NCBI GenBank assembly: GCA_944325155.1 | Contig: CALUYY010000005.1 | Location: forward strand, 62,001 to 126,000 | Source of the DNA: Candidatus Gastranaerophilales bacterium | Lineage (GTDB): Bacteria; Cyanobacteriota; Vampirovibrionia; Gastranaerophilales; Gastranaerophilaceae | Direction: 5' to 3' | Length of the DNA stretch: 64,000 bases | Part shown: positions 1 through 64,000 of the stretch, piece by piece | How the letters are laid out: the number at the start of each line of letters is the position of its first letter | How positions within the stretch are numbered: position 1 is the stretch's first letter | Program-made: the position numbers and the translations under genes | The notes under the pieces: model-generated | Told to the model about the DNA's origin: nothing | What the model saw: only the letters and a program-made list of their open reading frames with translations | The model's database searches: none

Positions 1-206
1 TTACGGATGTATTATCGGAAAAACTCGACGGACTTGATGAAGTTATCGTTGAACTTATAAAAGCAAAAACGGAAAATGAAACCCTGAGACAAAAAGTTAA
101 CGAACTTAACAAGGAAAACTTCACGTTAAAAAGTGAAAATGCAAGCTATAAGCCCGTTGGTTTAGGTTTTTACGTTAAAAAATCAACGGATGATTTCACG
201 TTTTAG
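1..206 (+). CDS. C-terminal end of a coiled-coil protein (5' cut by window edge)
   Basis: An open frame reads from base 3 to the TAG at 204-206 and gives the last 67 residues of a protein that begins outside the window. The visible part is charged and heptad-like (ENETLRQKVNELNKEN), then ends in a short tail KPVGLGFYVKKSTDDFTF. This looks like a dimerising helical region. The stop codon directly abuts the ATG of the histidine kinase at 207, so the two are probably co-transcribed and translationally coupled. I do not recognise the family; the function cannot be judged from the fragment. Confidence 0.7.
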   Translation, partial: TDVLSEKLDGLDEVIVELIKAKTENETLRQKVNELNKENFTLKSENASYKPVGLGFYVKKSTDDFTF

Positions 207-1919
207 ATGAGCAGTCTTTTAAGAAGTTTTTATCACAATCTTAAAGAACCGATTATAATATGCGACCTTATTGAAGGTACGTTTTATCAAAATAAGGCGT
301 GCAAGGATGTTTTCGGGGTTTTGCCTCAGGAAAAAGGGCTTCACGCCTTAAAAAAAATCGGGTATAAGTTTTATTTTGATTTTTGTAATTTAGACAGCGA
401 TAATCTTGTCAATTCGCCTTTTGAAGAGGCGATAAATTCAAAGTGGGTTTATACTTCATACGGAATTTATCAAAAAAACGAGAGGGAATTTTTATATTTT
501 ACGATTAAAGCTTTTTCACTAAAAAAATACCGCATAATTTATTTTTATGATTATACAAAAGAATTGGAGTGCGAAAAGATTTTTGAAGAAAACGAAAAGT
601 TAAAGCTTCAAAATCAGGAATTTGCAAATACAAATTCAAAGGCGCAAAATCAGGCGGTTAAGATGGCTCTTTTAAACAGAATTTCAACAAGTTTATCAAA
701 AACGCTTGATTTAAATACTTTAATAAACGGCGCCCTTAAGGAATTGAGCATAATTTTCGGCGCAAACAGACTTTATTTTGCAAAAAGAAAAGATAAAAAC
801 GATTTTATTGTTGAATATGTTTATCCGCAAAATATTAATTCCGAAGATAAAAATTTATTTTACGGAGATAAAACTTTAGATGTTTTATTTAAAAATGAGC
901 CTTATATAGTAACAACAATAAAAGAGCATGATAAATCAAAAAAACCGTCTAAAATCCAGAATACAAGAATAATAATTCCCCTGTTCAGACAGGAAGAATT
1001 ATACGGAATTATTATAATTTTTACATCCAAAAAAAATGTTTCGGATTTGGAAAAAGAATTATTGGTAAGCATTTCAATGCAGATTTCAAATGCAATTATA
1101 AGCGCTTCATTGTTTAGAGAGGTAAACAGAAAAAAAGAAGAATTGCAAAAAGCGCTTGATGAATTAAAAGAAACGCAGTTGCAGTTGATTAATTCGGAAA
1201 AAATGGCGTCTTTGGGGCAATTGATTGCATCGGTGGCACATGAGATAAATACGCCTTTAGCTTCAATCAGTGCGAATAATGAAATTTTAAAGAAATTATT
1301 TTTAAATATTCAAAAAGAAATTGATTCCGAAATTTTTGATATGTTTAAAGACATTAACGAAATTGATTTTGAAGCGATAAAAAGAATAAATAATCTTGTT
1401 CAATCGCTAAAAAGGTTTGTAAGACTGGATGAGACAATACAACAAAAAGCAAACATTAATAAAGAGCTTGATTTAACGCTTGAAATTTTAAGACACAAAA
1501 CCAAAAAAGGAATTGAAATTATAAAAAATTATACGGACGATATTGAGATTGAATGTTATCCGAACATGTTAAATCAGGTATTTTTGAATATTTTAATGAA
1601 TGCAATTCAATCGATTGAAAAAGAAAAAGAGCAAAACGATAAAGATTATACGGGAAAAATTACGATTTCAACAAATGCGGATAAGAATAATTTTTATATA
1701 AAAATCGAAGATAACGGATTCGGGATAAACGAAAACAACAAGAAAAAAATCTTTCAGGCGGGCTTTACGACAAAAAAAGTCGGTGAAGGCACGGGGCTTG
1801 GGCTTGCGATTTGTAAAAAAATCATAGAAAAGCACAAGGGTAAAATAACTTTTGATTCAAAGGTTAATAAAACGGGCAAAAAAACTTATTTTGAAATTAT
1901 GATTCCGATTTTAACCTGA
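207..1919 (+). CDS. PAS/GAF-containing sensor histidine kinase
   Basis: A 570-residue soluble histidine kinase. Residues ~10-125 look PAS-like, ~150-300 look like a GAF domain, ~303-330 form a charged coiled coil, and the dimerisation/phosphoacceptor domain follows with the H-box VAHEINTPL (phospho-His at H345). The C-terminal HATPase has the N-box NILMNAI, G1 box EDNGFGI, F-box and G2 box GEGTGLGLAIC, so it should be active. No transmembrane segment is seen, so it probably senses a cytoplasmic ligand or partner. The bacterial family phosphorylates a response regulator, but none lies next to it. It starts immediately after the stop of the upstream coiled-coil gene, suggesting that protein is its functional partner. 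Confidence 0.9.
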   Translation: MSSLLRSFYHNLKEPIIICDLIEGTFYQNKACKDVFGVLPQEKGLHALKKIGYKFYFDFCNLDSDNLVNSPFEEAINSKWVYTSYGIYQKNEREFLYFTIKAFSLKKYRIIYFYDYTKELECEKIFEENEKLKLQNQEFANTNSKAQNQAVKMALLNRISTSLSKTLDLNTLINGALKELSIIFGANRLYFAKRKDKNDFIVEYVYPQNINSEDKNLFYGDKTLDVLFKNEPYIVTTIKEHDKSKKPSKIQNTRIIIPLFRQEELYGIIIIFTSKKNVSDLEKELLVSISMQISNAIISASLFREVNRKKEELQKALDELKETQLQLINSEKMASLGQLIASVAHEINTPLASISANNEILKKLFLNIQKEIDSEIFDMFKDINEIDFEAIKRINNLVQSLKRFVRLDETIQQKANINKELDLTLEILRHKTKKGIEIIKNYTDDIEIECYPNMLNQVFLNILMNAIQSIEKEKEQNDKDYTGKITISTNADKNNFYIKIEDNGFGINENNKKKIFQAGFTTKKVGEGTGLGLAICKKIIEKHKGKITFDSKVNKTGKKTYFEIMIPILT

Positions 1920-2041
1920 ATTAAAATACTCTAAATAAGTGGTGGCACAAAAAATATTATTGTGGTAGAATTAGTTTGGAATGTGGGTGTAGGTAGCAAA
2001 AAATTTTCATTCCATGTTTTATATAAACGGGGGAAGTTGTT

Positions 2042-2245
2042 ATGATAATGCCGATACAACAGAATGTAGTTTTCAAAGGTGTCGAATCAGGTAAACAAAA
2101 CAATGAGTTTACGGGTAGCTTAAATGCGACCAGAAGCGTTAGAGGCGACTATGCGGCTGCGGTGCAGAATGTTTTGAATATTCAGCAAAGCGCAATGGCA
2201 AAAAATGATGCGCATGCCGGCAAAAAATTAGACACAATTGCATAA
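2042..2245 (+). CDS. Small hypothetical protein with FKG motif
   Basis: A 67-residue ORF with a good ribosome binding site (GGGGGAAG, about 7 bases before ATG). The second ATG two codons in is an equally possible start. It has no membrane segment or signal peptide. The N-terminus contains VVFKGVESG, like the F-x-G motifs near the start of several other proteins in this window. The C-terminal half is a predicted helix rich in Ala and Gln. It stands alone between the kinase and the convergent glycosyltransferase. Family not recognised. Confidence 0.55.
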   Translation: MIMPIQQNVVFKGVESGKQNNEFTGSLNATRSVRGDYAAAVQNVLNIQQSAMAKNDAHAGKKLDTIA

Positions 2246-2256
2246 TATTTCGGGCA

Positions 2257-3231
2257 TTATTTTACAAAGAACGATTTAATTATTCTTTTGATTGTATTTC
2301 TGTCAAAAGAAAAGATAACTCTCAATATCATTTTTCTTACGTTAAGAGGGTTAAATTGCGAGCAGAAATATTTATAATTTTGAAAGATAAATTTTAAAAC
2401 GTCCTGTCTTATTCTTTTGTTGTATCCGATGTAAAGTTTTATTGCGGACGGTTTTAAATATCTGAAATTTCCGGTAACGGGGTTAGCCGATGAAAGATTT
2501 GTTTTGTGCCTTCTGTATGCCATAAGGGGGGCCGAGATTGCGGCGGAGCCGCCTATTAAATGAAGAAAAGAAAAAACGATTTTATCGGCGCCTTTTCTCC
2601 AGTCGGAAGGGGTTTTATATAAAAGAAGATAATCTAAGGGCGCCTTTCTCATCATGGCAGATGAAGTCGGGTTCCAATTCCAGGTGCCGAAGGGATATTT
2701 TTTAATATCCATGACTTTGACATTAAAATTTTCGTTTAATCTGTTAAGATTAAAAACTTCATCAAGCGTTTTTATTTTATCTTCGTATGATGAATTTTTG
2801 AATTCGGGGCTTGCAAGGGAATTAAGGGAAATTATTGTTGAATTATCGTCTATTTCAAATTGGGCGCATGATGTGAAAGCGACAGAGGTTTGCATATGAA
2901 CCTGAATATGAACGGAGAGAAAGTCGGGCAAAAGAATGTCGTCGGCATCAATCATACAGACAAATTCGCCTTCCGCTTTTTTTAAACCTTCCAAAAATGC
3001 GCCGAACTGCCCCAGGTTTTTTTCAAGGTTTATAATTTTTGCGGAATCTGAATATTGTTCGATAATTTCTTTTGAATTATCGGTTGAACAATCGTTTACG
3101 ATAATGAGTTCAAAATTTTTATATTTTTGATTTAAAACGCTTTCTATACATTCTTTTACGTAAACACCGAGATTGTAACAGGTTATAATTACGCTTATTT
3201 TGGGCATTTTAAAGGGTTTTATGTTTTCCAT
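2257..3231 (-). CDS. Family 2 glycosyltransferase
   Basis: A 324-residue GT-A fold transferase. The N-terminus PKISVIITCYNLGVYVKECI is the classical GT2 nucleotide-sugar binding start, VNDCSTDNS follows, and MIDADD is the DxD-type metal/UDP-sugar site. The C-terminal ~100 residues are basic and lack clear membrane helices. GT2 enzymes of this size usually add sugars to LPS, capsule or other surface glycans; donor and acceptor cannot be told. It is the only minus-strand gene here and has no glycan cluster beside it. Confidence 0.88.
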   Translation of the reverse strand: MENIKPFKMPKISVIITCYNLGVYVKECIESVLNQKYKNFELIIVNDCSTDNSKEIIEQYSDSAKIINLEKNLGQFGAFLEGLKKAEGEFVCMIDADDILLPDFLSVHIQVHMQTSVAFTSCAQFEIDDNSTIISLNSLASPEFKNSSYEDKIKTLDEVFNLNRLNENFNVKVMDIKKYPFGTWNWNPTSSAMMRKAPLDYLLLYKTPSDWRKGADKIVFSFLHLIGGSAAISAPLMAYRRHKTNLSSANPVTGNFRYLKPSAIKLYIGYNKRIRQDVLKFIFQNYKYFCSQFNPLNVRKMILRVIFSFDRNTIKRIIKSFFVK

Positions 3232-3265
3232 AGAAATAATTTTAACATATTTTGTAAAAATGATA

Positions 3266-3294
3266 TTGATTATTTTTTTTGTGTTTGATAATAT
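3266..3294 (+). promoter_or_regulatory. Sigma-70-type promoter for the tRNA-Ala transcript
   Basis: TTGATT (3266-3271), a 17-base spacer and TAATAT (3289-3294) form a near-consensus promoter, predicting a start near 3301. It is the best promoter upstream of the tRNA, so the primary transcript would contain the two hairpin units before it. Confidence 0.5.
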
Positions 3295-3356
3295 AGTTAG
3301 CGGTTAAGGGAGATTGCTCCCAAAGATTATTTAAAAAGCATTTAAAATTTAATATT

Positions 3357-3536
3357 GGGAATAAATTCAATTGCTTGAAAAGCCCCGGCTTTTTAAAAGT
3401 GATTCACCTGCAAAAGCAGGTGCGGCGAAACCCGAATCGTAAATGGGGAATTAGCTCAATTGCCCGAGAGAAACATTGGTTTCTCGATAAAATAAATCAC
3501 CTGCAAAAGCAGGTGCGAAAAATGAAAATTTAATAT
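3357..3536 (+). repeat. Two tandem tRNA-5'-like hairpin units preceding tRNA-Ala
   Basis: Two ~90-bp units (from 3357 and 3445) start with a sequence matching the tRNA 5' end: GGGAATAAATTCAATTG and GGGGAATTAGCTCAATTG, versus GGGGAATTAGCTCAATTG in the real tRNA at 3537. Each continues with a variable hairpin (AAAAGCC/GGCTTTT in unit 1; GAGAAAC/GTTTCTC in unit 2) and then an identical perfect hairpin CACCTGC-AAAA-GCAGGTG (3405-3422 and 3498-3515). They lack a tRNA T-arm and 3' acceptor, so they are not tRNA genes. They lie between the promoter and the tRNA and are probably co-transcribed with it. Confidence 0.75.
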
Positions 3537-3612
3537 GGGGAATTAGCTCAATTGGTAGAGCACCTGCTTTGCACGCAGGGGGTTAGGAGTTCGAGTCTCC
3601 TATTCTCCACCA
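3537..3612 (+). tRNA. tRNA-Ala (anticodon TGC), CCA encoded
   Basis: A full cloverleaf can be drawn: acceptor GGGGAAT/ATTCTCC, D-stem GCTC/GAGC, anticodon stem CCTGC/GCAGG with loop TTTGCAC (anticodon TGC), T-stem AGGAG/CTCCT with loop TTCGAGT, discriminator A and encoded CCA. Its 3' half from 3583 is the left attachment repeat of the downstream integrated element, so the functional 3' end is shared with, and may have been supplied by, that element. Confidence 0.97.
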
Positions 3613-3615
3613 TTT
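3583..3615 (+). repeat. attL: left copy of 33-bp direct repeat
   Basis: Identical over 33 bp to 6336-6368 and overlapping the tRNA-Ala 3' end from the T-stem through CCA. The match stops sharply on both sides (G versus T on the left, T versus A on the right). Confidence 0.85.
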
Positions 3616-3620
3616 TATAT

Positions 3621-3643
3621 AAGAGCCTACAAGGCTCTTTTTT
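3621..3643 (+). terminator. Rho-independent terminator after tRNA-Ala
   Basis: Stem AAGAGCC/GGCTCTT with a short loop and a T-run directly after the tRNA. It lies inside the element, so integration appears to have replaced the original terminator, which survives beyond attR at 6369-6396. Confidence 0.8.
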
Positions 3644-3699
3644 AATGCATTTTTGGCATATTTTCAAAACACAAAAATAAGATAAAATAAATATAAAAG

Positions 3700-3715
3700 G
3701 GACCAAAAAGGGACT
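3700..3715 (+). repeat. Element end repeat, left copy (16 bp)
   Basis: GGACCAAAAAGGGACT is found here and again at 6210-6225, about 100-125 bp inside each att site and in the same orientation. The following ~60 bp (to about 3775) are imperfectly similar to the bases after the right copy. This could be a recombinase arm site or a leftover of an older end. Confidence 0.6.
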
Positions 3716-4050
3716 GCTTAAAAAATTTCTTTATTTTAAAGGGTTTCTAAAATCAAACAAAATTAAAGATTACACAATAATTTTTGCGGTAAATGCGGTC
3801 AATCCCAAATAACACATAAATTTCAGGATTACCACCTGCAATAATTGCGCTCAATGCCAATGTTTATATAAATATTGGTCTATTTTACTATGCCAAATTT
3901 TTAAAATCGAAAACAGTATTAATAAATTACACAATTTCGCAATTCCAAAACCCGCTTGCACCAATCGAAGTCAAGAATTTGGGAGCACGTTTTTATAAAA
4001 CAGTTTATTATAAATTTGCGTAATTTAAAAAATAAAAAAGGAGCAAATTT
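3716..4050. other. Non-coding left arm of the element
   Basis: I find no gene here on either strand. It contains an imperfect direct repeat of 22 bases (3785-3806 and 3837-3858, 17 of 22 identical), both copies with the core TAAxTGCGxTCAATxCC. The spacing is 52 bp, or about five helical turns. Such repeats could be protein-binding sites. A good ribosome binding site (AAAGGAG) for the next gene ends the region. Confidence 0.5.
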
Positions 4051-4425
4051 ATGGAAAAATTAGCAATAGCTTTAGTGATTTTCATTTTTATTCTTGGCCT
4101 TATTGAAGAAGCAAAAAATCGATTAAACGGTTACAACGACAATGATGATTGCTATGAAGAAGATAATTATGATGACAACGACAATTGGAATAATAATTAT
4201 TCTTGCAATCAGCAAAGTTGTGCTAGTCCGCAATTTGACAATAGTTTTATCACTCACGCTCAACCGCCCGAATATCATCATAAAGATACTAACGAATATA
4301 AAATGCTGGTGCGCGTCAAAGGAAACAAATATGCAAGACAGGAAGAAATTACCATAGAAGCACACAACATATCTGAAGCTCGACAAAAGGCTAAAAATAT
4401 GGGTTACGACATTATCAGAAGTTAG
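4051..4425 (+). CDS. Membrane-anchored acidic protein of the element
   Basis: A 124-residue protein with an AAAGGAG ribosome binding site. Residues ~4-20 (LAIALVIFIFILGLI) form one N-terminal membrane helix. Residues ~28-60 are a low-complexity Asp/Asn/Tyr/Glu stretch. Residues ~80-124 form a compact alpha/beta domain (YKMLVRVKGNKYARQEEITI, then ISEARQKAKNMGYDII). The gene ends 7 bases before the DnaB-like gene, whose Shine-Dalgarno overlaps the junction, so the two form an operon. The family is not recognised. A tether placing the small C-terminal domain at the membrane is the simplest reading. Confidence 0.75.
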   Translation: MEKLAIALVIFIFILGLIEEAKNRLNGYNDNDDCYEEDNYDDNDNWNNNYSCNQQSCASPQFDNSFITHAQPPEYHHKDTNEYKMLVRVKGNKYARQEEITIEAHNISEARQKAKNMGYDIIRS

Positions 4426-4432
4426 GAAAAAT

Positions 4433-5119
4433 ATGAACAAAGAAGAATTAAACAAAATCTTAAAATATTTTATAAAAGGTTCATTAATTGCAATAGGTGG
4501 TCGCCCTGCTATGGGAAAAAGAATATTTGCGCTGAATTTAGTTGAATTATTTTGTAAAGAAGGGCATAAATGTCTGTATATAACAGATTACAATAGACAA
4601 ATAATTGTAAAAATGTTATTAAAAATTGCTGCAAACCTAAATGACAACGATAGTTTAAAGGTGCAAACAGAAAAATTCTCGCAAGCAACAAAAGAACTAA
4701 ACAATTGGAATTTAGTTATTAAATCTACAGAATTTTGCAGAATAAAAGACATTAAACAAATAATACAGAAATACAAACCTGATTATTTATTTATCAATAT
4801 GCACATTAACAGCAGAAATAGGTTAAGTTCTGAAAAATTGAGAGAAATATTAAAGTGTAATAATTTAATAATCTTTAAACTGGTAAATACTCGCAAGGAA
4901 CCACACAACACAACAAACCATTATCCAAAAATTATGGATTTACAAGATAAAAATCTTCCAAGATACTCAGATGCAGTCTTATTACTCTATCGTGAAGATT
5001 ATTATAATTGTGATATTTCAGATGATAAAAAAAATATTATTGAAATAATTCAGGTAAAACCTGAAAATAATTTAATCAAATTAAAATTTAACAGAAAAAC
5101 TGGAAAAATCGGAATATAA
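4433..5119 (+). CDS. DnaB-like RecA-fold protein with degenerate catalytic motifs
   Basis: A 228-residue protein matching the C-terminal ATPase domain of replicative helicase DnaB without its N-terminal domain. GGRPAMGKR (residues 22-30) aligns with DnaB Walker A GRPSMGKT, but the Mg-binding Thr/Ser is Arg30. The segment around CLYITDYN (47-54) aligns with the FSLEM motif but lacks the catalytic Glu. The Walker B position is YLFIN with Asn122 for Asp. The later part (SDAVLLLYREDYYN, then FNRKTGKIGI) follows the DnaB C-terminal pattern. The fold looks intact while ATP hydrolysis is probably lost. It may act as a helicase mimic, decoy or regulator; this is inference. Confidence 0.8.
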   Translation: MNKEELNKILKYFIKGSLIAIGGRPAMGKRIFALNLVELFCKEGHKCLYITDYNRQIIVKMLLKIAANLNDNDSLKVQTEKFSQATKELNNWNLVIKSTEFCRIKDIKQIIQKYKPDYLFINMHINSRNRLSSEKLREILKCNNLIIFKLVNTRKEPHNTTNHYPKIMDLQDKNLPRYSDAVLLLYREDYYNCDISDDKKNIIEIIQVKPENNLIKLKFNRKTGKIGI

Positions 5120-5129
5120 AAAATCACAA

Positions 5130-5160
5130 AATTAAAGGCTCCATAAAGAGCCTTTAATTT
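5130..5160. terminator. Bidirectional terminator between DnaB-like gene and UDG
   Basis: ATTAAAGGCTC/GAGCCTTTAAT stem (5131-5141 with 5148-5158) flanked by A and T runs, serving the plus-strand operon and the convergent UDG gene. Confidence 0.8.
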
Positions 5161-5903
5161 TATTCTGTCTTCCAATCAATCATATCAACATTGTTTGCCC
5201 GTAAAAAATTATTGCACTCTTCAAAAGGTTTAAATTTTTTATCCTTAAAGGCTGAAATCTCACCATTGCAGATAGTTTTTATACAAGCCTGATAATTATT
5301 TGACGGATGAGAAGAACGCAAAATTTTAATAAATGGATATTTTTCTTGAAAGTCTACTTCCTGTTTATTTCCTTTATAAGCTAAAACTTCTATTTCGTTT
5401 GCTTTTTTACCCCACAACATAACTACTAAAGGTTGTTTGTTTTCAATCTTAGTTTCAAGAAGTTTAGATATTACTTGATTTGTAAAATTACGCCAAGCAT
5501 TTATATGAAAGTCTTTATTATCAGGCACAAAGGTTAAAGCAGTGTTTAGCAACAAAACACCCTGATTTTTCCAAGCTGACAAATTTGTATAACTGTTTTC
5601 AATTCCAACATCTTCCCTGATTTTGCGGAAGATATTTAACAACGAATCTTCGGCAGGGATTTCACCGTTTTTGTATGAAAATGCAAGCCCATGAGCTTTT
5701 GTCTTATCTGGATAAGGGTCTTGACCAATAATTAATACTTTAATATCTTGTGGCTTTAAATTTTCAAATGCGCTAAAAATATCTGCTTGACTTGGTCTTG
5801 TGCACTCATTAATACATTTTTGAATATCTGGTGTAAATAGCTTTTCTACTTCCCGACTTGTGAACCAGTTATTTTCAACCAAAATTTTCTTCAGAGCTTC
5901 CAT
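5160..5903 (-). CDS. ung: Family 1 uracil-DNA glycosylase
   Basis: This enzyme removes uracil from DNA. From the preferred start at 5903 (AGGAGAAGGG ribosome binding site) it has 247 residues; an upstream in-frame ATG at 5948 lacks such a site. The catalytic water-activating Asp is D62 in GQDPYP (60-65). GVLLLNTALTF and the SHPS motif near the C-terminus complete the family signature, although HPS is followed by NNY instead of the usual PLS. It lies inside the tRNA-Ala element, convergent to the DnaB-like gene. UDG is normally a housekeeping gene, so cargo carriage is notable; whether another copy exists in the genome is unknown. Confidence 0.92.
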   Translation of the reverse strand: MEALKKILVENNWFTSREVEKLFTPDIQKCINECTRPSQADIFSAFENLKPQDIKVLIIGQDPYPDKTKAHGLAFSYKNGEIPAEDSLLNIFRKIREDVGIENSYTNLSAWKNQGVLLLNTALTFVPDNKDFHINAWRNFTNQVISKLLETKIENKQPLVVMLWGKKANEIEVLAYKGNKQEVDFQEKYPFIKILRSSHPSNNYQACIKTICNGEISAFKDKKFKPFEECNNFLRANNVDMIDWKTE

Positions 5904-6335
5904 ACTTTCCCTTCTCCTATTTAGAACCCAGAGGCATAAATTAAGCATATCTTACTACTAATAAGTACATATTAACGCATTAAGGTAGTAAAAGCAAGCT
6001 TATTTAGGAACTTTTGCAGTCTTTAAGATTTTTTTGAAATATTAAATTGTAAGATTTTTCTATATTGCTAATTGATAAATTTCTTGGTGGATTGCAAATT
6101 AAATCACTAAAGCCCAAAATATCAATTTGACAGAATAAGTAATTTTTCATGTGCTTATTTTAAAATAAAAGAACAGTGTTTACAAATTAAATTTTATCTT
6201 TAATCAATTGGACCAAAAAGGGACTAATTTTACAAATAGTCCCTGGAAATTATTAAAAGTTACCAAAGGAAAAAGTTTTTAAATTAAACAATACTAAAGA
6301 CTACTAGATGAAATTTGAAAACACAAAAAGCGTTT
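5904..6335. other. Non-coding right arm of the element
   Basis: No gene is supported on either strand in these 430 bases. The region holds the right 16-bp repeat (6210-6225). This is followed by an inverted repeat GGGACT/AGTCCC (6220-6225 and 6238-6243) and sequence similar to the left arm. Confidence 0.5.
6210..6225 (+). repeat. Element end repeat, right copy (16 bp)
   Basis: Exact copy of 3700-3715. The bases at about 6274-6309 resemble 3746-3775 (AAATxAAACAAxAxTAAAGAxTAC pattern), extending the similarity beyond the 16 bp. Confidence 0.6.
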
Positions 6336-6368
6336 TTAGGAGTTCGAGTCTCCTATTCTCCACCATTT
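6336..6368 (+). repeat. attR: right copy of 33-bp direct repeat
   Basis: Exact copy of 3583-3615, here a tRNA 3' fragment without the 5' half. It marks the right boundary of the integrated element. Confidence 0.85.
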
Positions 6369-6396
6369 AAAAAGAAGTCTCAATGACTTCTTTTTT
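6369..6396 (+). terminator. Probable original terminator of tRNA-Ala
   Basis: AAAAAGAAGTC/GACTTCTTTTTT hairpin with T-run directly after attR. Before integration it would have followed the tRNA at the same distance as the element-borne terminator does now. Confidence 0.75.
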
Positions 6397-6419
6397 ATTA
6401 CCGTTTTTACGCATGATAA

Positions 6420-6626
6420 AAAAATAATATATTATCTGTAAACGATTTTTCATCTAATCCTAAACCTCCTAAAAATCTAGCAAAGGAATTGGCAGGAAAT
6501 ATTAAACGGCAAAGGAAGAAGCTTAAAATTTCTTAAATCGGGCTTATTGTAAAATCAGGCGTTAGCCCTGATTCTGTTAAAAGATTTGAATTTAAGTATG
6601 AAATTTCTTTGAATTCTTTTATATAA
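6420..6626 (+). pseudogene. Remnant of a small HTH (XRE-type) regulator
   Basis: One frame reads NLAKELAGNIKRQRKKLKIS, then an in-frame TAA at 6534-6536, then IGLIVKSGVSPDSVKRFE and ISLNSFI before a second stop at 6624. This is the pattern of small phage or plasmid-type HTH proteins (RQRKKLxxSQxxLAxxSGVSxxSxKRFE). The internal TAA sits where Gln (CAA) is expected, and no plausible start codon remains. It lies just outside attR and may be debris of an earlier mobile element. Confidence 0.6.
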
Positions 6627-6633
6627 TAAAAAA

Positions 6634-7614
6634 ATGAAAAAGTTTTTTATTCTTTTTATATATTTTCTTTTTTTGCTTCCTTCCGCTTTTTCGCTTGAAT
6701 ATACCGACTATTCAAATAAAAATAACTGGCTTAATCTGCCCGATAAAATAATTCATCCCGTTGATGTTTTTTATATTTATCCGACGGTATGCTCTGCCGA
6801 TTATAAATCAAACTTATGCCCGATAAACGATAAACAAATGCAAACATCGGCAAAAAGCGTTATTAAACTTCAAGCGGAAGCTTTTAAAACACATGCAAAT
6901 ATTTTTGCTCCCTATTATACTCAATATAATTTCAAGGCTTTTAATAATTCAAATTTTGATAAAATTCAAAAAGATACAAAAGAAAATCTCCAAGGCATAA
7001 ATGATATTTACCTTGCGCTTGATTATTATTTTAAAAATCTTAATTCTTCCCGCCCTTTTATTTTGGTCAGCCATTCGCAAGGTTCCGCCTTATCTCTTAT
7101 TGTTTTAAGCGATTATATGAAAAATCACCCCGAAATTTATAAAAACATGGTCGCCGCTTATGTTATAGGCTATCCCGTTACAAAAGAATATCTTAAACAA
7201 AACCCTCATCTGAAATTTGCAAGAAAAAACGATGATACGGGCGTTATAATTTCTTATGACGTTCAATCGCCGAATAAAACGGGAATTAATGTTTTATATG
7301 CACCCGATACTCTTTTAATTAACCCCTTAAATTGGAAGCGAAGCGAAAAATATGCGCCCGAAGCAGATAATCTCGGAAGTTTGGATGAAAAAACCTTAAA
7401 AATCATAACCCCCGGAGTGGCGGACGCCAAAATAGATAAAAAGAAAGGGGCAATTATTTGTTCAACCGTTGATGAAAAACAGTATGAAATAAAGCTTCCT
7501 TTAATGTTTGGCAAAGGTTCATACCACGGGCAGGATTTCCAGTTTTATTATCTTAATTTAAGAAAAAATGCAAAAGAGAGAATTGAAAAATTTTTAAAAA
7601 ACCGAAATAAATAA
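6634..7614 (+). CDS. Exported DUF3089-type alpha/beta hydrolase
   Basis: A 326-residue protein with a clear signal peptide (FILFIYFLFLLPSAFS) that should place it in the periplasm or outside. The mature part starts with the family-typical DVFYIYPTV, and the nucleophile elbow is VSHSQGS, the serine-hydrolase GxSxG variant of DUF3089 proteins. The substrate is unknown; an ester or lipid is likely. The start has a weak ribosome binding site. It stands alone between the HTH remnant and the epimerase gene. Confidence 0.8.
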   Translation: MKKFFILFIYFLFLLPSAFSLEYTDYSNKNNWLNLPDKIIHPVDVFYIYPTVCSADYKSNLCPINDKQMQTSAKSVIKLQAEAFKTHANIFAPYYTQYNFKAFNNSNFDKIQKDTKENLQGINDIYLALDYYFKNLNSSRPFILVSHSQGSALSLIVLSDYMKNHPEIYKNMVAAYVIGYPVTKEYLKQNPHLKFARKNDDTGVIISYDVQSPNKTGINVLYAPDTLLINPLNWKRSEKYAPEADNLGSLDEKTLKIITPGVADAKIDKKKGAIICSTVDEKQYEIKLPLMFGKGSYHGQDFQFYYLNLRKNAKERIEKFLKNRNK

Positions 7615-7724
7615 TTTATAATTCAAACACCCTTGATAAAAGCCCCGATAAAAGCTTTAACCTTAGACAATTTTTGCGTTTTATAGTATCCTTAATTTAA
7701 AAAATAAATAAAGGGTTTAATTGA

Positions 7725-8663
7725 ATGAAACGTATTTTAATAACGGGCGGTGCGGGGTTTATCGGAAGTCATTTATGCAAAAGGCTTCTTGATGAAGGAA
7801 ATGATGTAATATGCCTTGATAACTTTTTTACGGGTTCAAAAGAAAACATAATAAATCTTCTTGATAACAATCGTTTTGAACTTGTAAGACATGATATTAC
7901 AAAAGAATATTTTATTGAAGTTGATGAAATATACAATCTGGCATGTCCCGCCAGTCCTCCTCATTATCAATACAATGCAATTAAAACAATTAAAACTTCG
8001 GTTTTGGGGATGATAAATATGCTCGGTCTTGCAAAAAGATGCAAAGCAAGAATTCTTCAGGCTTCAACATCCGAAGTATACGGAGATCCTCTTATTCATC
8101 CGCAGGTTGAATCATACTGGGGAAATGTTAACCCTATTGGTATCAGAAGCTGTTACGATGAAGGAAAAAGATGCGCCGAAACTTTAATGATGGATTATCA
8201 CAGACAAAATAAAACGGATATAAGAATAGTAAGAATTTTTAATACCTATGGTCCCAATATGGATTTAAACGACGGCAGGGTAGTATCCAATTTTATCGTT
8301 CAGGCGCTAAAAAATGAAGATATAACAATTTACGGAGACGGTTCCCAGACAAGGTCATTTTGCTATGTTGATGATTTAATCGACGGCATGATAAAAATGA
8401 TGAACAATACAAACGGTTTTATAGGGCCCGTTAACCTCGGTAATCCTTCGGAAAGAACAATCTTGGATTTTGCAAAATTAATAATAAAGCTGACAAATTC
8501 AAGCTCTAAAATAATATATAAACCTCTTCCTTCGGATGACCCCTCCAAAAGACAACCCGATATAACCCTTGCTAAAAAAGAATTAAACTTTGAACCTAAA
8601 GTCGATATTGAAGAAGGCTTAACAAAAACAATAGAATATTTTAAAAATAAACTCAATTTATAA
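7725..8663 (+). CDS. NAD-dependent UDP-glucuronate decarboxylase-like enzyme
   Basis: A 312-residue extended short-chain dehydrogenase. The Rossmann motif GGAGFIGSH is at the N-terminus, [15 protein letters not shown] and [10 protein letters not shown] follow, and the catalytic YxxxK is in [15 protein letters not shown] and the [15 protein letters not shown] stretch match UDP-xylose synthase (UXS) closely. UXS converts UDP-glucuronate to UDP-xylose for surface polysaccharide. A related dehydratase role cannot be excluded. A good ribosome binding site (AAAGGG) precedes the ATG. The P-type ATPase gene follows after 32 bases. Confidence 0.88.
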
Positions 8664-8695
8664 TATAATAAATTCAAGATTTAAAAGGGAAAAAT

Positions 8696-10561
8696 ATGGA
8701 TAAAATGTGTAATTTTTTAAGCTCGCTTAAAATGACCGTTATTTCAATGGTTTTTCTTATTTTAAGCGCAATTTCATTATTTTTTAAGCCGGATTTCCCT
8801 TTTGAATTTGCCTGGGTTACGGTTTTTATCTCCGGTATCCCAATTTTTTATAAAGGCATAAAAATGCTTTTTAAAAATAAAAAAATGACCGCTGCACTTT
8901 TGATTTCAATTGCAATGACGGCTGCCATTTTAACAAACGAAATCTTTGCCGCAGGCGAAGTTGCCTTTATTATGGCGCTTGGCGGAATTTTGGAAAATTT
9001 AACGATTAAAAAAGCAAAAGAAGGTATAACAAAACTTTTAAATCTTGCCCCCAAAACCGCAAGAAGACTTTTAATAAATGATATTGAAGTAAATGAAGAA
9101 ATAATCCCCGCAAAAGATGTTAAAAAAGACGACATCATAAGAGTTTTGGCGGGCGAAGACATTCCTTGCGACGGGGTTATAATATCGGGTGAAACCTCAA
9201 TTAACCAATCAATCATAACGGGTGAATCAATTCCCGTTGATAAAACGGTAAATGACCCCGTATATTCCGGCACTACAAACTGTTTCGGCGTAATTGACAT
9301 CAAGGTTCAGCAATCTTATGAAAATTCGTCAATTCAAAAACTTATAAATCTGGTTAAAGAGGCTGAAAACAAAAAAGCCCCGACACAAAGAATCGTGGAT
9401 AAGTGGGCCTCGATTTTAATTCCTTCCGCCGTTTTATTTGCAATAATCGTTTATCTTGTAACCGGCGAAATTTCAAGAGCGGTTACAATCCTTGTTGTTT
9501 TTTGCCCCTGTTCGCTTGTTCTTGCAACGCCGACATCAATTATGGCCGCAATCGGACAGGCAGCCAAAAAAGGCGTTATCGTAAAAACGGGCGAAGCGCT
9601 TGAAAAGATCGGTCTATGCGATATTTTTGCTTTTGATAAAACGGGAACTCTGACAAAAGGAAAATTAACCGTTGTGAATATTGAAGCATTTAACGGCTCA
9701 AACCCCGATGAAATTTTATATATAGCCGCTTCATCCGAGAAAAAATCGGAACATCCGATAGGAAAGGCAATTGTTCAATATGCGCTTGATAAAAATTTTA
9801 AATTAAACGAACTTAAAGATTTTAAAATGTTTTCAGGCAAAGGCATATACGCAAATCTTGACAATAAAAGAATAATAATGGGAAATGAAAAATTTATAAC
9901 CGATAACAACATTGAAATTTCATCCGATATTAAAAAACAGGTTAATTCAAAACGCCTTGAAGGAAAAATCGCTCTTATCGTCGTTGTTGATAAAGAACCG
10001 AAAGGTTTAATCGCTCTGTCGGATACTCTGAAAGATACAACGATACCTGCCCTTTCAAAATTAAATAAAACCTCCGATACCATCTTGCTGACAGGCGATA
10101 ATTCCCTTACTGCGGATTATTTTGCAAAAAAATCGGGTATAAAAACCGTATATTCGGGGCTGCTCCCCAAAGAAAAGGCAGGTAAAATCGAAGAATTACA
10201 AAAAGAAAATAAAAAAGTTTTAATGACGGGCGACGGTGTTAATGACGCAATTGCGCTTAAAGTGGCGGATGTCGGCGTTTCAATGGGAACATTCGGCTCT
10301 GACATTGCAATTGAAAGCTCGGATATAATAATAACGGGCGATGATCTATCCAAAATTTCTTATCTTAGAAATTTATCAATTGAATGCATAAAAACAATTA
10401 AAACAAATATAACGATTTCAATGTGCATAAACGCAATATCGCTGACTTTATCCGCCCTTGCAATTTTAAATCCCGTAACGGGCGCAATTGTTCATAATAT
10501 TTCATCAATTCTTGTTGTATCAAATGCTGCGCTTTTATATGACAGAAAAATTGAATACTAA
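8696..10561 (+). CDS. P1B-type heavy-metal translocating ATPase
   Basis: A 621-residue metal pump of the inner membrane. The metal-site CPC is at residues 270-272, the phosphorylated Asp is D314 in DKTGT, SEHPIGKAI gives the HP motif of P1B pumps, and TGDGVNDA is the hinge. There is no N-terminal HMA metal-binding domain. The last membrane helix has HNISS (600-604), unlike the DxG I expect in Zn/Cd pumps or the MxxSS of Cu pumps, so the metal is left open. A bidirectional terminator separates it from the flagellar operon. Confidence 0.9.
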   Translation: MDKMCNFLSSLKMTVISMVFLILSAISLFFKPDFPFEFAWVTVFISGIPIFYKGIKMLFKNKKMTAALLISIAMTAAILTNEIFAAGEVAFIMALGGILENLTIKKAKEGITKLLNLAPKTARRLLINDIEVNEEIIPAKDVKKDDIIRVLAGEDIPCDGVIISGETSINQSIITGESIPVDKTVNDPVYSGTTNCFGVIDIKVQQSYENSSIQKLINLVKEAENKKAPTQRIVDKWASILIPSAVLFAIIVYLVTGEISRAVTILVVFCPCSLVLATPTSIMAAIGQAAKKGVIVKTGEALEKIGLCDIFAFDKTGTLTKGKLTVVNIEAFNGSNPDEILYIAASSEKKSEHPIGKAIVQYALDKNFKLNELKDFKMFSGKGIYANLDNKRIIMGNEKFITDNNIEISSDIKKQVNSKRLEGKIALIVVVDKEPKGLIALSDTLKDTTIPALSKLNKTSDTILLTGDNSLTADYFAKKSGIKTVYSGLLPKEKAGKIEELQKENKKVLMTGDGVNDAIALKVADVGVSMGTFGSDIAIESSDIIITGDDLSKISYLRNLSIECIKTIKTNITISMCINAISLTLSALAILNPVTGAIVHNISSILVVSNAALLYDRKIEY

Positions 10562-10595
10562 AAAGAGCCTATATATTAAATAAGCTCTTTTGTTT
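10561..10595. terminator. Terminator between P1B ATPase and flgC
   Basis: AAAAGAGC/GCTCTTTT stem with an AT-rich loop; the T-run on both strands suits both convergent genes. Confidence 0.65.
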
Positions 10596-10600
10596 CAAAA

Positions 10601-11044
10601 TTATTGACCGATCTCTAAAGCTCTGTTTGACATTGTTCTTGCTATTGCCATAACCCCTAAGCTTGCGTCATACGCCCTTTGTGCAAGAACGGCATCCGCA
10701 ATATCAACCATGGGGTTTACGTTAGACATTCTTATATATCCTTCTTCATCCGCATCGGGGTGCCCCGGGCGGTAAATTTTCTCGCCCTGCGTCGGGTCTT
10801 CAACAAGTCCCGTAAACCTTACTCCGCCTGAGATAAAAGGAATTGTGCCTATCCCGAATACATCTTCTTTCATCGTATTTAACAGTCCCGCAAAAGAAAT
10901 ATCTTCCGTTGCGTTTAATACCGGAATTTTTCTTACGTAATTGGGGGTGTCAAGGTTTGCAATGTTTTTTGCCGCAACCTGTATTCTTTTTGAATGTACG
11001 TTAAGCCCCTGTCTTCCTATTTCAAATGTATCGAGTACGCCCAT
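10601..11044 (-). CDS. flgC: Flagellar basal-body rod protein FlgC
   Basis: A 147-residue rod protein. The N-terminal heptads with AAKNIANLDTPNYVRK form the flagellar rod/hook signature, and the C-terminus NPMVDIADAVLAQRAYDASL is the matching helix conserved in FlgC. Length fits the family. It is the last gene of the rod operon, 18 bases after flgB. It is exported by the flagellar type III apparatus and assembles the proximal rod with FlgB and FlgF. Confidence 0.95.
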   Translation of the reverse strand: MGVLDTFEIGRQGLNVHSKRIQVAAKNIANLDTPNYVRKIPVLNATEDISFAGLLNTMKEDVFGIGTIPFISGGVRFTGLVEDPTQGEKIYRPGHPDADEEGYIRMSNVNPMVDIADAVLAQRAYDASLGVMAIARTMSNRALEIGQ

Positions 11045-11062
11045 ATTTTGCCTTTCAAATTA

Positions 11063-11410
11063 TTAGTTTCCGACATTTATTGCCGTTTTCATCTCGGTTA
11101 TGATTGATGTTAAATGTTTTGCCGCAACACCGTATTTCATGGAATTTTGCTGCATAATCGCAAGCTCGTCCGTAACAGATAAGGTTTGCTGTCTTGCTTC
11201 AATGACGCCCGAAGGCCCCAGCTTTTGGCTCAATCTTGTTTCCAATGACCCGTTCATCGTATTCAGATATTGCGAAAATTCAATATCTTTTCTTACATAA
11301 TTGGGTGTATCCATATTGGAAATATTGCCTGAAATCGCCTCCTGTCTGTTTGCGATTAAATCAAGCATTAATTGTGCTTTTTGTATCGGACTGTTTGGCA
11401 GATAACTCAT
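11063..11410 (-). CDS. flgB: Flagellar basal-body rod protein FlgB
   Basis: A 115-residue proximal rod protein with the N-terminal NRQEAISGNISNMDTPNYVR signature and the C-terminal helix around LAIMQQNSMKYGVAAKHL typical of FlgB. It lies between the FlgG-type gene (3 bases upstream) and flgC. In enteric bacteria flgB leads the operon, but here it comes after the FlgF/FlgG-type genes. Confidence 0.94.
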   Translation of the reverse strand: MSYLPNSPIQKAQLMLDLIANRQEAISGNISNMDTPNYVRKDIEFSQYLNTMNGSLETRLSQKLGPSGVIEARQQTLSVTDELAIMQQNSMKYGVAAKHLTSIITEMKTAINVGN

Positions 11411-11413
11411 TTA

Positions 11414-12136
11414 TTAATCCCTTATATTAATTGCTTTTTCATACATCGAATCAACCGCACCCATAAGTGTGGTTGAAGCAAGAAGCGAAGCGTTGACTCT
11501 CATAACCTGATTAACATGGTCAAATAAATCAACGTTTGATCTTTCTATTGAATACTGTTTCATTCTTGAATGGTCGACTATCAATTGTTCATCGCCCGAA
11601 ATTTCCGTTTTTGTATATTTATTTCCGCCGACTTCTTTTAAGCCTTCGGGGTTTTGGAAAATTACGACGGGGATATTTCCCTTATAATCGGGTTCTTTTG
11701 ATAAATCGGTATATGTATAAACATCGCCGTTTTTTCTTATTTCGACTTTAACGCTGTCAGCGCCTATTTGAATGCCGGAGCCTACAATTTCTCCCGTTTG
11801 GGTCATTAAATATCCGTCTTTACCCAGACAAAAAGAGCCGTCTCTTGTATAGAAAATCTCACCGGTTTTGCTTGTAACGGGAATAAACCCTGCGCCGTCA
11901 AGCGCAACATCCAATGGTCTTTTTGTTACCTGAATGCTTCCTTGAGCATGATCTGTTCTCACAACGCCTTTGGCATAGCCGTTTTCGCCCATGATTTCTT
12001 CAAATCTCGTTGCTTTATAAGCGTTTGTTGACCAGTTTGAAATATTTTCCGAATAAAAACCCATGCGCTCAAATTGTGTAAGAGCGTTAATCGTGTTTCT
12101 TCTTATAATACCTTGTAAATTATATCCGCTCGGCAT
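11414..12136 (-). CDS. FlgF/FlgG-family flagellar rod protein
   Basis: A 240-residue axial protein. The N-terminus (MGFYSENISNWSTNAYKATR) and the C-terminus (SNVDLFDHVNQVMRVNASLL) are the coiled-coil ends of the FlgE/FlgF/FlgG family, with the central FlgG-like beta part (GAGFIPVTSKTGEIFYTRDG). The usual NIANxNTxGYK is diverged to ENISNWSTNAYK. It is translationally tight with the previous gene (1 base gap). FlgG versus FlgF cannot be fixed from sequence alone. Confidence 0.87.
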   Translation of the reverse strand: MPSGYNLQGIIRRNTINALTQFERMGFYSENISNWSTNAYKATRFEEIMGENGYAKGVVRTDHAQGSIQVTKRPLDVALDGAGFIPVTSKTGEIFYTRDGSFCLGKDGYLMTQTGEIVGSGIQIGADSVKVEIRKNGDVYTYTDLSKEPDYKGNIPVVIFQNPEGLKEVGGNKYTKTEISGDEQLIVDHSRMKQYSIERSNVDLFDHVNQVMRVNASLLASTTLMGAVDSMYEKAINIRD

Positions 12137-12137
12137 A

Positions 12138-12836
12138 CTATGAAGCTCCTAACTGTTGTATGGCACTTGTAAGAGCGTTGTTTTGAAGCATAAACAGCTG
12201 CCTGTTTGCGTCAAAATTTTTCCTGTAAGGAAGCATTTCCAAAAACTCCTGTGCCAGATTAACGTTTGAATATTCAAGACACCCCTGCTTGATATCGGGC
12301 GCAAGAACGGTTTTTCCGTCTGCCGATACAACGCCTATCGTGTCTATATATTCAAGTTTGTTTGTTTCTCTGTTAAATACAAATAATTTTCCGTCATTAT
12401 CAATTTTTATATCCTCGGCTTCTTCCGGCATAAAAGGAAGAATAATGGGGCTTCCCCCCTGAGTTAAAACTTTTTGGTTTTCCAAGCCCAAAAGTTCGCC
12501 TTTTTCGTTTAATTTAAATCTTCCGTCCCTTGTAAGTTCAATTGAACCGTCTTTATTTAAAATCTGGAAATATCCTTTTTGCGCAATGGCTAAATCCATG
12601 GGGTTCATAGTTTTTGCGATACGCCCGACTCTGTCATCGGTTGCTTCCGATATCGCATGGATTCCTATTAATTCGGCAAACGATGAAACAACGGCATCTT
12701 GTCTTTGGTATCCGACTTTGTCAAACCCCTGAACGTTTCTGTTTCCTATGCCCATTAATTCCATCTGCATATGCATTGCCTGAATGGAATTTCTTATTCC
12801 GCTTTGTGTGTTAGAAACCGAACCTGCAAGTAACAT
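12138..12836 (-). CDS. FlgF/FlgG-family flagellar rod protein
   Basis: A second 232-residue member of the family: MHMQMELMGIGNRNVQGFDK replaces the usual anchoring motif, AQKGYFQILNKDGSIELTRDG matches the D1 domain core, and SNVNLAQEFLEMLPYRKNFD is the C-terminal rod helix. With the next gene it probably supplies the FlgF and FlgG roles. A sigma-28-like promoter lies about 40 bases upstream, so this could be the first gene of a flagellar sigma-factor transcript. Confidence 0.87.
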   Translation of the reverse strand: MLLAGSVSNTQSGIRNSIQAMHMQMELMGIGNRNVQGFDKVGYQRQDAVVSSFAELIGIHAISEATDDRVGRIAKTMNPMDLAIAQKGYFQILNKDGSIELTRDGRFKLNEKGELLGLENQKVLTQGGSPIILPFMPEEAEDIKIDNDGKLFVFNRETNKLEYIDTIGVVSADGKTVLAPDIKQGCLEYSNVNLAQEFLEMLPYRKNFDANRQLFMLQNNALTSAIQQLGAS

Positions 12837-12874
12837 TTTTTAATCCTTTATCTTAAAGATACTTCTATATCGTC

Positions 12875-12901
12875 AAATCGGCACAATAATTGACGCCTTA
12901 A
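12875..12901 (-). promoter_or_regulatory. Sigma-28 (FliA)-like promoter of the rod genes
   Basis: Read on the minus strand, TTAAGGCG, 11 bases and GCCGATTT resemble the enteric FliA consensus TAAAGTTT-N11-GCCGATAA. It sits 39 bases before the first rod gene. A FliA-like sigma factor is encoded at 39701-40381. Confidence 0.4.
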
Positions 12902-12937
12902 ATTAATTTGAATATAATTCATCCAAACGTATGAAAT

Positions 12938-13978
12938 CTAACCTTCAGTTTCTTCATTAATGATAAATTCTTGATTGTCAACATCAATAATAATTTTAAT
13001 TAAAGAATGCGCGGCTAAAATAAGTTTCGGGCTTACATAATTTGATGATGTAATTTGAACGTTTTTATCTTTTGAAGTTTGATTATTTGCGCTTTTATTT
13101 TTTTCAACCGTAACATTTGAAGTTATGTTTGACTGTTTGTTTTCTTTTTTAAACATTTTTAAAATTTCTTTTTCGGGGAAATTTTCATTTGCTTGTATAA
13201 AAACATCAACTTCATTTTTTGAATTTAATTCTAATGTTGCTAAAATGTTTCCGAAGTTTGCGGTTTGAACCATTATTCTTATAACTTCACCGCTATTTTC
13301 ATTGTTTTCATCCGCTCCTTGAATTTTATCAAAAATATCAATATCAAAATCGAGGTTTAATTCGTTCCTGATTGATAAAGGAAGCCATGGCAGATAAAGC
13401 ATTAAAAGATTTTTTAAGGTGCTTGAATTATCAACCTGTCCGCCTGAAGCTGAAAACATTGCCATTAATTCTTTTAACTGGCTTACATCGTTTGAACCCA
13501 TTTTGCTTACGGTCATAATCGTCATCATCAATTTTTGAATTGCTTCTTTTGAATTATCTCCGAGCAAAACAGTAAGCTCGCCTAAATTTATTTTTCCGTT
13601 ATTTAAAAGCTTGCTTAAATCTTTCATTGCCTGCATATTCATATTTTGTCCCTGAATCATTTTAATAAATGCTTCAAAGTCCCTCGGCAGGTTCAATAAA
13701 TCTTTTATATAATTTGCCCTCTGTTCAATTTCAACCGTTGAAATTAAAAGCTGATTGGCGCTTGAAAGAGTCCCCGAAGAATAAAGCGCACTTGTTGTTG
13801 AAGAATAAATATTTGTGTTTTGTAAGCCCGTATTATTTAAACTTGTGCCTGAAGGCGCATTATTTTGCGCATTTTGAACATTAGGATTATTTCTTGCGGC
13901 GTTTGAATTTGCATTTTGATAAACGGCAAAAATGCTTGCCGTGTTAACTATAATATTTATAGGATTAAAACCGCCCAT
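12938..13978 (-). CDS. Unknown protein at head of rod operon, possible FliK-like
   Basis: A 346-residue protein with no recognised domain. Residues ~20-70 are Asn/Ser/Thr-rich low complexity, ~80-215 are helical with Met-rich segments, ~230-280 (VIRIMVQTANFGNILATLEL) alternate like the beta domain of hook-length control protein FliK, and the tail is Asn/Lys-rich. Rod-operon position and this pattern make a flagellar secreted or length-control role plausible but unproven. It is separated by 100 bases from the next gene, where the sigma-28-like promoter lies. Confidence 0.6.
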   Translation of the reverse strand: MGGFNPINIIVNTASIFAVYQNANSNAARNNPNVQNAQNNAPSGTSLNNTGLQNTNIYSSTTSALYSSGTLSSANQLLISTVEIEQRANYIKDLLNLPRDFEAFIKMIQGQNMNMQAMKDLSKLLNNGKINLGELTVLLGDNSKEAIQKLMMTIMTVSKMGSNDVSQLKELMAMFSASGGQVDNSSTLKNLLMLYLPWLPLSIRNELNLDFDIDIFDKIQGADENNENSGEVIRIMVQTANFGNILATLELNSKNEVDVFIQANENFPEKEILKMFKKENKQSNITSNVTVEKNKSANNQTSKDKNVQITSSNYVSPKLILAAHSLIKIIIDVDNQEFIINEETEG

Positions 13979-14082
13979 AGTTTAATATAATAACGTTTTT
14001 AATTCTTATTGCAACAAAAAAATAAAAATTTTGTAATTTTTATCAAATCATTATAAAATTTATTTGTAATTAAAAGGCACTT

Positions 14083-15009
14083 ATGATTGAAGAATTTTTA
14101 GAGAGTTTCAATATATTTCCCCACTGGATGATCCATGGAATTATAGACAGTATCTCCACCATCCCTTTTTTATTTCTGGTTTTTCTTATTATCGAGCTTT
14201 TTGAACACCACTGGGCGGGTAAAATCCGTTCGTTTTTAAAATATTCAAAAAAAGAAGGACCCTTTATAGGTGCTATCTCGGCCTCAATTCCCCAGTGCGG
14301 GTTCAGCGTTGTTGCAAGTTCTCTTTATTGCGAAGGGTTTATTACAAAAGGAACTATAATTGCCGTTTTTCTTGCAACCTCCGATGAAGCAATTCCCGTT
14401 TTATTAATGTATCCGGAATATATTTCATATATTCTTCCTTTAATTTTAATAAAGCTTATCGTTGCAATTCCTGTCGGCTATTTAATAGATTGTTTTATAA
14501 AAAACAAACAGAGTGAAATTAAAATAGAGCAAATTGAAAAAAATGAAGAAGAGCATATTGAAGGCTGCTGCAGCCACAACATCACCCGCCACAAAAAAAG
14601 AGACTATTTAATTCATCCCCTGAAACATACCGTTAATATTTTCATTTTTATTTTACTTGTAACTTTGATTTTAAATTATTTAATTGATGTTGTTGATATA
14701 ACAAACGTTTTTAACAGTGCAAACAATCATTTTTCATATATTCTAACCCTGTTTTTGGCTCCCTTTGTAACGGCGGTTTTGGGGCTTATACCGAATTGCG
14801 CAATATCTGTCGGGCTTGTAATTATGTTTATTAAAGGAACGATAACTTTCGGCGCAATGATGTCGGGGCTGATGTCGGGGGCAGGGATTGGTTTATTGGT
14901 ATTATTAAAAAATAATCATAATAAAAAAGATACATTTTTAATTATGGCTTCTCTTGTTTTAATCGGCTATATAACAGGGCTTTTAATTCAAACATTTTTT
15001 AAATTTTAA
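14083..15009 (+). CDS. Putative multi-TM heavy-metal/Mn exporter (ArsP_2-like)
   Basis: A 308-residue inner-membrane protein with about eight to ten hydrophobic helices. Two inverted-looking signature helices are visible, IPQCGFSVVASSLYCEG and LIPNCAISVGL, each with a PxC motif, as in the putative 10-TM metal exporter family annotated as arsenic efflux or manganese transporter. A Cys/His-rich cytoplasmic linker (GCCSHNITRHKK) lies between the halves and could bind metal. It overlaps the convergent binding-protein gene by 4 bases. Confidence 0.72.
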   Translation: MIEEFLESFNIFPHWMIHGIIDSISTIPFLFLVFLIIELFEHHWAGKIRSFLKYSKKEGPFIGAISASIPQCGFSVVASSLYCEGFITKGTIIAVFLATSDEAIPVLLMYPEYISYILPLILIKLIVAIPVGYLIDCFIKNKQSEIKIEQIEKNEEEHIEGCCSHNITRHKKRDYLIHPLKHTVNIFIFILLVTLILNYLIDVVDITNVFNSANNHFSYILTLFLAPFVTAVLGLIPNCAISVGLVIMFIKGTITFGAMMSGLMSGAGIGLLVLLKNNHNKKDTFLIMASLVLIGYITGLLIQTFFKF

Positions 15010-15803
15010 ATTAAAGAAAAATTCGGAATCCATTTTTCTTTAATTCTGTTCAATTTTCCCGTTTGCTGCATATTTCTTATTGCCGCATTTAAAACTTTCT
15101 TTAAGGATTCCGTTTCTTCACCTTTTCTTATTGCTATTGCATAGTATTCTTCCGTGTATCTTGCGGGAAGTATTTTATATCCTCTGTTATCCATTACAAG
15201 CCCGTATAATAAGCTGTCGTCGGCTAAAATTGCCTGAACATGCCCTTCTTTTAAATGATTAAAAGCATCCGGATATGAAAATGCTCCGATTGCGCTTGCA
15301 TTCGGCGCTAAGAGCCTTATTGTTTTTTCGCCCGTTGTTCCCAAGATAATTGCAACCGATTTGTCGTTTAATTGGGCAAGAGATTTTATTTTTGAATATT
15401 TGGGAACCATTAATGCCTGACCCGCCACATAATAGGGAATTGAAAAATCTATGATTTCTTTTCTTCTCTCGTTGATACTCATAGTTGCAATGAGCATATC
15501 GACTTTGCCCGTGTTCAGAGCGGAAATTCTTTGAGACGACTTTAAAGGTACAAATTCAACATGCCCCTTAAAATCGGATAAAAATATTCTTTTTGCAACT
15601 TCATAAGCAACATCTGCGTCAAAACCCGTTATTTCATTGTTTCTCACAAAACCGAAGGGTTTTGAATCGTCTTTAATTCCGACAACAATTTTATCTTTTG
15701 CTTTTATTTTGTTTAAAAGAGTTTCATTGCCGGCTTTTTCGCTGTTGCAGCCCGTTAAAACAAAACAAAATAATAAGAAAATTAAAAAAGTTAACTTTTT
15801 CAT
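15006..15803 (-). CDS. Amino-acid ABC transporter substrate-binding lipoprotein
   Basis: A 265-residue family 3 solute-binding protein. The lipobox LTGC near residue 19 predicts a lipid-anchored periplasmic protein. KDKIVVGIKDDSKPFGF and ITGFDADVAYEVAKRI are the family's N-terminal signature, and LKSSQRISALNTGKVDMLIA follows. These proteins bind polar amino acids. No permease or ATPase is adjacent, so it must work with a transporter encoded elsewhere. It is divergent from the YitT gene, with 24 bases between the starts. Confidence 0.92.
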   Translation of the reverse strand: MKKLTFLIFLLFCFVLTGCNSEKAGNETLLNKIKAKDKIVVGIKDDSKPFGFVRNNEITGFDADVAYEVAKRIFLSDFKGHVEFVPLKSSQRISALNTGKVDMLIATMSINERRKEIIDFSIPYYVAGQALMVPKYSKIKSLAQLNDKSVAIILGTTGEKTIRLLAPNASAIGAFSYPDAFNHLKEGHVQAILADDSLLYGLVMDNRGYKILPARYTEEYYAIAIRKGEETESLKKVLNAAIRNMQQTGKLNRIKEKWIPNFSLI

Positions 15804-15827
15804 ATTTTCATCGTACCATAAAATTAT

Positions 15828-16679
15828 ATGAAAAAAGCACTGATAAAATTAACCCTTGTAAGAATTTTTTGGATAACGATAGGAACGCTGATTGCAGCTT
15901 TTTCCCTTGAATGTATCTTAATCCCTAACGATGTTATAGACGGCGGTGTTGTCGGGCTTTCAATTATGGCAAGCTATTTAACCAAATATCCTTTGGGGTT
16001 GTTTTTAATTGTTCTTAATTTGCCCTTTATTATTATGGCGTTTCAAAAATTCGGTAAAATGTTTGTGTTTTTAATGTTCTACGGCGTTATTGCCCTATCA
16101 TTGTTTGCCGAATTATTTCTTGAAAAAAACTATGTTTTTACCCATGATACATTGCTTGCGGCACTTTTTGGAGGAATTGTCCTTGGTGCGGGCGTCGGAC
16201 TTGTGTTAAAATCAAATGCTTCATTGGACGGTACGGAAATTTTGGCGATTAAACTCGCAAAAAAACAGCCTTTTTCCGTCGGCGAAATTATAATGTTTTT
16301 CAATATTTTTGTTTTTACTCTGGCGGGGTTTGTATACGGGGCAGATAAGGGTATGTATTCGGCATTGACATATTTTATCGCATACAGAGTGATTGATATT
16401 GTTCTTCAGGGTTTAAATGAAGCAAAATCCGTTTTTATTATAAGCGCCAAATATAATGAAATCGGAAAAGAAATAATGAAAAGACTCGATAAAAGCGTAA
16501 CTTACCTGAACGCAGAAGGCGGATATTCGGGCGCCAAATCAAAAATGATTTATTGCGTTATAACAAAAATCGAAATCCAAAAAACAAAAGAAATAATAGA
16601 ATCAATCGACCCTTCCGCTTTTATTGCAATAGAAAACGTGCATGATGTTGACGGCAAAAGGTATAAAAATAAAAAATAA
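15828..16679 (+). CDS. YitT family membrane protein
   Basis: A 283-residue protein with about five membrane helices in residues 10-190 (including the typical IPNDVIDGGVVGLSIM) and a C-terminal soluble DUF2179 domain (~200-280, VTYLNAEGGYSGAKSKMIYC and IESIDPSAFIAIENVHDVDG). The family is widespread in Firmicutes and other gut bacteria; the transported substrate is not established. Confidence 0.9.
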   Translation: MKKALIKLTLVRIFWITIGTLIAAFSLECILIPNDVIDGGVVGLSIMASYLTKYPLGLFLIVLNLPFIIMAFQKFGKMFVFLMFYGVIALSLFAELFLEKNYVFTHDTLLAALFGGIVLGAGVGLVLKSNASLDGTEILAIKLAKKQPFSVGEIIMFFNIFVFTLAGFVYGADKGMYSALTYFIAYRVIDIVLQGLNEAKSVFIISAKYNEIGKEIMKRLDKSVTYLNAEGGYSGAKSKMIYCVITKIEIQKTKEIIESIDPSAFIAIENVHDVDGKRYKNKK

Positions 16680-16734
16680 TTAATAAATTATTAATTTTGT
16701 CTGATTTTTTTATATTCTGCATTAATATGAAAAT

Positions 16735-17787
16735 ATGAAATATAAAGATTATTATGAAATTTTAGGTGTAAAAAAAGACGCAACGGAAGCGGAGATTAAA
16801 TCCGCCTACCGTAAACTTGCGCGCAAATACCACCCCGATGTCAACAAAGAAAAAGGGGCGGAAGAAAAATTTAAAGATATAAATGAAGCTTATGAAGTTT
16901 TGGGCGATAAAGAAAAACGCCAAAGATATGACAGCCTCGGTTCCGCCTGGCAGGGCGGAGCGGATTTTACCCCGCCTCCGAATTTCGGCGATTTTGATTT
17001 TTCAAACTTTAAATCTTCAAATTCAAGCGGAGGAAATTTTGGCGGTTTTTCGGACTTTTTCTCTGCAATATTCGGAGATTTAATGTCTAAACAATCAGGA
17101 TATTCAAAAGTCTATACAAACGGTTTTGATATGGGTTCGGATCCCTTCAGGGGCGCTCAGTATCAAAGAAGTTATACAAACCAGAGGCAAGCTTCCCAAA
17201 AACAAACACAAAATCTTGATATAACACAAAATATCGAACTAAACGTAAATGACATATTCTTGGCGGGCACCAAAGGAATAACGGTAAACGATTTCAGAAA
17301 ATGCCCCTATTGCGGCGGAAACCCCAAAACATTCTGTTCACATTGCGCAGGTTCAGGCATTGAAAAAATCTCAAAACACTTAAACGTAAAGATTCCCAAA
17401 TTCTGTAAGGAGGGTCAGAAAATCCGTCTTAAAGGCGAAGGAAAAGAAGACGGCTACGGGAATAAGGGCGATTTATACCTTGTTATAAAAATAAAAGACC
17501 CTTCTTATACGGTTGAAGGATCGGATCTTTCAAAAGAAATTGAAATTTCGGCGCCTTCCGCCGCACTCGGTGCAAAAAAAGAAGTAATAACACCTCATGG
17601 CAACTTTAATATTACAATTCCGCCAAAATCAAGCTCCGGGCTGACCCTTAGAATGAAAGGGCTCGGATTGCCCAAAAAAGAAGGCGGCTTTGGCAACTTA
17701 AGCATTAAGGTTAAAATTGTAATGCCAAAAAATATGTCGGATGAAGAAATCAAACTTTATAAAAAATTATCGGAATTTGAAAAATAA
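16735..17787 (+). CDS. DnaJ-family co-chaperone with reduced zinc finger
   Basis: A 350-residue J-protein. The J domain (1-65) has HPD at 33-35; a Gly/Phe-rich linker follows to ~150; then comes a single pair of CxxC-type knuckles (CPYCGG and CSHCAGSG) instead of the four repeats of DnaJ, and two C-terminal substrate-binding beta domains. It should stimulate DnaK ATPase and bind unfolded clients. The reduced zinc finger places it between DnaJ and CbpA types. An ATG 8 bases upstream is out of frame and stops at once. Confidence 0.9.
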
Positions 17788-17801
17788 TTTTTTATAAAGT
17801 G

Positions 17802-17830
17802 TTGACAAAATGTTTTTGTTATGATAAACT
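17802..17830 (+). promoter_or_regulatory. Promoter of the 17951 gene
   Basis: TTGACA (17802-17807), 17 bases, then TAAACT (17825-17830). The -35 is consensus. It predicts a 5' leader of about 110 bases. Confidence 0.5.
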
Positions 17831-17886
17831 GTTAAAAATTTGAAAAAAACCTGATGTTTATGCATCGGATTTAAATTTCGTAAGAG

Positions 17887-17925
17887 GTCGTGTCTTTAAG
17901 ACAAGAAGCGTTTTTTAGACATGAC
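17887..17925 (+). promoter_or_regulatory. Structured 5' leader with alternative hairpins
   Basis: GTCGTGTCT (17887-17895) can pair with AGACATGAC (17917-17925). The inner TGTCT can instead pair with AGACA at 17899-17903, so the two hairpins exclude each other. A further hairpin, GATG/CATC, lies upstream. No known riboswitch is recognised. Confidence 0.4.
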
Positions 17926-17950
17926 AAGTTGTGTGAAATAGGTAACTATA

Positions 17951-18601
17951 ATGAGAGTAAACAGCGTAGGACAAGAGAATAAATCCAACAATTCAAACGT
18001 GCTCAAAGCGGGTGTAATAGGTGCTGCGGCAGGTGCTCTCGTGCGTAATTTTGCACCAATTACAACATCCGAATACGACACCTTTTTCAATTCCGCCGCA
18101 CTAAGCTCAATTGAAAAGAAAGCGAAAGATGCAAGAATTTTTGAAATAGGTAATATTGAAAATGAGTTTAATGCGGGTAAATTAAACGTTGCAAATGAAG
18201 CGTTTGATACTTTTATTAAACACAAAGATGAAGTTGCGGACTCGCCCAAAAAAGCGCTTGATATCATTAAAGATAAAAGTCAGGCGATTAAACAAGGTTT
18301 TGGCGAATTGGCCGGAAGAGTTGATATGGTCGGTGCGGCAAAACAAAAAATTGAAGTAAATAATATTAAATCTGCCGCTAAATCATCAAGACCTTTATCA
18401 TATTTTGCAATTGCAGGTGCCCTGGTTGCGCTTAGCGCACAGGTTATGGCAAATGCATTCAATTCTTGTCTGCCGAAACCCGAGAAAAAGCAGCCGACTC
18501 CGGAAGAGCTTACAATGGCAGACGTCTTATTAGAGGGACTGGGAACCAATACGGAAATTCTTTTTCTTGCAAAAGAATCAAATAATACCGATAAAAAATA
18601 A
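17951..18601 (+). CDS. Hypothetical protein with internal membrane helix
   Basis: A 216-residue protein. Residues ~18-33 (VLKAGVIGAAAGALVRNF) form a short Gly/Ala hydrophobic segment; ~40-145 are helical and Lys/Glu-rich; ~150-168 (YFAIAGALVALSAQVMANAF) form a membrane helix. There is no signal peptide. It is a single-gene unit with its own promoter, structured leader and strong terminator. The family is not recognised. Confidence 0.72.
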   Translation: MRVNSVGQENKSNNSNVLKAGVIGAAAGALVRNFAPITTSEYDTFFNSAALSSIEKKAKDARIFEIGNIENEFNAGKLNVANEAFDTFIKHKDEVADSPKKALDIIKDKSQAIKQGFGELAGRVDMVGAAKQKIEVNNIKSAAKSSRPLSYFAIAGALVALSAQVMANAFNSCLPKPEKKQPTPEELTMADVLLEGLGTNTEILFLAKESNNTDKK

Positions 18602-18603
18602 TT

Positions 18604-18634
18604 AAAAAGCCTCTTTTTTAAAGAGGCTTTTTTA
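18604..18634. terminator. Bidirectional terminator
   Basis: AAAAAGCCTCTTT/AAAGAGGCTTTTTT stem between the 17951 gene and the convergent GH13 gene. Confidence 0.85.
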
Positions 18635-18643
18635 TATCTTTCA

Positions 18644-21052
18644 TTAATCAATTCGTTTAAAGTACAGTGTTGAATATTTCCCTAAATTAATCGGATGTTT
18701 TGTCTGGCCTTCGGAATAGAAAGGATCATCGTCTTCATTTAAGAAGTTTGAACTTCCGCCGTATTTTTCGTCATCCGTATTTAAAACTTCAACCCATCTT
18801 CCCTGCGGGAACGGTATATAATACTCATTATATCCGCTTTCGCTGTATTCTTTGTCGCCGAAGTTTGTAATTACAAAAATTTCGTTATCATCGGCATCAT
18901 CTTTTGTATGGAATGCTATAACACCGTTTTTGTGGTCAACAAGCGAATTGTTTGAGTTATTTATGAACCCTCTTGTCAGGGCGGGGTTTTCTTCGTTTAG
19001 GGTGTTTAAGTCTTTTGTAAGGGCTCTGTATTGTTCCATTCTTTGCATGCCGTCTTTTGAATATTCTGTTTTTCCGAATGTTGAAGCATCAAGAGCTTCT
19101 TCTGCGGGCCTATATCCTTTTTCCACATAAAGATAATCTTCATGCGGCATGGATTGAAATCTTCTAAAGAATCTGAACGGCGTAAGGTCAACATTTTCAT
19201 CTCCCTGAAATACCATTTTGGCACCGGGGATGCCGTATGTAAGGGCAAGCGCCATTTTATTCTGTGCATAAGAATCGTCAAATGCAAGTTTAATTCTCAT
19301 ATAGTCAATCTTTGAACTTGATGAAATTCCGATTGGAGATAAGACTTCCGCATAAAATTTATTTTTTAAGCGTATTTTTTCTTCTTCATCCATCGAACTG
19401 CCGGGTCTGTATTCTTCAAGTTCGCCTGTTTGATATTTTGTTGCAAGAGTTTCCGCCGCAAACTGTGCTTTTTGAAATCTTATTGTCTGCAGCGCCTGTT
19501 CATAATCCATATGTTTCTTTTTGGCATATTTTTTTGCTCTGTCCGTATCTTTTTTGGATAAGTTAATGTTGTCATTTAACCTTAATTTCGGAACCATTAA
19601 TTTGGCAAGTTTTCTTGTGCCTTCAAAATTTCCTATTTCATCATGGCTCATTACGTATTTAACGCTGTGTTGTGCATTTAGCGCCGCTTTTAAGACGCCT
19701 TCGTTTGATGAATATAATGCGGAATCCAATTCATGGTAGAAATTAAAATCCCACTCGCTGTCCATTCCGAGGCGTGATAAATTTCCTTTGCCGTTTATTA
19801 ATTTTTCAATTTTTCTTGCATGCTCATCCTGGCTTTCGCCTTTGCCGTATTCTTCGGACCTTAACGGGTTTACAACTCTTTTGTCGTGAACTTCATCCGG
19901 ATTTGACCAATATTTTCCGCTTTCATTATCAACGCTTACGCCGCCTCTTCCGTCTTCGGCAATTATAAAGCAGTCCGGGTTATGATAATTTATTTCTGCG
20001 GCCAGTTGTTTTAAAGTGTTATCCGATTGCATATATTTTGTCATATCCAGTCTTAAGCCGTCAACGTGGTAATTTTCAACCCAGCTCATCGCAGCGTTTA
20101 TGATATAGTCTTTAACGTATTCCGAATCCGCCCCTTCAAAATTAAATGCTTCGCCGAAGTCATTCGGACCTTTTATATAAGGGCCGGTTGTTTTTAACTG
20201 TGCGCCGTCAGGCCCCAAGTGATTTGGGATAATGTCAAAAACAACATTTAAGCCTTCTTTATGAGCTTCATCTACAAGTTCTTTTAATTTGTCCGGTCCG
20301 CCCAAATAACTGCTTGCCGCCATTTTATCAACGCCGTCATATCCCCAGTTAAAGCTGTATGTGTTTTCAACATGCATAACTTCAATCGTGTTAAAGCCAG
20401 TATCTTTAATTTCTTTTAATTTGGATTTAACGGCGTCAAAACTTCTTTTATCCGTAAGACAATCGGGGCTTAATTCATAAATTCTTGCTTCCCTGACGGA
20501 TTTTTTACCGTCTCTTCCGTTTGATGTTCTTGTTATTCTGTTCGGGTTGTTTTTCCATTCGTTATCATATTGCCAGTCAAATTCCGAATGATCGTATAAT
20601 ATAGAAGCGCCGTTTAATTCATCCTGTCTGAATGAATACGGGTCTTTTACCAGATCTATATCTCCGTTTCCTTTATGAATTCTGAATTGATAACCGTCTC
20701 CCGCCTGTACTTCATCGGGCGAAATCCCTTTTATTTCAAAAACGCCCTTTCCTTTGTTTTCAAGTTCAAATTCTTTTTTAATGTCCGGGTTATCTTTTTT
20801 TGTAACAACGGCGGTTACTCTTTTTGAGTCGGGATATGTAAAAATTTTAAAGCTTACTTCTTTTGTGTCGGGGTTAATTCTTGCGCCCCAGCTTCTGTGC
20901 TCTTCTATTCTTCTTCCGAACGATATCGGCTTATAGTAAACGTTTGAAAGTTCTTGATTATTTGAAATGCTTCGGTTATCGTTCTTTTTTTGTGATTGAG
21001 TTTTTAACTGCGCATTATAATTGCCGTAAAAGCTAATCTTTTCGATTTTCAT
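18644..21052 (-). CDS. GH13 alpha-glucan-active enzyme (branching-enzyme-like)
   Basis: An 802-residue cytoplasmic enzyme without signal peptide. An N-terminal CBM48-like domain (~45-150, RSWGARINPDTKEVSFKIF) precedes the GH13 barrel with nucleophile D336 (DGLRLDMT), acid/base E366 (IIAEDG) and transition-state Asp D471 (MSHDE). The C-terminal beta domain ends with YSTLYFKR. Such architecture suits glycogen branching or debranching, or a trehalose-type hydrolase. malQ elsewhere in the window fits glycogen or maltodextrin metabolism. The first 50 residues carry two motifs, ISFYGN and ISFGRR, preceding the catalytic domains. Confidence 0.87.
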   Translation of the reverse strand: MKIEKISFYGNYNAQLKTQSQKKNDNRSISNNQELSNVYYKPISFGRRIEEHRSWGARINPDTKEVSFKIFTYPDSKRVTAVVTKKDNPDIKKEFELENKGKGVFEIKGISPDEVQAGDGYQFRIHKGNGDIDLVKDPYSFRQDELNGASILYDHSEFDWQYDNEWKNNPNRITRTSNGRDGKKSVREARIYELSPDCLTDKRSFDAVKSKLKEIKDTGFNTIEVMHVENTYSFNWGYDGVDKMAASSYLGGPDKLKELVDEAHKEGLNVVFDIIPNHLGPDGAQLKTTGPYIKGPNDFGEAFNFEGADSEYVKDYIINAAMSWVENYHVDGLRLDMTKYMQSDNTLKQLAAEINYHNPDCFIIAEDGRGGVSVDNESGKYWSNPDEVHDKRVVNPLRSEEYGKGESQDEHARKIEKLINGKGNLSRLGMDSEWDFNFYHELDSALYSSNEGVLKAALNAQHSVKYVMSHDEIGNFEGTRKLAKLMVPKLRLNDNINLSKKDTDRAKKYAKKKHMDYEQALQTIRFQKAQFAAETLATKYQTGELEEYRPGSSMDEEEKIRLKNKFYAEVLSPIGISSSSKIDYMRIKLAFDDSYAQNKMALALTYGIPGAKMVFQGDENVDLTPFRFFRRFQSMPHEDYLYVEKGYRPAEEALDASTFGKTEYSKDGMQRMEQYRALTKDLNTLNEENPALTRGFINNSNNSLVDHKNGVIAFHTKDDADDNEIFVITNFGDKEYSESGYNEYYIPFPQGRWVEVLNTDDEKYGGSSNFLNEDDDPFYSEGQTKHPINLGKYSTLYFKRID

Positions 21053-21106
21053 AATATTATTTTCCCTAACAAAAACACACTTATCTATATAAAGTAAAAA
21101 ACAAAT

Positions 21107-21724
21107 TTATTTTTGCCTTTTAATAAATCTCCATTTGGGAATATCGGCATGGTAAAATTTTAAAACCAGTAAATCTCCTTCTTCTATGTCAACTTCTTCT
21201 CCTTTTTCCAAAAACACAAAAGGTGTATTTTCGTAAACGTTATGAAAGGCTGATTGTATTCTGTTTCTTCCTTTATCGGGTTTAATTAAACCTTTTGAAA
21301 AATAAAATATCTGCCCCAACCCTTTAACGTAGTATCCGCCGACCGTAAGCCCGGCGTTAAGCCCCATTTTTGCAAAATTCTTTTTTGAATATCCGACCAC
21401 CTTTGCTTCCAGAAATTCATCTTCTATTTTTTTAATTTCATTATCTTCGGACGGTATTGAATATGAAACAGGGCGGATGATTATATAGCCGTTTCTTTTT
21501 CCTCTTTTCGGGTCAACCGTTTTTACTATTTCGCCTTCAACAACGGCATCTTTTTCAAATACAAGCCCGCTTTCAAAAATGGCGTCTTCAACAACTTTTG
21601 CTTTAAACGAATAAATATCTTCTTTTTCCGCAAAGCCGCTCATGCTCTCAACCATAACATTTTCAGCCATGGAAGGAACAAAGGTAAAAAACATAAATAA
21701 AGCCGAAATAATAACTCTTTTCAT
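21107..21724 (-). CDS. Exported hypothetical protein
   Basis: The likely start is the ATG at 21724 (MKRVIISALFMFFTFVPSMA), which makes a standard signal peptide; an in-frame ATG 11 codons earlier gives a less likely start. The mature ~185 residues are beta-rich, with repeated segments such as KDAVVEGEIVKTV and GEEVDIEEGDLLVLKF, and a short hydrophobic stretch (GLNAGLTVGGYYV). It resembles periplasmic or outer-membrane-associated beta proteins. The family is not recognised. Confidence 0.65.
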   Translation of the reverse strand: MKRVIISALFMFFTFVPSMAENVMVESMSGFAEKEDIYSFKAKVVEDAIFESGLVFEKDAVVEGEIVKTVDPKRGKRNGYIIIRPVSYSIPSEDNEIKKIEDEFLEAKVVGYSKKNFAKMGLNAGLTVGGYYVKGLGQIFYFSKGLIKPDKGRNRIQSAFHNVYENTPFVFLEKGEEVDIEEGDLLVLKFYHADIPKWRFIKRQK

Positions 21725-21784
21725 CAAATTAAATTTTAACATATAATATATAGGCATGTGAAATTGTAAAGATGGGAAATAATT

Positions 21785-22333
21785 ATGCTGAATAAAGACG
21801 ATTCAATTTTAATAATGATTGATGTACAGGATAAGCTTGTAAATATGCTTGATTCTGAAAATAAAGAAAAAGCAATAACAAATTCAAAAAAAATTATACA
21901 GGCTTCAAATATACTGAATATCCCCGTGATTATAACCGAACAATACCCGAAAGGTTTAGGTTTAACGATTGAAAATGTCAGAGATTGTCTGAATGAAAAA
22001 TATTATCCTTATGAAAAAACTTCATTCAGTATTGTTAAAGATGAAAATATTTATAATGCGATAATAAAAGAATCAAAAAAACAAATCGTATTATTCGGCA
22101 TTGAAGCTCATATATGCGTTTTTCAATCCGCACTTGAATTAAAAGAAAAAGGATATGAAGTATACGTTGTATCAGATATTACATTTTCAAGAAATAATGA
22201 AGAAAAAATATCTTCCCTTCAAAATTTAAGACATCTTAATATTCAAACACCGAGCCTTGAAACTGTTCTTTTTATGTGGCTTGAAACTTCAAAAAATCCT
22301 TCTTTTAAAGAAATCCAAAATCTTATTAAATAA
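21785..22333 (+). CDS. Isochorismatase-family cysteine hydrolase
   Basis: A 182-residue amidohydrolase-type enzyme. The triad is visible: D13 in MIDVQDKL, K78 in YEKTSFS and the nucleophile C111 in GIEAHICVFQ. The cis-peptide region follows as usual. Members hydrolyse nicotinamide, isochorismate or other amides; the YcaC/hydrolase-type motifs here do not fix the substrate. Its end overlaps the convergent tsaC gene by 8 bases. Confidence 0.88.
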   Translation: MLNKDDSILIMIDVQDKLVNMLDSENKEKAITNSKKIIQASNILNIPVIITEQYPKGLGLTIENVRDCLNEKYYPYEKTSFSIVKDENIYNAIIKESKKQIVLFGIEAHICVFQSALELKEKGYEVYVVSDITFSRNNEEKISSLQNLRHLNIQTPSLETVLFMWLETSKNPSFKEIQNLIK

Positions 22334-22877
22334 AAATTTCACCCTGTCTTAAAACTTCGGGTTCTTTTCCCGTGCATAAAACAACGGTTGAAGCAACTCC
22401 TTTGGGCGGATTTTCTTTGTCCGGATTAATTATTTTTATTGTATCCCCGAACATTTTATCCGCTTCAATATAATCTTTAACGGGCGGATAATTCGAACGG
22501 TTAAGAGAAGTTGTTGCAAGAACATATCCTTCAACATTTTCAACCAAATTCCAAAAACCTTTATGATTCGGGATTCTTATTCCTATCGTTTCTTTATTTG
22601 ACGTTATTGAATAGGGGCAGATTTCGCTTTTTTCAAATATCAAAGTAAGCCCCCCGGGAAAAAATTTATTGATTAAAATATTTGCATAATCGGGAATTTT
22701 TTTAATATAAGGTTTTAAGTATTCAATTTTGGAGCTCATTAAAATTAAAGGTTTATTTTTATCCCTTCCTTTTAATTCATAAATTTTATCAACGGCGGAT
22801 TTGCTTAAGGGGTGGCACCCGATACCCCAGACCGTATCGGTTTCAAAACCGAAAACTTCATCAAAATTATATTTCAA
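22326..22877 (-). CDS. tsaC: L-threonylcarbamoyladenylate synthase (YrdC/Sua5 domain)
   Basis: A 183-residue YrdC-fold enzyme that makes threonylcarbamoyl-AMP for the t6A37 modification of ANN-decoding tRNAs. TDTVWGIGCHPLS and KGRDKNKPLILM are the family signature for ATP/threonine binding, and IGIRIPNH follows. Length matches the short TsaC form. It starts 11 bases inside the 3' end of murJ and belongs to the SpoIID-murJ-tsaC operon. Confidence 0.92.
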   Translation of the reverse strand: MKYNFDEVFGFETDTVWGIGCHPLSKSAVDKIYELKGRDKNKPLILMSSKIEYLKPYIKKIPDYANILINKFFPGGLTLIFEKSEICPYSITSNKETIGIRIPNHKGFWNLVENVEGYVLATTSLNRSNYPPVKDYIEADKMFGDTIKIINPDKENPPKGVASTVVLCTGKEPEVLRQGEIFI

Positions 22878-24483
22878 CGTTTTTTCCTTTATTTATTTTT
22901 TCTTTTATTCTTTGAATAAGTTCGTTTAAATATTCAATTTTAAATATATAAGAAAGTAAAAAATAGCTTATTGTCATAAAAATTCCGACCGTAACAAGTT
23001 TAATAAGACCTGTTATAAAATTCCATTCAATAAAATTTGAATAAATAAAAGATACTGTATATCCGATAACAAAAGTAATTGCGCATGTTAAAAGAATTTT
23101 AAGACAGTTTATAATAAGATTTTTATAGCCTATGCTTATATGTTTTCTTAATAAAATCGTAAGCATAAGCCCGTTAAAGAAAGTAACCAGTGCGGTTGAT
23201 AAAGCAATTCCGTTAATTCCCAGTGGTTTTACGAGAAGAAAATTGAATAAAACTTTAAGTCCTATACAATATATTGCAATAATAAAAGGCGTTTTTGAAT
23301 TTTTAAAAGAATAAAAAAGTCTTGTGGCGCTGTCTCTTACAACATAGGGAATGATTGACAGTGTTATAAAAAATAAAATATCCGATACCAAAACGCTTGC
23401 ATCATAATTAAATGCCCCTCTTTCAAGCGCAACTCTTATGGCATCCGTTCTGACCACAAAAATGCATACCATTAAATAGCTTCCCGCATAAATTAAGGTT
23501 CCAAGCCCCTTAAGATAATAATGCCTGACTCCTTCCGTATCTTCTTTTGCAACAAGCCTTGAAAACAGAGGAAATAAAGGAACCAAAATTGCAGTCAGAA
23601 GCATTCCCGCAGGAAATTGGAAAATTCTGTTTGCATAACTGAAAGCGGTCCATGCCCCTTCTTTTAATTGCGAAGAAAAGAACATATCGACATAAATTCC
23701 CAATTGCCCTATTGTGGAACTTAAAAAAGCGGGAAATAAAAGTTCAAGTATGTCGTTAAAATTTTTATTTTTGAAAAAATCAAATGAAGGTTTAAATGAA
23801 TACCCCAATTTTCTTACGGCAGGCACCTGAAGCAAAAATTGCAATATTGCGCCCGTTACAGTACCCAATGCAAGATAAAACCCAGTATCATCTCCTTTTG
23901 TTACAAGAAGAACGATAATAACGCCGAAAGATAACATTGAAGGCGAAATGTTGGGAAGCAAAAATCTTTTATACGTAACCAAAATTCCGTAATAAAGCCC
24001 TATTATTGCACCTATCAAAATAATGGGCGACATAACCCGTAATAACATTGAAGCTTTATGTAAAAGCTCGGTATTATTGCCGTTTATTATAATTCTCATA
24101 ACCCCTTCGGGGAAAAAGAAACAAATGAGCGCAAAAATTGAAAACAAAATAACCGAGAAAGTTTCAAACGTGTTAAAAAGTTTTTTAACGTAATTTTCGG
24201 GCTTGGTTGAATAATCGTTTATCAGTTTTGAAAAAACGGCAACCGTTGCGCTGTGGAAAGGTCCTCCGACCCCGCCCAGTATAACAAGAACAAGAGCCGG
24301 AATTTGATAAGCGTAGAAATATGCGTCAGACACCATTGTTGCGCCGTAATATTTTGCAACGACGACATCTCTTAAAAATCCCGCAATTTTAGATAAAAGA
24401 ATAATAACGGCAATCCACCATGCGGCTTTTAAAAGCCCCTGCCCTTCGGTATTTTCGCTTTGTTTGTTTGCGGGAATATCCAT
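22867..24483 (-). CDS. murJ: Lipid II flippase MurJ
   Basis: A 538-residue inner-membrane protein with about 14 helices. The N-terminal ISKIAGFLRDVVVAKYYG stretch (here LLSKIAGFLRD) and SDAYFYAYQIP are MurJ/MviN signatures, and RIFQFPAGML is the conserved motif of TM8. It flips the peptidoglycan precursor lipid II. Its ATG overlaps the stop of the SpoIID-domain gene (TAATG), so translation is coupled. Confidence 0.95.
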   Translation of the reverse strand: MDIPANKQSENTEGQGLLKAAWWIAVIILLSKIAGFLRDVVVAKYYGATMVSDAYFYAYQIPALVLVILGGVGGPFHSATVAVFSKLINDYSTKPENYVKKLFNTFETFSVILFSIFALICFFFPEGVMRIIINGNNTELLHKASMLLRVMSPIILIGAIIGLYYGILVTYKRFLLPNISPSMLSFGVIIVLLVTKGDDTGFYLALGTVTGAILQFLLQVPAVRKLGYSFKPSFDFFKNKNFNDILELLFPAFLSSTIGQLGIYVDMFFSSQLKEGAWTAFSYANRIFQFPAGMLLTAILVPLFPLFSRLVAKEDTEGVRHYYLKGLGTLIYAGSYLMVCIFVVRTDAIRVALERGAFNYDASVLVSDILFFITLSIIPYVVRDSATRLFYSFKNSKTPFIIAIYCIGLKVLFNFLLVKPLGINGIALSTALVTFFNGLMLTILLRKHISIGYKNLIINCLKILLTCAITFVIGYTVSFIYSNFIEWNFITGLIKLVTVGIFMTISYFLLSYIFKIEYLNELIQRIKEKINKGKNVEI

Positions 24484-26369
24484 TACTTTTCTCCGATTTC
24501 AATATAAAATTTCACGGTTTTATTTTTATCTTTTTCGGTTAACGGCTTAAAAATAATTTTATTGTATCCGTTATTTAAATATTCCGTGATATCTGTTTTT
24601 AAATTTTTCTTTGTAAAGATATTAATATCGGGGCTAAATTGATAATTATTTATATAAAATTCAATGTTTGAAGCCTTGTTCGGGTTTTCAACAATTAAAT
24701 AACATCTTAAATTTTCATTTTGTTTTAAAAGCCTTTTTAATTCTTTTTTTAAGGGGCTTCTGTTCGGGTTTTCAAATTTTTCTTTTTCTTTATCTTTTGT
24801 TTCAAAATGAAATTCCTGAATATAATTAAGCCCTATATTATTATATGAAACCGTTTTAGGCAGTGTGCCCAAATTAATTCCCCTGTAATAATATTTTAAT
24901 ATGTTTTCATAATCAACGCCGTATGATCCTAAATATCCGGCGCCATACTGGCTCATCCCGACGCCGTGGCCGAATCCGGCGCCAAAAAATATAAATTTAT
25001 CGGGAAGATTTCTTCCGAGCTTTGTTTTATAAACCCTTTTTCTTCCGTCTATTATCTTTTCTTCTTTTAATTGGGGCATTAATTTAACGGTTATATTTTC
25101 TTCTTTTGTTTCTTCATTGTTAAAAACGGCTTTTTCTTTCAATTTTTCTTCTTCAAGTTTTCTTTTTTTCTTTATTTCTTTTAATTCTTTTCTCGATAAT
25201 TTTTTATACTCTTTTTCGACCGAAAAATTGGCGCTGTATAGAGCAGAGTTATTTTTCTTAAATGTTCTTCTTATCGGGAGTTCTTTTTTAATTTTATAAT
25301 CTCCGGACGCCGATTTCACTTCAACAACAAGCGCTTTATAAGAATCTCCCCTTTGAAGTATTTTAATATCTTCAAGTCCGTAAAATTCTTTATCTTTATC
25401 AAAATAAGGTTCAACGTTTCCTGCTTTTGATTGTTCGATTAATGTTTTATTCAAAACATCTTCAAGCTCAAATCTGTCAAATTCGACCGTCCACCTGTGC
25501 CTTGGTGATTTCATATCAAAGGAAGGAACATTTTCTTTAAAAAATTCTTTTATCTCATCTTCATTATTTGTATATTTAACATCATCGTTGTCTTTAACGC
25601 TTGTTAAATAAGGCTTATCAATTTTGCCGTTTCCGTATGTATTTATATAGCTTTCGGTTATACCGGAAGCGGTTGATGAATACTGGGCCAAAATCGGCTC
25701 AAATTCATATAATGCATATATTCCCAACGTTTTATCAACCGCAGCGCTTGATAAATCATGTTCGCTGTTTGCGCCGAAATATACCTGGCATGATGTTGAA
25801 TCACAGGTATCATAATAATTGCTGGCGTTATTGGGTCTGTTTGCATAGTTTCTTGCGGCGACCGCCTGCGCCTTAAGGGCTTCAATTCCGAATGAAACGG
25901 GCATTTCATTCGGCACAACGCCTTTAAGATAGCTTTGCATATCAAGAACATTTATTATATTAAACCGATAAAGGCTGACCTTATTAAGTTCTATCATTCC
26001 TCTGTAATATGCGGGCTCGCCTTTTCTATACAATCCTTTAATTCCTATTTTATCGGGAGATGTTATTATAACGGGACCTTTAGAATTTCTTACGATAAGG
26101 CTTGAATTAACATTAATATTAAATACACCGTTTATGATTTTAACTTCGACAAGCCCGCCTCCTTTAACATCAATTCTTGAATTGTCGTCTTCAAGGTCAA
26201 TTATCGTTGAATTGACGGGAAGTATAAAAACGGCTTTGTCATGGGCATAAGATGAAAAATTATTATTTGAAATCCCGACCCTTATTGTTGTTTTTTCTTC
26301 AACGGCAAATGATGAGGGCATGGAAAAAAATAATATTAAAGCTAAAAATAAACTTCCTATAAACTTCAT
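24483..26369 (-). CDS. SpoIID/LytB-domain cell-wall protein
   Basis: A 628-residue exported protein with signal peptide (FLALILFFSMPSSFA). The SpoIID core reads YLKGVVPNEMP, ALKAQAVAARNYA, CDSTSCQVYFG, then GHGVGMSQYGAGYLG. SpoIID is a lytic transglycosylase acting on denuded glycan strands. An unusual Lys/Glu-rich charged segment (~390-430) interrupts the domain, and a beta-rich C-terminus of ~110 residues follows. Co-transcription with murJ supports a wall-growth or division role. Non-sporulating bacteria, including cyanobacteria, also carry such proteins. Confidence 0.9.
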   Translation of the reverse strand: MKFIGSLFLALILFFSMPSSFAVEEKTTIRVGISNNNFSSYAHDKAVFILPVNSTIIDLEDDNSRIDVKGGGLVEVKIINGVFNINVNSSLIVRNSKGPVIITSPDKIGIKGLYRKGEPAYYRGMIELNKVSLYRFNIINVLDMQSYLKGVVPNEMPVSFGIEALKAQAVAARNYANRPNNASNYYDTCDSTSCQVYFGANSEHDLSSAAVDKTLGIYALYEFEPILAQYSSTASGITESYINTYGNGKIDKPYLTSVKDNDDVKYTNNEDEIKEFFKENVPSFDMKSPRHRWTVEFDRFELEDVLNKTLIEQSKAGNVEPYFDKDKEFYGLEDIKILQRGDSYKALVVEVKSASGDYKIKKELPIRRTFKKNNSALYSANFSVEKEYKKLSRKELKEIKKKRKLEEEKLKEKAVFNNEETKEENITVKLMPQLKEEKIIDGRKRVYKTKLGRNLPDKFIFFGAGFGHGVGMSQYGAGYLGSYGVDYENILKYYYRGINLGTLPKTVSYNNIGLNYIQEFHFETKDKEKEKFENPNRSPLKKELKRLLKQNENLRCYLIVENPNKASNIEFYINNYQFSPDINIFTKKNLKTDITEYLNNGYNKIIFKPLTEKDKNKTVKFYIEIGEK

Positions 26370-26442
26370 AAGTCTAATTTTACAACAAAAGGCTTTTATA
26401 AAACAAATTGAAATAATCGTAAAATTATTTTATGATTACCCT

Positions 26443-27312
26443 ATGCAAAAAAACCTTAAAATAACGCCCTATCTTTTCATATTGCCTGCTTTTATCTTTT
26501 TGGGCTTATTTTTCTTTCTTCCGTTTTTTCAAACAATAATAATGAGTTTTTTTGACTATTCAAAAGATATATATAACCCCGAATTTGCTTATTTTTTGAA
26601 TTATAAAGAACTTTTAAGCTCAAACATTTTTATAAAAACAATTTTAAATACTTTTTGGTTTTTGGCTTTATGCGTTCCTTTCCTTGTCATTTTTCCTCTT
26701 TTTGTTGCAATTTTAATTGACCAAAATATTAAATTTAAAAACCTTTATAAATTAATAATCTATATTCCGGTTGTTGTTTCTATTGTCGTTGTTGCAATTG
26801 CTTTTAAATGGCTTTATCAGCCGGAAGGGCTTTTGAATTATTTTTTGGGTCTGATAAATATTGAACCTGTTGAGTGGCTCTATAATCCGAACGTTGCAAT
26901 GGTATCGGTTGCGATAGTTACGATATTTAAAGGTATCGGATATTATATGATGATATATCTGTCCGCCCTTATGGGAGTGCCGAAAGAATTGTATGAAGCC
27001 TCCGAAATCGACGGTGCAAATTCAATTCAAAAGCATTTATCGGTAACGCTTCCCCATATAATGCCGGCGGTTGCCCTTGTAAGCACGATTAGTTTAATGT
27101 CCGCCTTAAAAGTTTTTGTCGAAATTTACGTTATGACAAAAGGCGGCCCTTTGGATTCAACAAAAACAATCGTTTATTATATATACGAAAGTGCGTTTGA
27201 ATCTCTTGATTTGGGTTTGGCGTCAAGCGCTTCGGTTATTCTTTTAATTCTTGTAACGGGAGTATCCGTTATAAATATAACCTGTTTTGAGAGGGATAAA
27301 TACGGGCTATGA
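26443..27312 (+). CDS. Sugar ABC transporter permease (MalF/UgpA type)
   Basis: From the preferred ATG at 26443 it has 289 residues and starts with the first membrane helix (YLFILPAFIFLGLFFFLPFF); a longer frame from 26320 would overlap the divergent SpoIID gene. Six helices are seen, with the EAA loop YEASEIDGANSIQKHLSVTLPHI, the contact with the ATPase. It pairs with the next gene (4-base ATGA overlap) to form a carbohydrate importer channel. No binding protein or ATPase gene is nearby. Confidence 0.9.
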   Translation: MQKNLKITPYLFILPAFIFLGLFFFLPFFQTIIMSFFDYSKDIYNPEFAYFLNYKELLSSNIFIKTILNTFWFLALCVPFLVIFPLFVAILIDQNIKFKNLYKLIIYIPVVVSIVVVAIAFKWLYQPEGLLNYFLGLINIEPVEWLYNPNVAMVSVAIVTIFKGIGYYMMIYLSALMGVPKELYEASEIDGANSIQKHLSVTLPHIMPAVALVSTISLMSALKVFVEIYVMTKGGPLDSTKTIVYYIYESAFESLDLGLASSASVILLILVTGVSVINITCFERDKYGL

Positions 27313-28151
27313 AACAGCATATAAAAGGTTTTTTAATACATTTTACATTGATTTTAATTTGCTTATTTTGCCTGCTTCCTTTTTTATGGCTGACATCAAC
27401 CGCACTTAAAGGAAGCGAAGAAAATATTTTTCAATATCCTCCCGTGTTTTTCCCGAAATATCCGACAATTGAAAATTTTAAAGAAGTTTTAAGGCTTGTT
27501 CCGATTTTGAAATATGTTTTAAACAGCTTTATTGTTGCAATTTTTACTGTTATTTTAAATTTAATTTTTTCGTCCCTTGCCGCATATCCTCTTGCAAGAA
27601 TTGATTTTAAGGGGAAAAACGTCGTATTTTTCCTTATTTTAACGACGCTTACCGTTCCCTTTCAGGCGATTATGCTTCCTTTGTATATAATAATTTTAAA
27701 ATTAAATCTGGTTGATTCAATGTCTTATATTCAAGGGTATTTGGGCTTGATTCTTCCTTTTTGTGTTAATGCGTTCGGTATATTTTTGTTAAGGCAGGCA
27801 TTTATCGTTATACCTAAAGAAATAGAAGAACAGGCATTAATTGACGGGTGCAATTCATTTCAGATTTTTTATAAAATTCTTCTTCCTTTAATAAAACCTT
27901 CTCTTTCGCTGCTTGCAATTTTTACGTTTGTGGGTTCCTGGGGAGAGTTTTTATGGCCGAGCATTGTTTTATCAAACCAAAATTTATTTACGCTTCCCGT
28001 CGGCATTAACGAACTTCAGGGCGCTTTCAGCGCAAATTACAGACTTATAGCATCGGGTGCCATGATATCGATTGTTCCCATTTTATTATTTTTCTTAACG
28101 CTTCAAAAATACTTTATTAAAGGAAATACGGAAGGCTCCGTTAAAGGATAA
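27309..28151 (+). CDS. Sugar ABC transporter permease (MalG/UgpE type)
   Basis: A 280-residue partner permease with six helices and the EAA loop EEQALIDGCNSFQIFYKILLP. The N-terminal FLWLTSTALKG and the internal SSLAAYPLARIDFKGK are typical for CUT1-family MalG-like proteins. It starts inside the stop of the first permease gene. The ATPase is probably a shared MsmK/MalK-like subunit encoded elsewhere. Confidence 0.92.
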   Translation: MKQHIKGFLIHFTLILICLFCLLPFLWLTSTALKGSEENIFQYPPVFFPKYPTIENFKEVLRLVPILKYVLNSFIVAIFTVILNLIFSSLAAYPLARIDFKGKNVVFFLILTTLTVPFQAIMLPLYIIILKLNLVDSMSYIQGYLGLILPFCVNAFGIFLLRQAFIVIPKEIEEQALIDGCNSFQIFYKILLPLIKPSLSLLAIFTFVGSWGEFLWPSIVLSNQNLFTLPVGINELQGAFSANYRLIASGAMISIVPILLFFLTLQKYFIKGNTEGSVKG

Positions 28152-28154
28152 AAA

Positions 28155-28940
28155 ATGTACGATGAAATTTTTCAAAGAAATAAATTATACTGGAATAATG
28201 ATTTTCAAAATTTTTTAAAAAATAAATTTGTCGCAATAATAGGGCTCGGGGGTGTCGGCGGATATTGTCTGGAGGCTTTATGCCGTTTGGGGATAAATAA
28301 TATTTTAATAGCCGATTTTGATAAAATTTCAATTTCAAATATAAACAGACAATTAATTGCTCTTAATTCAAACATAGGAATGAAAAAAACCGATGAATAT
28401 AAAAAAAGGCTCTTTGATATAAACCCGGAGTTAAATCTTATAATTTACGACGGTTTTATTGATGAAAATAACCTTGATAAAATTTTTAAAATTAAGCCCG
28501 ATTTTATAATTGATGCGATAGATACCGTAAAATCGAAAATATCATTAATAAAATATGCAAAAGAAAACAATATTAATATAATTTCATGCCTCGGTGCGGG
28601 AAACAGAATTGACGCAAGTCAATTGTATGTTTGCGATGTATCCGAAATTGAATATAAGGACAATTTTACAAAAAACTTTTTATCAAAACTAAAAAAATAT
28701 GCGGACATTGAAAATAATTTAACGGTAATCACAAGCAGAGAGCATGCCAAAAATCTTCAAAAAATAAAAAATATTGAAAAAATTGAAAAAGACGACGGGC
28801 AAATTGTAGAATTTACAAAATTTACTCCCGCCTCAAATTCAATAGTGCCCGCAGTTTCCGGGTTGTTTGCCGCAAACGAAGTACTAAAAACTTTTTTAGG
28901 TGAATTTAATTTAAAATCAAGGAATAATAAGGCTTTATAA
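28155..28940 (+). CDS. tcdA: ThiF/E1-like protein, probable tRNA ct6A dehydratase TcdA
   Basis: A 261-residue E1-like enzyme. The ATP-binding GLGGVGGYCLEALCRLGI and DFDKISISNINRQ motifs are intact, and ISCLGAGNRIDAS plus NSIVPAVSGLFAANEVL fit TcdA, which cyclises t6A to ct6A in tRNA. tsaC, needed for t6A, is in the same window. It starts 4 bases after the permease gene. A different sulfur-carrier adenylase role is less likely at this length. Confidence 0.82.
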   Translation: MYDEIFQRNKLYWNNDFQNFLKNKFVAIIGLGGVGGYCLEALCRLGINNILIADFDKISISNINRQLIALNSNIGMKKTDEYKKRLFDINPELNLIIYDGFIDENNLDKIFKIKPDFIIDAIDTVKSKISLIKYAKENNINIISCLGAGNRIDASQLYVCDVSEIEYKDNFTKNFLSKLKKYADIENNLTVITSREHAKNLQKIKNIEKIEKDDGQIVEFTKFTPASNSIVPAVSGLFAANEVLKTFLGEFNLKSRNNKAL

Positions 28941-29006
28941 GTAATTCTTAAGCATTAATACTTTTGGGCGATAAAATGCCTTAAAATGTAAGTTATTATA
29001 ATAATG

Positions 29007-29150
29007 TGAGTCGATGAAACCACCTGTTATCTTAATTCGGGGTTGCGATATAAAATTTTGAACAGGGAATAAATGATTTTGTCGGCTCATTTGTTTTATG
29101 TTTGTAATAGTTTTAAAAAAGGAAGCACCTGGAGAATGCTTCCTTTTTAT
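29007..29150 (+). ncRNA. Probable structured small RNA or leader ending in a terminator
   Basis: A TATAAT box (28997-29002) precedes a foldable segment with no ORF. TGAGTCGA (29007-29014) pairs with TCGGCTCA (29082-29089), and CCTGTT (29023-29028) pairs with AACAGG (29061-29066), leaving an asymmetric internal loop and a 32-base apical region. A Rho-independent terminator follows at 29117-29148, before the separate pyrF promoter. I recognise no Rfam family; the stem-bubble-stem shape vaguely recalls 6S RNA but is shorter. Confidence 0.45.
29117..29148 (+). terminator. Terminator before pyrF promoter
   Basis: AAAAGGAAGCA/TGCTTCCTTTTT stem and T-run. It ends the transcript from the upstream TATAAT rather than that of pyrF. 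Confidence 0.8.
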
Positions 29151-29155
29151 TTATT

Positions 29156-29184
29156 TTGAAAATTCGCTTCTTATGTGTTACAAT
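29156..29184 (+). promoter_or_regulatory. pyrF promoter
   Basis: TTGAAA (29156-29161), 17 bases, TACAAT (29179-29184). It predicts a start near 29191, 24 bases before the chosen pyrF ATG. Confidence 0.6.
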
Positions 29185-29214
29185 ATGTCGGCATGTAATA
29201 AAAGAGGGCGGGCT

Positions 29215-29979
29215 ATGGCAGTTTTAAAACCCCAAAGCGCCAAAGAAAGAATCATTTTGGCTCTGGATGTTGATACCGTTGAAGAAGCAGAACAACTTGT
29301 AATTGAATTGAAAAATTATGTCGGATATTTTAAAATCGGTCTGCAATTGCAAAATTACGGGCTTATGGCGGCAGATACGATAAAAAAGCACGGTTCAAAA
29401 GTTTTTTATGATATGAAATTCCATGATATTCCGAACACCGTTGCAAGGGCAAGTGCGAATCTTGTTAAAAAAGGAATTGATTTTTTTGACGTTCACATAA
29501 AAGGCGGTTCAAAAATGATGAGCGCAACCGTTAAATATGCAACAGAAACCGCCAAAAAATACGGCTGCGAGATGCCTACAATTCTGGGTGTTACATTATT
29601 ATCAAGTTTCGGGCAAAAAACCCTGACGCAGGAATTGAACGTCAATATGAGTATAGACGAATACGTTTCAAGACTTGCAAGAACCGCATATGATTCGGGC
29701 TTGAACGGCGTTGTGGCGTCAGCGTCCGAGGCTCCCATTATAAGAGAAGAATGCGGGGAAGATTTTTTAATTGTTTGTCCTGCCGTAAGACCCACATGGA
29801 GTGTCGTTAATGATCAGGTAAGAGTTGTAACGCCGTCAGATGCCATTAAATCGGGTGTTGATTATATGGTAATAGGAAGACCCGTTACAAACGCCCAAAA
29901 TAAAGTTGAAGCAATACAGCTTATTATTCAGGAAATTGAAGAAGCAATCCAAAATCAAAAAGAAAAAAGTTTTGTATAA
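29215..29979 (+). CDS. pyrF: Orotidine-5'-phosphate decarboxylase
   Basis: Catalyses the last step of UMP synthesis. The start at 29215 is chosen because AGAGGGCGG precedes it and the promoter lies upstream; a longer frame from 29098 would run through the terminator. The 254 residues include RIILALDVDTVEEAEQL, the catalytic cluster FYDMKFHDIPNTV (DxKxxD type) and the phosphate-binding VIGRPVTNA. It probably heads a run with ald, proB and proA. Confidence 0.95.
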   Translation: MAVLKPQSAKERIILALDVDTVEEAEQLVIELKNYVGYFKIGLQLQNYGLMAADTIKKHGSKVFYDMKFHDIPNTVARASANLVKKGIDFFDVHIKGGSKMMSATVKYATETAKKYGCEMPTILGVTLLSSFGQKTLTQELNVNMSIDEYVSRLARTAYDSGLNGVVASASEAPIIREECGEDFLIVCPAVRPTWSVVNDQVRVVTPSDAIKSGVDYMVIGRPVTNAQNKVEAIQLIIQEIEEAIQNQKEKSFV

Positions 29980-29995
29980 AATAAAGGTTTTTTAA

Positions 29996-31138
29996 ATGAT
30001 TACAAAAACAATCTTCGGCATACCGAAAGAATTAAAAGAAGATGAATACAGGGTGGCGCTCACGCCGGATTCGGTTAAAATTATTACGGATTCGGAGCAT
30101 AAAGTTTATATCGAAAAAGATGCAGGGCTTTTATCGGGCTTTACAAACGAAATGTATGTTGAAGCGGGTGCTGAAATTCTTGATACAAAAGAAGAAATCT
30201 GGAATAAGGCAAACGTTATAATTAAGGTTAAAGAGCCTCAAAAAGAAGAGTACTCTTTATTCAGGGAAGATCAGGTTATTTTTTCATATATGCATCTTGC
30301 GGTTGAAAAAGAACTTGTAGACAATCTTTTAAAGAAAAAAGTTTGTGCAATCTGTGCCGAATCTATCCGCTCAAACGAAGGCGGATATCCTCTTTTAAGA
30401 CCTATGAGCGAGGTTGCCGGGCGTCTTGCAATTCAATTGGGGGCTCATTATCTTGAATTAAATAACGGCGGTTCGGGCGTTTTATTGGGCGGAGTCCCGG
30501 GGGTTCGGCCGGGTAAAGTTGTTATAGTGGGCGGCGGAACGGTCGGCTCAAATGCGGCAAAAGTTGCTCTCGGCATGGGGGCGGATGTTTCCGTTTTGGA
30601 TATTAATTCAAAAAGACTTGCTTTTTTGGATTTAATTTTTAACGGAAGTATTAAAACACACTATTTTAATACAACAACAATACTTGAAGAAGCCAAAAAA
30701 GCGGATGTTCTTGTTTCTGCCGTATTAATTCCAAACAGAAAAGCTCCCGTTTTGATAACCGAAGATGTTGTAAAACAAATGAAAAAGGGTTCGTTTTTAA
30801 TTGATGTTGCAATTGATCAGGGCGGAAACGTCGAGACGATGGACAGGGTTACATCAATCAAAAATCCCGTGTTTGAAAAGTTCGGCGTTACCCACTGTGC
30901 AATTCCGAATCTTCCTTCAATGACGCCCGGAACTTCATCTTTTGCATATTCCTATGCAATTTTACCCTATATTATGCAAATAGCGGAATCGGGAAGTTTT
31001 ATGGCAATAAAAAATGTTGATTCGTTAGCCTCGGGCGTTAACACTTTCAGAGGCGAAGTTACAAACCTTGAACTGGCTGAAGCTTTCGGGTTTGAACATA
31101 CGGAATTATCCCTTCTTGTCGGGTTTAAAGTGAGATAA
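29996..31138 (+). CDS. ald: Alanine dehydrogenase
   Basis: A 380-residue NAD-dependent enzyme interconverting L-alanine and pyruvate plus ammonia. FGIPKELKEDEYRVALTP is the N-terminal signature, FSYMHLA contains the catalytic His, and VVIVGGGTVGSNAAKVALGMG is the NAD-binding Rossmann motif. Length is typical. It has an AAAGG ribosome binding site and lies 16 bases after pyrF. In fermentative bacteria it can balance redox and nitrogen. Confidence 0.95.
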   Translation: MITKTIFGIPKELKEDEYRVALTPDSVKIITDSEHKVYIEKDAGLLSGFTNEMYVEAGAEILDTKEEIWNKANVIIKVKEPQKEEYSLFREDQVIFSYMHLAVEKELVDNLLKKKVCAICAESIRSNEGGYPLLRPMSEVAGRLAIQLGAHYLELNNGGSGVLLGGVPGVRPGKVVIVGGGTVGSNAAKVALGMGADVSVLDINSKRLAFLDLIFNGSIKTHYFNTTTILEEAKKADVLVSAVLIPNRKAPVLITEDVVKQMKKGSFLIDVAIDQGGNVETMDRVTSIKNPVFEKFGVTHCAIPNLPSMTPGTSSFAYSYAILPYIMQIAESGSFMAIKNVDSLASGVNTFRGEVTNLELAEAFGFEHTELSLLVGFKVR

Positions 31139-31143
31139 AGATA

Positions 31144-32256
31144 ATGGACAAATCGAAAATAAAAAGAATAGTTTTTAAATTCGGAACAAATATCTTAAAA
31201 AATGAAGACGGGGATATTTGTTTATCAAGACTCTATTCTTTTATAGAAGACATTGCAAAACTCTATAAAGAAGGAAAAGAAGTTATAATAGTAACATCCG
31301 GTGCCGTTGGTCTGGGTGTTAAAAAACTCGGCCTTAAAACCCCGGAAACCACCGTTGACAAACAAGCCGCAGCTTCAATCGGGCAGCCTATGCTGATTGA
31401 AATATGGCAGGACGGTTTTGACAGATTCGGTATAAATATCTCGCAAATTCTTCTTATAGAAGATGATTTTTCGGTAAGAAAAAGATATTTAAGCTTAAGA
31501 AGTACATTATCAAGGCTTTTGGAGTGCGGAATAATTCCCGTTATAAATCAAAACGACGTAATTTTGCCTTCAGAACTTGAACATGTAAGTTTTTCCGATA
31601 ACGATAAATTATCGGCTCTTGTTGCAAGTAAATTAGATGCGGATTTACTTGTTATGGTATCAGATATTGACGGGCTTTTTGATAAAAATCCCAAAATTTA
31701 CGATGACGCAAAATTAATTCCCGTTGTTAAAGAAGTAACTCCGGATATTGAAAAATTGGCATCCGGCGCTTCATTGGGCGGAAGAGGCGGTATGATTACA
31801 AAATTAAACGCCGCAAAAGTTGTTACAAGTTCCGGTTCAAACGCCATGATTGTAAACGGTCTTACAAACGGAATTATAAAAAAAATATTTTCAGACGATA
31901 ATGTCGGCACTCTTTTTACATCAACAAACAAACTCTCTTCCAAACAGCGCTGGATTGCTTATGCAACAAATGTCAGGGGCGAAGTTATAGTAAACGAAGG
32001 TGCTAAAAAAGCGTTAATCGAAAAACAGACAAGCCTTCTTCCCATCGGTGTCGTTATGACAAAAGGAAAGTTTGATTCGGGCGAAGTTATCTGTATATTG
32101 GATGAGAATATGAATGAATTTGCAAGGGGCGTTTCAAACTATAATTCGGAAGAATGCGAAAAAATTATGGGCAAACACAGCTCCGAAATTAAAAATATTT
32201 TAGGCTATATGCAAAGTGATGATTTAATAAATAAAGATAATCTGGTGGTTTTATAA
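31144..32256 (+). CDS. proB: Glutamate 5-kinase
   Basis: First enzyme of proline synthesis. The 370 residues include the kinase domain (FKFGTNIL, VTSGAVGLGVKKLGL, NQNDVI, SDIDGLFDKNP, GRGGMITKLNAA) and a C-terminal PUA domain (~275-355). The catalytic and proline-inhibition regions are intact. Its stop directly abuts the proA ATG. Confidence 0.97.
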   Translation: MDKSKIKRIVFKFGTNILKNEDGDICLSRLYSFIEDIAKLYKEGKEVIIVTSGAVGLGVKKLGLKTPETTVDKQAAASIGQPMLIEIWQDGFDRFGINISQILLIEDDFSVRKRYLSLRSTLSRLLECGIIPVINQNDVILPSELEHVSFSDNDKLSALVASKLDADLLVMVSDIDGLFDKNPKIYDDAKLIPVVKEVTPDIEKLASGASLGGRGGMITKLNAAKVVTSSGSNAMIVNGLTNGIIKKIFSDDNVGTLFTSTNKLSSKQRWIAYATNVRGEVIVNEGAKKALIEKQTSLLPIGVVMTKGKFDSGEVICILDENMNEFARGVSNYNSEECEKIMGKHSSEIKNILGYMQSDDLINKDNLVVL

Positions 32257-33510
32257 ATGGAAAATAATATTTTGGAAATGGTAAAAAAAGCAAGCCTTGC
32301 AAAGGCCAAACTTTTCAACCTTGATACAAAAATCAAAAACGAAGTTCTGGAAAAAATTGCAAAAAATATAGAAAACAATAAAGATAAAATCTATTTTGCA
32401 AATAATGAAGATTTAAAAAATGCGCAAATTATGGTTGATGAGGGTAAATTATCAAAAGCGACCTTCGGCAGATTAAAGCTTGATGAAAATAAAATGCGCG
32501 ATATGATTCAAGGCATTTATGACGTTATAAAACTTGATGATCCTTCAAATAAAATTTTATGGGCAAGGGAGCTGGATGAAAATCTTGTTTTAAAAAAAGT
32601 TACCTGCCCCATAGGTTTAATCGGTATAATTTTTGAAGCAAGGCCGGATGTTATATCCCAGATTACATCGCTTGCGGTCAAATCGGGCAATGCCGTTATC
32701 TTAAAAGGCGGTAAAGAAGCCGATAATACAAATAAGGCAATATTTGATTTAATAAAAGAAGCGGTTTCATCCGTTAAAGAATTTCCGATTGATGCCGTTA
32801 ATCTTGTGTTTTCTCATCAAGATATTAAATCAATGCTGGAATTAAACGAATATATTGATTTAATAATTCCGAGAGGCTCAAACAAACTCGTATCATACAT
32901 ACAACAGAATACAAAAATTCCCGTTTTGGGGCATGCGTCAGGGATTTGTCATATTTATGTCGATGAGTCGGCAAAAAAAGATATGGCACAAAATATAATA
33001 AAAGACGCTAAAACGCAGTATCCTACCGCCTGTAACAGCGTTGAAACGGTTCTTGTGAATAAAAATTATCCTTATATCGAAGAATTAAAAACCTATCTTG
33101 AAAATAGCGGAATTAAAATAATCGAGAACCCCGAAAGATATGATTATGAATATTCCGATAAAATTTTAGCGTTTAAAATTGTTGAGGATTTAAATGAAGC
33201 AATTAATCACATAAATACTTTCGGCTCAAGACACACCGATTGTATAATAACCGAAAATGAAGAAAATGCCGAAAAATTTATGACAAGAGTTGATTCGGCA
33301 GGCGTTTTCCATAATGCTTCAACAAGGTTTTCAGACGGCTTCAGATACGGTTTCGGCGCCGAGGTCGGAATTTCAACGAATAAAACCCTTGCAAGAGGTC
33401 CTGTCGGATTAGACGGTCTTTGCGTGTATAAATACAAATTATTCGGCAAAGGACAAATTGTCGATGATTATGCAAAAGGAATTAAGAAGTTTCACCACAA
33501 AGACATTTAG
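32257..33510 (+). CDS. proA: Glutamate-5-semialdehyde dehydrogenase
   Basis: The 417-residue gamma-glutamyl-phosphate reductase of proline synthesis. The catalytic Cys is in YPTACNSVETVLVN, GIIFEARPDV and SGNAVILKGGKEA form the NADPH site, and the C-terminus FGAEVGISTNK, ARGPVGLDGL is family-typical. It begins on the base after the proB stop. Confidence 0.97.
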   Translation: MENNILEMVKKASLAKAKLFNLDTKIKNEVLEKIAKNIENNKDKIYFANNEDLKNAQIMVDEGKLSKATFGRLKLDENKMRDMIQGIYDVIKLDDPSNKILWARELDENLVLKKVTCPIGLIGIIFEARPDVISQITSLAVKSGNAVILKGGKEADNTNKAIFDLIKEAVSSVKEFPIDAVNLVFSHQDIKSMLELNEYIDLIIPRGSNKLVSYIQQNTKIPVLGHASGICHIYVDESAKKDMAQNIIKDAKTQYPTACNSVETVLVNKNYPYIEELKTYLENSGIKIIENPERYDYEYSDKILAFKIVEDLNEAINHINTFGSRHTDCIITENEENAEKFMTRVDSAGVFHNASTRFSDGFRYGFGAEVGISTNKTLARGPVGLDGLCVYKYKLFGKGQIVDDYAKGIKKFHHKDI

Positions 33511-33574
33511 AAAAAAATTATTTTTGTTTTATAATACAATTTAAGCACTTAACAACCGCAATCAGGGAGAAAAT

Positions 33575-34507
33575 TTGACAAATTCAAAGCTAATAGAAGA
33601 AATAAAAGCGCTTAAAAAAGAAAAAAATGCGATAGTTCTTGCTCACTGTTATCAAAACGTTGAGATAGACGAAGTTGCGGACTTTGTCGGCGATTCTTTG
33701 GGTTTAAGCAAGCTTGCAAGCAAAACGGACGCCGATATTATAGTTTTTGCGGGCGTTTATTTTATGGCGGAAACCGCAAAAATTTTATCTCCCAATAAAA
33801 AAGTTCTTCTTCCCAATTTAAAATCGGGCTGCAATATGGCAGATATGATTGATTTAAGAATGGTAAAAGAATTTAAAGCAAAAAACCCGAATATCCCCCT
33901 TGTCTGCTATGTAAATTCAACGGCGGAAGTTAAGGCAGAATGCGATATTTGCTGTACAAGCGCAAATGCAATTGAGGTTGTAAAATCTCTGGGCGTAAAT
34001 AAAGTTCTTTTTGCTCCGGATTGTTATCTTGGAAGCTGGGTTCAATATAATCTTCCCGATGTCGAGATTATATCATACCCCGGATACTGTCCGACACATT
34101 TAAGAATAGCTCCCGATGACATTATAAAAATGAAAGAAAAATATAAAAATTCGGTTGCTCTTGTACATCCCGAGTGCAGAAGAGAAGTTGTCAAACTTGC
34201 CGATTTCACCGGCTCTACCACACAAATTTTTGATTATATCAAAAAAACCGATTTTGAAACTTATATAATCTGCACCGAAAAAGGCGTATATGACAGATTA
34301 AAAAGAGATTATAAAACCAAAAATTTTGTTCTTGTAAATGACAGAGTGGTCTGCCACAACATGAAACAAAACACACTTGAAGATATTTTAAATTCCCTGA
34401 AATATGAAAATTACGAAGTAAATGTTGATGAAAACATTGCAAAAAAAGCGCTTAATTCAATTGATAAAATGATATCCATTAAAGGCGGCAAAGTAAGCGT
34501 TAATTAA
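33575..34507 (+). CDS. nadA: Quinolinate synthase
   Basis: A 4Fe-4S enzyme of NAD synthesis. The start is TTG, supported by AGGGAG 7 bases upstream and by the N-terminal length. LAHCYQNVEIDEVADFVGDS is the active-site signature. Candidate cluster cysteines are in KSGCNMAD, CDICCTSANA and the C-terminal VCHNMKQNTL. Length 310 residues fits. nadB and nadC are not in the window. Confidence 0.94.
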   Translation: MTNSKLIEEIKALKKEKNAIVLAHCYQNVEIDEVADFVGDSLGLSKLASKTDADIIVFAGVYFMAETAKILSPNKKVLLPNLKSGCNMADMIDLRMVKEFKAKNPNIPLVCYVNSTAEVKAECDICCTSANAIEVVKSLGVNKVLFAPDCYLGSWVQYNLPDVEIISYPGYCPTHLRIAPDDIIKMKEKYKNSVALVHPECRREVVKLADFTGSTTQIFDYIKKTDFETYIICTEKGVYDRLKRDYKTKNFVLVNDRVVCHNMKQNTLEDILNSLKYENYEVNVDENIAKKALNSIDKMISIKGGKVSVN

Positions 34508-34517
34508 GGAAAAAGCT

Positions 34518-35045
34518 ATGGATGATGAAATTAAAAAAAATTCTGAAGATATGTATGCAGATACCGACTTTTCAGACGATGATTCCGATGAAGAATTAAA
34601 AAATGCCGAATTTATTGATATTACCCCGAAAAAAATAAAATTAAACGATACAAAAGATGAAAAACAGTCGATGTTTTATGATGAAAACGATAAACTTGTA
34701 GCGGAGCGCATTATTGAAAAAAAATCGGGTAAAGTTATTGAAATTAAATATAATTCATTGGGCAAAAAACAGCTTGTGATGGAAAAAGACAAAGATAAAC
34801 ATTTAAGAAAAACAATCGATTATTACGAAGGCGGCACGGTCCAGATGATAACCGATTTTGAAAAAGACGGCTCGTATAAATCCGTTGTTTTTAACGTCGA
34901 CGGCTCAAGACAGCAATATGTGGTAAAAAATAAAGACGGTACGGCGGATGCGATATATTATGATGCAGACGGCAAGGGTACAAACGTTTTAATAAAATTT
35001 GACGAAAATAAAAACGCAATCGAAAAAAGAATTTTAAAAGATTAG
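34518..35045 (+). CDS. Hypothetical protein with MORN-like repeats
   Basis: A 175-residue soluble protein. Residues 1-45 are very acidic (DTDFSDDDSDEELKNAEF). The rest is built from short beta repeats of about 20 residues, such as YYEGGTVQMITDFEKDGSYK, VFNVDGSRQQYVV and YYDADGKGTNVLI, similar to MORN-type or toxin-repeat-like sequences. It follows nadA by 10 bases and converges on the TPR gene. No function can be assigned. Confidence 0.7.
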   Translation: MDDEIKKNSEDMYADTDFSDDDSDEELKNAEFIDITPKKIKLNDTKDEKQSMFYDENDKLVAERIIEKKSGKVIEIKYNSLGKKQLVMEKDKDKHLRKTIDYYEGGTVQMITDFEKDGSYKSVVFNVDGSRQQYVVKNKDGTADAIYYDADGKGTNVLIKFDENKNAIEKRILKD

Positions 35046-35048
35046 TTT

Positions 35049-35684
35049 TTATAAATTTTCTTTATGCTTTTCAATATTTTCTTTTAAAAGTTTTTTTAAA
35101 TCTTTTGTAATTATTATATCGGGGTTTTCCGTTATAAAGTTATCAAGAAGCATATTTGCCTGTTCGACTCTTCCCTGTTTTTCAAGAATAATTGCGGCGG
35201 GAATTATGTTAAACGGGTTTTTATCGGTATTATTCAAGAAATAATTCTTTTTAAATTCCATCAGCCCTCTTAATTCATACGCTTTTACAAGGTTTTGATA
35301 ATATTCAAGCTTCATACAGTCTTTTAAAATTGCTTCTTCAAAAGAAATCTGCGCCATTATTGAAAAATCGTCCCACCCCTGAAGCGGAAGTCCGTTTTTA
35401 ATTTGAATTTCACCTAAAAGAAGATAAACTTTTCCCAAATTGTTAAAATAAGACCCTGTTGTTTGCGAATCGGGGTTAATTGCAATGGCAATCCTGTATT
35501 CTTTTATTGCGGCAAAATAATCTTTATCATGAAAATACATCGTGCCTAAATTATTGTGCCTTTGTGCGGCATTTTCGGCCTTTATCGTGCTTACGATTGA
35601 AGCCTGATGTAAATCCGCATTTGAGGACAGTTGAATGCCCAAAAATATTATAAATAAACTTAAAATCTTAAAGCGCAATTTCAA
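35049..35684 (-). CDS. Exported TPR-repeat protein
   Basis: I place the start at a TTG at 35684, which follows AAAGGA by 5 bases and gives a normal signal peptide (ILSLFIIFLGIQLSSNA); an in-frame TTG at 35705 lacks this. The ~210 residues contain two or three TPR motifs (RHNNLGTMYFHDKDYFAAIK, YFNNLGKVYLLLGEIQ). It overlaps the MBL-fold gene by 17 bases and is last in the flhB-to-TPR run. A periplasmic scaffold role is likely. Confidence 0.78.
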   Translation of the reverse strand: MKLRFKILSLFIIFLGIQLSSNADLHQASIVSTIKAENAAQRHNNLGTMYFHDKDYFAAIKEYRIAIAINPDSQTTGSYFNNLGKVYLLLGEIQIKNGLPLQGWDDFSIMAQISFEEAILKDCMKLEYYQNLVKAYELRGLMEFKKNYFLNNTDKNPFNIIPAAIILEKQGRVEQANMLLDNFITENPDIIITKDLKKLLKENIEKHKENL

Positions 35685-36594
35685 GGTTTTCCTTTGAAAA
35701 ATCAAAATCGACCGTCATATTCTGGAAATCTTTATCCAGCATATCAAGAATATTATCATCATAATTCGGGTCATAATGGAAGAAGTATAATTTTTTTGCT
35801 TTGGCAAGTTTTGCCGTTTCAATTGCCATATTAAAGGTTGAATGCCCGTAGCCTTGTCTTGGCATAACGGGGGAAATATAATCCTGATGTGTATATTGTG
35901 CGTCATGAATTAAAACATCACATCCGTATGCAAATTCAATAAATTTTTTATCGGATCCGACGTAGCATTCTTTATCCGTTGCATATACAAGCGTTTTATC
36001 CCCGTAGCTTATTTTTATGCAAAGACATCCGTTTTTGGGGTGTGCCGTTGTTTTATATGCACTTATTATAATGTCTTCTTCCTCTTTCTTATAGTTATTG
36101 AATTCCGAAGAATTGACAAGAATATGTTCATTATTTTCTTTTATGACCAAAATGTTTCTCTGACTGAAAGAATGTATGTTTAAAGTTCCCTGTATTTCTT
36201 CAAGGCTGACGGGAAATCCTTTGTCAAACAAAAGAAGCGATAATGTATCTTTTAATTTGTCCTTATTTGTATCGGGACCGTATATTTCAAGATTTGTTGT
36301 TTTAATAAATGCGGGTGAAAAGAAAGGAAGCCCCTGAATGTGGTCTTGGTGAATGTGGCTTAAAATAACGGTTGCATTAATAGGTTCTCTTTCATCCGTT
36401 GAATTACCCGATAAAATATGTTCTCTTGTAAGGTTTTCTCCAAGTTCGATTATTCCCGTTCCGGCATCTAAAATTATAAGTCTGTTCCTTACGTTTACTT
36501 CAACGCAGGCGGTATTTCCGCCGTATTTCAGGTGGGTTGCTTTCGGTGTCGGATATGACCCTCTTATGCCTCTGAATTTTACCCTAAATTCCAA
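35668..36594 (-). CDS. Metallo-beta-lactamase-fold hydrolase
   Basis: A 308-residue metal hydrolase. The N-terminus VKFRGIRGSYPTP, GGNTACVEV, DAGTGI is typical of the RNase Z-like/phosphorylsulfatase type, with the metal ligands in SHIHQDHIQG, AHP, ATDKECY (third site Asp) and a late FFHYDP His. No signal peptide. The substrate is unknown, possibly a phosphodiester. It lies 8 bases after the phosphoesterase gene. Confidence 0.88.
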   Translation of the reverse strand: MEFRVKFRGIRGSYPTPKATHLKYGGNTACVEVNVRNRLIILDAGTGIIELGENLTREHILSGNSTDEREPINATVILSHIHQDHIQGLPFFSPAFIKTTNLEIYGPDTNKDKLKDTLSLLLFDKGFPVSLEEIQGTLNIHSFSQRNILVIKENNEHILVNSSEFNNYKKEEEDIIISAYKTTAHPKNGCLCIKISYGDKTLVYATDKECYVGSDKKFIEFAYGCDVLIHDAQYTHQDYISPVMPRQGYGHSTFNMAIETAKLAKAKKLYFFHYDPNYDDNILDMLDKDFQNMTVDFDFSKENLEIAL

Positions 36595-36602
36595 GTTTGT
36601 TT

Positions 36603-37772
36603 TTATCCTTCAATGTTTTCCTGTTGTTCTTTTTCAAGTTTTTGCTGCTTTTTTAAGGCCTTCTTCGCTTCTTTTTCGGCTCTTTTTCTTTCTTTTTCAG
36701 CTTTCTTTTGAGCTTTTTTCTGCTGTTTAATTGCCTGTTTTTCTTCTTTTGTGGGCTTAATTTTTGGAACGTACCCTTTTCTTATCATGATTTCATTATT
36801 TCTGTCAGACGCCTTCCCCTGAAAGGCAACGGAAGCAATTAAACCCTGTTTGCTTATTTCCTGTATCTCTTTTAAATTTGTTTCAAACATCCTGAACTGA
36901 AAAATAACTCTGTCGTTATAATTTGTAATGTTTACAACCCTGAAAGCGTTGGGGTATGTAACCAAAGAAGGTGAAGCAACATGGATTACGTTTCCCTTTC
37001 TTATTATTCTTGCCGTATGGTAGTGTCCCGCAAAAATTGCAATCGGAACTTTTTCATATTTTTGTAAAACTTCCAAATAGCTTTCGGGGTTAATCATCCT
37101 GTGATGTTCGCTTTTAATCGGCTCAATAACCGGATGGTGCTGGAATATGATAATAATTTTATCCTGATTGGCGCTTATTTCGTTATCAAGAAAATTCAAT
37201 TGTTCTTCGGATATATAACCGTTAGATGTAGTTCTTTCATTTATCGTGGTATCAAGAACAATTACCCTGTAATCTTTATTGGGTGAAAACGCAAAATATG
37301 CGCTTCCAAACTGCTGATAAGGATTGCTTCTTGTAATAATATCAATTACCGTATTTTTATCAAGAAGCGATTTTATAACATTTCCGTTTTCATCCGTTAA
37401 TTCGCTTAATTCGGCGTCCGCAAAGGCGCTGTCGTGGTTGCCGAAAACAAGCAGCGAGGGGTGGTTTAATTTTGACAGTGTCGTAAAAAATTCTCTATAT
37501 AAAGCTCCTGTCGGCTCATCCACCATATCGCCCGTAAATACTACAAAATCAAGCCCTTTTATTTTATTTAAGGTTTGCACCGTATCTTTAAAAAGCTCTT
37601 TTGAATGCGATAAAACTTTATATGCCGTATCCTGTCCGTCAGAGATATGAACATCGGTTACCTGTGCGAACTTTAATTCCATATCGTTGAAAGAAAAGTC
37701 CGCTCTTGCCGAATTTATACTAAAAAGAGCAACAATCAAAAATAAAAAGGTTTTTAAAAATTTATTTTTCAT
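36603..37772 (-). CDS. Exported calcineurin-like metallophosphoesterase
   Basis: A 389-residue protein with a signal peptide (LFLIVALFSINSARA). All five metal motifs are visible: DVHISD, FTGDMVDE, FGNHD, FQHHP and AGHYHTA. The last ~60 residues are an extreme Lys/Glu/Ala coiled tail that could bind an acidic partner or the envelope. Three bases separate it from malQ. The substrate is not evident. Confidence 0.88.
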   Translation of the reverse strand: MKNKFLKTFLFLIVALFSINSARADFSFNDMELKFAQVTDVHISDGQDTAYKVLSHSKELFKDTVQTLNKIKGLDFVVFTGDMVDEPTGALYREFFTTLSKLNHPSLLVFGNHDSAFADAELSELTDENGNVIKSLLDKNTVIDIITRSNPYQQFGSAYFAFSPNKDYRVIVLDTTINERTTSNGYISEEQLNFLDNEISANQDKIIIIFQHHPVIEPIKSEHHRMINPESYLEVLQKYEKVPIAIFAGHYHTARIIRKGNVIHVASPSLVTYPNAFRVVNITNYNDRVIFQFRMFETNLKEIQEISKQGLIASVAFQGKASDRNNEIMIRKGYVPKIKPTKEEKQAIKQQKKAQKKAEKERKRAEKEAKKALKKQQKLEKEQQENIEG

Positions 37773-37775
37773 CTC

Positions 37776-39665
37776 TTATGCCAATTGTTCAAGTTTGTCT
37801 AAAAGTTCTTTATGCTCATTTGCAAATGCTCTTCCCCTTGCTTTAATTGCATAGCTTAAAGCCAAAGGCAGATTGAGCGCTTCAAACGATTCAAGATTTC
37901 TGTAATATAATTCTTCAAAATTATCGGGTATTCTAAGCGACCAGTTTTGATCACCCGAGGTCCCGGGGACATTATACGTTTCTTGAATACCGAAAAAGTC
38001 CGTAAAGAAAATTTGTATATTTTGTGCTTTTGATGCAAAAATTTCGACCAGTTTTGAAAAAGCAAGGAATTTATCATCCGTATACAATTTATGCCTTATC
38101 ATATCCTGTCCGTCAAATTCGCTGTATAAATCCGCCATTAAATTATTAACATGCGGCGTGTCGGCTTCCGTGTTAATCATATCTTTTGCCCAGAGTCTTA
38201 TCGGACGGTTATCATGGGTGCCTGTCATTGTCCAGGAATTTTCGACAATGTTTTTACATCTGTAAGGGTGGTTTTCTTCCGTAGGGATTACAAACTGTAC
38301 AAGTTTCATTCCCGCAAGCTGATATTTTTCCATAACCTTGACAACCGGATATGTAAGTGTTCCTAAATCTTCCGCAACGATTGCACTTTTATCAAGCCCT
38401 GCTTCAATTGCACTTTGAATAACGATTTTTTCAATCATTCTTCCGTAAAGTTTAATTTGCTCATCCGTTAATTGTTTAACCCAGTTTTCTTCATCGGGTT
38501 TGTATTCGGGGTTTGTATCATCAATTGAAATTATTGAATATTTGCTTAATTCGGGATGATTCGGAGATGAATATAATCTTCCCGCACCTTCGGACACTTT
38601 CGGTTTACACCCTTTTTTATAAACCCAGGGGTCGATTAAACCTACGGTGTGATCTATTCTGACGCCGCCGGGGTTTTCTTTAAACATTTTTAAATATAAT
38701 TTTTTCATCAGCTCTCCGCCTTTTCCCAAAGAGCCGTCTTTATTAAAGAGTTTCTCCGGATCCATCACGTTAAAATCCCAGGCCTGTCCGTCTTTTGAGA
38801 AATAATCGGGCGGACATCCCAATGACCAGCCTTCTAAAAATAAAGACTGATAAGCCCAGCAGTCTCTGTCTGAAAAAGCAACCTGTCTGTCCGCTATCAT
38901 TTTTATATTGTGTTTTTTTGCAAATTCTCTTGTTTCATCCGATTGTTTTGAGATGATAAATTGAATTAATTTATATTTTTCAATTACATTTTTATATTTT
39001 TTTGAAATTTCTTCTATTCTTTTTTCAGCCTCTTTTTTATCGGCTTTATACAATAAATTTTTATCAAGCTCGTTTTTCCACTTCGGCCAGTATTCTCCGC
39101 CGTTTTCAATGGATAAAGCTTCGTATAGTGCGTCATTATCAAGGAAGAAGGCGTTTTCTTTTTTAAATTTATCAAATTCTTCGTTTAATTTTTTATCGTT
39201 TAATTTAACAAAATTATGATAAATTTCATCACCCGCCATATCATACATTTTGACCGCATATTCGTATGCAGCTCTGTTTGTGCCTTTTTTGGGGTTATTT
39301 TCAACGATTGTGTCAAATGTTTTTTTGGATAATAAATTGTGCCATTTTGTTTCCGTCAGGCTCTCAAGATCCATAAACAGGGGATTTTGGGAAAATACCG
39401 TTCCCGTATAAGGGGAAGCATCCGATGTTTTTGTTTTTCCGTTAGGACCCAATTGAATAACGTTGAACATATCTCCCAAAAAGCCGATTAAATCTTTTGC
39501 GGCATTTGAATTATATGTCCCGAAACCCGTATCTTCACCCTCTCTTGAAGGAAAACTCACGCCGTGGCAAATAAGCGCCATATGTTTTTTTCCTAAAACT
39601 TTAAGTGCGTCCGATACGGTTTTTTTGTATTCTTTTGTTATTTTTTGTACTTCCTGAGCCTGCAT
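37776..39665 (-). CDS. malQ: 4-alpha-glucanotransferase
   Basis: A 629-residue GH77 amylomaltase that disproportionates maltodextrins in the cytoplasm. GVRIDHTVGLIDPW holds the nucleophile Asp, AIVAEDLGT the acid/base Glu and MTGTHDNRPI the third Asp. An insert around residues 150-260 makes it slightly longer than the Thermus-type enzyme. It works with the GH13 enzyme on glycogen or maltodextrin, feeding Pgi. Confidence 0.93.
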   Translation of the reverse strand: MQAQEVQKITKEYKKTVSDALKVLGKKHMALICHGVSFPSREGEDTGFGTYNSNAAKDLIGFLGDMFNVIQLGPNGKTKTSDASPYTGTVFSQNPLFMDLESLTETKWHNLLSKKTFDTIVENNPKKGTNRAAYEYAVKMYDMAGDEIYHNFVKLNDKKLNEEFDKFKKENAFFLDNDALYEALSIENGGEYWPKWKNELDKNLLYKADKKEAEKRIEEISKKYKNVIEKYKLIQFIISKQSDETREFAKKHNIKMIADRQVAFSDRDCWAYQSLFLEGWSLGCPPDYFSKDGQAWDFNVMDPEKLFNKDGSLGKGGELMKKLYLKMFKENPGGVRIDHTVGLIDPWVYKKGCKPKVSEGAGRLYSSPNHPELSKYSIISIDDTNPEYKPDEENWVKQLTDEQIKLYGRMIEKIVIQSAIEAGLDKSAIVAEDLGTLTYPVVKVMEKYQLAGMKLVQFVIPTEENHPYRCKNIVENSWTMTGTHDNRPIRLWAKDMINTEADTPHVNNLMADLYSEFDGQDMIRHKLYTDDKFLAFSKLVEIFASKAQNIQIFFTDFFGIQETYNVPGTSGDQNWSLRIPDNFEELYYRNLESFEALNLPLALSYAIKARGRAFANEHKELLDKLEQLA

Positions 39666-39700
39666 TTATTTGTTATCCTTCCTAAAAACAAGTTATATCT

Positions 39701-40381
39701 TTAATAAGAAAGTCCTCTTTTTTCAAGATATTCTCTTACGGTGTTTAATGAAGATTGGACTATTCTTGTTATTCTTGAGCTTGAAAGCCCGACCATCTGA
39801 GCGATTTGTTTAACCTGCATATTTCTGTAAAATCTGTATTCAACAATGGTTCTGTCTTTTTGCGGCAATTTTGCGATTGCTTCTCTTATAATTCTTCCCA
39901 GTTCCGAAATTTCAGCAGTTTCATCGGGTGTTGCATGGTTATCTTTAATGAAATCAAACGGCGAATCGTTATCGGATGAGGCAGAAGCTATTGAATCAAT
40001 GGATAAGATTGTTTCATAAATTGCCTCCCTTACTTTTGTCGGGGAAACATCAAGGCTTGAAACGGCTTCGTTTTGAACGGATTCATTATCATCGTATTCA
40101 TCCGTGTCATCTTTTTTATGCTTTAAGGTGTACCATTTGTATCTGTTTCTAAGTTCGTTTCTTATTGCCCATCTGACGGCTGTTGCAATATATGAGGAAT
40201 TATATTTTTCCAATTGTTCATCCGTTTTATTTTTAATCAGAGCCTGGACGGCAATAATACCTATGGAGACAAGTTCTTCGCATTCTACCATGTGCGAAGG
40301 AATTCTCCTGTACTCCACTTTTGCTACCTTTTGGATAATATCAATGTAATCTTTTAGTCTTGATTGAGCCGTCATAATCAT
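39701..40381 (-). CDS. FliA-like sigma-70 family factor
   Basis: A 226-residue alternative sigma factor. Region 2 (ELVSIGIIAVQALI, AVRWAIRNELRNRYKW) and region 4 (LPQKDRTIVEYRFYRNMQVK, GLSSSRITRIVQSSLNTVRE) are present and region 1.1 is absent, as in FliA. Region 3 is replaced by an acidic linker (DDTDEYDDNES). Its place after flhB and a sigma-28-like site before the rod genes support a flagellar role, but the group cannot be fixed. Two ATGs two codons apart are possible starts and neither has a clear ribosome binding site. Confidence 0.82.
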   Translation of the reverse strand: MIMTAQSRLKDYIDIIQKVAKVEYRRIPSHMVECEELVSIGIIAVQALIKNKTDEQLEKYNSSYIATAVRWAIRNELRNRYKWYTLKHKKDDTDEYDDNESVQNEAVSSLDVSPTKVREAIYETILSIDSIASASSDNDSPFDFIKDNHATPDETAEISELGRIIREAIAKLPQKDRTIVEYRFYRNMQVKQIAQMVGLSSSRITRIVQSSLNTVREYLEKRGLSY

Positions 40382-40464
40382 CAGAGTTTAAAAATGCCAC
40401 ATTTTAAGTCAATTTTACAATCTTTTATGCTTATTTGCAAATAGAACCGATTATTTATATTAGT

Positions 40465-41640
40465 TTAAGAATTTTCTTCTTTTTTACCATCGTTTTCTTT
40501 TTGTTCTTTTTTACCGTAATATTTTTCATCATTTGCCCGTTGAATTTTTTTCATTTCTTCAATTTTGGCTTTTATCTGTTCCTGTTTTTGTTTTTTGGTG
40601 TTATAAACAAAAATTAAAATCTCTGCCACCGCTTTATATAAATCGGGCGGAATTTGCCTGTTAACGTCAACAAGGCGGTATAGTGCACGTGCAACCGGCG
40701 GATTTTCAATAACTGGAACATCATGCTTTATTGCAATTTCTTTAATTTCTTTTGCAAACAATTCCGCCCCCTTTGCAACAAGCATCGGTGAATCCATTGT
40801 TTCCGCATCATATTTAAGTGCACATGCCACATGTATCGGGTTTGTAACAACAAAATCTGCATCGGGAACTGCATCTTGCATTGCTTTTCTTAACAGCTGC
40901 TGCCTTTTTTGCCTCAATGCCGCTTTAACGTGGGGGTCGCCTTCAGAGTTTTTGTATTCGTCTTTCACCTCTTTAAAAGACATTTTTTGATCCTGCATAA
41001 ATTTCCACTTTGTAACGCCGTAATCCATTGCGGCAATAATTAAAAACGCAATTCCCGCTTTAAGGACAAAATCTACGATTAATTTACCGAAGGTATATAA
41101 TGTTGCAAACTGGTTTTCAACAACCGCAAGCCCTAAAATTGCGGGAAAATGCTCCATATAAACCATCCAGCCGATAATACCCAGAATTACAACTTTTGCA
41201 ATGTTTTTAACAAGTTCAAACAGGGTTTTTGGGTTCATTAAATTTTTAAAATATTTTGTGGGATTTAATTTATCGGGCTTTGGAATCAGGGGGGTAATCG
41301 TAAATAAAGGCCCAACCTGAATTAAATCACCGATAATTGAAACCAGTGCCGCAAGACAGATAATCGGAAGAATGATTAAAATAGTGGGAATTAAAGTTAC
41401 GGACATTAAATATCTTATGCCTATTTCATCAAAATTGGCGTTTGGTATCTGTTCGTATAAATTTGAAAATAACCCCGCAATCTGCGTCCATATAAAAGGA
41501 CCAAGCGAATAAATAATCAAAAACATAACAATTAATGAAATTGCGGTTGAAAAATCTTTTGATTTTACTACCTGACCTTCTTTTCGCGCTTTTCTCAGTT
41601 TTTGCTGGGAAGCTTCAAACTGTTTGTCTTCATCACCCAT
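40465..41640 (-). CDS. flhB: Flagellar type III export protein FlhB
   Basis: A 391-residue export-gate protein. Residues ~1-215 hold four membrane helices preceded by KLRKARKEGQVVKSKDFS; the cytoplasmic FlhBc follows. The autocleavage motif is N267-P268-I269-H270, so the usual Thr is Ile while the scissile N-P is kept. The tail (~360-391) is Lys/Glu-rich. FlhB switches secretion from rod/hook to filament subunits. flhA and fliPQR are not in the window. Confidence 0.95.
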   Translation of the reverse strand: MGDEDKQFEASQQKLRKARKEGQVVKSKDFSTAISLIVMFLIIYSLGPFIWTQIAGLFSNLYEQIPNANFDEIGIRYLMSVTLIPTILIILPIICLAALVSIIGDLIQVGPLFTITPLIPKPDKLNPTKYFKNLMNPKTLFELVKNIAKVVILGIIGWMVYMEHFPAILGLAVVENQFATLYTFGKLIVDFVLKAGIAFLIIAAMDYGVTKWKFMQDQKMSFKEVKDEYKNSEGDPHVKAALRQKRQQLLRKAMQDAVPDADFVVTNPIHVACALKYDAETMDSPMLVAKGAELFAKEIKEIAIKHDVPVIENPPVARALYRLVDVNRQIPPDLYKAVAEILIFVYNTKKQKQEQIKAKIEEMKKIQRANDEKYYGKKEQKENDGKKEENS

Positions 41641-41647
41641 GGTTATA

Positions 41648-41676
41648 ATTATAACGTGAACTTTTTAAATTCAAAA
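41648..41676 (-). promoter_or_regulatory. flhB promoter, almost leaderless
   Basis: On the minus strand TTTTGA, 17 bases and TATAAT end 8 bases before the flhB ATG at 41640, predicting a transcript with almost no 5' leader. No ribosome binding site is visible, consistent with that. Confidence 0.4.
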
Positions 41677-41746
41677 TCATGGGGCAAAAAGTTTGTGTTA
41701 AAATACGATTTGAAAGTGAGTCAATTAATTTGAGAGGAAAATTATT

Positions 41747-42988
41747 ATGATGACAACAACAAAACAAAATCTGGAAGTAAAATTAAATTCCGAAGTTGAT
41801 TTTCAAAGCTATCAAACCCTTGCAAAAGAAGCGGTTGAAGATATTAAATCCCGTGCGGGCAAAAAAGGACAGTTTTTAAACTGGATTGATTTTCTTCCCA
41901 ATAACCAGATAAATAATATAAATACTCTTTATTCTTTATATGAAAAAGCAAAAAATTCGGGGTTGAACGAGCTTGCAATTTTAGGTATCGGCGGTTCAAG
42001 ACACACGACCGAATCAATTGTTAAAATATTCGGCGTTGATAAAAATATTCATTTTTATTCATCGGTTGATCCGATAAGTTTTGAAAGATTTGCAAAAAAT
42101 CTTAATTTGGATAAAACTTTATTTCTCGTTGTTTCAAAATCGGGCGGAACGCTTGAAACTACAACCGCATACAATGCGGCAAGAAAATTAATGCAAAATT
42201 ATTTAAATAAAGAAGATGTTTCAGACAGATTTTTTGCAATGACGGACGCTTCAAGCGAAAAAAGCGCATTAAGACGCCTTGTTGATAAAGGTGAATTATC
42301 GGCTTCGGGATTTGTCCATGATGATGTCGGCGGAAGATTTTCGATTTTTGATGATGCCACGATTTTCACTCTTTTCTTTGCGGGCTTTTCAAAAGAAAAA
42401 GTTCTTGAACTTCTTAAAGCTTCATTGAATGCTCAAAAAGTTTATCTGAATGACGATATTAATTTAAACCCCGCTTTAAAACTTGCCGCATTTAACGTTC
42501 AATCCAAATTGTCCGGCAAAAACAAACATTTTGTTGAATATTTCGGCGATGCATTTATGGGAACGACATTATGGGAAAAACAATTAAAAAATGAATCTTT
42601 AAAATCAAGAATTTCAACCGATACTAACGTGGGCCCCGGGTATCTTCACTATAATGCGGAAGCCGACTTGGATTTTGAAAATAAAGATTCATTCTTTACT
42701 TTCGTATACGTAAAAACAACCGATAAAACAACAAATGCGGTATTATCGGGTGTTATAAGCGCATATTCAAAAATGCACCCGGTATCTGTTATTGAAATAG
42801 AAGATATAGACCCTCTTTCAATTGCCCAATTTATTGAATTGAAACATTTTGAAACGCTGTATACGGGCAATATGCTCCGTCGCAAACTCGGCATTATGAC
42901 CCCCGAAAACGAAGCGCTTCAGGAAGTTTTGCAGCCTAACGTTGAAATTTATAAAAAAGAAGTTAAAAAAGCTTTGGCCGAAATGTAA
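41747..42988 (+). CDS. pgi: Glucose-6-phosphate isomerase
   Basis: A 413-residue enzyme of glycolysis. GIGGSRHTTESIVKIFG is the phosphate site, VVSKSGGTLETTTAYN the sugar site, and the C-terminus ELKHFETLYTGNMLRRKLGI holds the ring-opening region. It is shorter than the ~550-residue enteric enzyme but close to compact bacterial forms. GAGAGGAAA precedes the ATG pair. A strong terminator follows. Confidence 0.9.
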   Translation: MMTTTKQNLEVKLNSEVDFQSYQTLAKEAVEDIKSRAGKKGQFLNWIDFLPNNQINNINTLYSLYEKAKNSGLNELAILGIGGSRHTTESIVKIFGVDKNIHFYSSVDPISFERFAKNLNLDKTLFLVVSKSGGTLETTTAYNAARKLMQNYLNKEDVSDRFFAMTDASSEKSALRRLVDKGELSASGFVHDDVGGRFSIFDDATIFTLFFAGFSKEKVLELLKASLNAQKVYLNDDINLNPALKLAAFNVQSKLSGKNKHFVEYFGDAFMGTTLWEKQLKNESLKSRISTDTNVGPGYLHYNAEADLDFENKDSFFTFVYVKTTDKTTNAVLSGVISAYSKMHPVSVIEIEDIDPLSIAQFIELKHFETLYTGNMLRRKLGIMTPENEALQEVLQPNVEIYKKEVKKALAEM

Positions 42989-42998
42989 TAATTAAAAT

Positions 42999-43039
42999 AA
43001 AAAAGCAGCTTTTTAATTTTTTAAGAAGCTGCTTTTGTT
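42999..43039 (+). terminator. pgi terminator
   Basis: AAAAGCAGCTT/AAGCTGCTTTT stem with an AT-rich loop and T-rich tail between pgi and glyS. Confidence 0.8.
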
Positions 43040-43074
43040 TTGCAATTTTTTTGTTATGTAATAGAATAAAGGTT

Positions 43075-45150
43075 ATGGAAAATAATTTTTTACTTGAAAT
43101 ATTAACCGAAGAACTTCCTTATCAATTTATACCGTCTGCGGAAGGACAATTAATTGAGCTTTTTAATAAGCTTTTCAATGAAAATAAAATCAATTATAAA
43201 AACATTAAAACCTATGCAACCCCGAGGCGTCTTGCCGTTTTAATCGAAGGTTTGGATGAAAAACAACAGGATATTATAAAAGATATAAAAGGTCCCGTTG
43301 TAAATATTGCACTGGATGAAAACGGAAACTATACCCCCGCTGCAATCGGTTTTGCAAAGAAAAACGGAATTTCAACAGACCTTTTATATGAAAAAGACAA
43401 CTATATATATGCAAAAGTTGAACAAATAGGAAAAACTTCAAAAGAAATTTTGGAAGATAACCTTAAAGCAATTATAATGAAGCTTCAAGGCCCCCACTTT
43501 ATGAGATGGGGCTGTCATGATGAAAAATTTTCAAGACCCGTTGAAAATTTGGTTGCAATTTTAAATGATGAAGTTTTAAACGTTGAAATTTTTGACAGAA
43601 AAGCGACAAATAAAACCAAAGGCCACAGATTTTCAGATGTAAAAGAGGTTACAATAACGGATCCTCTTAAATATTGTGAAATTTTAAAAATCGCAAACGT
43701 TTATGCCGATGTTGAAGAAAGAAGGCAATTAATTATTGATTCGGCATCAAAAAAAGCCGAAGAAAATAATTTAAAAATTGATTTTTCAAATCTTGAAGAT
43801 TTGCTCGATGAAGTAACTTATATAACTGAATATCCCGTTCCCGTTATTTGCGAATTCAAAAAAGAATATCTTCAAATTCCCGATATTGTTACCGTTACCG
43901 TTATGTCAAAACACCAAAGATATTTTCCCCTTTATGAAAAAGACGGAAAATTATCAAATAAGTTTATTACAATGGCAAATTTTGTCGGAAAAGACGAAGA
44001 ATCTTTTAATAATATAAAAGCCGGAAACCAAAGGGTTATATCTGCAAGGCTCGAAGACGGCAAGTTTTTCTATGATGAAGACATAAAAACACCCCTCATA
44101 GATAAAATCCCCTCTCTTAAGGGAATGACATTTCAAAGGGGTTTGGGAACTTTATCGGACAAAACAAACCGCATAGAAAAATTATCATCATATATAGCGG
44201 ATAAATTAAACATTGATTATAAAGACGATATTCTCCGTGCCGCAAAATTATCCAAAGCCGATTTATCAACGAAGCTTGTTTTTGAATTTACGGAACTTCA
44301 GGGGTTTATCGGCGAAAATTATGCTCTTAAATCAAACGAAAAGGAAAACGTTGCTCTTGCAATTAAAGAACATTATTTTCCTTTGAGCGCAAATTCTTCT
44401 CTTCCTTCAAAAATCGAAGGTCAGATTATTTCAATTGCGGATAAAATTGACACAATCTGTGCGGTATTTTTATCGACCCAAAACGACAAAAAGAAAAAAC
44501 GCCCGACGGGTTCAAACGATCCTTTGGGTGTAAGACGCGCCACAATCGGAATTTTAAGAATAATTCTTACATTCGGATTAAATCTTGACTTGTCCGATTT
44601 AATCCGGGAATCAATGAATTTAATCTCAAAAGAATTTAATATAAAAATTGAAGATGAAACATTTGATGAAATTCTTGATTTTATTTATTCAAGACTAAAT
44701 GTAATTTATGAAAAAACTTATGACAGTGATGTTTTAGCTGCATGCAAAAATACAAAGCCTCTTTCCGATTTGAATTTGTGGCTGAACAGAGTTCATTATG
44801 TTCAGGAGTTTGTTTCAAATAACAATGAAGATACAAATGAAATTTTGGAAGCAATAAACAGAGTCTTAAGAATTATGGCAAACCATAAAACAACAAATGA
44901 AATAAAAACCGTTCTCTTTGAATCGGAAGAAGAAAAGACCCTGTTTGACGCAATTGTTCAGGCTCCGCAGATAACGTTCGAAAATATATCGGATATTAAA
45001 TTTTTCATTAATCCTTTGCACAATTTCTTTGATAAAGTTCTTGTAATGGATGAAAACGAAGAAATCAAAAATAACAGGCTTAATTTATTAGGTATTCTTG
45101 CAAACAGATTTAATTCAATCTGTGATTTTTCAAAAATTGTCTCCGGATAA
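43075..45150 (+). CDS. glyS: Glycyl-tRNA synthetase beta subunit
   Basis: About 691 residues from the ATG at 43075, which follows AAAGG and starts MENNFLLEILTEELP; an ATG eight codons earlier is less likely. KTYATPRRLAVLIEGL, HRFSDVKEV and RYFPLYEKDGKLSNKF are beta-subunit signatures and the C-terminal ~100 residues form the anticodon-binding domain. It acts as an alpha2beta2 enzyme; the alpha gene glyQ is not in the window. Confidence 0.97.
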   Translation: MENNFLLEILTEELPYQFIPSAEGQLIELFNKLFNENKINYKNIKTYATPRRLAVLIEGLDEKQQDIIKDIKGPVVNIALDENGNYTPAAIGFAKKNGISTDLLYEKDNYIYAKVEQIGKTSKEILEDNLKAIIMKLQGPHFMRWGCHDEKFSRPVENLVAILNDEVLNVEIFDRKATNKTKGHRFSDVKEVTITDPLKYCEILKIANVYADVEERRQLIIDSASKKAEENNLKIDFSNLEDLLDEVTYITEYPVPVICEFKKEYLQIPDIVTVTVMSKHQRYFPLYEKDGKLSNKFITMANFVGKDEESFNNIKAGNQRVISARLEDGKFFYDEDIKTPLIDKIPSLKGMTFQRGLGTLSDKTNRIEKLSSYIADKLNIDYKDDILRAAKLSKADLSTKLVFEFTELQGFIGENYALKSNEKENVALAIKEHYFPLSANSSLPSKIEGQIISIADKIDTICAVFLSTQNDKKKKRPTGSNDPLGVRRATIGILRIILTFGLNLDLSDLIRESMNLISKEFNIKIEDETFDEILDFIYSRLNVIYEKTYDSDVLAACKNTKPLSDLNLWLNRVHYVQEFVSNNNEDTNEILEAINRVLRIMANHKTTNEIKTVLFESEEEKTLFDAIVQAPQITFENISDIKFFINPLHNFFDKVLVMDENEEIKNNRLNLLGILANRFNSICDFSKIVSG

Positions 45151-45161
45151 AAGGTTTTATA

Positions 45162-46280
45162 ATGAAAATTCTTTTTGTTACGGACTTATGTCCGATTGAA
45201 AGAAAAGAAAAACTCCCTATAACGCTTTTAAATTTTATTCTTGATTTTAAAAGCTTAGATCATGAAGTTATCCTTTTAAGACCAAATATTATCCCGAATA
45301 TAATAATAAGAAAAAGAAAAATCCTGCCCGAAGGCGAATATGAATATTTTGGCATTAAATGCATTAATAAAAATTTTTTCACCCCTTTTTTCAATAAAAA
45401 AAGCTTTGAATTTTTAAAAGATTATAAATTTGATATTATATTATCTCACATGCCATCGGGCATTCTTGCGGCAAATAAAATTTCAAAGCTTCTTAATATT
45501 CCTTATTTTGCAGCGGTTCATTCAAGCGATATTACCGTTTTAAAAAGTTATAAATATTTTTATTTAAGATATGATATGAAAAAAGCCTATCTTGAAGCAA
45601 AAAAGGTTTTACCGAGAGCCTTTTGGCTTAAAGATGAAATAGAAAGAATAATTCCCGATATAAAAAATAAAACTTTTGTTATTCCTTCAGGTATTGATGA
45701 AAAAGAAATTTCAAATTTTGATGAAGTAAATTCTAAAGCGGATAAATTTTATGGTATACCATTAAAAATTTTTTCTGCAGGCTCTCTTATTAAAAGAAAA
45801 AATTTCCAATCTTTAATAGAAGCTGTTAAAGATACGGATGATGTTGAATTAAAAATTGCGGGTTCGGGGCCCGAAGAGAATAAATTGAGAAAATTAATAA
45901 AAAAATATAATTTAAAAAACAAAGTAAAACTTTTGGGGCAAAAATCAAAAGAAGAAATATACAAGCTTATGGAAGAATCAAGTGTTTTTATTTTGCCGTC
46001 ATTAAACGAAACATTCGGTATGGTATACTTAGAGGCGCTATCTAAGGGCTGCATTACTTTATGCAGTGAAAATTCAGGCATGGCGGGATTTATAGTTAAT
46101 AATAAAAACGGTTTTTTGATTGAGCCTTCTTCTTCTAAAATTAAAGAAAAAATAAATGAAATAAAGAACTTAAATAACCCCGAAACAATAATAAAAAATT
46201 CCCTTATAACCGCATCCGATTTAACAAGAGAAAAAGCGGCAAAAAATTATTTAAATATAATTCAAAATATTCTTTTTTAA
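45162..46280 (+). CDS. Family 4 glycosyltransferase (GT-B fold)
   Basis: A 372-residue GT-B enzyme. The C-terminal half has PSGIDEKEI, IFSAGSLIKRKNFQSLIEAV, LKIAGSGPEENKLRKL and the donor-site ExxxxxE in PSLNETFGMVYLEALSKG. It probably transfers a nucleotide sugar to a lipid or surface glycan. It lies 11 bases after glyS and 40 before nusB in a housekeeping run. Confidence 0.9.
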   Translation: MKILFVTDLCPIERKEKLPITLLNFILDFKSLDHEVILLRPNIIPNIIIRKRKILPEGEYEYFGIKCINKNFFTPFFNKKSFEFLKDYKFDIILSHMPSGILAANKISKLLNIPYFAAVHSSDITVLKSYKYFYLRYDMKKAYLEAKKVLPRAFWLKDEIERIIPDIKNKTFVIPSGIDEKEISNFDEVNSKADKFYGIPLKIFSAGSLIKRKNFQSLIEAVKDTDDVELKIAGSGPEENKLRKLIKKYNLKNKVKLLGQKSKEEIYKLMEESSVFILPSLNETFGMVYLEALSKGCITLCSENSGMAGFIVNNKNGFLIEPSSSKIKEKINEIKNLNNPETIIKNSLITASDLTREKAAKNYLNIIQNILF

Positions 46281-46320
46281 GTTATAATCATTTGTATTAA
46301 ATTAAATAAGGAATTAAACA

Positions 46321-46974
46321 ATGCAGGCAAGAAGAGCTTCAAGAGAGCTGGCTTTAATATTATTTTCACAGCTGGGTAAAGATATAGATAAATATAATTC
46401 GGTTGATTTTAAAGATATAGTTCTAAATTCCGTAAGAACCTTAATAGGAAATTCGGAAGACGAACTTCAGGTCGCAACAAGCGAATTATCGGAATTTAAA
46501 GATTATATCATTGAATATGAAAACAACCACAAAGATAACCTTGAAAGACCGCTTGACGCGCCGAACATCCCCGTTAAAGTTCCGATGACGGATAATATGG
46601 TTCAAAAAATAGATACTCTTTTATCAACTGCCGAAAAAACCCTCTCTGCTCTTGAAGTTGCCGAATTAAGCATATTGTCTGACAGAAATGATGTTAAAAA
46701 ATATGTTGAGTTAATTTTCAGGACATATAAAGATAAAAAACAGGAAATCGATAATATTATTAAACAATATGCAATCGGCTGGGACATTGAAAGACTTTTT
46801 AAAATTGACAAAGACATTTTAAGAATTGCAATAATCGAGCTTGTATATATTAAAGACGCTCCCGTTAAAGTTGTAATTGATGAAGCGCTTGAACTTGCAA
46901 AAAAATATTCAACCGATGAATCTCCTTCTTTTATAAACGGAATTTTGGCAAAAGTGGTTGAATCTTATGTTTAA
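46321..46974 (+). CDS. nusB: Transcription antitermination protein NusB (long form)
   Basis: At 217 residues this is longer than the ~140-residue enteric NusB. The N-terminus MQARRASRELALILFSQL and the C-terminus KDILRIAIIELVYIKDAPVK, DEALELAKKYSTDESPSFIN are conserved. A middle helical insertion (~55-130) resembles the long cyanobacterial NusB I recall. It binds boxA RNA with S10 in rRNA antitermination. It overlaps ftsY by 8 bases (ATGTTTAA). Confidence 0.94.
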   Translation: MQARRASRELALILFSQLGKDIDKYNSVDFKDIVLNSVRTLIGNSEDELQVATSELSEFKDYIIEYENNHKDNLERPLDAPNIPVKVPMTDNMVQKIDTLLSTAEKTLSALEVAELSILSDRNDVKKYVELIFRTYKDKKQEIDNIIKQYAIGWDIERLFKIDKDILRIAIIELVYIKDAPVKVVIDEALELAKKYSTDESPSFINGILAKVVESYV

Positions 46975-47902
46975 TTTTTTTAAAAAAAAAGAAGATAATA
47001 AAGAAAACTTCTCGGCTTTTGAAACTCTGAAAAATGCCGTTTCAAAAACATCGGATACGCTTGTTAAAAGTGTTTTAAACATTGTTTCAAGCAATAGTGA
47101 AATTGACGAATTTATTCTTGAATACATTGAATCGGCTCTTATTAAGGCGGATTTGGGCGTTGACCTTTCAACTTCAATCGTTGAAAATATAAAAAAGAAT
47201 AGTATTAAACCCGATAATATCAAAAGCTTTTTAAAATCCGAATTTGAAAACATTTTAAATCTTGCCGGCTCAAACATTCTAAAATTTGACCGGGATAAAT
47301 TAAATATATATTTTATAACGGGCGTTAACGGAGCCGGAAAAACGACTCTGATAGGAAAGCTTGCATACAGATTTAAAAATGAAGGCAAAAAAGTCCTTCT
47401 TGCTGCCGCTGACACATTTAGAGCGGCAGCCGAAGAACAGTTGGATATCTGGTCAAAAAGAGCAGGTGTTGATATTGTAAGAGAGGATAAGGCGGATGCG
47501 GCATCCGTTGTATACAGGGCAATTGAAAAAGCAAAAGCCGAAAACTATAATGTTCTTATAGTTGATACCGCAGGCAGACTCCAGAATAAATTTAATCTGA
47601 TTGAAGAATTAAAAAAAATTAAAGGCGTCATTGATAAAAAGGCGCCGGAGGCCAATTTTGAAAGCGTTCTTGTTTTAGATGCCAATCTCGGGCAAAACGG
47701 CTTAAGCCAGGCAAAAGTTTTTAAAGAGGCGGTTGAAATAACGGCCGTTGCCCTGACCAAATTGGACGGCTCTTCAAAAGGCGGGGTTATTTTTGCCGTT
47801 GCAAAAGATTATAATCTTCCCGTTAAGCTTATAGGAGTCGGCGAAAAAATTGATGACTTAAAAGATTTTGATAAAGACGAATTTATAAAAGCAATCTTTT
47901 AA
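46967..47902 (+). CDS. ftsY: SRP receptor GTPase FtsY
   Basis: A ~311-residue NG-domain GTPase. GVNGAGKTTLIGKLAY is the P-loop, AADTFRAAAEEQLDIW the insertion-box switch, VDTAGRLQNK G3 and TKLDGSSKGG G4. The acidic A domain is nearly absent, so it is a short form. I chose the ATG at 46967, which overlaps the nusB stop, over a TTG 3 codons earlier. It delivers ribosome-nascent chains to SecYEG. Confidence 0.96.
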   Translation: MFNFFKKKEDNKENFSAFETLKNAVSKTSDTLVKSVLNIVSSNSEIDEFILEYIESALIKADLGVDLSTSIVENIKKNSIKPDNIKSFLKSEFENILNLAGSNILKFDRDKLNIYFITGVNGAGKTTLIGKLAYRFKNEGKKVLLAAADTFRAAAEEQLDIWSKRAGVDIVREDKADAASVVYRAIEKAKAENYNVLIVDTAGRLQNKFNLIEELKKIKGVIDKKAPEANFESVLVLDANLGQNGLSQAKVFKEAVEITAVALTKLDGSSKGGVIFAVAKDYNLPVKLIGVGEKIDDLKDFDKDEFIKAIF

Positions 47903-47916
47903 AAGATTGCTTTTAT
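47887..47916. terminator. Terminator overlapping the ftsY stop
   Basis: The perfect palindrome AAAAGCAATCTTTT/AAAAGATTGCTTTT includes the ftsY stop codon and ends in T-rich sequence. It also serves the convergent 47919 gene. Confidence 0.8.
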
Positions 47917-47918
47917 TA

Positions 47919-48938
47919 TTAAAATGTACCTCTTAACATCTCGCCCACAAACTCTTCAAGGTCTATTCCGAGAGGTTCTTTCGGCTTATCAAGCTCTGCA
48001 CATTTTCTTTCCCATTCGAGCAATGCGGCTTCTTCTTCGGGGGTAAATCTCCATTTTGTATTATTGCCGTTTTTTTTCATTCCCCAAATGTTGGAACTTA
48101 TAATTCCTTTTTTGCCGCCCGACATTTCGCCGTATTTTTTTCTTAGTGTTTTTGTGCCGTATTCCATAATTTCATCCGGCACCTGCGACATATGACATCT
48201 GGGATAAATCGTCCCTGTGCCGATTTTCGGAACATTGCCGTTTCTCATATCTTCTATTGTATTTTGCACCGAATAATGCTTTTTGTCATCAATAATTGCC
48301 GGCATATCATCGGCAAAATATATATATGCAACACCGTCTCTTAAAGGATTTTTTGTTTTGGGGTCTGCAATGTATCCCAGTTCATTTATTTTTTCCGTTG
48401 TTTTTTCGTATAATCTTGCGGTATTATCGCTTCTTAACCTTTTATCCGCTTTACTGCAAGCTTTGGGAAAGGCTCTTGTTATTGTATCGTAAAATTTTGG
48501 AAAAGTTGTCGGGGTATCATCGTGATAAGTAAAAAGTGCAATACAAACGGGAACCATTTTTTCAACCGTTTCATTTGCTGCTCTTCTGTACGGGAAGCCG
48601 TACGGATCGCCTTTTGTATCTTTTGAGCCTTGGCTCATGCACTCTCCCAAGTAATCCACAATTCTTTGTGCATTTTTATCATTCTGTTCAAGTTCTTCCT
48701 GTGTTAAAAGATACGGACCGTATACTCTTTCGCCGTTTCCGTTATATCGGGGCCGTTCGGCTTTGCCTTTAAAATAAAGAGCATTCGGGTGTTTGTTTAA
48801 ATCCGCACCTGTTGTCGTACTTGTGGAAGAAGGAATTTCAGGGGAATTTTTTACGTCTGTTCTTTTTAATCGGGGTGTATTATTTTTGCTTTTATCTAAA
48901 AATTCGCCCAAGCTTGCTCTTGTAACCGATAATCCCAT
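47919..48938 (-). CDS. Hypothetical protein, 339 residues
   Basis: A soluble protein with no signal peptide or membrane segment and no family I can name. Residues 1-45 are a disordered Ser/Thr/Pro/Lys-rich segment, then PNALYFKGKAERPRYNG carries an FKG motif, and the rest is mixed alpha/beta with several Cys, His and Tyr (GTIYPRCHMSQVP). The C-terminus is Trp/Glu-rich (WRFTPEEEAALLEWERKC). Codon use matches its neighbours. It sits divergent to the portal gene. Confidence 0.75.
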   Translation of the reverse strand: MGLSVTRASLGEFLDKSKNNTPRLKRTDVKNSPEIPSSTSTTTGADLNKHPNALYFKGKAERPRYNGNGERVYGPYLLTQEELEQNDKNAQRIVDYLGECMSQGSKDTKGDPYGFPYRRAANETVEKMVPVCIALFTYHDDTPTTFPKFYDTITRAFPKACSKADKRLRSDNTARLYEKTTEKINELGYIADPKTKNPLRDGVAYIYFADDMPAIIDDKKHYSVQNTIEDMRNGNVPKIGTGTIYPRCHMSQVPDEIMEYGTKTLRKKYGEMSGGKKGIISSNIWGMKKNGNNTKWRFTPEEEAALLEWERKCAELDKPKEPLGIDLEEFVGEMLRGTF

Positions 48939-49188
48939 TTTTACAACACTTTCTTTAAATTTTCGGTAATGGCTTGTAACTATTTTTGAATTCTAACAAA
49001 AAAATGCCCTTAAAACAAGGCTGAATCCGTTTTTTCTTCATAATTATTAATATTTTTTTTAATTATTATGTCATACCATAAAAAACTTTTATGATTTGTC
49101 AAAATTCTTTTTATATAAGCTTTTCGCCCTTATAAAAATTGCCCGAAATTAAATATTTTAAAATTAAATTTATAAAGGAGAAATAAGT

Positions 49189-50460
49189 ATGTATAAAATA
49201 ATTGCGGATAATGTTGAAATTAATGATATAAATGCCCAAAACTGGGTCATTGAATATAAAAACTTAATTATGCCGAAAAGACAAAAGCTGTCCGATTACT
49301 ATGACGGCAAAAACGAAATCATAAAACAAAATGCGGTTGAAGGCCGTCCAAATTATTCAATTAACGTTAATATGGCAAAATATATAACGGACGTGGCAAC
49401 GGGATATACATTCGGAAAGCCCGTTTCATATTCCGTTGCCGATGATAAAAACAAGCGCCTTTTGGATATTTTGCTATCCGTAAATAAAGAAAATTTTTCC
49501 GATGAGCTTGATTATCAAATAGGAGGCGACATGTCGGTTTTTGGCGTCGGATATCAGCTTGTATATTATAATAATAATACCGTAAAATTCAGGCGCTTAA
49601 ACCCTCTTAAAACTTTTATGGTATGCAATAATTCTATCGAAGAAGAAAATTTTGCGGCAGTATATTTCCATGATTACATTGAAAATAAAATCTTCAAAAC
49701 ACGGGTATACATTTGGGATAAAACTTTTTTATACGTATTTGACGGTGTCTTAAATTCTTTTTCTTTAACAAGAAAAACTTTTCATTATATGGGGCAGATT
49801 CCCGTTATTCAATCTTTGAATAACGATGATGCTTACGGCGATTTTGAATCGGTTCTTGATTTATTGGATTCTTTAAGTCTTATGGTATCCAATAATACAG
49901 ATGATCTTCAATCAATATCAAATGCAATTTTATCGGTGTCGGGAGCCAAATTGGATGAAGAAGAAATTAACCAGATAAATAAATTTAAAGTTGCAAATCT
50001 TCCCGATGGCGCTTCAATGCAATGGGTGGTCAAAAATTCGGATATTAATGCGGTTTTGGGGCAGATAAAATATCTTCTTGATTTTATTTTTCAAATTTCA
50101 ATGGTGCCTGATTTAACGGATGATGCTTTTGCGGGCAATCTCTCGGGTGTTGCAATGCAGTTTAAAATGTGGGGAATTGATCAGCTGTATTCATCCAAAA
50201 TAAGAAAATATAAAACCGCTCTATATAAAAGAATACAAATGATTTTAAGAATTTTCGGAAAAGACGAAATTATACCCGATATTTTTTCAATCAGTTTTTA
50301 TAAAAATCTTCCCGAAAATATGGCGCAGGATTATGAAATTGCAAAAAATTTATCAAATATTTTATCTCTAAAAACCGTTCTTAAAAATCTTTCAATAGTT
50401 GATGATGTTGAAGCGGAATATAAAGCAATCTTAGAAGAAAAAACCCGCAGTCTCCCCTAA
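49189..50460 (+). CDS. Phage portal protein (SPP1 gp6-like), orphan
   Basis: A 423-residue protein with the pattern of SPP1-type portals: NYSINVNMAKYITDVATGYT FGKPVSY near the N-terminus, GDMSVFGVGYQLVYY, FRRLNPLKTFMV, and the helical stem-like region with LDSLSLMVSNNTDDLQS and AGNLSGVAMQFKMWGID. The portal is the DNA-entry dodecamer of tailed phage. The gene is intact, has a strong AAAGGAG ribosome binding site and its own terminator. No terminase, protease, capsid or tail gene is adjacent. Confidence 0.85.
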   Translation: MYKIIADNVEINDINAQNWVIEYKNLIMPKRQKLSDYYDGKNEIIKQNAVEGRPNYSINVNMAKYITDVATGYTFGKPVSYSVADDKNKRLLDILLSVNKENFSDELDYQIGGDMSVFGVGYQLVYYNNNTVKFRRLNPLKTFMVCNNSIEEENFAAVYFHDYIENKIFKTRVYIWDKTFLYVFDGVLNSFSLTRKTFHYMGQIPVIQSLNNDDAYGDFESVLDLLDSLSLMVSNNTDDLQSISNAILSVSGAKLDEEEINQINKFKVANLPDGASMQWVVKNSDINAVLGQIKYLLDFIFQISMVPDLTDDAFAGNLSGVAMQFKMWGIDQLYSSKIRKYKTALYKRIQMILRIFGKDEIIPDIFSISFYKNLPENMAQDYEIAKNLSNILSLKTVLKNLSIVDDVEAEYKAILEEKTRSLP

Positions 50461-50535
50461 AACCCTTTTCCCCTTTAAATTTTATTTTGAAGGGAGTGGT
50501 GGCACTTATAAGACATCTAAAAAGCACTTATTTTG

Positions 50536-50562
50536 CGCTATTTTTAATAGCGCCTTTTTTTA
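50536..50562 (+). terminator. Portal gene terminator
   Basis: GCGCTATT-TTT-AATAGCGC stem followed by CTTTTTTT. Confidence 0.85.
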
Positions 50563-50590
50563 ATTTTAAATTAGTGTTATTATATAATTT

Positions 50591-50890
50591 ATGAAAAAGA
50601 TTTTTGTATTGTTATCTTTATTATTTATAATCCAATCCGAAGTTTTTGCGATAAATTTCGGAATGTATAAGCCTGAAGAAGATTACGGGCTTATTGACGG
50701 AATTAAATTAAATTTTGACAGAAGAGAAAGAGAAGAAGCGGGAAAATTTATCCAGCTGAAACAGGATGTTCCGGGCGAAAAAGAACGTATGGAAAAAGAA
50801 AAAGCCCAATATGATAAAGATAAAGACCAAAAAGCGGATGATGAATATCAAATGTTTAAATTTATGCTTGATGATACAATTCCGTTTTAA
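50591..50890 (+). CDS. Small exported charged protein
   Basis: A 99-residue ORF with a clear signal peptide (KIFVLLSLLFIIQSEVFA). The ~80-residue mature part is dominated by Lys, Glu and Asp and should be a helix, ending FMLDDTIPF. It lacks cysteines. Terminators on both sides make it a single-gene unit. The family is not recognised. Confidence 0.65.
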   Translation: MKKIFVLLSLLFIIQSEVFAINFGMYKPEEDYGLIDGIKLNFDRREREEAGKFIQLKQDVPGEKERMEKEKAQYDKDKDQKADDEYQMFKFMLDDTIPF

Positions 50891-50924
50891 TTTATGCTAT
50901 GCCATAAAAAAATTATATTATTAA

Positions 50925-50956
50925 AAAACCTCTCAAATTTTGAGAGGTTTTAATTT
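50925..50956. terminator. Bidirectional terminator before tpsB
   Basis: AAAACCTCTCAAA/TTTGAGAGGTTTT stem flanked by A/T runs, between the small exported protein and the convergent tpsB. Confidence 0.85.
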
Positions 50957-50965
50957 TGTCTATAC

Positions 50966-52768
50966 TTACAGGATGTTTGATGTAACAATGAAGTGAACCC
51001 TGCATCCCGATGAATTTTCGGGTTTGTTTCCGATAGGAACGCCGATATAAACGTTAGCCGATAAGTATCTTGTAAGTTTTAAGATTGCACCGCCGCCCAC
51101 TGACATAATATAATCCGGTCCGTCGTTTGAGACGTGTCTGTTGCCGAACCAGCCGATATCATAGAAGCCGGCAAGTCTGATACTGTCGTCAATAAAGTGT
51201 AATTTTTCAGGTAATACCATTCTTAAGAACGGAACAGGGAATCTTAATTCAACCGAACCTGCGGCGCCGTAGTCTTTCAAGAAGAATGTTTCTTCATAAC
51301 CTCTGACGGTTGACATACCGCCGAAACTCATTCTTTCTGACGGCAATAATGCTCTGTTTGCCCATTGGCCTTTAGCCTGAATAATTGCCGTTGATCTGAA
51401 CGGCAGCACCTGAATTCTTGCAAGGTTACCGGTCAATTTCCAGCCTCTGTTTGAAGGAATGCTGTCTTTAAATGAACCTGACGTATCCAGACCCATATCA
51501 AGGCTGTTTGTTGCGCCGAACCAGTTTAAGCCGACCGATGTTCCGACGTTTGCAAACCATTTGCCGTAAAAGTCGTCTTTGATACTTGTTAAGTTAAGTT
51601 TTAAGTTGCGGCTTCTGTATTTGTATAAATCTAAACCGCCAAGCCACGTGCTTTCCGTGTTTCTTAAATCAAATCCGATATCGCCGTATAATTTATAGTT
51701 ATCTGTTTTAACCAATCTTCTTGAAATACTGAAGAATAAGTTGTGCGATTTTGATTCCAGATCAAAAACTTCAAAAGCTCCTGCGGGGCTTGCACTCGAA
51801 TAAGAATAACCTACGTTTAATTTTGTTTCTTTGGTTGCCGTCAAAGGAACGCTGTACATTACACCCTGACCGAACGAATGTCTTGCCAAGGTTGTTGTTG
51901 AATATAACTGGTCGCCAAATCCGGTTAAGTTATACAACCCTGCAAAGAAGATTGCCCTGTGAAGACCGGTATAAGATGTACCCATATCGTCCCATCTGAA
52001 GTCAAAGTCAAGAGGAAATCTGTCTTTAACCGTTAATTCAAGGTCCGTTAATTCCGCCGACTCTTCGTTGTCTTCCAATGAAATGGCGCCCGTCATATAC
52101 CCTGAAGCGTTCATTTCTTTTAAAGATTCTCTGATATCGTTAACGTTTAAAAGGCTTCCCGGTTCAATATATTTATCTCTTAAAAACTGATTATTTAAAT
52201 AAGATGTTCTGTTCCATTTGTTTCCGGTTACGGTAACGTTTCCGTATTTACCTTCCATAATATTAATTACAATGTTGCCGTCCTGTACTTTTTGGGGTGC
52301 AAGGTATGCAACGGAAGAGATGTAGCCGTGTTTCTGGTAATGTTCCGTTACCATATTGGTAATTCCGACCAAATCTCCGACGGTAACTCTTGTTCCTATC
52401 TTATCGCAGATAAGATTCATTAATTCTTCTTCGGTAAATGCCGTATATCCCTTAAAAGTAATCGAATTTAAAATAAAACTTGTTTCTTTGTTCGGGAGCT
52501 GGTCAACCTGGCTTTGAAGCTCCTTATTCATTATAATTTCGCCTGTGTCTTTATGTTTTTCTTTGTTTTCTTCACTGGCTTTAAATTCGTATTCTTTAAA
52601 CTGTAATAAGTTCGTGGTGTCAATTACGCCCGAGTCAAAGTTACCTACCGAGTTTGCAAAATTTGTTGCGGCGCTGTCCGCGTATGCTGGGCTGTGTTGG
52701 ATAATTCCCGCAAGCACGCATAAAGCCAAACCGGGCAGTACTTTTTTAAAAATTGTATTGTTTCTCAC
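50966..52768 (-). CDS. Two-partner secretion outer-membrane transporter TpsB
   Basis: A 600-residue ShlB/FhaC-type transporter starting at GTG. A signal peptide (residues ~1-30) precedes a linker (~30-90), two POTRA domains (~95-250, including SITFKGYTAFTEEELMNLIC and GKYGNVTVTGNKWN) and a 16-strand barrel with the L6 motif VRGYEE and a late FIDDSIRLAGFYDIGWFG strand. It secretes the TpsA protein encoded divergently, across the outer membrane. Confidence 0.93.
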   Translation of the reverse strand: MRNNTIFKKVLPGLALCVLAGIIQHSPAYADSAATNFANSVGNFDSGVIDTTNLLQFKEYEFKASEENKEKHKDTGEIIMNKELQSQVDQLPNKETSFILNSITFKGYTAFTEEELMNLICDKIGTRVTVGDLVGITNMVTEHYQKHGYISSVAYLAPQKVQDGNIVINIMEGKYGNVTVTGNKWNRTSYLNNQFLRDKYIEPGSLLNVNDIRESLKEMNASGYMTGAISLEDNEESAELTDLELTVKDRFPLDFDFRWDDMGTSYTGLHRAIFFAGLYNLTGFGDQLYSTTTLARHSFGQGVMYSVPLTATKETKLNVGYSYSSASPAGAFEVFDLESKSHNLFFSISRRLVKTDNYKLYGDIGFDLRNTESTWLGGLDLYKYRSRNLKLNLTSIKDDFYGKWFANVGTSVGLNWFGATNSLDMGLDTSGSFKDSIPSNRGWKLTGNLARIQVLPFRSTAIIQAKGQWANRALLPSERMSFGGMSTVRGYEETFFLKDYGAAGSVELRFPVPFLRMVLPEKLHFIDDSIRLAGFYDIGWFGNRHVSNDGPDYIMSVGGGAILKLTRYLSANVYIGVPIGNKPENSSGCRVHFIVTSNIL

Positions 52769-53156
52769 CTTTTAATTCCTTTTCATACTTGCTTATACAA
52801 GAAGATAGTCAGGGTTATACACTTACAAATAATAATATATGGCAATATATATTTATTCAATAAGCTAAATAAATGATATTTACAGGATTACAAAATAATA
52901 GTCCTAAAACATTTTTTTGCAACCTTGTGAGCGATAAAAAACACGTAAATTTTAAAATTTGCTAGCAAAAAATTAATTTTTATGGTATAATTTGCTCTGC
53001 CAGAGAGATATATAGGAATATTTACAAAATTTTACAAAAGTTAGTGTCAAAAAGAGCAATAATTTTTATGTTCATGTTTTTAATTTTAATATAATAACTG
53101 TTGTTTTAAGTATACTTTTTTAAATTAAGCACAATACACAATTAGAAAGGACGAAT
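52769..53156. other. Divergent control region between tpsB and tpsA
   Basis: No gene is seen in these 388 bases. They hold an extended -10 box TGGTATAAT (52983-52991) that would drive tpsA with a leader of about 160 bases, two further TATAAT/TATACT boxes near 53088 and 53111, and a perfect 10-bp palindrome TTGCTAGCAA (52959-52968) just upstream of the extended -10, a candidate operator. The upstream half is very AT-rich. Confidence 0.5.
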
Positions 53157-56100
53157 ATGAGAAACCACTCATTCAGAGGAATTAACACAAAGAAGATTGC
53201 CTCATTCTTGGCTCTTTTGAGCTTTACGTCTTATATGCCGATAAGCTGCCTTCCTGCTTTTGCGGATATCGGGGCTAATACATTGCCCGATTTAAATCAG
53301 GCTGTAAACGGTAACGTAGACATTAACGGATCCCAAATGGACGTAAGCGTTGTAGGCGGAAAAGGAACAGTCGGTCAATTCGATTGGAATTCATTCAACG
53401 TAGGTAAAGACGCAACCGTTAACTGGATATTTAACGCAAATAACCAAACCGCTTTAAACAGGGTTTTAGCTTCCGGCGGTATGTCATATATTTACGGTAA
53501 ATTAACCGAAACATCGGGTTCAGGCTGCTCAAGCTGCGTTAACACAAGTAAAGTTATCTTAATTAACCCCTCGGGTATTTTATTCGGTAACGGTTCACAG
53601 GTTGACTTGAACTCGTTCACCGCATCAACTTATGACATTAAAGGCGCTAAAGATTTAAACAGTTTGACGGAAGCTGAATTAAAAGATTACGCAGGTACCG
53701 GCGGCACAACCGGAAATATCTTTAATATTGCAGGTTATAACAAAACCGTTCAATTCGTTGCAAACGACAACATGGTTGACGGTAACGGCTATATAACCGC
53801 TGACGCAACCGGAACAAGACTTGCTTCAATCGTTGCGGACGGCGCCGATTTTAAAGTTGATAAATCTCTTGCAATGGTAGGCAACAAAATTGACATTGCA
53901 AATTCATCTTTAAAAACAAATTACTCAAGCGACAATGTTAACGCTTCAAACGGAACACAACAAAGATCGAACATTAAATTGGTAACGGGCGACGGTGTTC
54001 ATTTCTACTATGAATCCGCAGGTTCAATCAGAAACAATATCGCCGTTGATAAAGCAACCGACAAAAAAGCAACCGAAGATTACGGTATCAACATTAAAGA
54101 TTCTCAAATCAGAACAGGTAACTTCTTAGCTTGGAACGGTGTTGATAAAGCAAACAGCAGCATCAATATTGACGGTTCAAAAATCTATACCAAAAAATTA
54201 TTGGGTAAAACCACTGCTTCATATGATAAAACCCAAACCGGTACTAACGGCAATATTGAAATTAACAGTGCAAACACCGTTAATATCAAAAATTCCGATA
54301 TCCAAACAACAAACGATGCCAAAGACGGCGCTAACATCTCAACCGGTATCGGCTACGGCAATATGACAATAACCGGCGGCAAAGATGTTACGATTGATAA
54401 TTCTCAATTAAGAACCGCTGATTCACTTAAAAATAATTCCGCTTCAAATATCACTGCGGGCAACATTAATATCACATCAACCAAAGGCGATGTTAATTTA
54501 ATTCAAGACGGCCCCACATCAAGCACAATTTATGATGAATCGGCAGTTGCTTCGGCAGGTAACTTAACAATTAATGCCGCAGGCGATGTTAATGTTGACG
54601 GTTATGACAAAATTCAGGCAGTAGGCCACGGCACCGCAAACGGTTCTTCATCATTCACCGACAGAACAATTACAATCAACGGCGACAACGCAAACTTTAA
54701 AGATACATATTTAACATCCAAAAACTTAAACGTTAATGCAACCAAAGATATTAACGTATTAACAACGAACGTTAAAGCCGATAATACAAACCTCTACGGC
54801 GCCGATACAACAATTGATGATTCAACATTAACTTATAACAACTTATCATTCTACAATTCGGATAAGAAAAACAACGTTACAATCAAAAATCAAACAAGAT
54901 TTAACGATAAAGACGATACAACATTAAAAATTTCAACAAACGGAAACTTAACTCTTGATAACAACGAATTAAGAGATTCCAAAGTTGAAAGATATAATGC
55001 ATACGAACTTGAATCAACACAAGGTAATATTACTTTTAAAAACAATTCAAAAGCATGGTCAAAAGACGGTAACGTTACACTTAACGCTAAAAACGGCTCA
55101 ATTACCGCAGATGATGCATATATTTATGCAACAAACGGCAATATGACATTAAATGCTAAAAATAATATCGCACTTAACCAATCAACCGTATGGGCAAAAG
55201 ACGGCAATATGTCCGTAACTTCAACGGCAGGCAAAATTACTTCAACATCATCCGAAATTGCTGCTGAAGGCGGAAATACCGTATTAAGCCAGGCTCTTAC
55301 AATGGATCTTGATAAAGACTTTATCAATTCAAGAGTAGGCGCAACGGAAAAACTTTCATTAATTTCAGACGCTGATGTTGTCGGAACAAAAATTTCCGCA
55401 GGCACCGGCCACATTAATGAATACAATGATCTTCTTGCACTAAACGATAAAGTTTCAAATTCTTGGTTTATATACTCGGATGCTTTGGTTGATGCCGGCA
55501 ACAATGTTTCAATCACAGATTTGGCTTCCGCTCAAAACGTTGATTTCGTTGCAGGCAACAACATCAACCTCGCAAGCACTGCCGATATGTTATTAACCGA
55601 TGTTTCAACAAAAGCCGGCAACAATACAACAATTGCGGCTGCAGGCAAACTTGAAACAAACGGATTTGAAATCAAAGGCGGCAAAAAGACAACATTGGAA
55701 GGTAAAACCGTTACAACAAAAGAAAATACCGTAATCGCAGCTAACGGCAACAAATTGGCCGTTAATGCCGAAGGTGCAATCGACATTGATGTAACAGGCG
55801 TAAACAATAAAAATAACGGTCTTGAAATCAATGCTGACGTTAATACATCAAACGGCTCCGATCCTCTTGAAGGAAAAACCGTTAAAGTTGACGCTAAAGA
55901 CGGTGTACTTGCAGTTTCAAAAATCAAAGCAGATACATTAGACCTTACGGCTGATGAAATTATCGCAGCTAAAACAACAATCTCCGATAAAACGGATAAC
56001 GTTAAAGAAATGGTTGCAGCAGGCGCTGATATCGATGATAAAGGATACATTGAAGTAAGAACCGAAGGCGGATTTAACCTTGATCCCACAACGGATTACA

Positions 56101-56954
56101 ATGAATCCAACAAAGATATCTACACAGGCGGTAACTACGGTACTACCGTAAGCGAAAATACAAAACCCGTAGGCGGTCAATATGATAAAGAAACAATCGG
56201 CAGCTCAACTTCAACCGTTGAATCGGAACTTGTAAATTCCACAACAACCCAAGGTGAAGAAATCGGCAGAACCGAAATTTCAAGAACTCCTATCAGAACT
56301 GAACAAGAAACTGTTGTCGGTGCTGACGGTCAGGAATACATCCAAACAACAACATATTATGAAGTAACATACGATGTTCAATATGAAACAAATACAACCA
56401 ATACTTATGAAGATACAACGGTTACAAAAACCGAAGTAACAACAACAACTTACCAAGACTATGAAACAACAATAACTTCAAACGACAAACAACATATTGC
56501 AACATTAAATAAAGAAGAACAAAACGGATTCGTTCTTGTATACGGTAAAAAAGACACAGATACAACAACCAAAACGGAAGTTGTAGGTACTGATACAAAA
56601 ATTGAAACTTCATACTCCGAACCCGTAATAAGAACGGAACAGATTAAAGGTACCGAAACAAAACAAATAACGGTTAGCGATTCACATACCGAGTTAATTC
56701 CTTGCGAACCTGAAGATGATATGGTTCCCGATGGTGCGGATGAAGTTTCAAAATATGTAACCATCCCCCGTCATCAGGAAGGCATCAGCAACTCGGCCCC
56801 CGTTCAAAACGACTTGGCTGATACAACTTCAACGGTTGTTGCAGCGGCAGCAAGGCTTCAAATTGAAGAAGATGATGCAGCTAATGCAAGCGACAGCGGT
56901 TTAACAAACAGCACAAAACAACACAGCCAGGATGATGAAGATATTTTAGAATAA
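53157..56954 (+). CDS. TpsA filamentous haemagglutinin-family exoprotein
   Basis: A 1265-residue secreted beta-helix protein. The extended signal peptide ends at A36 (CLPAFA). The TPS secretion domain (~37-290) carries NPSGILFGNG at 137-146, the site that matches NPNGI of FHA. Then ~290-1000 are repeated short strands (GNITLDN, GDVNVDG, KDGNVTLNAKNG) of a beta helix. Residues ~1040-1200 are Thr/Glu-rich imperfect repeats. The secretion domain has an unusual Cys pair, C124 and C127. No C-terminal toxin domain is visible, so it is likely an adhesin. Confidence 0.92.
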   Translation: MRNHSFRGINTKKIASFLALLSFTSYMPISCLPAFADIGANTLPDLNQAVNGNVDINGSQMDVSVVGGKGTVGQFDWNSFNVGKDATVNWIFNANNQTALNRVLASGGMSYIYGKLTETSGSGCSSCVNTSKVILINPSGILFGNGSQVDLNSFTASTYDIKGAKDLNSLTEAELKDYAGTGGTTGNIFNIAGYNKTVQFVANDNMVDGNGYITADATGTRLASIVADGADFKVDKSLAMVGNKIDIANSSLKTNYSSDNVNASNGTQQRSNIKLVTGDGVHFYYESAGSIRNNIAVDKATDKKATEDYGINIKDSQIRTGNFLAWNGVDKANSSINIDGSKIYTKKLLGKTTASYDKTQTGTNGNIEINSANTVNIKNSDIQTTNDAKDGANISTGIGYGNMTITGGKDVTIDNSQLRTADSLKNNSASNITAGNINITSTKGDVNLIQDGPTSSTIYDESAVASAGNLTINAAGDVNVDGYDKIQAVGHGTANGSSSFTDRTITINGDNANFKDTYLTSKNLNVNATKDINVLTTNVKADNTNLYGADTTIDDSTLTYNNLSFYNSDKKNNVTIKNQTRFNDKDDTTLKISTNGNLTLDNNELRDSKVERYNAYELESTQGNITFKNNSKAWSKDGNVTLNAKNGSITADDAYIYATNGNMTLNAKNNIALNQSTVWAKDGNMSVTSTAGKITSTSSEIAAEGGNTVLSQALTMDLDKDFINSRVGATEKLSLISDADVVGTKISAGTGHINEYNDLLALNDKVSNSWFIYSDALVDAGNNVSITDLASAQNVDFVAGNNINLASTADMLLTDVSTKAGNNTTIAAAGKLETNGFEIKGGKKTTLEGKTVTTKENTVIAANGNKLAVNAEGAIDIDVTGVNNKNNGLEINADVNTSNGSDPLEGKTVKVDAKDGVLAVSKIKADTLDLTADEIIAAKTTISDKTDNVKEMVAAGADIDDKGYIEVRTEGGFNLDPTTDYNESNKDIYTGGNYGTTVSENTKPVGGQYDKETIGSSTSTVESELVNSTTTQGEEIGRTEISRTPIRTEQETVVGADGQEYIQTTTYYEVTYDVQYETNTTNTYEDTTVTKTEVTTTTYQDYETTITSNDKQHIATLNKEEQNGFVLVYGKKDTDTTTKTEVVGTDTKIETSYSEPVIRTEQIKGTETKQITVSDSHTELIPCEPEDDMVPDGADEVSKYVTIPRHQEGISNSAPVQNDLADTTSTVVAAAARLQIEEDDAANASDSGLTNSTKQHSQDDEDILE

Positions 56955-56981
56955 TTCTTAAATAGAACATCATAAAATAAA

Positions 56982-57020
56982 TTGAGGCGGATATCAAACG
57001 GTATCCGCCTCAATCTTTGT
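56982..57020 (+). terminator. tpsA terminator
   Basis: TTGAGGCGGATA/TATCCGCCTCAA stem with an 8-base loop, followed by a short T-rich tail. It is the most GC-rich hairpin in the region. Confidence 0.7.
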
Positions 57021-57075
57021 TAACAAATCTAACTTATTTTACATTATGTTATATTTTGTTTAAAATTATTACTAT

Positions 57076-59145
57076 ATGCGCCAAAGTACTAAAAAAACCG
57101 AATTAAAAAAATGTTTAATAGCCGCAATCTTGCTTGCAATATGCATTCAGGGCGCTTATGTTGCTGCCGAGCCTTCAAGAAGGGCAATTGAAGCCGTAAG
57201 AGAAGTAACAACCGATCCCAATGAAGAAACCGTTTCGGACTTTATCAATGCAATGATTTGGGAATACAGAAAAGCTAACTGGAAAAAGGAATATGACAAC
57301 GCGGCGGATTATTTAAGAGCCGCATTATATTTTTTAAGCCAAAAACCGAACACAAGGAAATATGAATCGACCTTATCTAAATTAAATAAAGTTTTGATGA
57401 AGCAAAATGCCGACACAAGCGCCGAAACAAGGCTTGAAATCGCAAAGAACCTTTTTTTGGAGGGAAAATATTTTGCAAGCGGATATGAATTTTCAAATCT
57501 TTTAAAAGAAGAATATGAAGTTGACCTTTGTTATGAATATATGGGCGATATAGCAAGGAAGATGAATGCGGATGATGCGGCGTTTGCTTATTATAAACAA
57601 TCCCTTGAATTAAATCCGGATAATCTTAATGCAAAATATAAGTATGCAAATCTTCTTTTAAAACAGGGCAAAAAAGATTATGCAAGAATTTATTTTGAAG
57701 ATGTAATCGAAAATACAAATTCTGAAGGCGTTGTAAACGAGATAATAAATACGTTTATAAATGAAATAAATTCTAACCCCGACGATGAAAACAACTACGG
57801 TATTTTGGGGCTTGCATATCAAAAATTGGGGCAATACGATAAAACGTATCAGCTTTTAAAAAAAGCAATAATGATGAACCCCAATGACGTATTTTTAATG
57901 TATTATCTGGGTAATTTATTGTTTAATATCGGTGAATATTCTTTTGCCGATGAAATATACACTGAAATTCTTGAAGAAAACCCCTATGAATCGCAGATAA
58001 GAATTTCACGTGCGAAATCTTATGCCGCATTGAGCGAATATGAAAAAGCAATTAAAGATTATCAAATTGTTCTTGCAATGTACCCTGACAGCCTTCAGGC
58101 GCAATACGGAATGTATACGCTTTTGAAAGAAAGAATACCGCTGGAACGTATTGTAAATTTGTTTTATCCGCTTGAACCGGATTATAAATTAACCGATGAG
58201 GGATATAACAATTTGGGATATCTTGCAAACAAAATGGGAAACACGATTGACGCCTCCGTTTTCTTTGAAAAGTCAATGAAACTAAACCCGAAATCTTCTA
58301 TTCCCTATATTGAATTATATAAGGTATACCAGCTTCTGGGGCTTGATGACAAAGCAAAAGCAACGCTTCTTAACGCATATAAGCTCTTTCCCAAAGATGA
58401 AGAAATTTTAGAGCTTTATTCCGCCGCAAATTCCGATAAGATTGATGAGAAAAATAACGTTGCGCTTTCTTATATGAATGAGGGTGAATACAAAAAAGCA
58501 ATCACCGTATACAGCCAGATTGAACCAAAAACCGCAGAAACTTATGAAGCAATCGCAAACTGTTATCGCCAGCTTGCGGATTTTAAAAATGCGGTAACAT
58601 ACTATAAAAAATCGGTTGAAATAGACCCTGATGATTCCGATGTTTATTATGCGCTCGGCGTTACATATCTGGAAGCAAACAATATCGATAAAGCAAAAGA
58701 AGCGTTTACAAAATCGGTCGAAAAAGACGATAAAAACATAAAATCCAAAAAAATGCTTGCTTTTATCGAGCAAAAAGAAATTATAAAAAGTCTGGATCTT
58801 GCATATAATTTTTATGAAAAGAAAGATTATCCGAGCGCTTTAAGATACCTTGATAAAGCCGTTAAAACGTTCCCGAATGACCCGAAGGTATACTATTACA
58901 GAGGTTTAACAAGAAGCGAACTCGGCGATTACAAGGGTGCGGTTGATGATTTAAAAGAAACCGTTGCAATAGATAGGACCTATATAGTTGCATACTATAA
59001 ACTGGGAGAATTTCTTGAAAAATTAAACAAAGAAAAAGAAGCAATGTTTATGTATGAAAAATATCTCGGCGCAGAAACGCTTGACCCTGAACTTGCAAAG
59101 AAAGCACAGCAAAAAGTAATTCAGCTCGGCGAAAAATATTATTAA
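57076..59145 (+). CDS. Large exported TPR-repeat protein
   Basis: A 689-residue protein with an N-terminal signal or anchor (CLIAAILLAICIQGAYVAAE). At least ten TPR units follow from ~120 to 680, for example YYKQSLELNPDNLNAKYKYA, YGILGLAYQKLGQYDKTYQL and YYALGVTYLEANNIDKAKEA. TPR arrays bind protein partners. It lies after the tpsA terminator and 15 bases before kdsB. Position suggests, but does not prove, a role in envelope or adhesin assembly. Confidence 0.85.
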   Translation: MRQSTKKTELKKCLIAAILLAICIQGAYVAAEPSRRAIEAVREVTTDPNEETVSDFINAMIWEYRKANWKKEYDNAADYLRAALYFLSQKPNTRKYESTLSKLNKVLMKQNADTSAETRLEIAKNLFLEGKYFASGYEFSNLLKEEYEVDLCYEYMGDIARKMNADDAAFAYYKQSLELNPDNLNAKYKYANLLLKQGKKDYARIYFEDVIENTNSEGVVNEIINTFINEINSNPDDENNYGILGLAYQKLGQYDKTYQLLKKAIMMNPNDVFLMYYLGNLLFNIGEYSFADEIYTEILEENPYESQIRISRAKSYAALSEYEKAIKDYQIVLAMYPDSLQAQYGMYTLLKERIPLERIVNLFYPLEPDYKLTDEGYNNLGYLANKMGNTIDASVFFEKSMKLNPKSSIPYIELYKVYQLLGLDDKAKATLLNAYKLFPKDEEILELYSAANSDKIDEKNNVALSYMNEGEYKKAITVYSQIEPKTAETYEAIANCYRQLADFKNAVTYYKKSVEIDPDDSDVYYALGVTYLEANNIDKAKEAFTKSVEKDDKNIKSKKMLAFIEQKEIIKSLDLAYNFYEKKDYPSALRYLDKAVKTFPNDPKVYYYRGLTRSELGDYKGAVDDLKETVAIDRTYIVAYYKLGEFLEKLNKEKEAMFMYEKYLGAETLDPELAKKAQQKVIQLGEKYY

Positions 59146-59160
59146 TAAAAGGCAAATACT

Positions 59161-59895
59161 ATGGATAAAATCAATAAAACCGCAATTATTATCCCTGCAA
59201 GACTAAATTCCACAAGGCTGAAAAATAAATTATTATTGGAAGTTAATTCTAAGCCCATAATTCAATGGGTTTATGAAAGCGCAAAAAAATCAAAATTATC
59301 AAAAAGAGTAATTATTGCAACCGACAGCGAAGAAATTTATGGTAAGGCACAAAATTTTGGCGCAGAAGTTGAAATGACATCTGCCGAGCATAAATCAGGC
59401 TCGGATAGAATTGCGGAAGTTGCAAAAAGACACCCCGAATTTGAATATATTTTAAACATGCAGGGGGATGAACCCCAGATAACGCCTGATGTTATTGATT
59501 TGGCGCTTGAATTAATTCAAAATACATCCTGTGATATTTCAACTCTGGTAAGAGAAATAAAAGACACCGGCCAAATTCAAAGCCCTAATTGCGTTAAATG
59601 TGTTTTTGATAAAAATTTTAATGCTCTTTATTTTTCAAGATATCCGGTGCCATACCCGAGAAACAATGAATTTGCAAAATATTATGCTCATATAGGAATG
59701 TACGGATATAAAAAAGAATCGCTTTTAAAGATGACCTCATACCCGCAGGCGGATATTGAAAAAACGGAATCATTGGAACAATTAAGAGCATTATATAACG
59801 GAATGAATATTAAAGTTGCAATAACCGATCTTAACCCGACGGGGATTGATACAATTGAAGATTACAATAAATTTAAATCATTAATGCAAAAATAA
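59161..59895 (+). CDS. kdsB: 3-deoxy-manno-octulosonate cytidylyltransferase
   Basis: A 244-residue enzyme that activates Kdo as CMP-Kdo for lipid A inner core. AIIIPARLNSTRLKNKLLLE, TDSEEIYGKAQNFGAEVEMT, HKSGSDRIAEVA and LNMQGDEPQI are the family signature; IGMYGYKKESL and ESLEQLRALYNG complete it. The gene supports an LPS-bearing outer membrane. It follows the TPR gene closely and ends before a bidirectional terminator. Confidence 0.95.
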   Translation: MDKINKTAIIIPARLNSTRLKNKLLLEVNSKPIIQWVYESAKKSKLSKRVIIATDSEEIYGKAQNFGAEVEMTSAEHKSGSDRIAEVAKRHPEFEYILNMQGDEPQITPDVIDLALELIQNTSCDISTLVREIKDTGQIQSPNCVKCVFDKNFNALYFSRYPVPYPRNNEFAKYYAHIGMYGYKKESLLKMTSYPQADIEKTESLEQLRALYNGMNIKVAITDLNPTGIDTIEDYNKFKSLMQK

Positions 59896-59911
59896 ATTTT
59901 ATCCCTTGCCA

Positions 59912-59949
59912 TAAAAAAACTCTTTCTTTTTAAAGAAAGAGTTTTTTAA
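59912..59949. terminator. Bidirectional terminator between kdsB and pilin gene
   Basis: AAAACTCTTTCTTT/AAAGAAAGAGTTTT stem with T-runs on both strands. Confidence 0.85.
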
Positions 59950-59966
59950 AATATTAAATCTGTTTA

Positions 59967-60257
59967 TTAAGCGCCGCCGCCGTCGTCTTCGCCACCATCG
60001 CCTTGATATTTACACGTTCCGCCACCGTCTTCGCCGACTTGCTCCCATTTAAACTCGGGACCCATAGCTTCGCAAGCGTTTTTACCTGCGTTGCTTGCGC
60101 CTTCGCCAACCGTATCGGCCGCACCTCTTAAAGCGCCCCCGATGTTGTTACCCAACAATTGCAAGGCAGCAATTGCAACTACGGCAACCATGGCCAAAAT
60201 AAGTGCATATTCAATCAAGCTCTGCGCTTTTTTCTTTGTCATTGAAATCGTTCTCAT
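59967..60257 (-). CDS. Flp-type pilin-like protein
   Basis: About 96 residues from the ATG at 60257; a TTG two codons upstream is an alternative. A basic leader (MTKKK) and AQSLIEYALILAMVAVVAIAALQLLGNNI form a class III/type IVb pilin-like hydrophobic helix with Glu at +5. The tail has two Cys (CEAMGPEF, GGTCKYQG) and ends in a Gly/Asp-rich run. Flp pilins polymerise into adhesive fibres with tad secretion genes, which are not seen here. Confidence 0.75.
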   Translation of the reverse strand: MRTISMTKKKAQSLIEYALILAMVAVVAIAALQLLGNNIGGALRGAADTVGEGASNAGKNACEAMGPEFKWEQVGEDGGGTCKYQGDGGEDDGGGA

Positions 60258-60309
60258 ACTCAAATAACCTTTTAATTATCACGTAAAATTATGGTAACAT
60301 ACCTTTTAT

Positions 60310-60356
60310 ATGATGTAAATATTGTTTAAATTAATTACATCATATTATGTATTATA
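60310..60356 (-). promoter_or_regulatory. Pilin promoter and leader inverted repeat
   Basis: On the minus strand an extended -10 TGGTATAAT ends at 60351. It is followed by an inverted repeat ATGATGTAA/TTACATCAT (60310-60318 with 60335-60343) at the very start of the transcript, which could be an operator or an mRNA-stabilising 5' hairpin. Confidence 0.4.
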
Positions 60357-60419
60357 CCACGGCTGACCGATGAGTAACAACATTTTAACATTTATTTATA
60401 TCTTTATTAAAGATAAAAA

Positions 60420-60445
60420 AACGGGCCTCAAATTTGAGGCCCATA
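60420..60445 (-). terminator. rpsP terminator
   Basis: Perfect palindrome GGGCCTCAAA/TTTGAGGCCC at 60423-60442, followed on the minus strand by GTTTTTTT. Confidence 0.85.
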
Positions 60446-60462
60446 AAGTGTTCTTTTCAAAC

Positions 60463-60864
60463 TTATGCTTCAGGAGCTGATTCCGTATTTTCTTCGGCAG
60501 GCGCATTTTCCGCATTGGCGGCTTCTGCTGCTGCCGCAGCTGCTTCAGCTTCTTTTTGTTTTTGTTCTTCTAATTTTGCAAGCGCTTTTCTGGATAATTT
60601 TTGTTCTTGTTTTTTGTTATACACAAGACATCCGTTTTCATCGCAGTTTCTGATTAAATATTGAACCGTTTCCGATGCCTGCGCGCCTTTTTTAATCCAG
60701 TTTTGTGCACTTTCTTTATTTAATTTCATTTCTTTTGTTTTAGGATTATAGTGCCCTAATTCTTCAATGGGAGCACCTTCTCTTTTTGAGCGTGAATCAA
60801 TAACGACAATTCTGAATGTCGGATTCTTTTTATATCCCAATCTTTTAAGTCTTATTTTAACCAC
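60463..60864 (-). CDS. rpsP: 30S ribosomal protein S16 with Ala/Glu tail
   Basis: A 133-residue S16 starting at GTG. VKIRLKRLGYKKNPTFRIVV and GAPIEELGHYNP are the S16 core, which is usually 80-100 residues. The extra C-terminal ~35 residues are an Ala/Glu-rich helix or disordered tail. It assembles early in the 30S body. The usual rimM/trmD partners do not follow it here. Confidence 0.94.
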   Translation of the reverse strand: MVKIRLKRLGYKKNPTFRIVVIDSRSKREGAPIEELGHYNPKTKEMKLNKESAQNWIKKGAQASETVQYLIRNCDENGCLVYNKKQEQKLSRKALAKLEEQKQKEAEAAAAAAEAANAENAPAEENTESAPEA

Positions 60865-60971
60865 TTTTTATTGTCTTTCTTTTTTTAACTGTTACTTACA
60901 TTATAAAATCACAAAGAAAAATTGTTTGCAAGCGTTTTTAAAAGTGTTTTTTAAAATTTGTCAACAATTTT

Positions 60972-61430
60972 TTAATTTTTTCCCGTTGAACCGAATCCGC
61001 CTTCGCCTCTTTGGGTTTCGCTTAATTCTTCAACAACTTTGATGTCCGCTTTTGTAACCGAAGCTATAACCATCTGCGCAATTCTTTCGCCGCGCTTAAT
61101 CGTATACATATCGTTTGATAAATTAACAAGCCCTACTTTGACTTCGCCTCTGTAATCTTCATCAATCGTGCCGACACAGTTTATAAGGCTTATTCCATGT
61201 TTAATCGAAAGACCGCTTCTCGGGCGGATTTGCGCTTCATGGTTTTTGGGAAGTTCAATTTTAATTCCGGTCGGAACCAAAAATCTTTCTAACGGTTTTA
61301 AAACAATATCTTCATCATTTGACGCAACCAAATCCATTCCCGCTGCCCCTTCGGTTTTATATTTGGGCAAACCTGCGCAATGAGGAAGTTTTTGTATCTT
61401 TAAGGTAACTTTTTCTTTTAATTCAATCAT
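60972..61430 (-). CDS. dut: dUTP diphosphatase
   Basis: A 152-residue trimeric dUTPase from the ATG at 61430, which overlaps the coaX stop as ATGA; an upstream in-frame ATG lies inside coa[39 protein letters not shown] and GERIAQMVI are motifs 1-4 and [10 protein letters not shown] is motif 5. It removes dUTP and so limits uracil incorporation, the lesion the element-borne UDG acts on. Confidence 0.95.
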
Positions 61431-62203
61431 TTTTCTTCTCCAAAATTTAATTTCCAAATTATGTTTAATCCGCTTAAAGTTAATTCTTTATTTACAAAAT
61501 CAAACGGTCTTTTCATATTGTCGAAAAGAACGCTTGAAAATCCGCCCGTTGCGACAATTGTTGCTTTTTTTCCGAGTTCTTTTTCGCATAAATCAATCAT
61601 CCCTTCAACCATACACTCATGCCCTTTTACAACACCTGACAGCATGGCATCAATCGTATTTTTCCCTATTGCGCATTTAGGCGCTTCAATTTTTAATTTA
61701 GGAAGCTTTGATGTAAATTGGCTTAAAGATTTTGTTTGAATTTTAGGACCCGGTGCAATAATGCCGCCTATAAAATTCAGATTTTCATCCACAATATCAA
61801 ACGTTGTTGCGGTTCCTATATCAATTACAATAACGGGAAGTTTATACATAACGGCCGCTGCCGATGCGTTTGCAATTCTGTCGGCGCCTGCTTCCCTGGG
61901 TTCATCCAGCGCAATTTTAACGGGCAGTTTCGATTTATATGAAACATGGTATGCTTCAACATTAAGATAATTCTTTATTGCCGTTTTGATTGTTTCGCCC
62001 AAAGTCGGAACGACGGATGATATAATTGCGGAATTTATTTTTTCTTTCATATTTTTTGTATTTAAAAGCGCCGTTATTAAAATTCCGTATTCATCCGATG
62101 TTTTTATATGGTCGGATGCAATGCTCCAAACATATAAAAGAGCGTCTTTATCGTATATTCCTATATTTGTGTTTGTATTTCCGATATCGCAAACTAAAAG
62201 CAT
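61427..62203 (-). CDS. coaX: Type III pantothenate kinase
   Basis: A 258-residue ASKHA-fold kinase for the first step of CoA synthesis. [14 protein letters not shown] is the phosphate-binding motif 1, [13 protein letters not shown] motif 2, [13 protein letters not shown] motif 3 with the adenosine loop, and [11 protein letters not shown] follows. It is translationally coupled to dut through ATGA. Confidence 0.94.
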
Positions 62204-62220
62204 AAAATAATTATCGCATA

Positions 62221-62252
62221 AAAAAATGTGCGAATTTAAAAAACCCGCACAA
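62221..62252 (-). terminator. Minus-strand terminator upstream of coaX
   Basis: Minus-strand TGTGCGGGTTT pairs with AAATTCGCACA (two G-U pairs), followed by TTTTTT. It lies before the coaX start, so it must end a transcript that comes from 62253-62500, where I find no ORF with a usable start codon. Confidence 0.6.
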
Positions 62253-62504
62253 TGTCATAAATAAGCACAATTTATAACTGAAAGAAAAATTAAGCTTTGT
62301 CTTCAGCCAATACACATTCGGTAAAGATAATAAAATCTTCCGCCTGAAATCTTAAATTTTTCCTTCCTTTATGTTAATTATTTCGGCAAATTTTGAAAAA
62401 ACTTTAGTAATTTGTTACATAACTTAACAATCAAATAAAAATTTAGCAATTATATTAACATTATATACTTTATATATATAAGTTACTAAGATAAAGGAGG
62501 CATT

Positions 62505-62930
62505 ATGGCAAACGGATCATACCTGACGGCATTGGCAACAACCCAAATGCTTACCGTTCAGGCTAACCATCTTGAAATGCGTCTCCTTAGAATAAGCGAA
62601 GAAAAAAATCTTAAACACTTGCAGCAAAGTGCCGAAATAAGCAGATATTCTTCCGAAATGATGGGGCTTGTTGAAGCAAAAAGAAACGAGCTTGGCGAAA
62701 ACCCGACATCCGAAGAATACAGACAAAATATGGCGCAGGTTGAAGAAATTGAAAACGAATATCAAATGATTATTACTTCAATCCAAGATACAATGAACGC
62801 TAACGAAAAAAGACTTGAAACTCAGCAGGAAGTTGTTGAAACAAGACTTGAAAGCATAAATTCTTCACTTGAAGAGTGGGATAAATTGGCTCTTCAAAAA
62901 GCTGAAGCAAACGGATATTTTAATAAATAA
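62505..62930 (+). CDS. Small coiled-coil protein
   Basis: A 141-residue protein with a consensus AAAGGAGG ribosome binding site, so probably highly translated. Almost the whole sequence is helical with heptads (EMRLLRISEEKNLKHLQQSA, EIENEYQMIITSIQDTMNAN). It lacks cysteine, signal peptide and membrane segments. The N-terminus MANGSYLTALATTQM is uncharged, as in some secreted helical proteins of type III systems. Family not recognised; it is a single-gene unit. Confidence 0.75.
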   Translation: MANGSYLTALATTQMLTVQANHLEMRLLRISEEKNLKHLQQSAEISRYSSEMMGLVEAKRNELGENPTSEEYRQNMAQVEEIENEYQMIITSIQDTMNANEKRLETQQEVVETRLESINSSLEEWDKLALQKAEANGYFNK

Positions 62931-62931
62931 T

Positions 62932-62962
62932 AAAAAACCTCTTAAATTAAGAGGTTTTTTAT
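62932..62962. terminator. Bidirectional terminator before accC
   Basis: AAAAAACCTCTTAA/TTAAGAGGTTTTTT stem with T-runs between the coiled-coil gene and convergent accC. Confidence 0.85.
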
Positions 62963-62963
62963 T

Positions 62964-64000
62964 TTATTGATTTTTTAATTCTTCTTTTGAAAAATGCTTT
63001 TCTATAAAGCTTGTATTAAATTGCCCCGATATAAATACATCGTTGTTTAAAATTGCCTTATGAAAAGGAATTGTTGTTTTAATTCCGGTAATAATGTATT
63101 CATCCAGAGCTCTTAATGCTCTTTTTCTTGCATCTTCCCTGTTAACTCCCCAGCAGATTAATTTTCCGACCATTGAATCATAATACGGCGGAATTGTATA
63201 GCCCGTATATGCATGGGAATCAATTCTGACCCCGAAACCGCCCGGGGCAATGTATCCTTCAATTTTTCCCGCAAAAGGCATAAAATCTCTTGAAGGGTCT
63301 TCGGCGTTAATTCTGCACTCGATTGCATGACCCCTTAAAACAATATCATCCTGGGTAACCGATAATCTTTGACCTGAAGCCACCCTTATTTGTTCTTTTA
63401 CGATATCAACACCGGATATCATTTCAGATACGCAATGTTCAACCTGAACTCTTGTGTTCATTTCCATAAAATACCATTTTTTATTGTCGGGGTCTGTTTC
63501 ATCAAGCAAAAATTCCAATGTTCCCGCCCCTTCGTAATTAATCGCTTTTGCTGCGTTAATTGCGGCCTGACCCATTTTTTGTCTTATGTCTTCGGTGATG
63601 GCGGGGCTTGGCGCTTCTTCAAGAAGTTTTTGATGTCTTCTTTGAATTGAACAGTCCCTTTCTCCCAAATGCACAACGTTTCCGAAACTGTCGGCTAAAA
63701 TTTGAACTTCAATGTGTCTCGGGTTGATTAAATATTTTTCACAATATACTTCAGGGTTTGCAAATGCGTTTTGGGCTTCCTGACGGCATAAATTAAACGC
63801 ATCTTCAAGTTCTTCTTCCCTGTTTACAATTCTCATTCCCTTGCCGCCGCCGCCTGCGGTTGCTTTAATAATGACAGGATATCCGACTTTTTTTGCAAAT
63901 TCTCTTATTTCATCTATATTATCAACTAACCCCGTTCCCGGCGTAACGGGAACGCCCGATTCTATCATTGTTTTTCTTGCGCTTGCTTTATCGCCCATTG
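62964..64000 (-). CDS. accC: Biotin carboxylase subunit of acetyl-CoA carboxylase (5' cut)
   Basis: The C-terminal ~345 residues are present; the first ~110 (N-terminal Rossmann part) lie beyond the window. GDKASARKTM opens the ATP-grasp domain, GGGGKGMRIV is the Gly-rich loop, MEMNTRVQVEHCVSEMISG the catalytic region with the biotin-binding Arg, and HAIECRINAEDPSRDFMP follows. It carboxylates BCCP biotin for fatty acid synthesis. The real start is outside the window. Confidence 0.95.
   Translation of the reverse strand, partial: MGDKASARKTMIESGVPVTPGTGLVDNIDEIREFAKKVGYPVIIKATAGGGGKGMRIVNREEELEDAFNLCRQEAQNAFANPEVYCEKYLINPRHIEVQILADSFGNVVHLGERDCSIQRRHQKLLEEAPSPAITEDIRQKMGQAAINAAKAINYEGAGTLEFLLDETDPDNKKWYFMEMNTRVQVEHCVSEMISGVDIVKEQIRVASGQRLSVTQDDIVLRGHAIECRINAEDPSRDFMPFAGKIEGYIAPGGFGVRIDSHAYTGYTIPPYYDSMVGKLICWGVNREDARKRALRALDEYIITGIKTTIPFHKAILNNDVFISGQFNTSFIEKHFSKEELKNQ

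Follow-up and report, generated by a model that had tools for sequence, protein, structure and literature searches.

Sequence comparison and structure prediction identify P0001, a 228-residue protein of Candidatus Gastranaerophilales, as a DnaB C-terminal domain (DnaB_C) that is encoded by a genuine open reading frame, travels as cargo on mobile elements integrated at tRNA genes in the Gastranaerophilaceae, and has an active site from which we infer a loss of ATP hydrolysis. By profile comparison it is nearer to a family of stand-alone DnaB_C proteins linked to reverse transcriptases (RTs) than to any replicative DnaB examined. We favour, with somewhat better than even confidence, the reading that P0001 is an orphan, dead descendant of this RT-linked family, kept under selection as mobile cargo and acting by binding rather than by catalysis. 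The RT-linked family itself, whose members apparently belong to an undescribed, retron-like cassette of DnaB_C, RT and RNA, is the larger discovery of the two.

P0001 is encoded on the forward strand at 4433–5119 of the window (the 64,000-nucleotide stretch of DNA that was analysed), where the reading frame, uninterrupted as an earlier note on this DNA had stated, has 228 codons; the opposite strand is rich in stops and has no comparable reading frame. The Pfam DnaB_C profile (PF03796) matches residues 4–222 over profile positions 7–249 of 255 (E = 3.2e-18; 66.5 bits, above the gathering cut-off of 27), and the score against the DnaB equivalog TIGR00665 is 54.2 bits, far short of its cut-off of 385. 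P0001 also matches a phage DnaB-like family in PHROGs, and phmmer against the PDB retrieves solved DnaB chains (E = 4e-12). An AlphaFold2 model (mean pLDDT 89.8, pTM 0.89) superposes on DnaB 4esv with a Z score of 27.5 and 2.5 Å over 224 residues, followed by G40P, lambda-P-bound Escherichia coli DnaB and others, with Twinkle, T7 gp4, RadA and KaiC scoring lower. The fold is thus the RecA-like one of DnaB_C, and the earlier note's statement that the protein follows the DnaB C-terminal domain from end to end and has not lost its fold is borne out. Because the input alignment of 37 relatives included DnaB relatives, the model is support for the fold rather than fully independent proof. The protein begins at the first helix of the C-terminal domain, with no N-terminal domain or linker helix, and in alignments it lacks about ten residues after Walker B.

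The active site is degraded more widely than the three independent losses first proposed, one of which is conservative or ambiguous. Two of these are plain: in the P-loop, GGRPAMGKR (residues 22–30; 4496–4522, forward strand), Arg30 (codon 4520–4522) replaces the Walker A Thr or Ser, and in Walker B, which reads FIN, Asn122 (4796–4798, forward strand) replaces the Asp. The third, a missing FSLEM Glu (with TDYN in its place), was put too strongly. The Glu is indeed not retained, but Asp52 (4586–4588, forward strand), which is invariant across orthologues, aligns either with the Glu or beside it, its placement being set by a one-residue gap, so that a Glu-to-Asp substitution fits the alignments as well as a loss does. 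Overlooked were the disappearance of the Gln sensor (SQLSR to NTRKE) and of the arginine-finger hairpin (KQRNG to KPENN). P0001 thus lacks the residue set of an active DnaB (GK[TS], Walker B Asp, Glu, sensor Gln and arginine finger), and, with the two residues that would coordinate Mg2+ (Thr and Asp) replaced or lost along with the sensor Gln and the arginine finger, it should not run the hydrolysis cycle. Asp52 could partly stand in for the catalytic Glu, and Arg30 could occupy the usual place of Mg2+.

These losses are shared by a family that is under constraint. When 84,980 species genomes were scanned, P0001 orthologues turned up, at 76–98% identity, only in metagenome-assembled genomes of Candidatus Gastranaerophilales; the sixth match, from SAR86, was rejected as an ordinary DnaB with 23% identity. 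Among phages, plasmids and IMG/VR records the relatives were full-length DnaB proteins only (22–28% identity), and two unannotated ‘phage’ records (H1 and H4) look like pieces of bacterial chromosome. Within the order, 383 genomes searched with a profile yielded ten close members from several genera, and an identical protein is encoded in three genera, which indicates horizontal transfer. All ten members have GKR and lack the Glu, and all but one have FIN; in the exception, L061, which is the most diverged orthologue (57% identity), GKR occurs together with FID, a sign that the losses were stepwise, Thr to Arg preceding Asp to Asn. Pairwise dN/dS values within the family are 0.16–0.41, and 106 of 228 positions are invariant among the nine sequences compared. 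In these nine, 8 of 9 P-loop positions and 12 of 15 in the YRExYY region are invariant, against 2 of 7 in Walker B, so selection holds the fold and the phosphate-binding loop while the catalytic metal site has been released. Since the losses are common to the orthologues and the dN/dS values are low, we regard P0001 as a selected pseudo-ATPase and not a product of decay, in agreement with the earlier note.

The mobile setting proposed for P0001 also holds. A tRNA-Ala gene (TGC anticodon; 3537–3612, forward strand; ARAGORN) is the integration target, and the final 30 bases of the gene, together with the 3 that follow, form a 33-bp direct repeat (attL, 3583–3615, forward strand) that recurs exactly at 6336–6368 on the same strand (attR), the right border of the element. 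This pair of att repeats at a tRNA gene, as expected of an integrative element, encloses about 2.8 kb and three genes (3583–6368). The first (4051–4425, forward strand) encodes a 124-residue protein with a hydrophobic N terminus; its stop lies 7 nt before the P0001 reading frame, it is also found directly upstream of P0001 in related elements, and it has no family match in the Pfam, equivalog and PHROGs profile searches. The last, on the reverse strand at 5160–5948, encodes a family-1, Ung-like uracil-DNA glycosylase (UDG) with GQDPY and HPS motifs (Pfam UDG; PDB match with E = 1e-24; below the cut-off of NCBIfam ung). The genome has three more UDG-superfamily genes.

An integrase was not found in the window copy, and the genome has only distant integrases. 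The same cargo occurs in related elements that do have an integrase (L018–L021, L054–L058 and L060); one of them, L054, shares 92% identity with the window copy from the tRNA to just beyond the UDG gene, after which the window copy has lost the remainder, so that it is an internally deleted, non-autonomous mini-element. The related elements adjoin tRNA-Ala or tRNA-Ser, and those for which both att sites could be located (L056, L057 and L060) are about 11 kb long. Their order is an optional OB-fold protein, the 124-residue protein, an optional pseudo-methyltransferase, P0001, an optional LuxR-type helix–turn–helix (HTH) protein and the reverse-strand UDG, followed by an XRE repressor, an HTH protein, a DUF3987 primase-like protein, a tyrosine integrase and variable 3′ cargo. 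The pseudo-methyltransferase (214 aa), adjoining P0001 in L019 and L020 (5317–5961 in both), L055, L056 and L058–L060, resembles N6/N4 DNA methylases, with DPPY changed to TPDL and the SAM-binding FxGSG (FMGSGT) changed to FCNSES. It may be a second dead enzyme in the cargo, which would fit a theme of decoys or scaffolds.

The earlier note had pointed to the DnaB ring of the host or a phage as the target, and here the evidence leads elsewhere. Members of the P0001 family score 116–128 bits against a profile of the RT-linked DnaB_C proteins and 48–59 bits against one of cellular DnaB; when the test is turned round, all stand-alone DnaB_C proteins score above all cellular DnaB proteins. The best pairwise identities of P0001, 31–35%, are mostly with L063 and with a clade without RTs (L062, L066 and L091), which has the same shortened stretch after Walker B. 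In a tree, P0001 leans towards the stand-alone family with weak support and a long branch, and a grouping with cellular DnaB is left standing by the AU test (p = 0.33), so its kinship rests on the profile scores. No RT lies beside P0001 in the window element (tblastn). The RT clade is missing from all ten genomes in which a P0001 relative occurs, but with so few genomes this is uninformative: by chance only about 0.8 overlaps are expected.

The same profile search of 383 genomes recovered many proteins of 260–310 aa that consist of DnaB_C only. In 21 of the 32 stand-alone DnaB_C loci the next gene on the same strand encodes an RT of about 285 aa (L071:8622–10507; L063, L065, L067, L070 with two copies, L072–L082, L084, L087, L089 and L092), with DnaB_C upstream and a spacing between a 40-nt overlap and a 19-nt gap; truncated RT remnants lie beside three further stand-alone DnaB_C genes. 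The RTs match RVT_1 (E = 1e-21) and the PADLOC profiles RT_II-A (1.8e-50) and RT_X (2.8e-49), as well as NCBIfam retron_St85_RT at 1.5e-49, below its cut-off. The DnaB_C partner matches none of the retron effectors in PADLOC, its sole match there being mad8. Of the 383 genomes of the order, 29 have the RT clade, and a sample of the phylum (386 genomes) added occurrences in the same family only. Frequent neighbours of the cassettes, judged by eye from their sequences, are WYL-type regulators, PD-(D/E)XK-like proteins and McrBC. Several RT-linked subclades have replaced the catalytic Glu (SLRRS, SLGRS, SLQYA, SPSLP and SPVLT) and kept Walker A and Walker B, and giving up hydrolysis may thus be a recurrent tendency of the family that has gone furthest in P0001. 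AlphaFold2 run without an alignment on one RT-linked DnaB_C protein gave a pLDDT of 37 and no usable model. The DnaB_C-only loci of L062 (7945–12131), L066 and L091 have no RT and encode RES instead of the catalytic LEM, and Walker B reads FIE in two of the three; the L062 gene adjoins McrC- and McrB-like genes. In L040 (G244:C70), a DnaB_C domain is fused behind a WG-repeat-like N-terminal part in a protein of 507 aa.

The cassettes also have a candidate RNA. A conserved element of about 118 nt lies immediately 3′ of the RT in 20 of 21 cassettes. On the strand opposite the RT it forms a 5′ hairpin (GGC(A)AGCG-AUU-CGCU..GCC) and then a terminator-like hairpin, with changes on both sides of six pairs. 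At one pair, 5 of 13 sequences have C·A on the RT strand and U·G on the convergent strand, a reason to prefer the latter. The best sampled group has a GACACAAAATGACG box ahead of the DnaB_C gene and also ahead of the RNA. With a covariance model, the RNA is found just 3′ of RTs outside the training set (in G117, G185, G346, G315, G213 and G098), and the RNA directly follows DnaB_C where there is no RT at L085:8633–8749 and L088:8234–8350. In P0001’s elements and the window it has no convincing match, the window giving only E values of 0.6–1 at places away from 4433–5119. Rfam returned only tRNAs from seven RT cassettes. An RNA upstream of the DnaB_C genes was considered and rejected: the promoter region there is conserved and the structure unconvincing. 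The cassette looks tripartite and retron-like, with an unusual RNA that is downstream and convergent; it has the look of a defence system, and production of RT-DNA is putative. A search of the open-access literature found no precedent linking DnaB with retrons, although an earlier description is possible.

How might a protein of this kind act? P0001 keeps its phosphate-binding P-loop (GRPAMGK). In the reading that we favour it has no hydrolysis cycle and would be a subunit or decoy, fixed in place and perhaps with nucleotide bound, that packs against other subunits of the DnaB_C type and blocks or scaffolds them. Both this assembly and the ensuing inhibition are inferred. The partners would be RT-linked DnaB_C subunits or, with lower probability, those of a replicative DnaB ring; the element’s own module could also supply them. 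Identity of only about 30% between P0001 and the RT-linked proteins counts against a specific co-assembly. A related but rather improbable account makes P0001 an instrument of counter-defence: an element would have captured the DnaB_C subunit of a retron-like system, and the copy, its catalytic residues lost, would poison the RT–DnaB_C–RNA system of the host by mixed assembly. The closest kin of P0001 are indeed RT-linked proteins of the same bacterial family, and this mobile cargo adjoins another degenerate enzyme, the pseudo-methyltransferase; but no sampled genome has both partners, and the function of the RT system is itself putative. Equally doubtful is the idea that P0001 inhibits a replicative DnaB ring, whether of the host, a helper phage or a competing element, by entering or capping the hexamer and stalling it. 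The N-terminal domain and linker helix help to hold DnaB subunits together, and P0001 has neither; the profile scores, moreover, prefer the RT-linked family by about 60 bits. The end-to-end DnaB_C fold and the mobile setting would suit such an inhibitor, as would the precedent for phage attack on helicase loading, a step that phages are known to target, for instance through a phage protein that binds the Staphylococcus aureus loader DnaI (PMC4887207).

P0001 might instead be a structural or sensing subunit of its own cargo module, a nucleotide- or DNA-bound scaffold that does not act on DnaB proteins and that would work with the 124-residue protein, the OB-fold protein, the pseudo-methyltransferase, the LuxR-type HTH protein and the UDG. 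We think this unlikely, though the conserved gene order around P0001 in the elements and the 7-nt distance to the 124-residue gene speak for it, because the window copy persists with just that gene and the UDG gene, so that most of the module is dispensable. Very improbable indeed is a functionless, decaying helicase relic, to which the loss of several catalytic residues and of the integrase half of the window element might seem to point: intact orthologues in ten genomes, the low dN/dS values and the invariant positions, P-loop included, contradict it for the family as a whole, though not for the present use of the window copy. Our preference accordingly stays with a selected, binding-only descendant of the RT-linked family.

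We found no description in the open-access literature of inactive DnaB paralogues or of these Gastranaerophilales elements. Selected dead copies of the replicative helicase motor on mobile elements would offer a simple route to an inhibitor or a scaffold, and the homology of P0001 points to a source for one: a stand-alone DnaB_C protein that, in gut Gastranaerophilaceae, is joined by a retron-type RT and a structured RNA. If the cassette proves to be a retron, the PADLOC 2023 set has no effector of its kind, and the orphan P0001 makes it possible to test directly for regulation of the cassette by dead subunits.

Compared with known systems, P0001 shares with the DnaB C-terminal domain (PF03796; 4esv and 3bh0) the whole length of the fold, the P-loop and the PxxxDL and YRxxYY motifs. 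It differs in that the N-terminal domain and linker are absent, as are the Thr of Walker A, the Asp of Walker B, the sensor Gln and the arginine finger, while the catalytic Glu has become an Asp or is lost. Like the RT-linked proteins (L063–L092), against which its profile scores are highest, it is a single DnaB_C domain without an N-terminal domain, but in them GK[TS] and the Walker B Asp are intact, and an RT and a convergent RNA accompany the gene, whereas P0001 has none of these and is shorter. Likeness to retrons (II-A, X and St85) is limited to the RT of its relatives, since P0001 has neither RT nor RNA, and even the relatives’ cassette differs in that its DnaB_C protein is no PADLOC effector and its RNA is downstream and convergent. 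Although no capsid, packaging or relaxase gene was recognised in the elements that carry P0001, and their status as satellites is putative, they share with phage satellites and small integrative elements the att site at a tRNA, a tyrosine integrase, an XRE repressor, a DUF3987 primase-like protein, a length of about 11 kb and a variable cargo.
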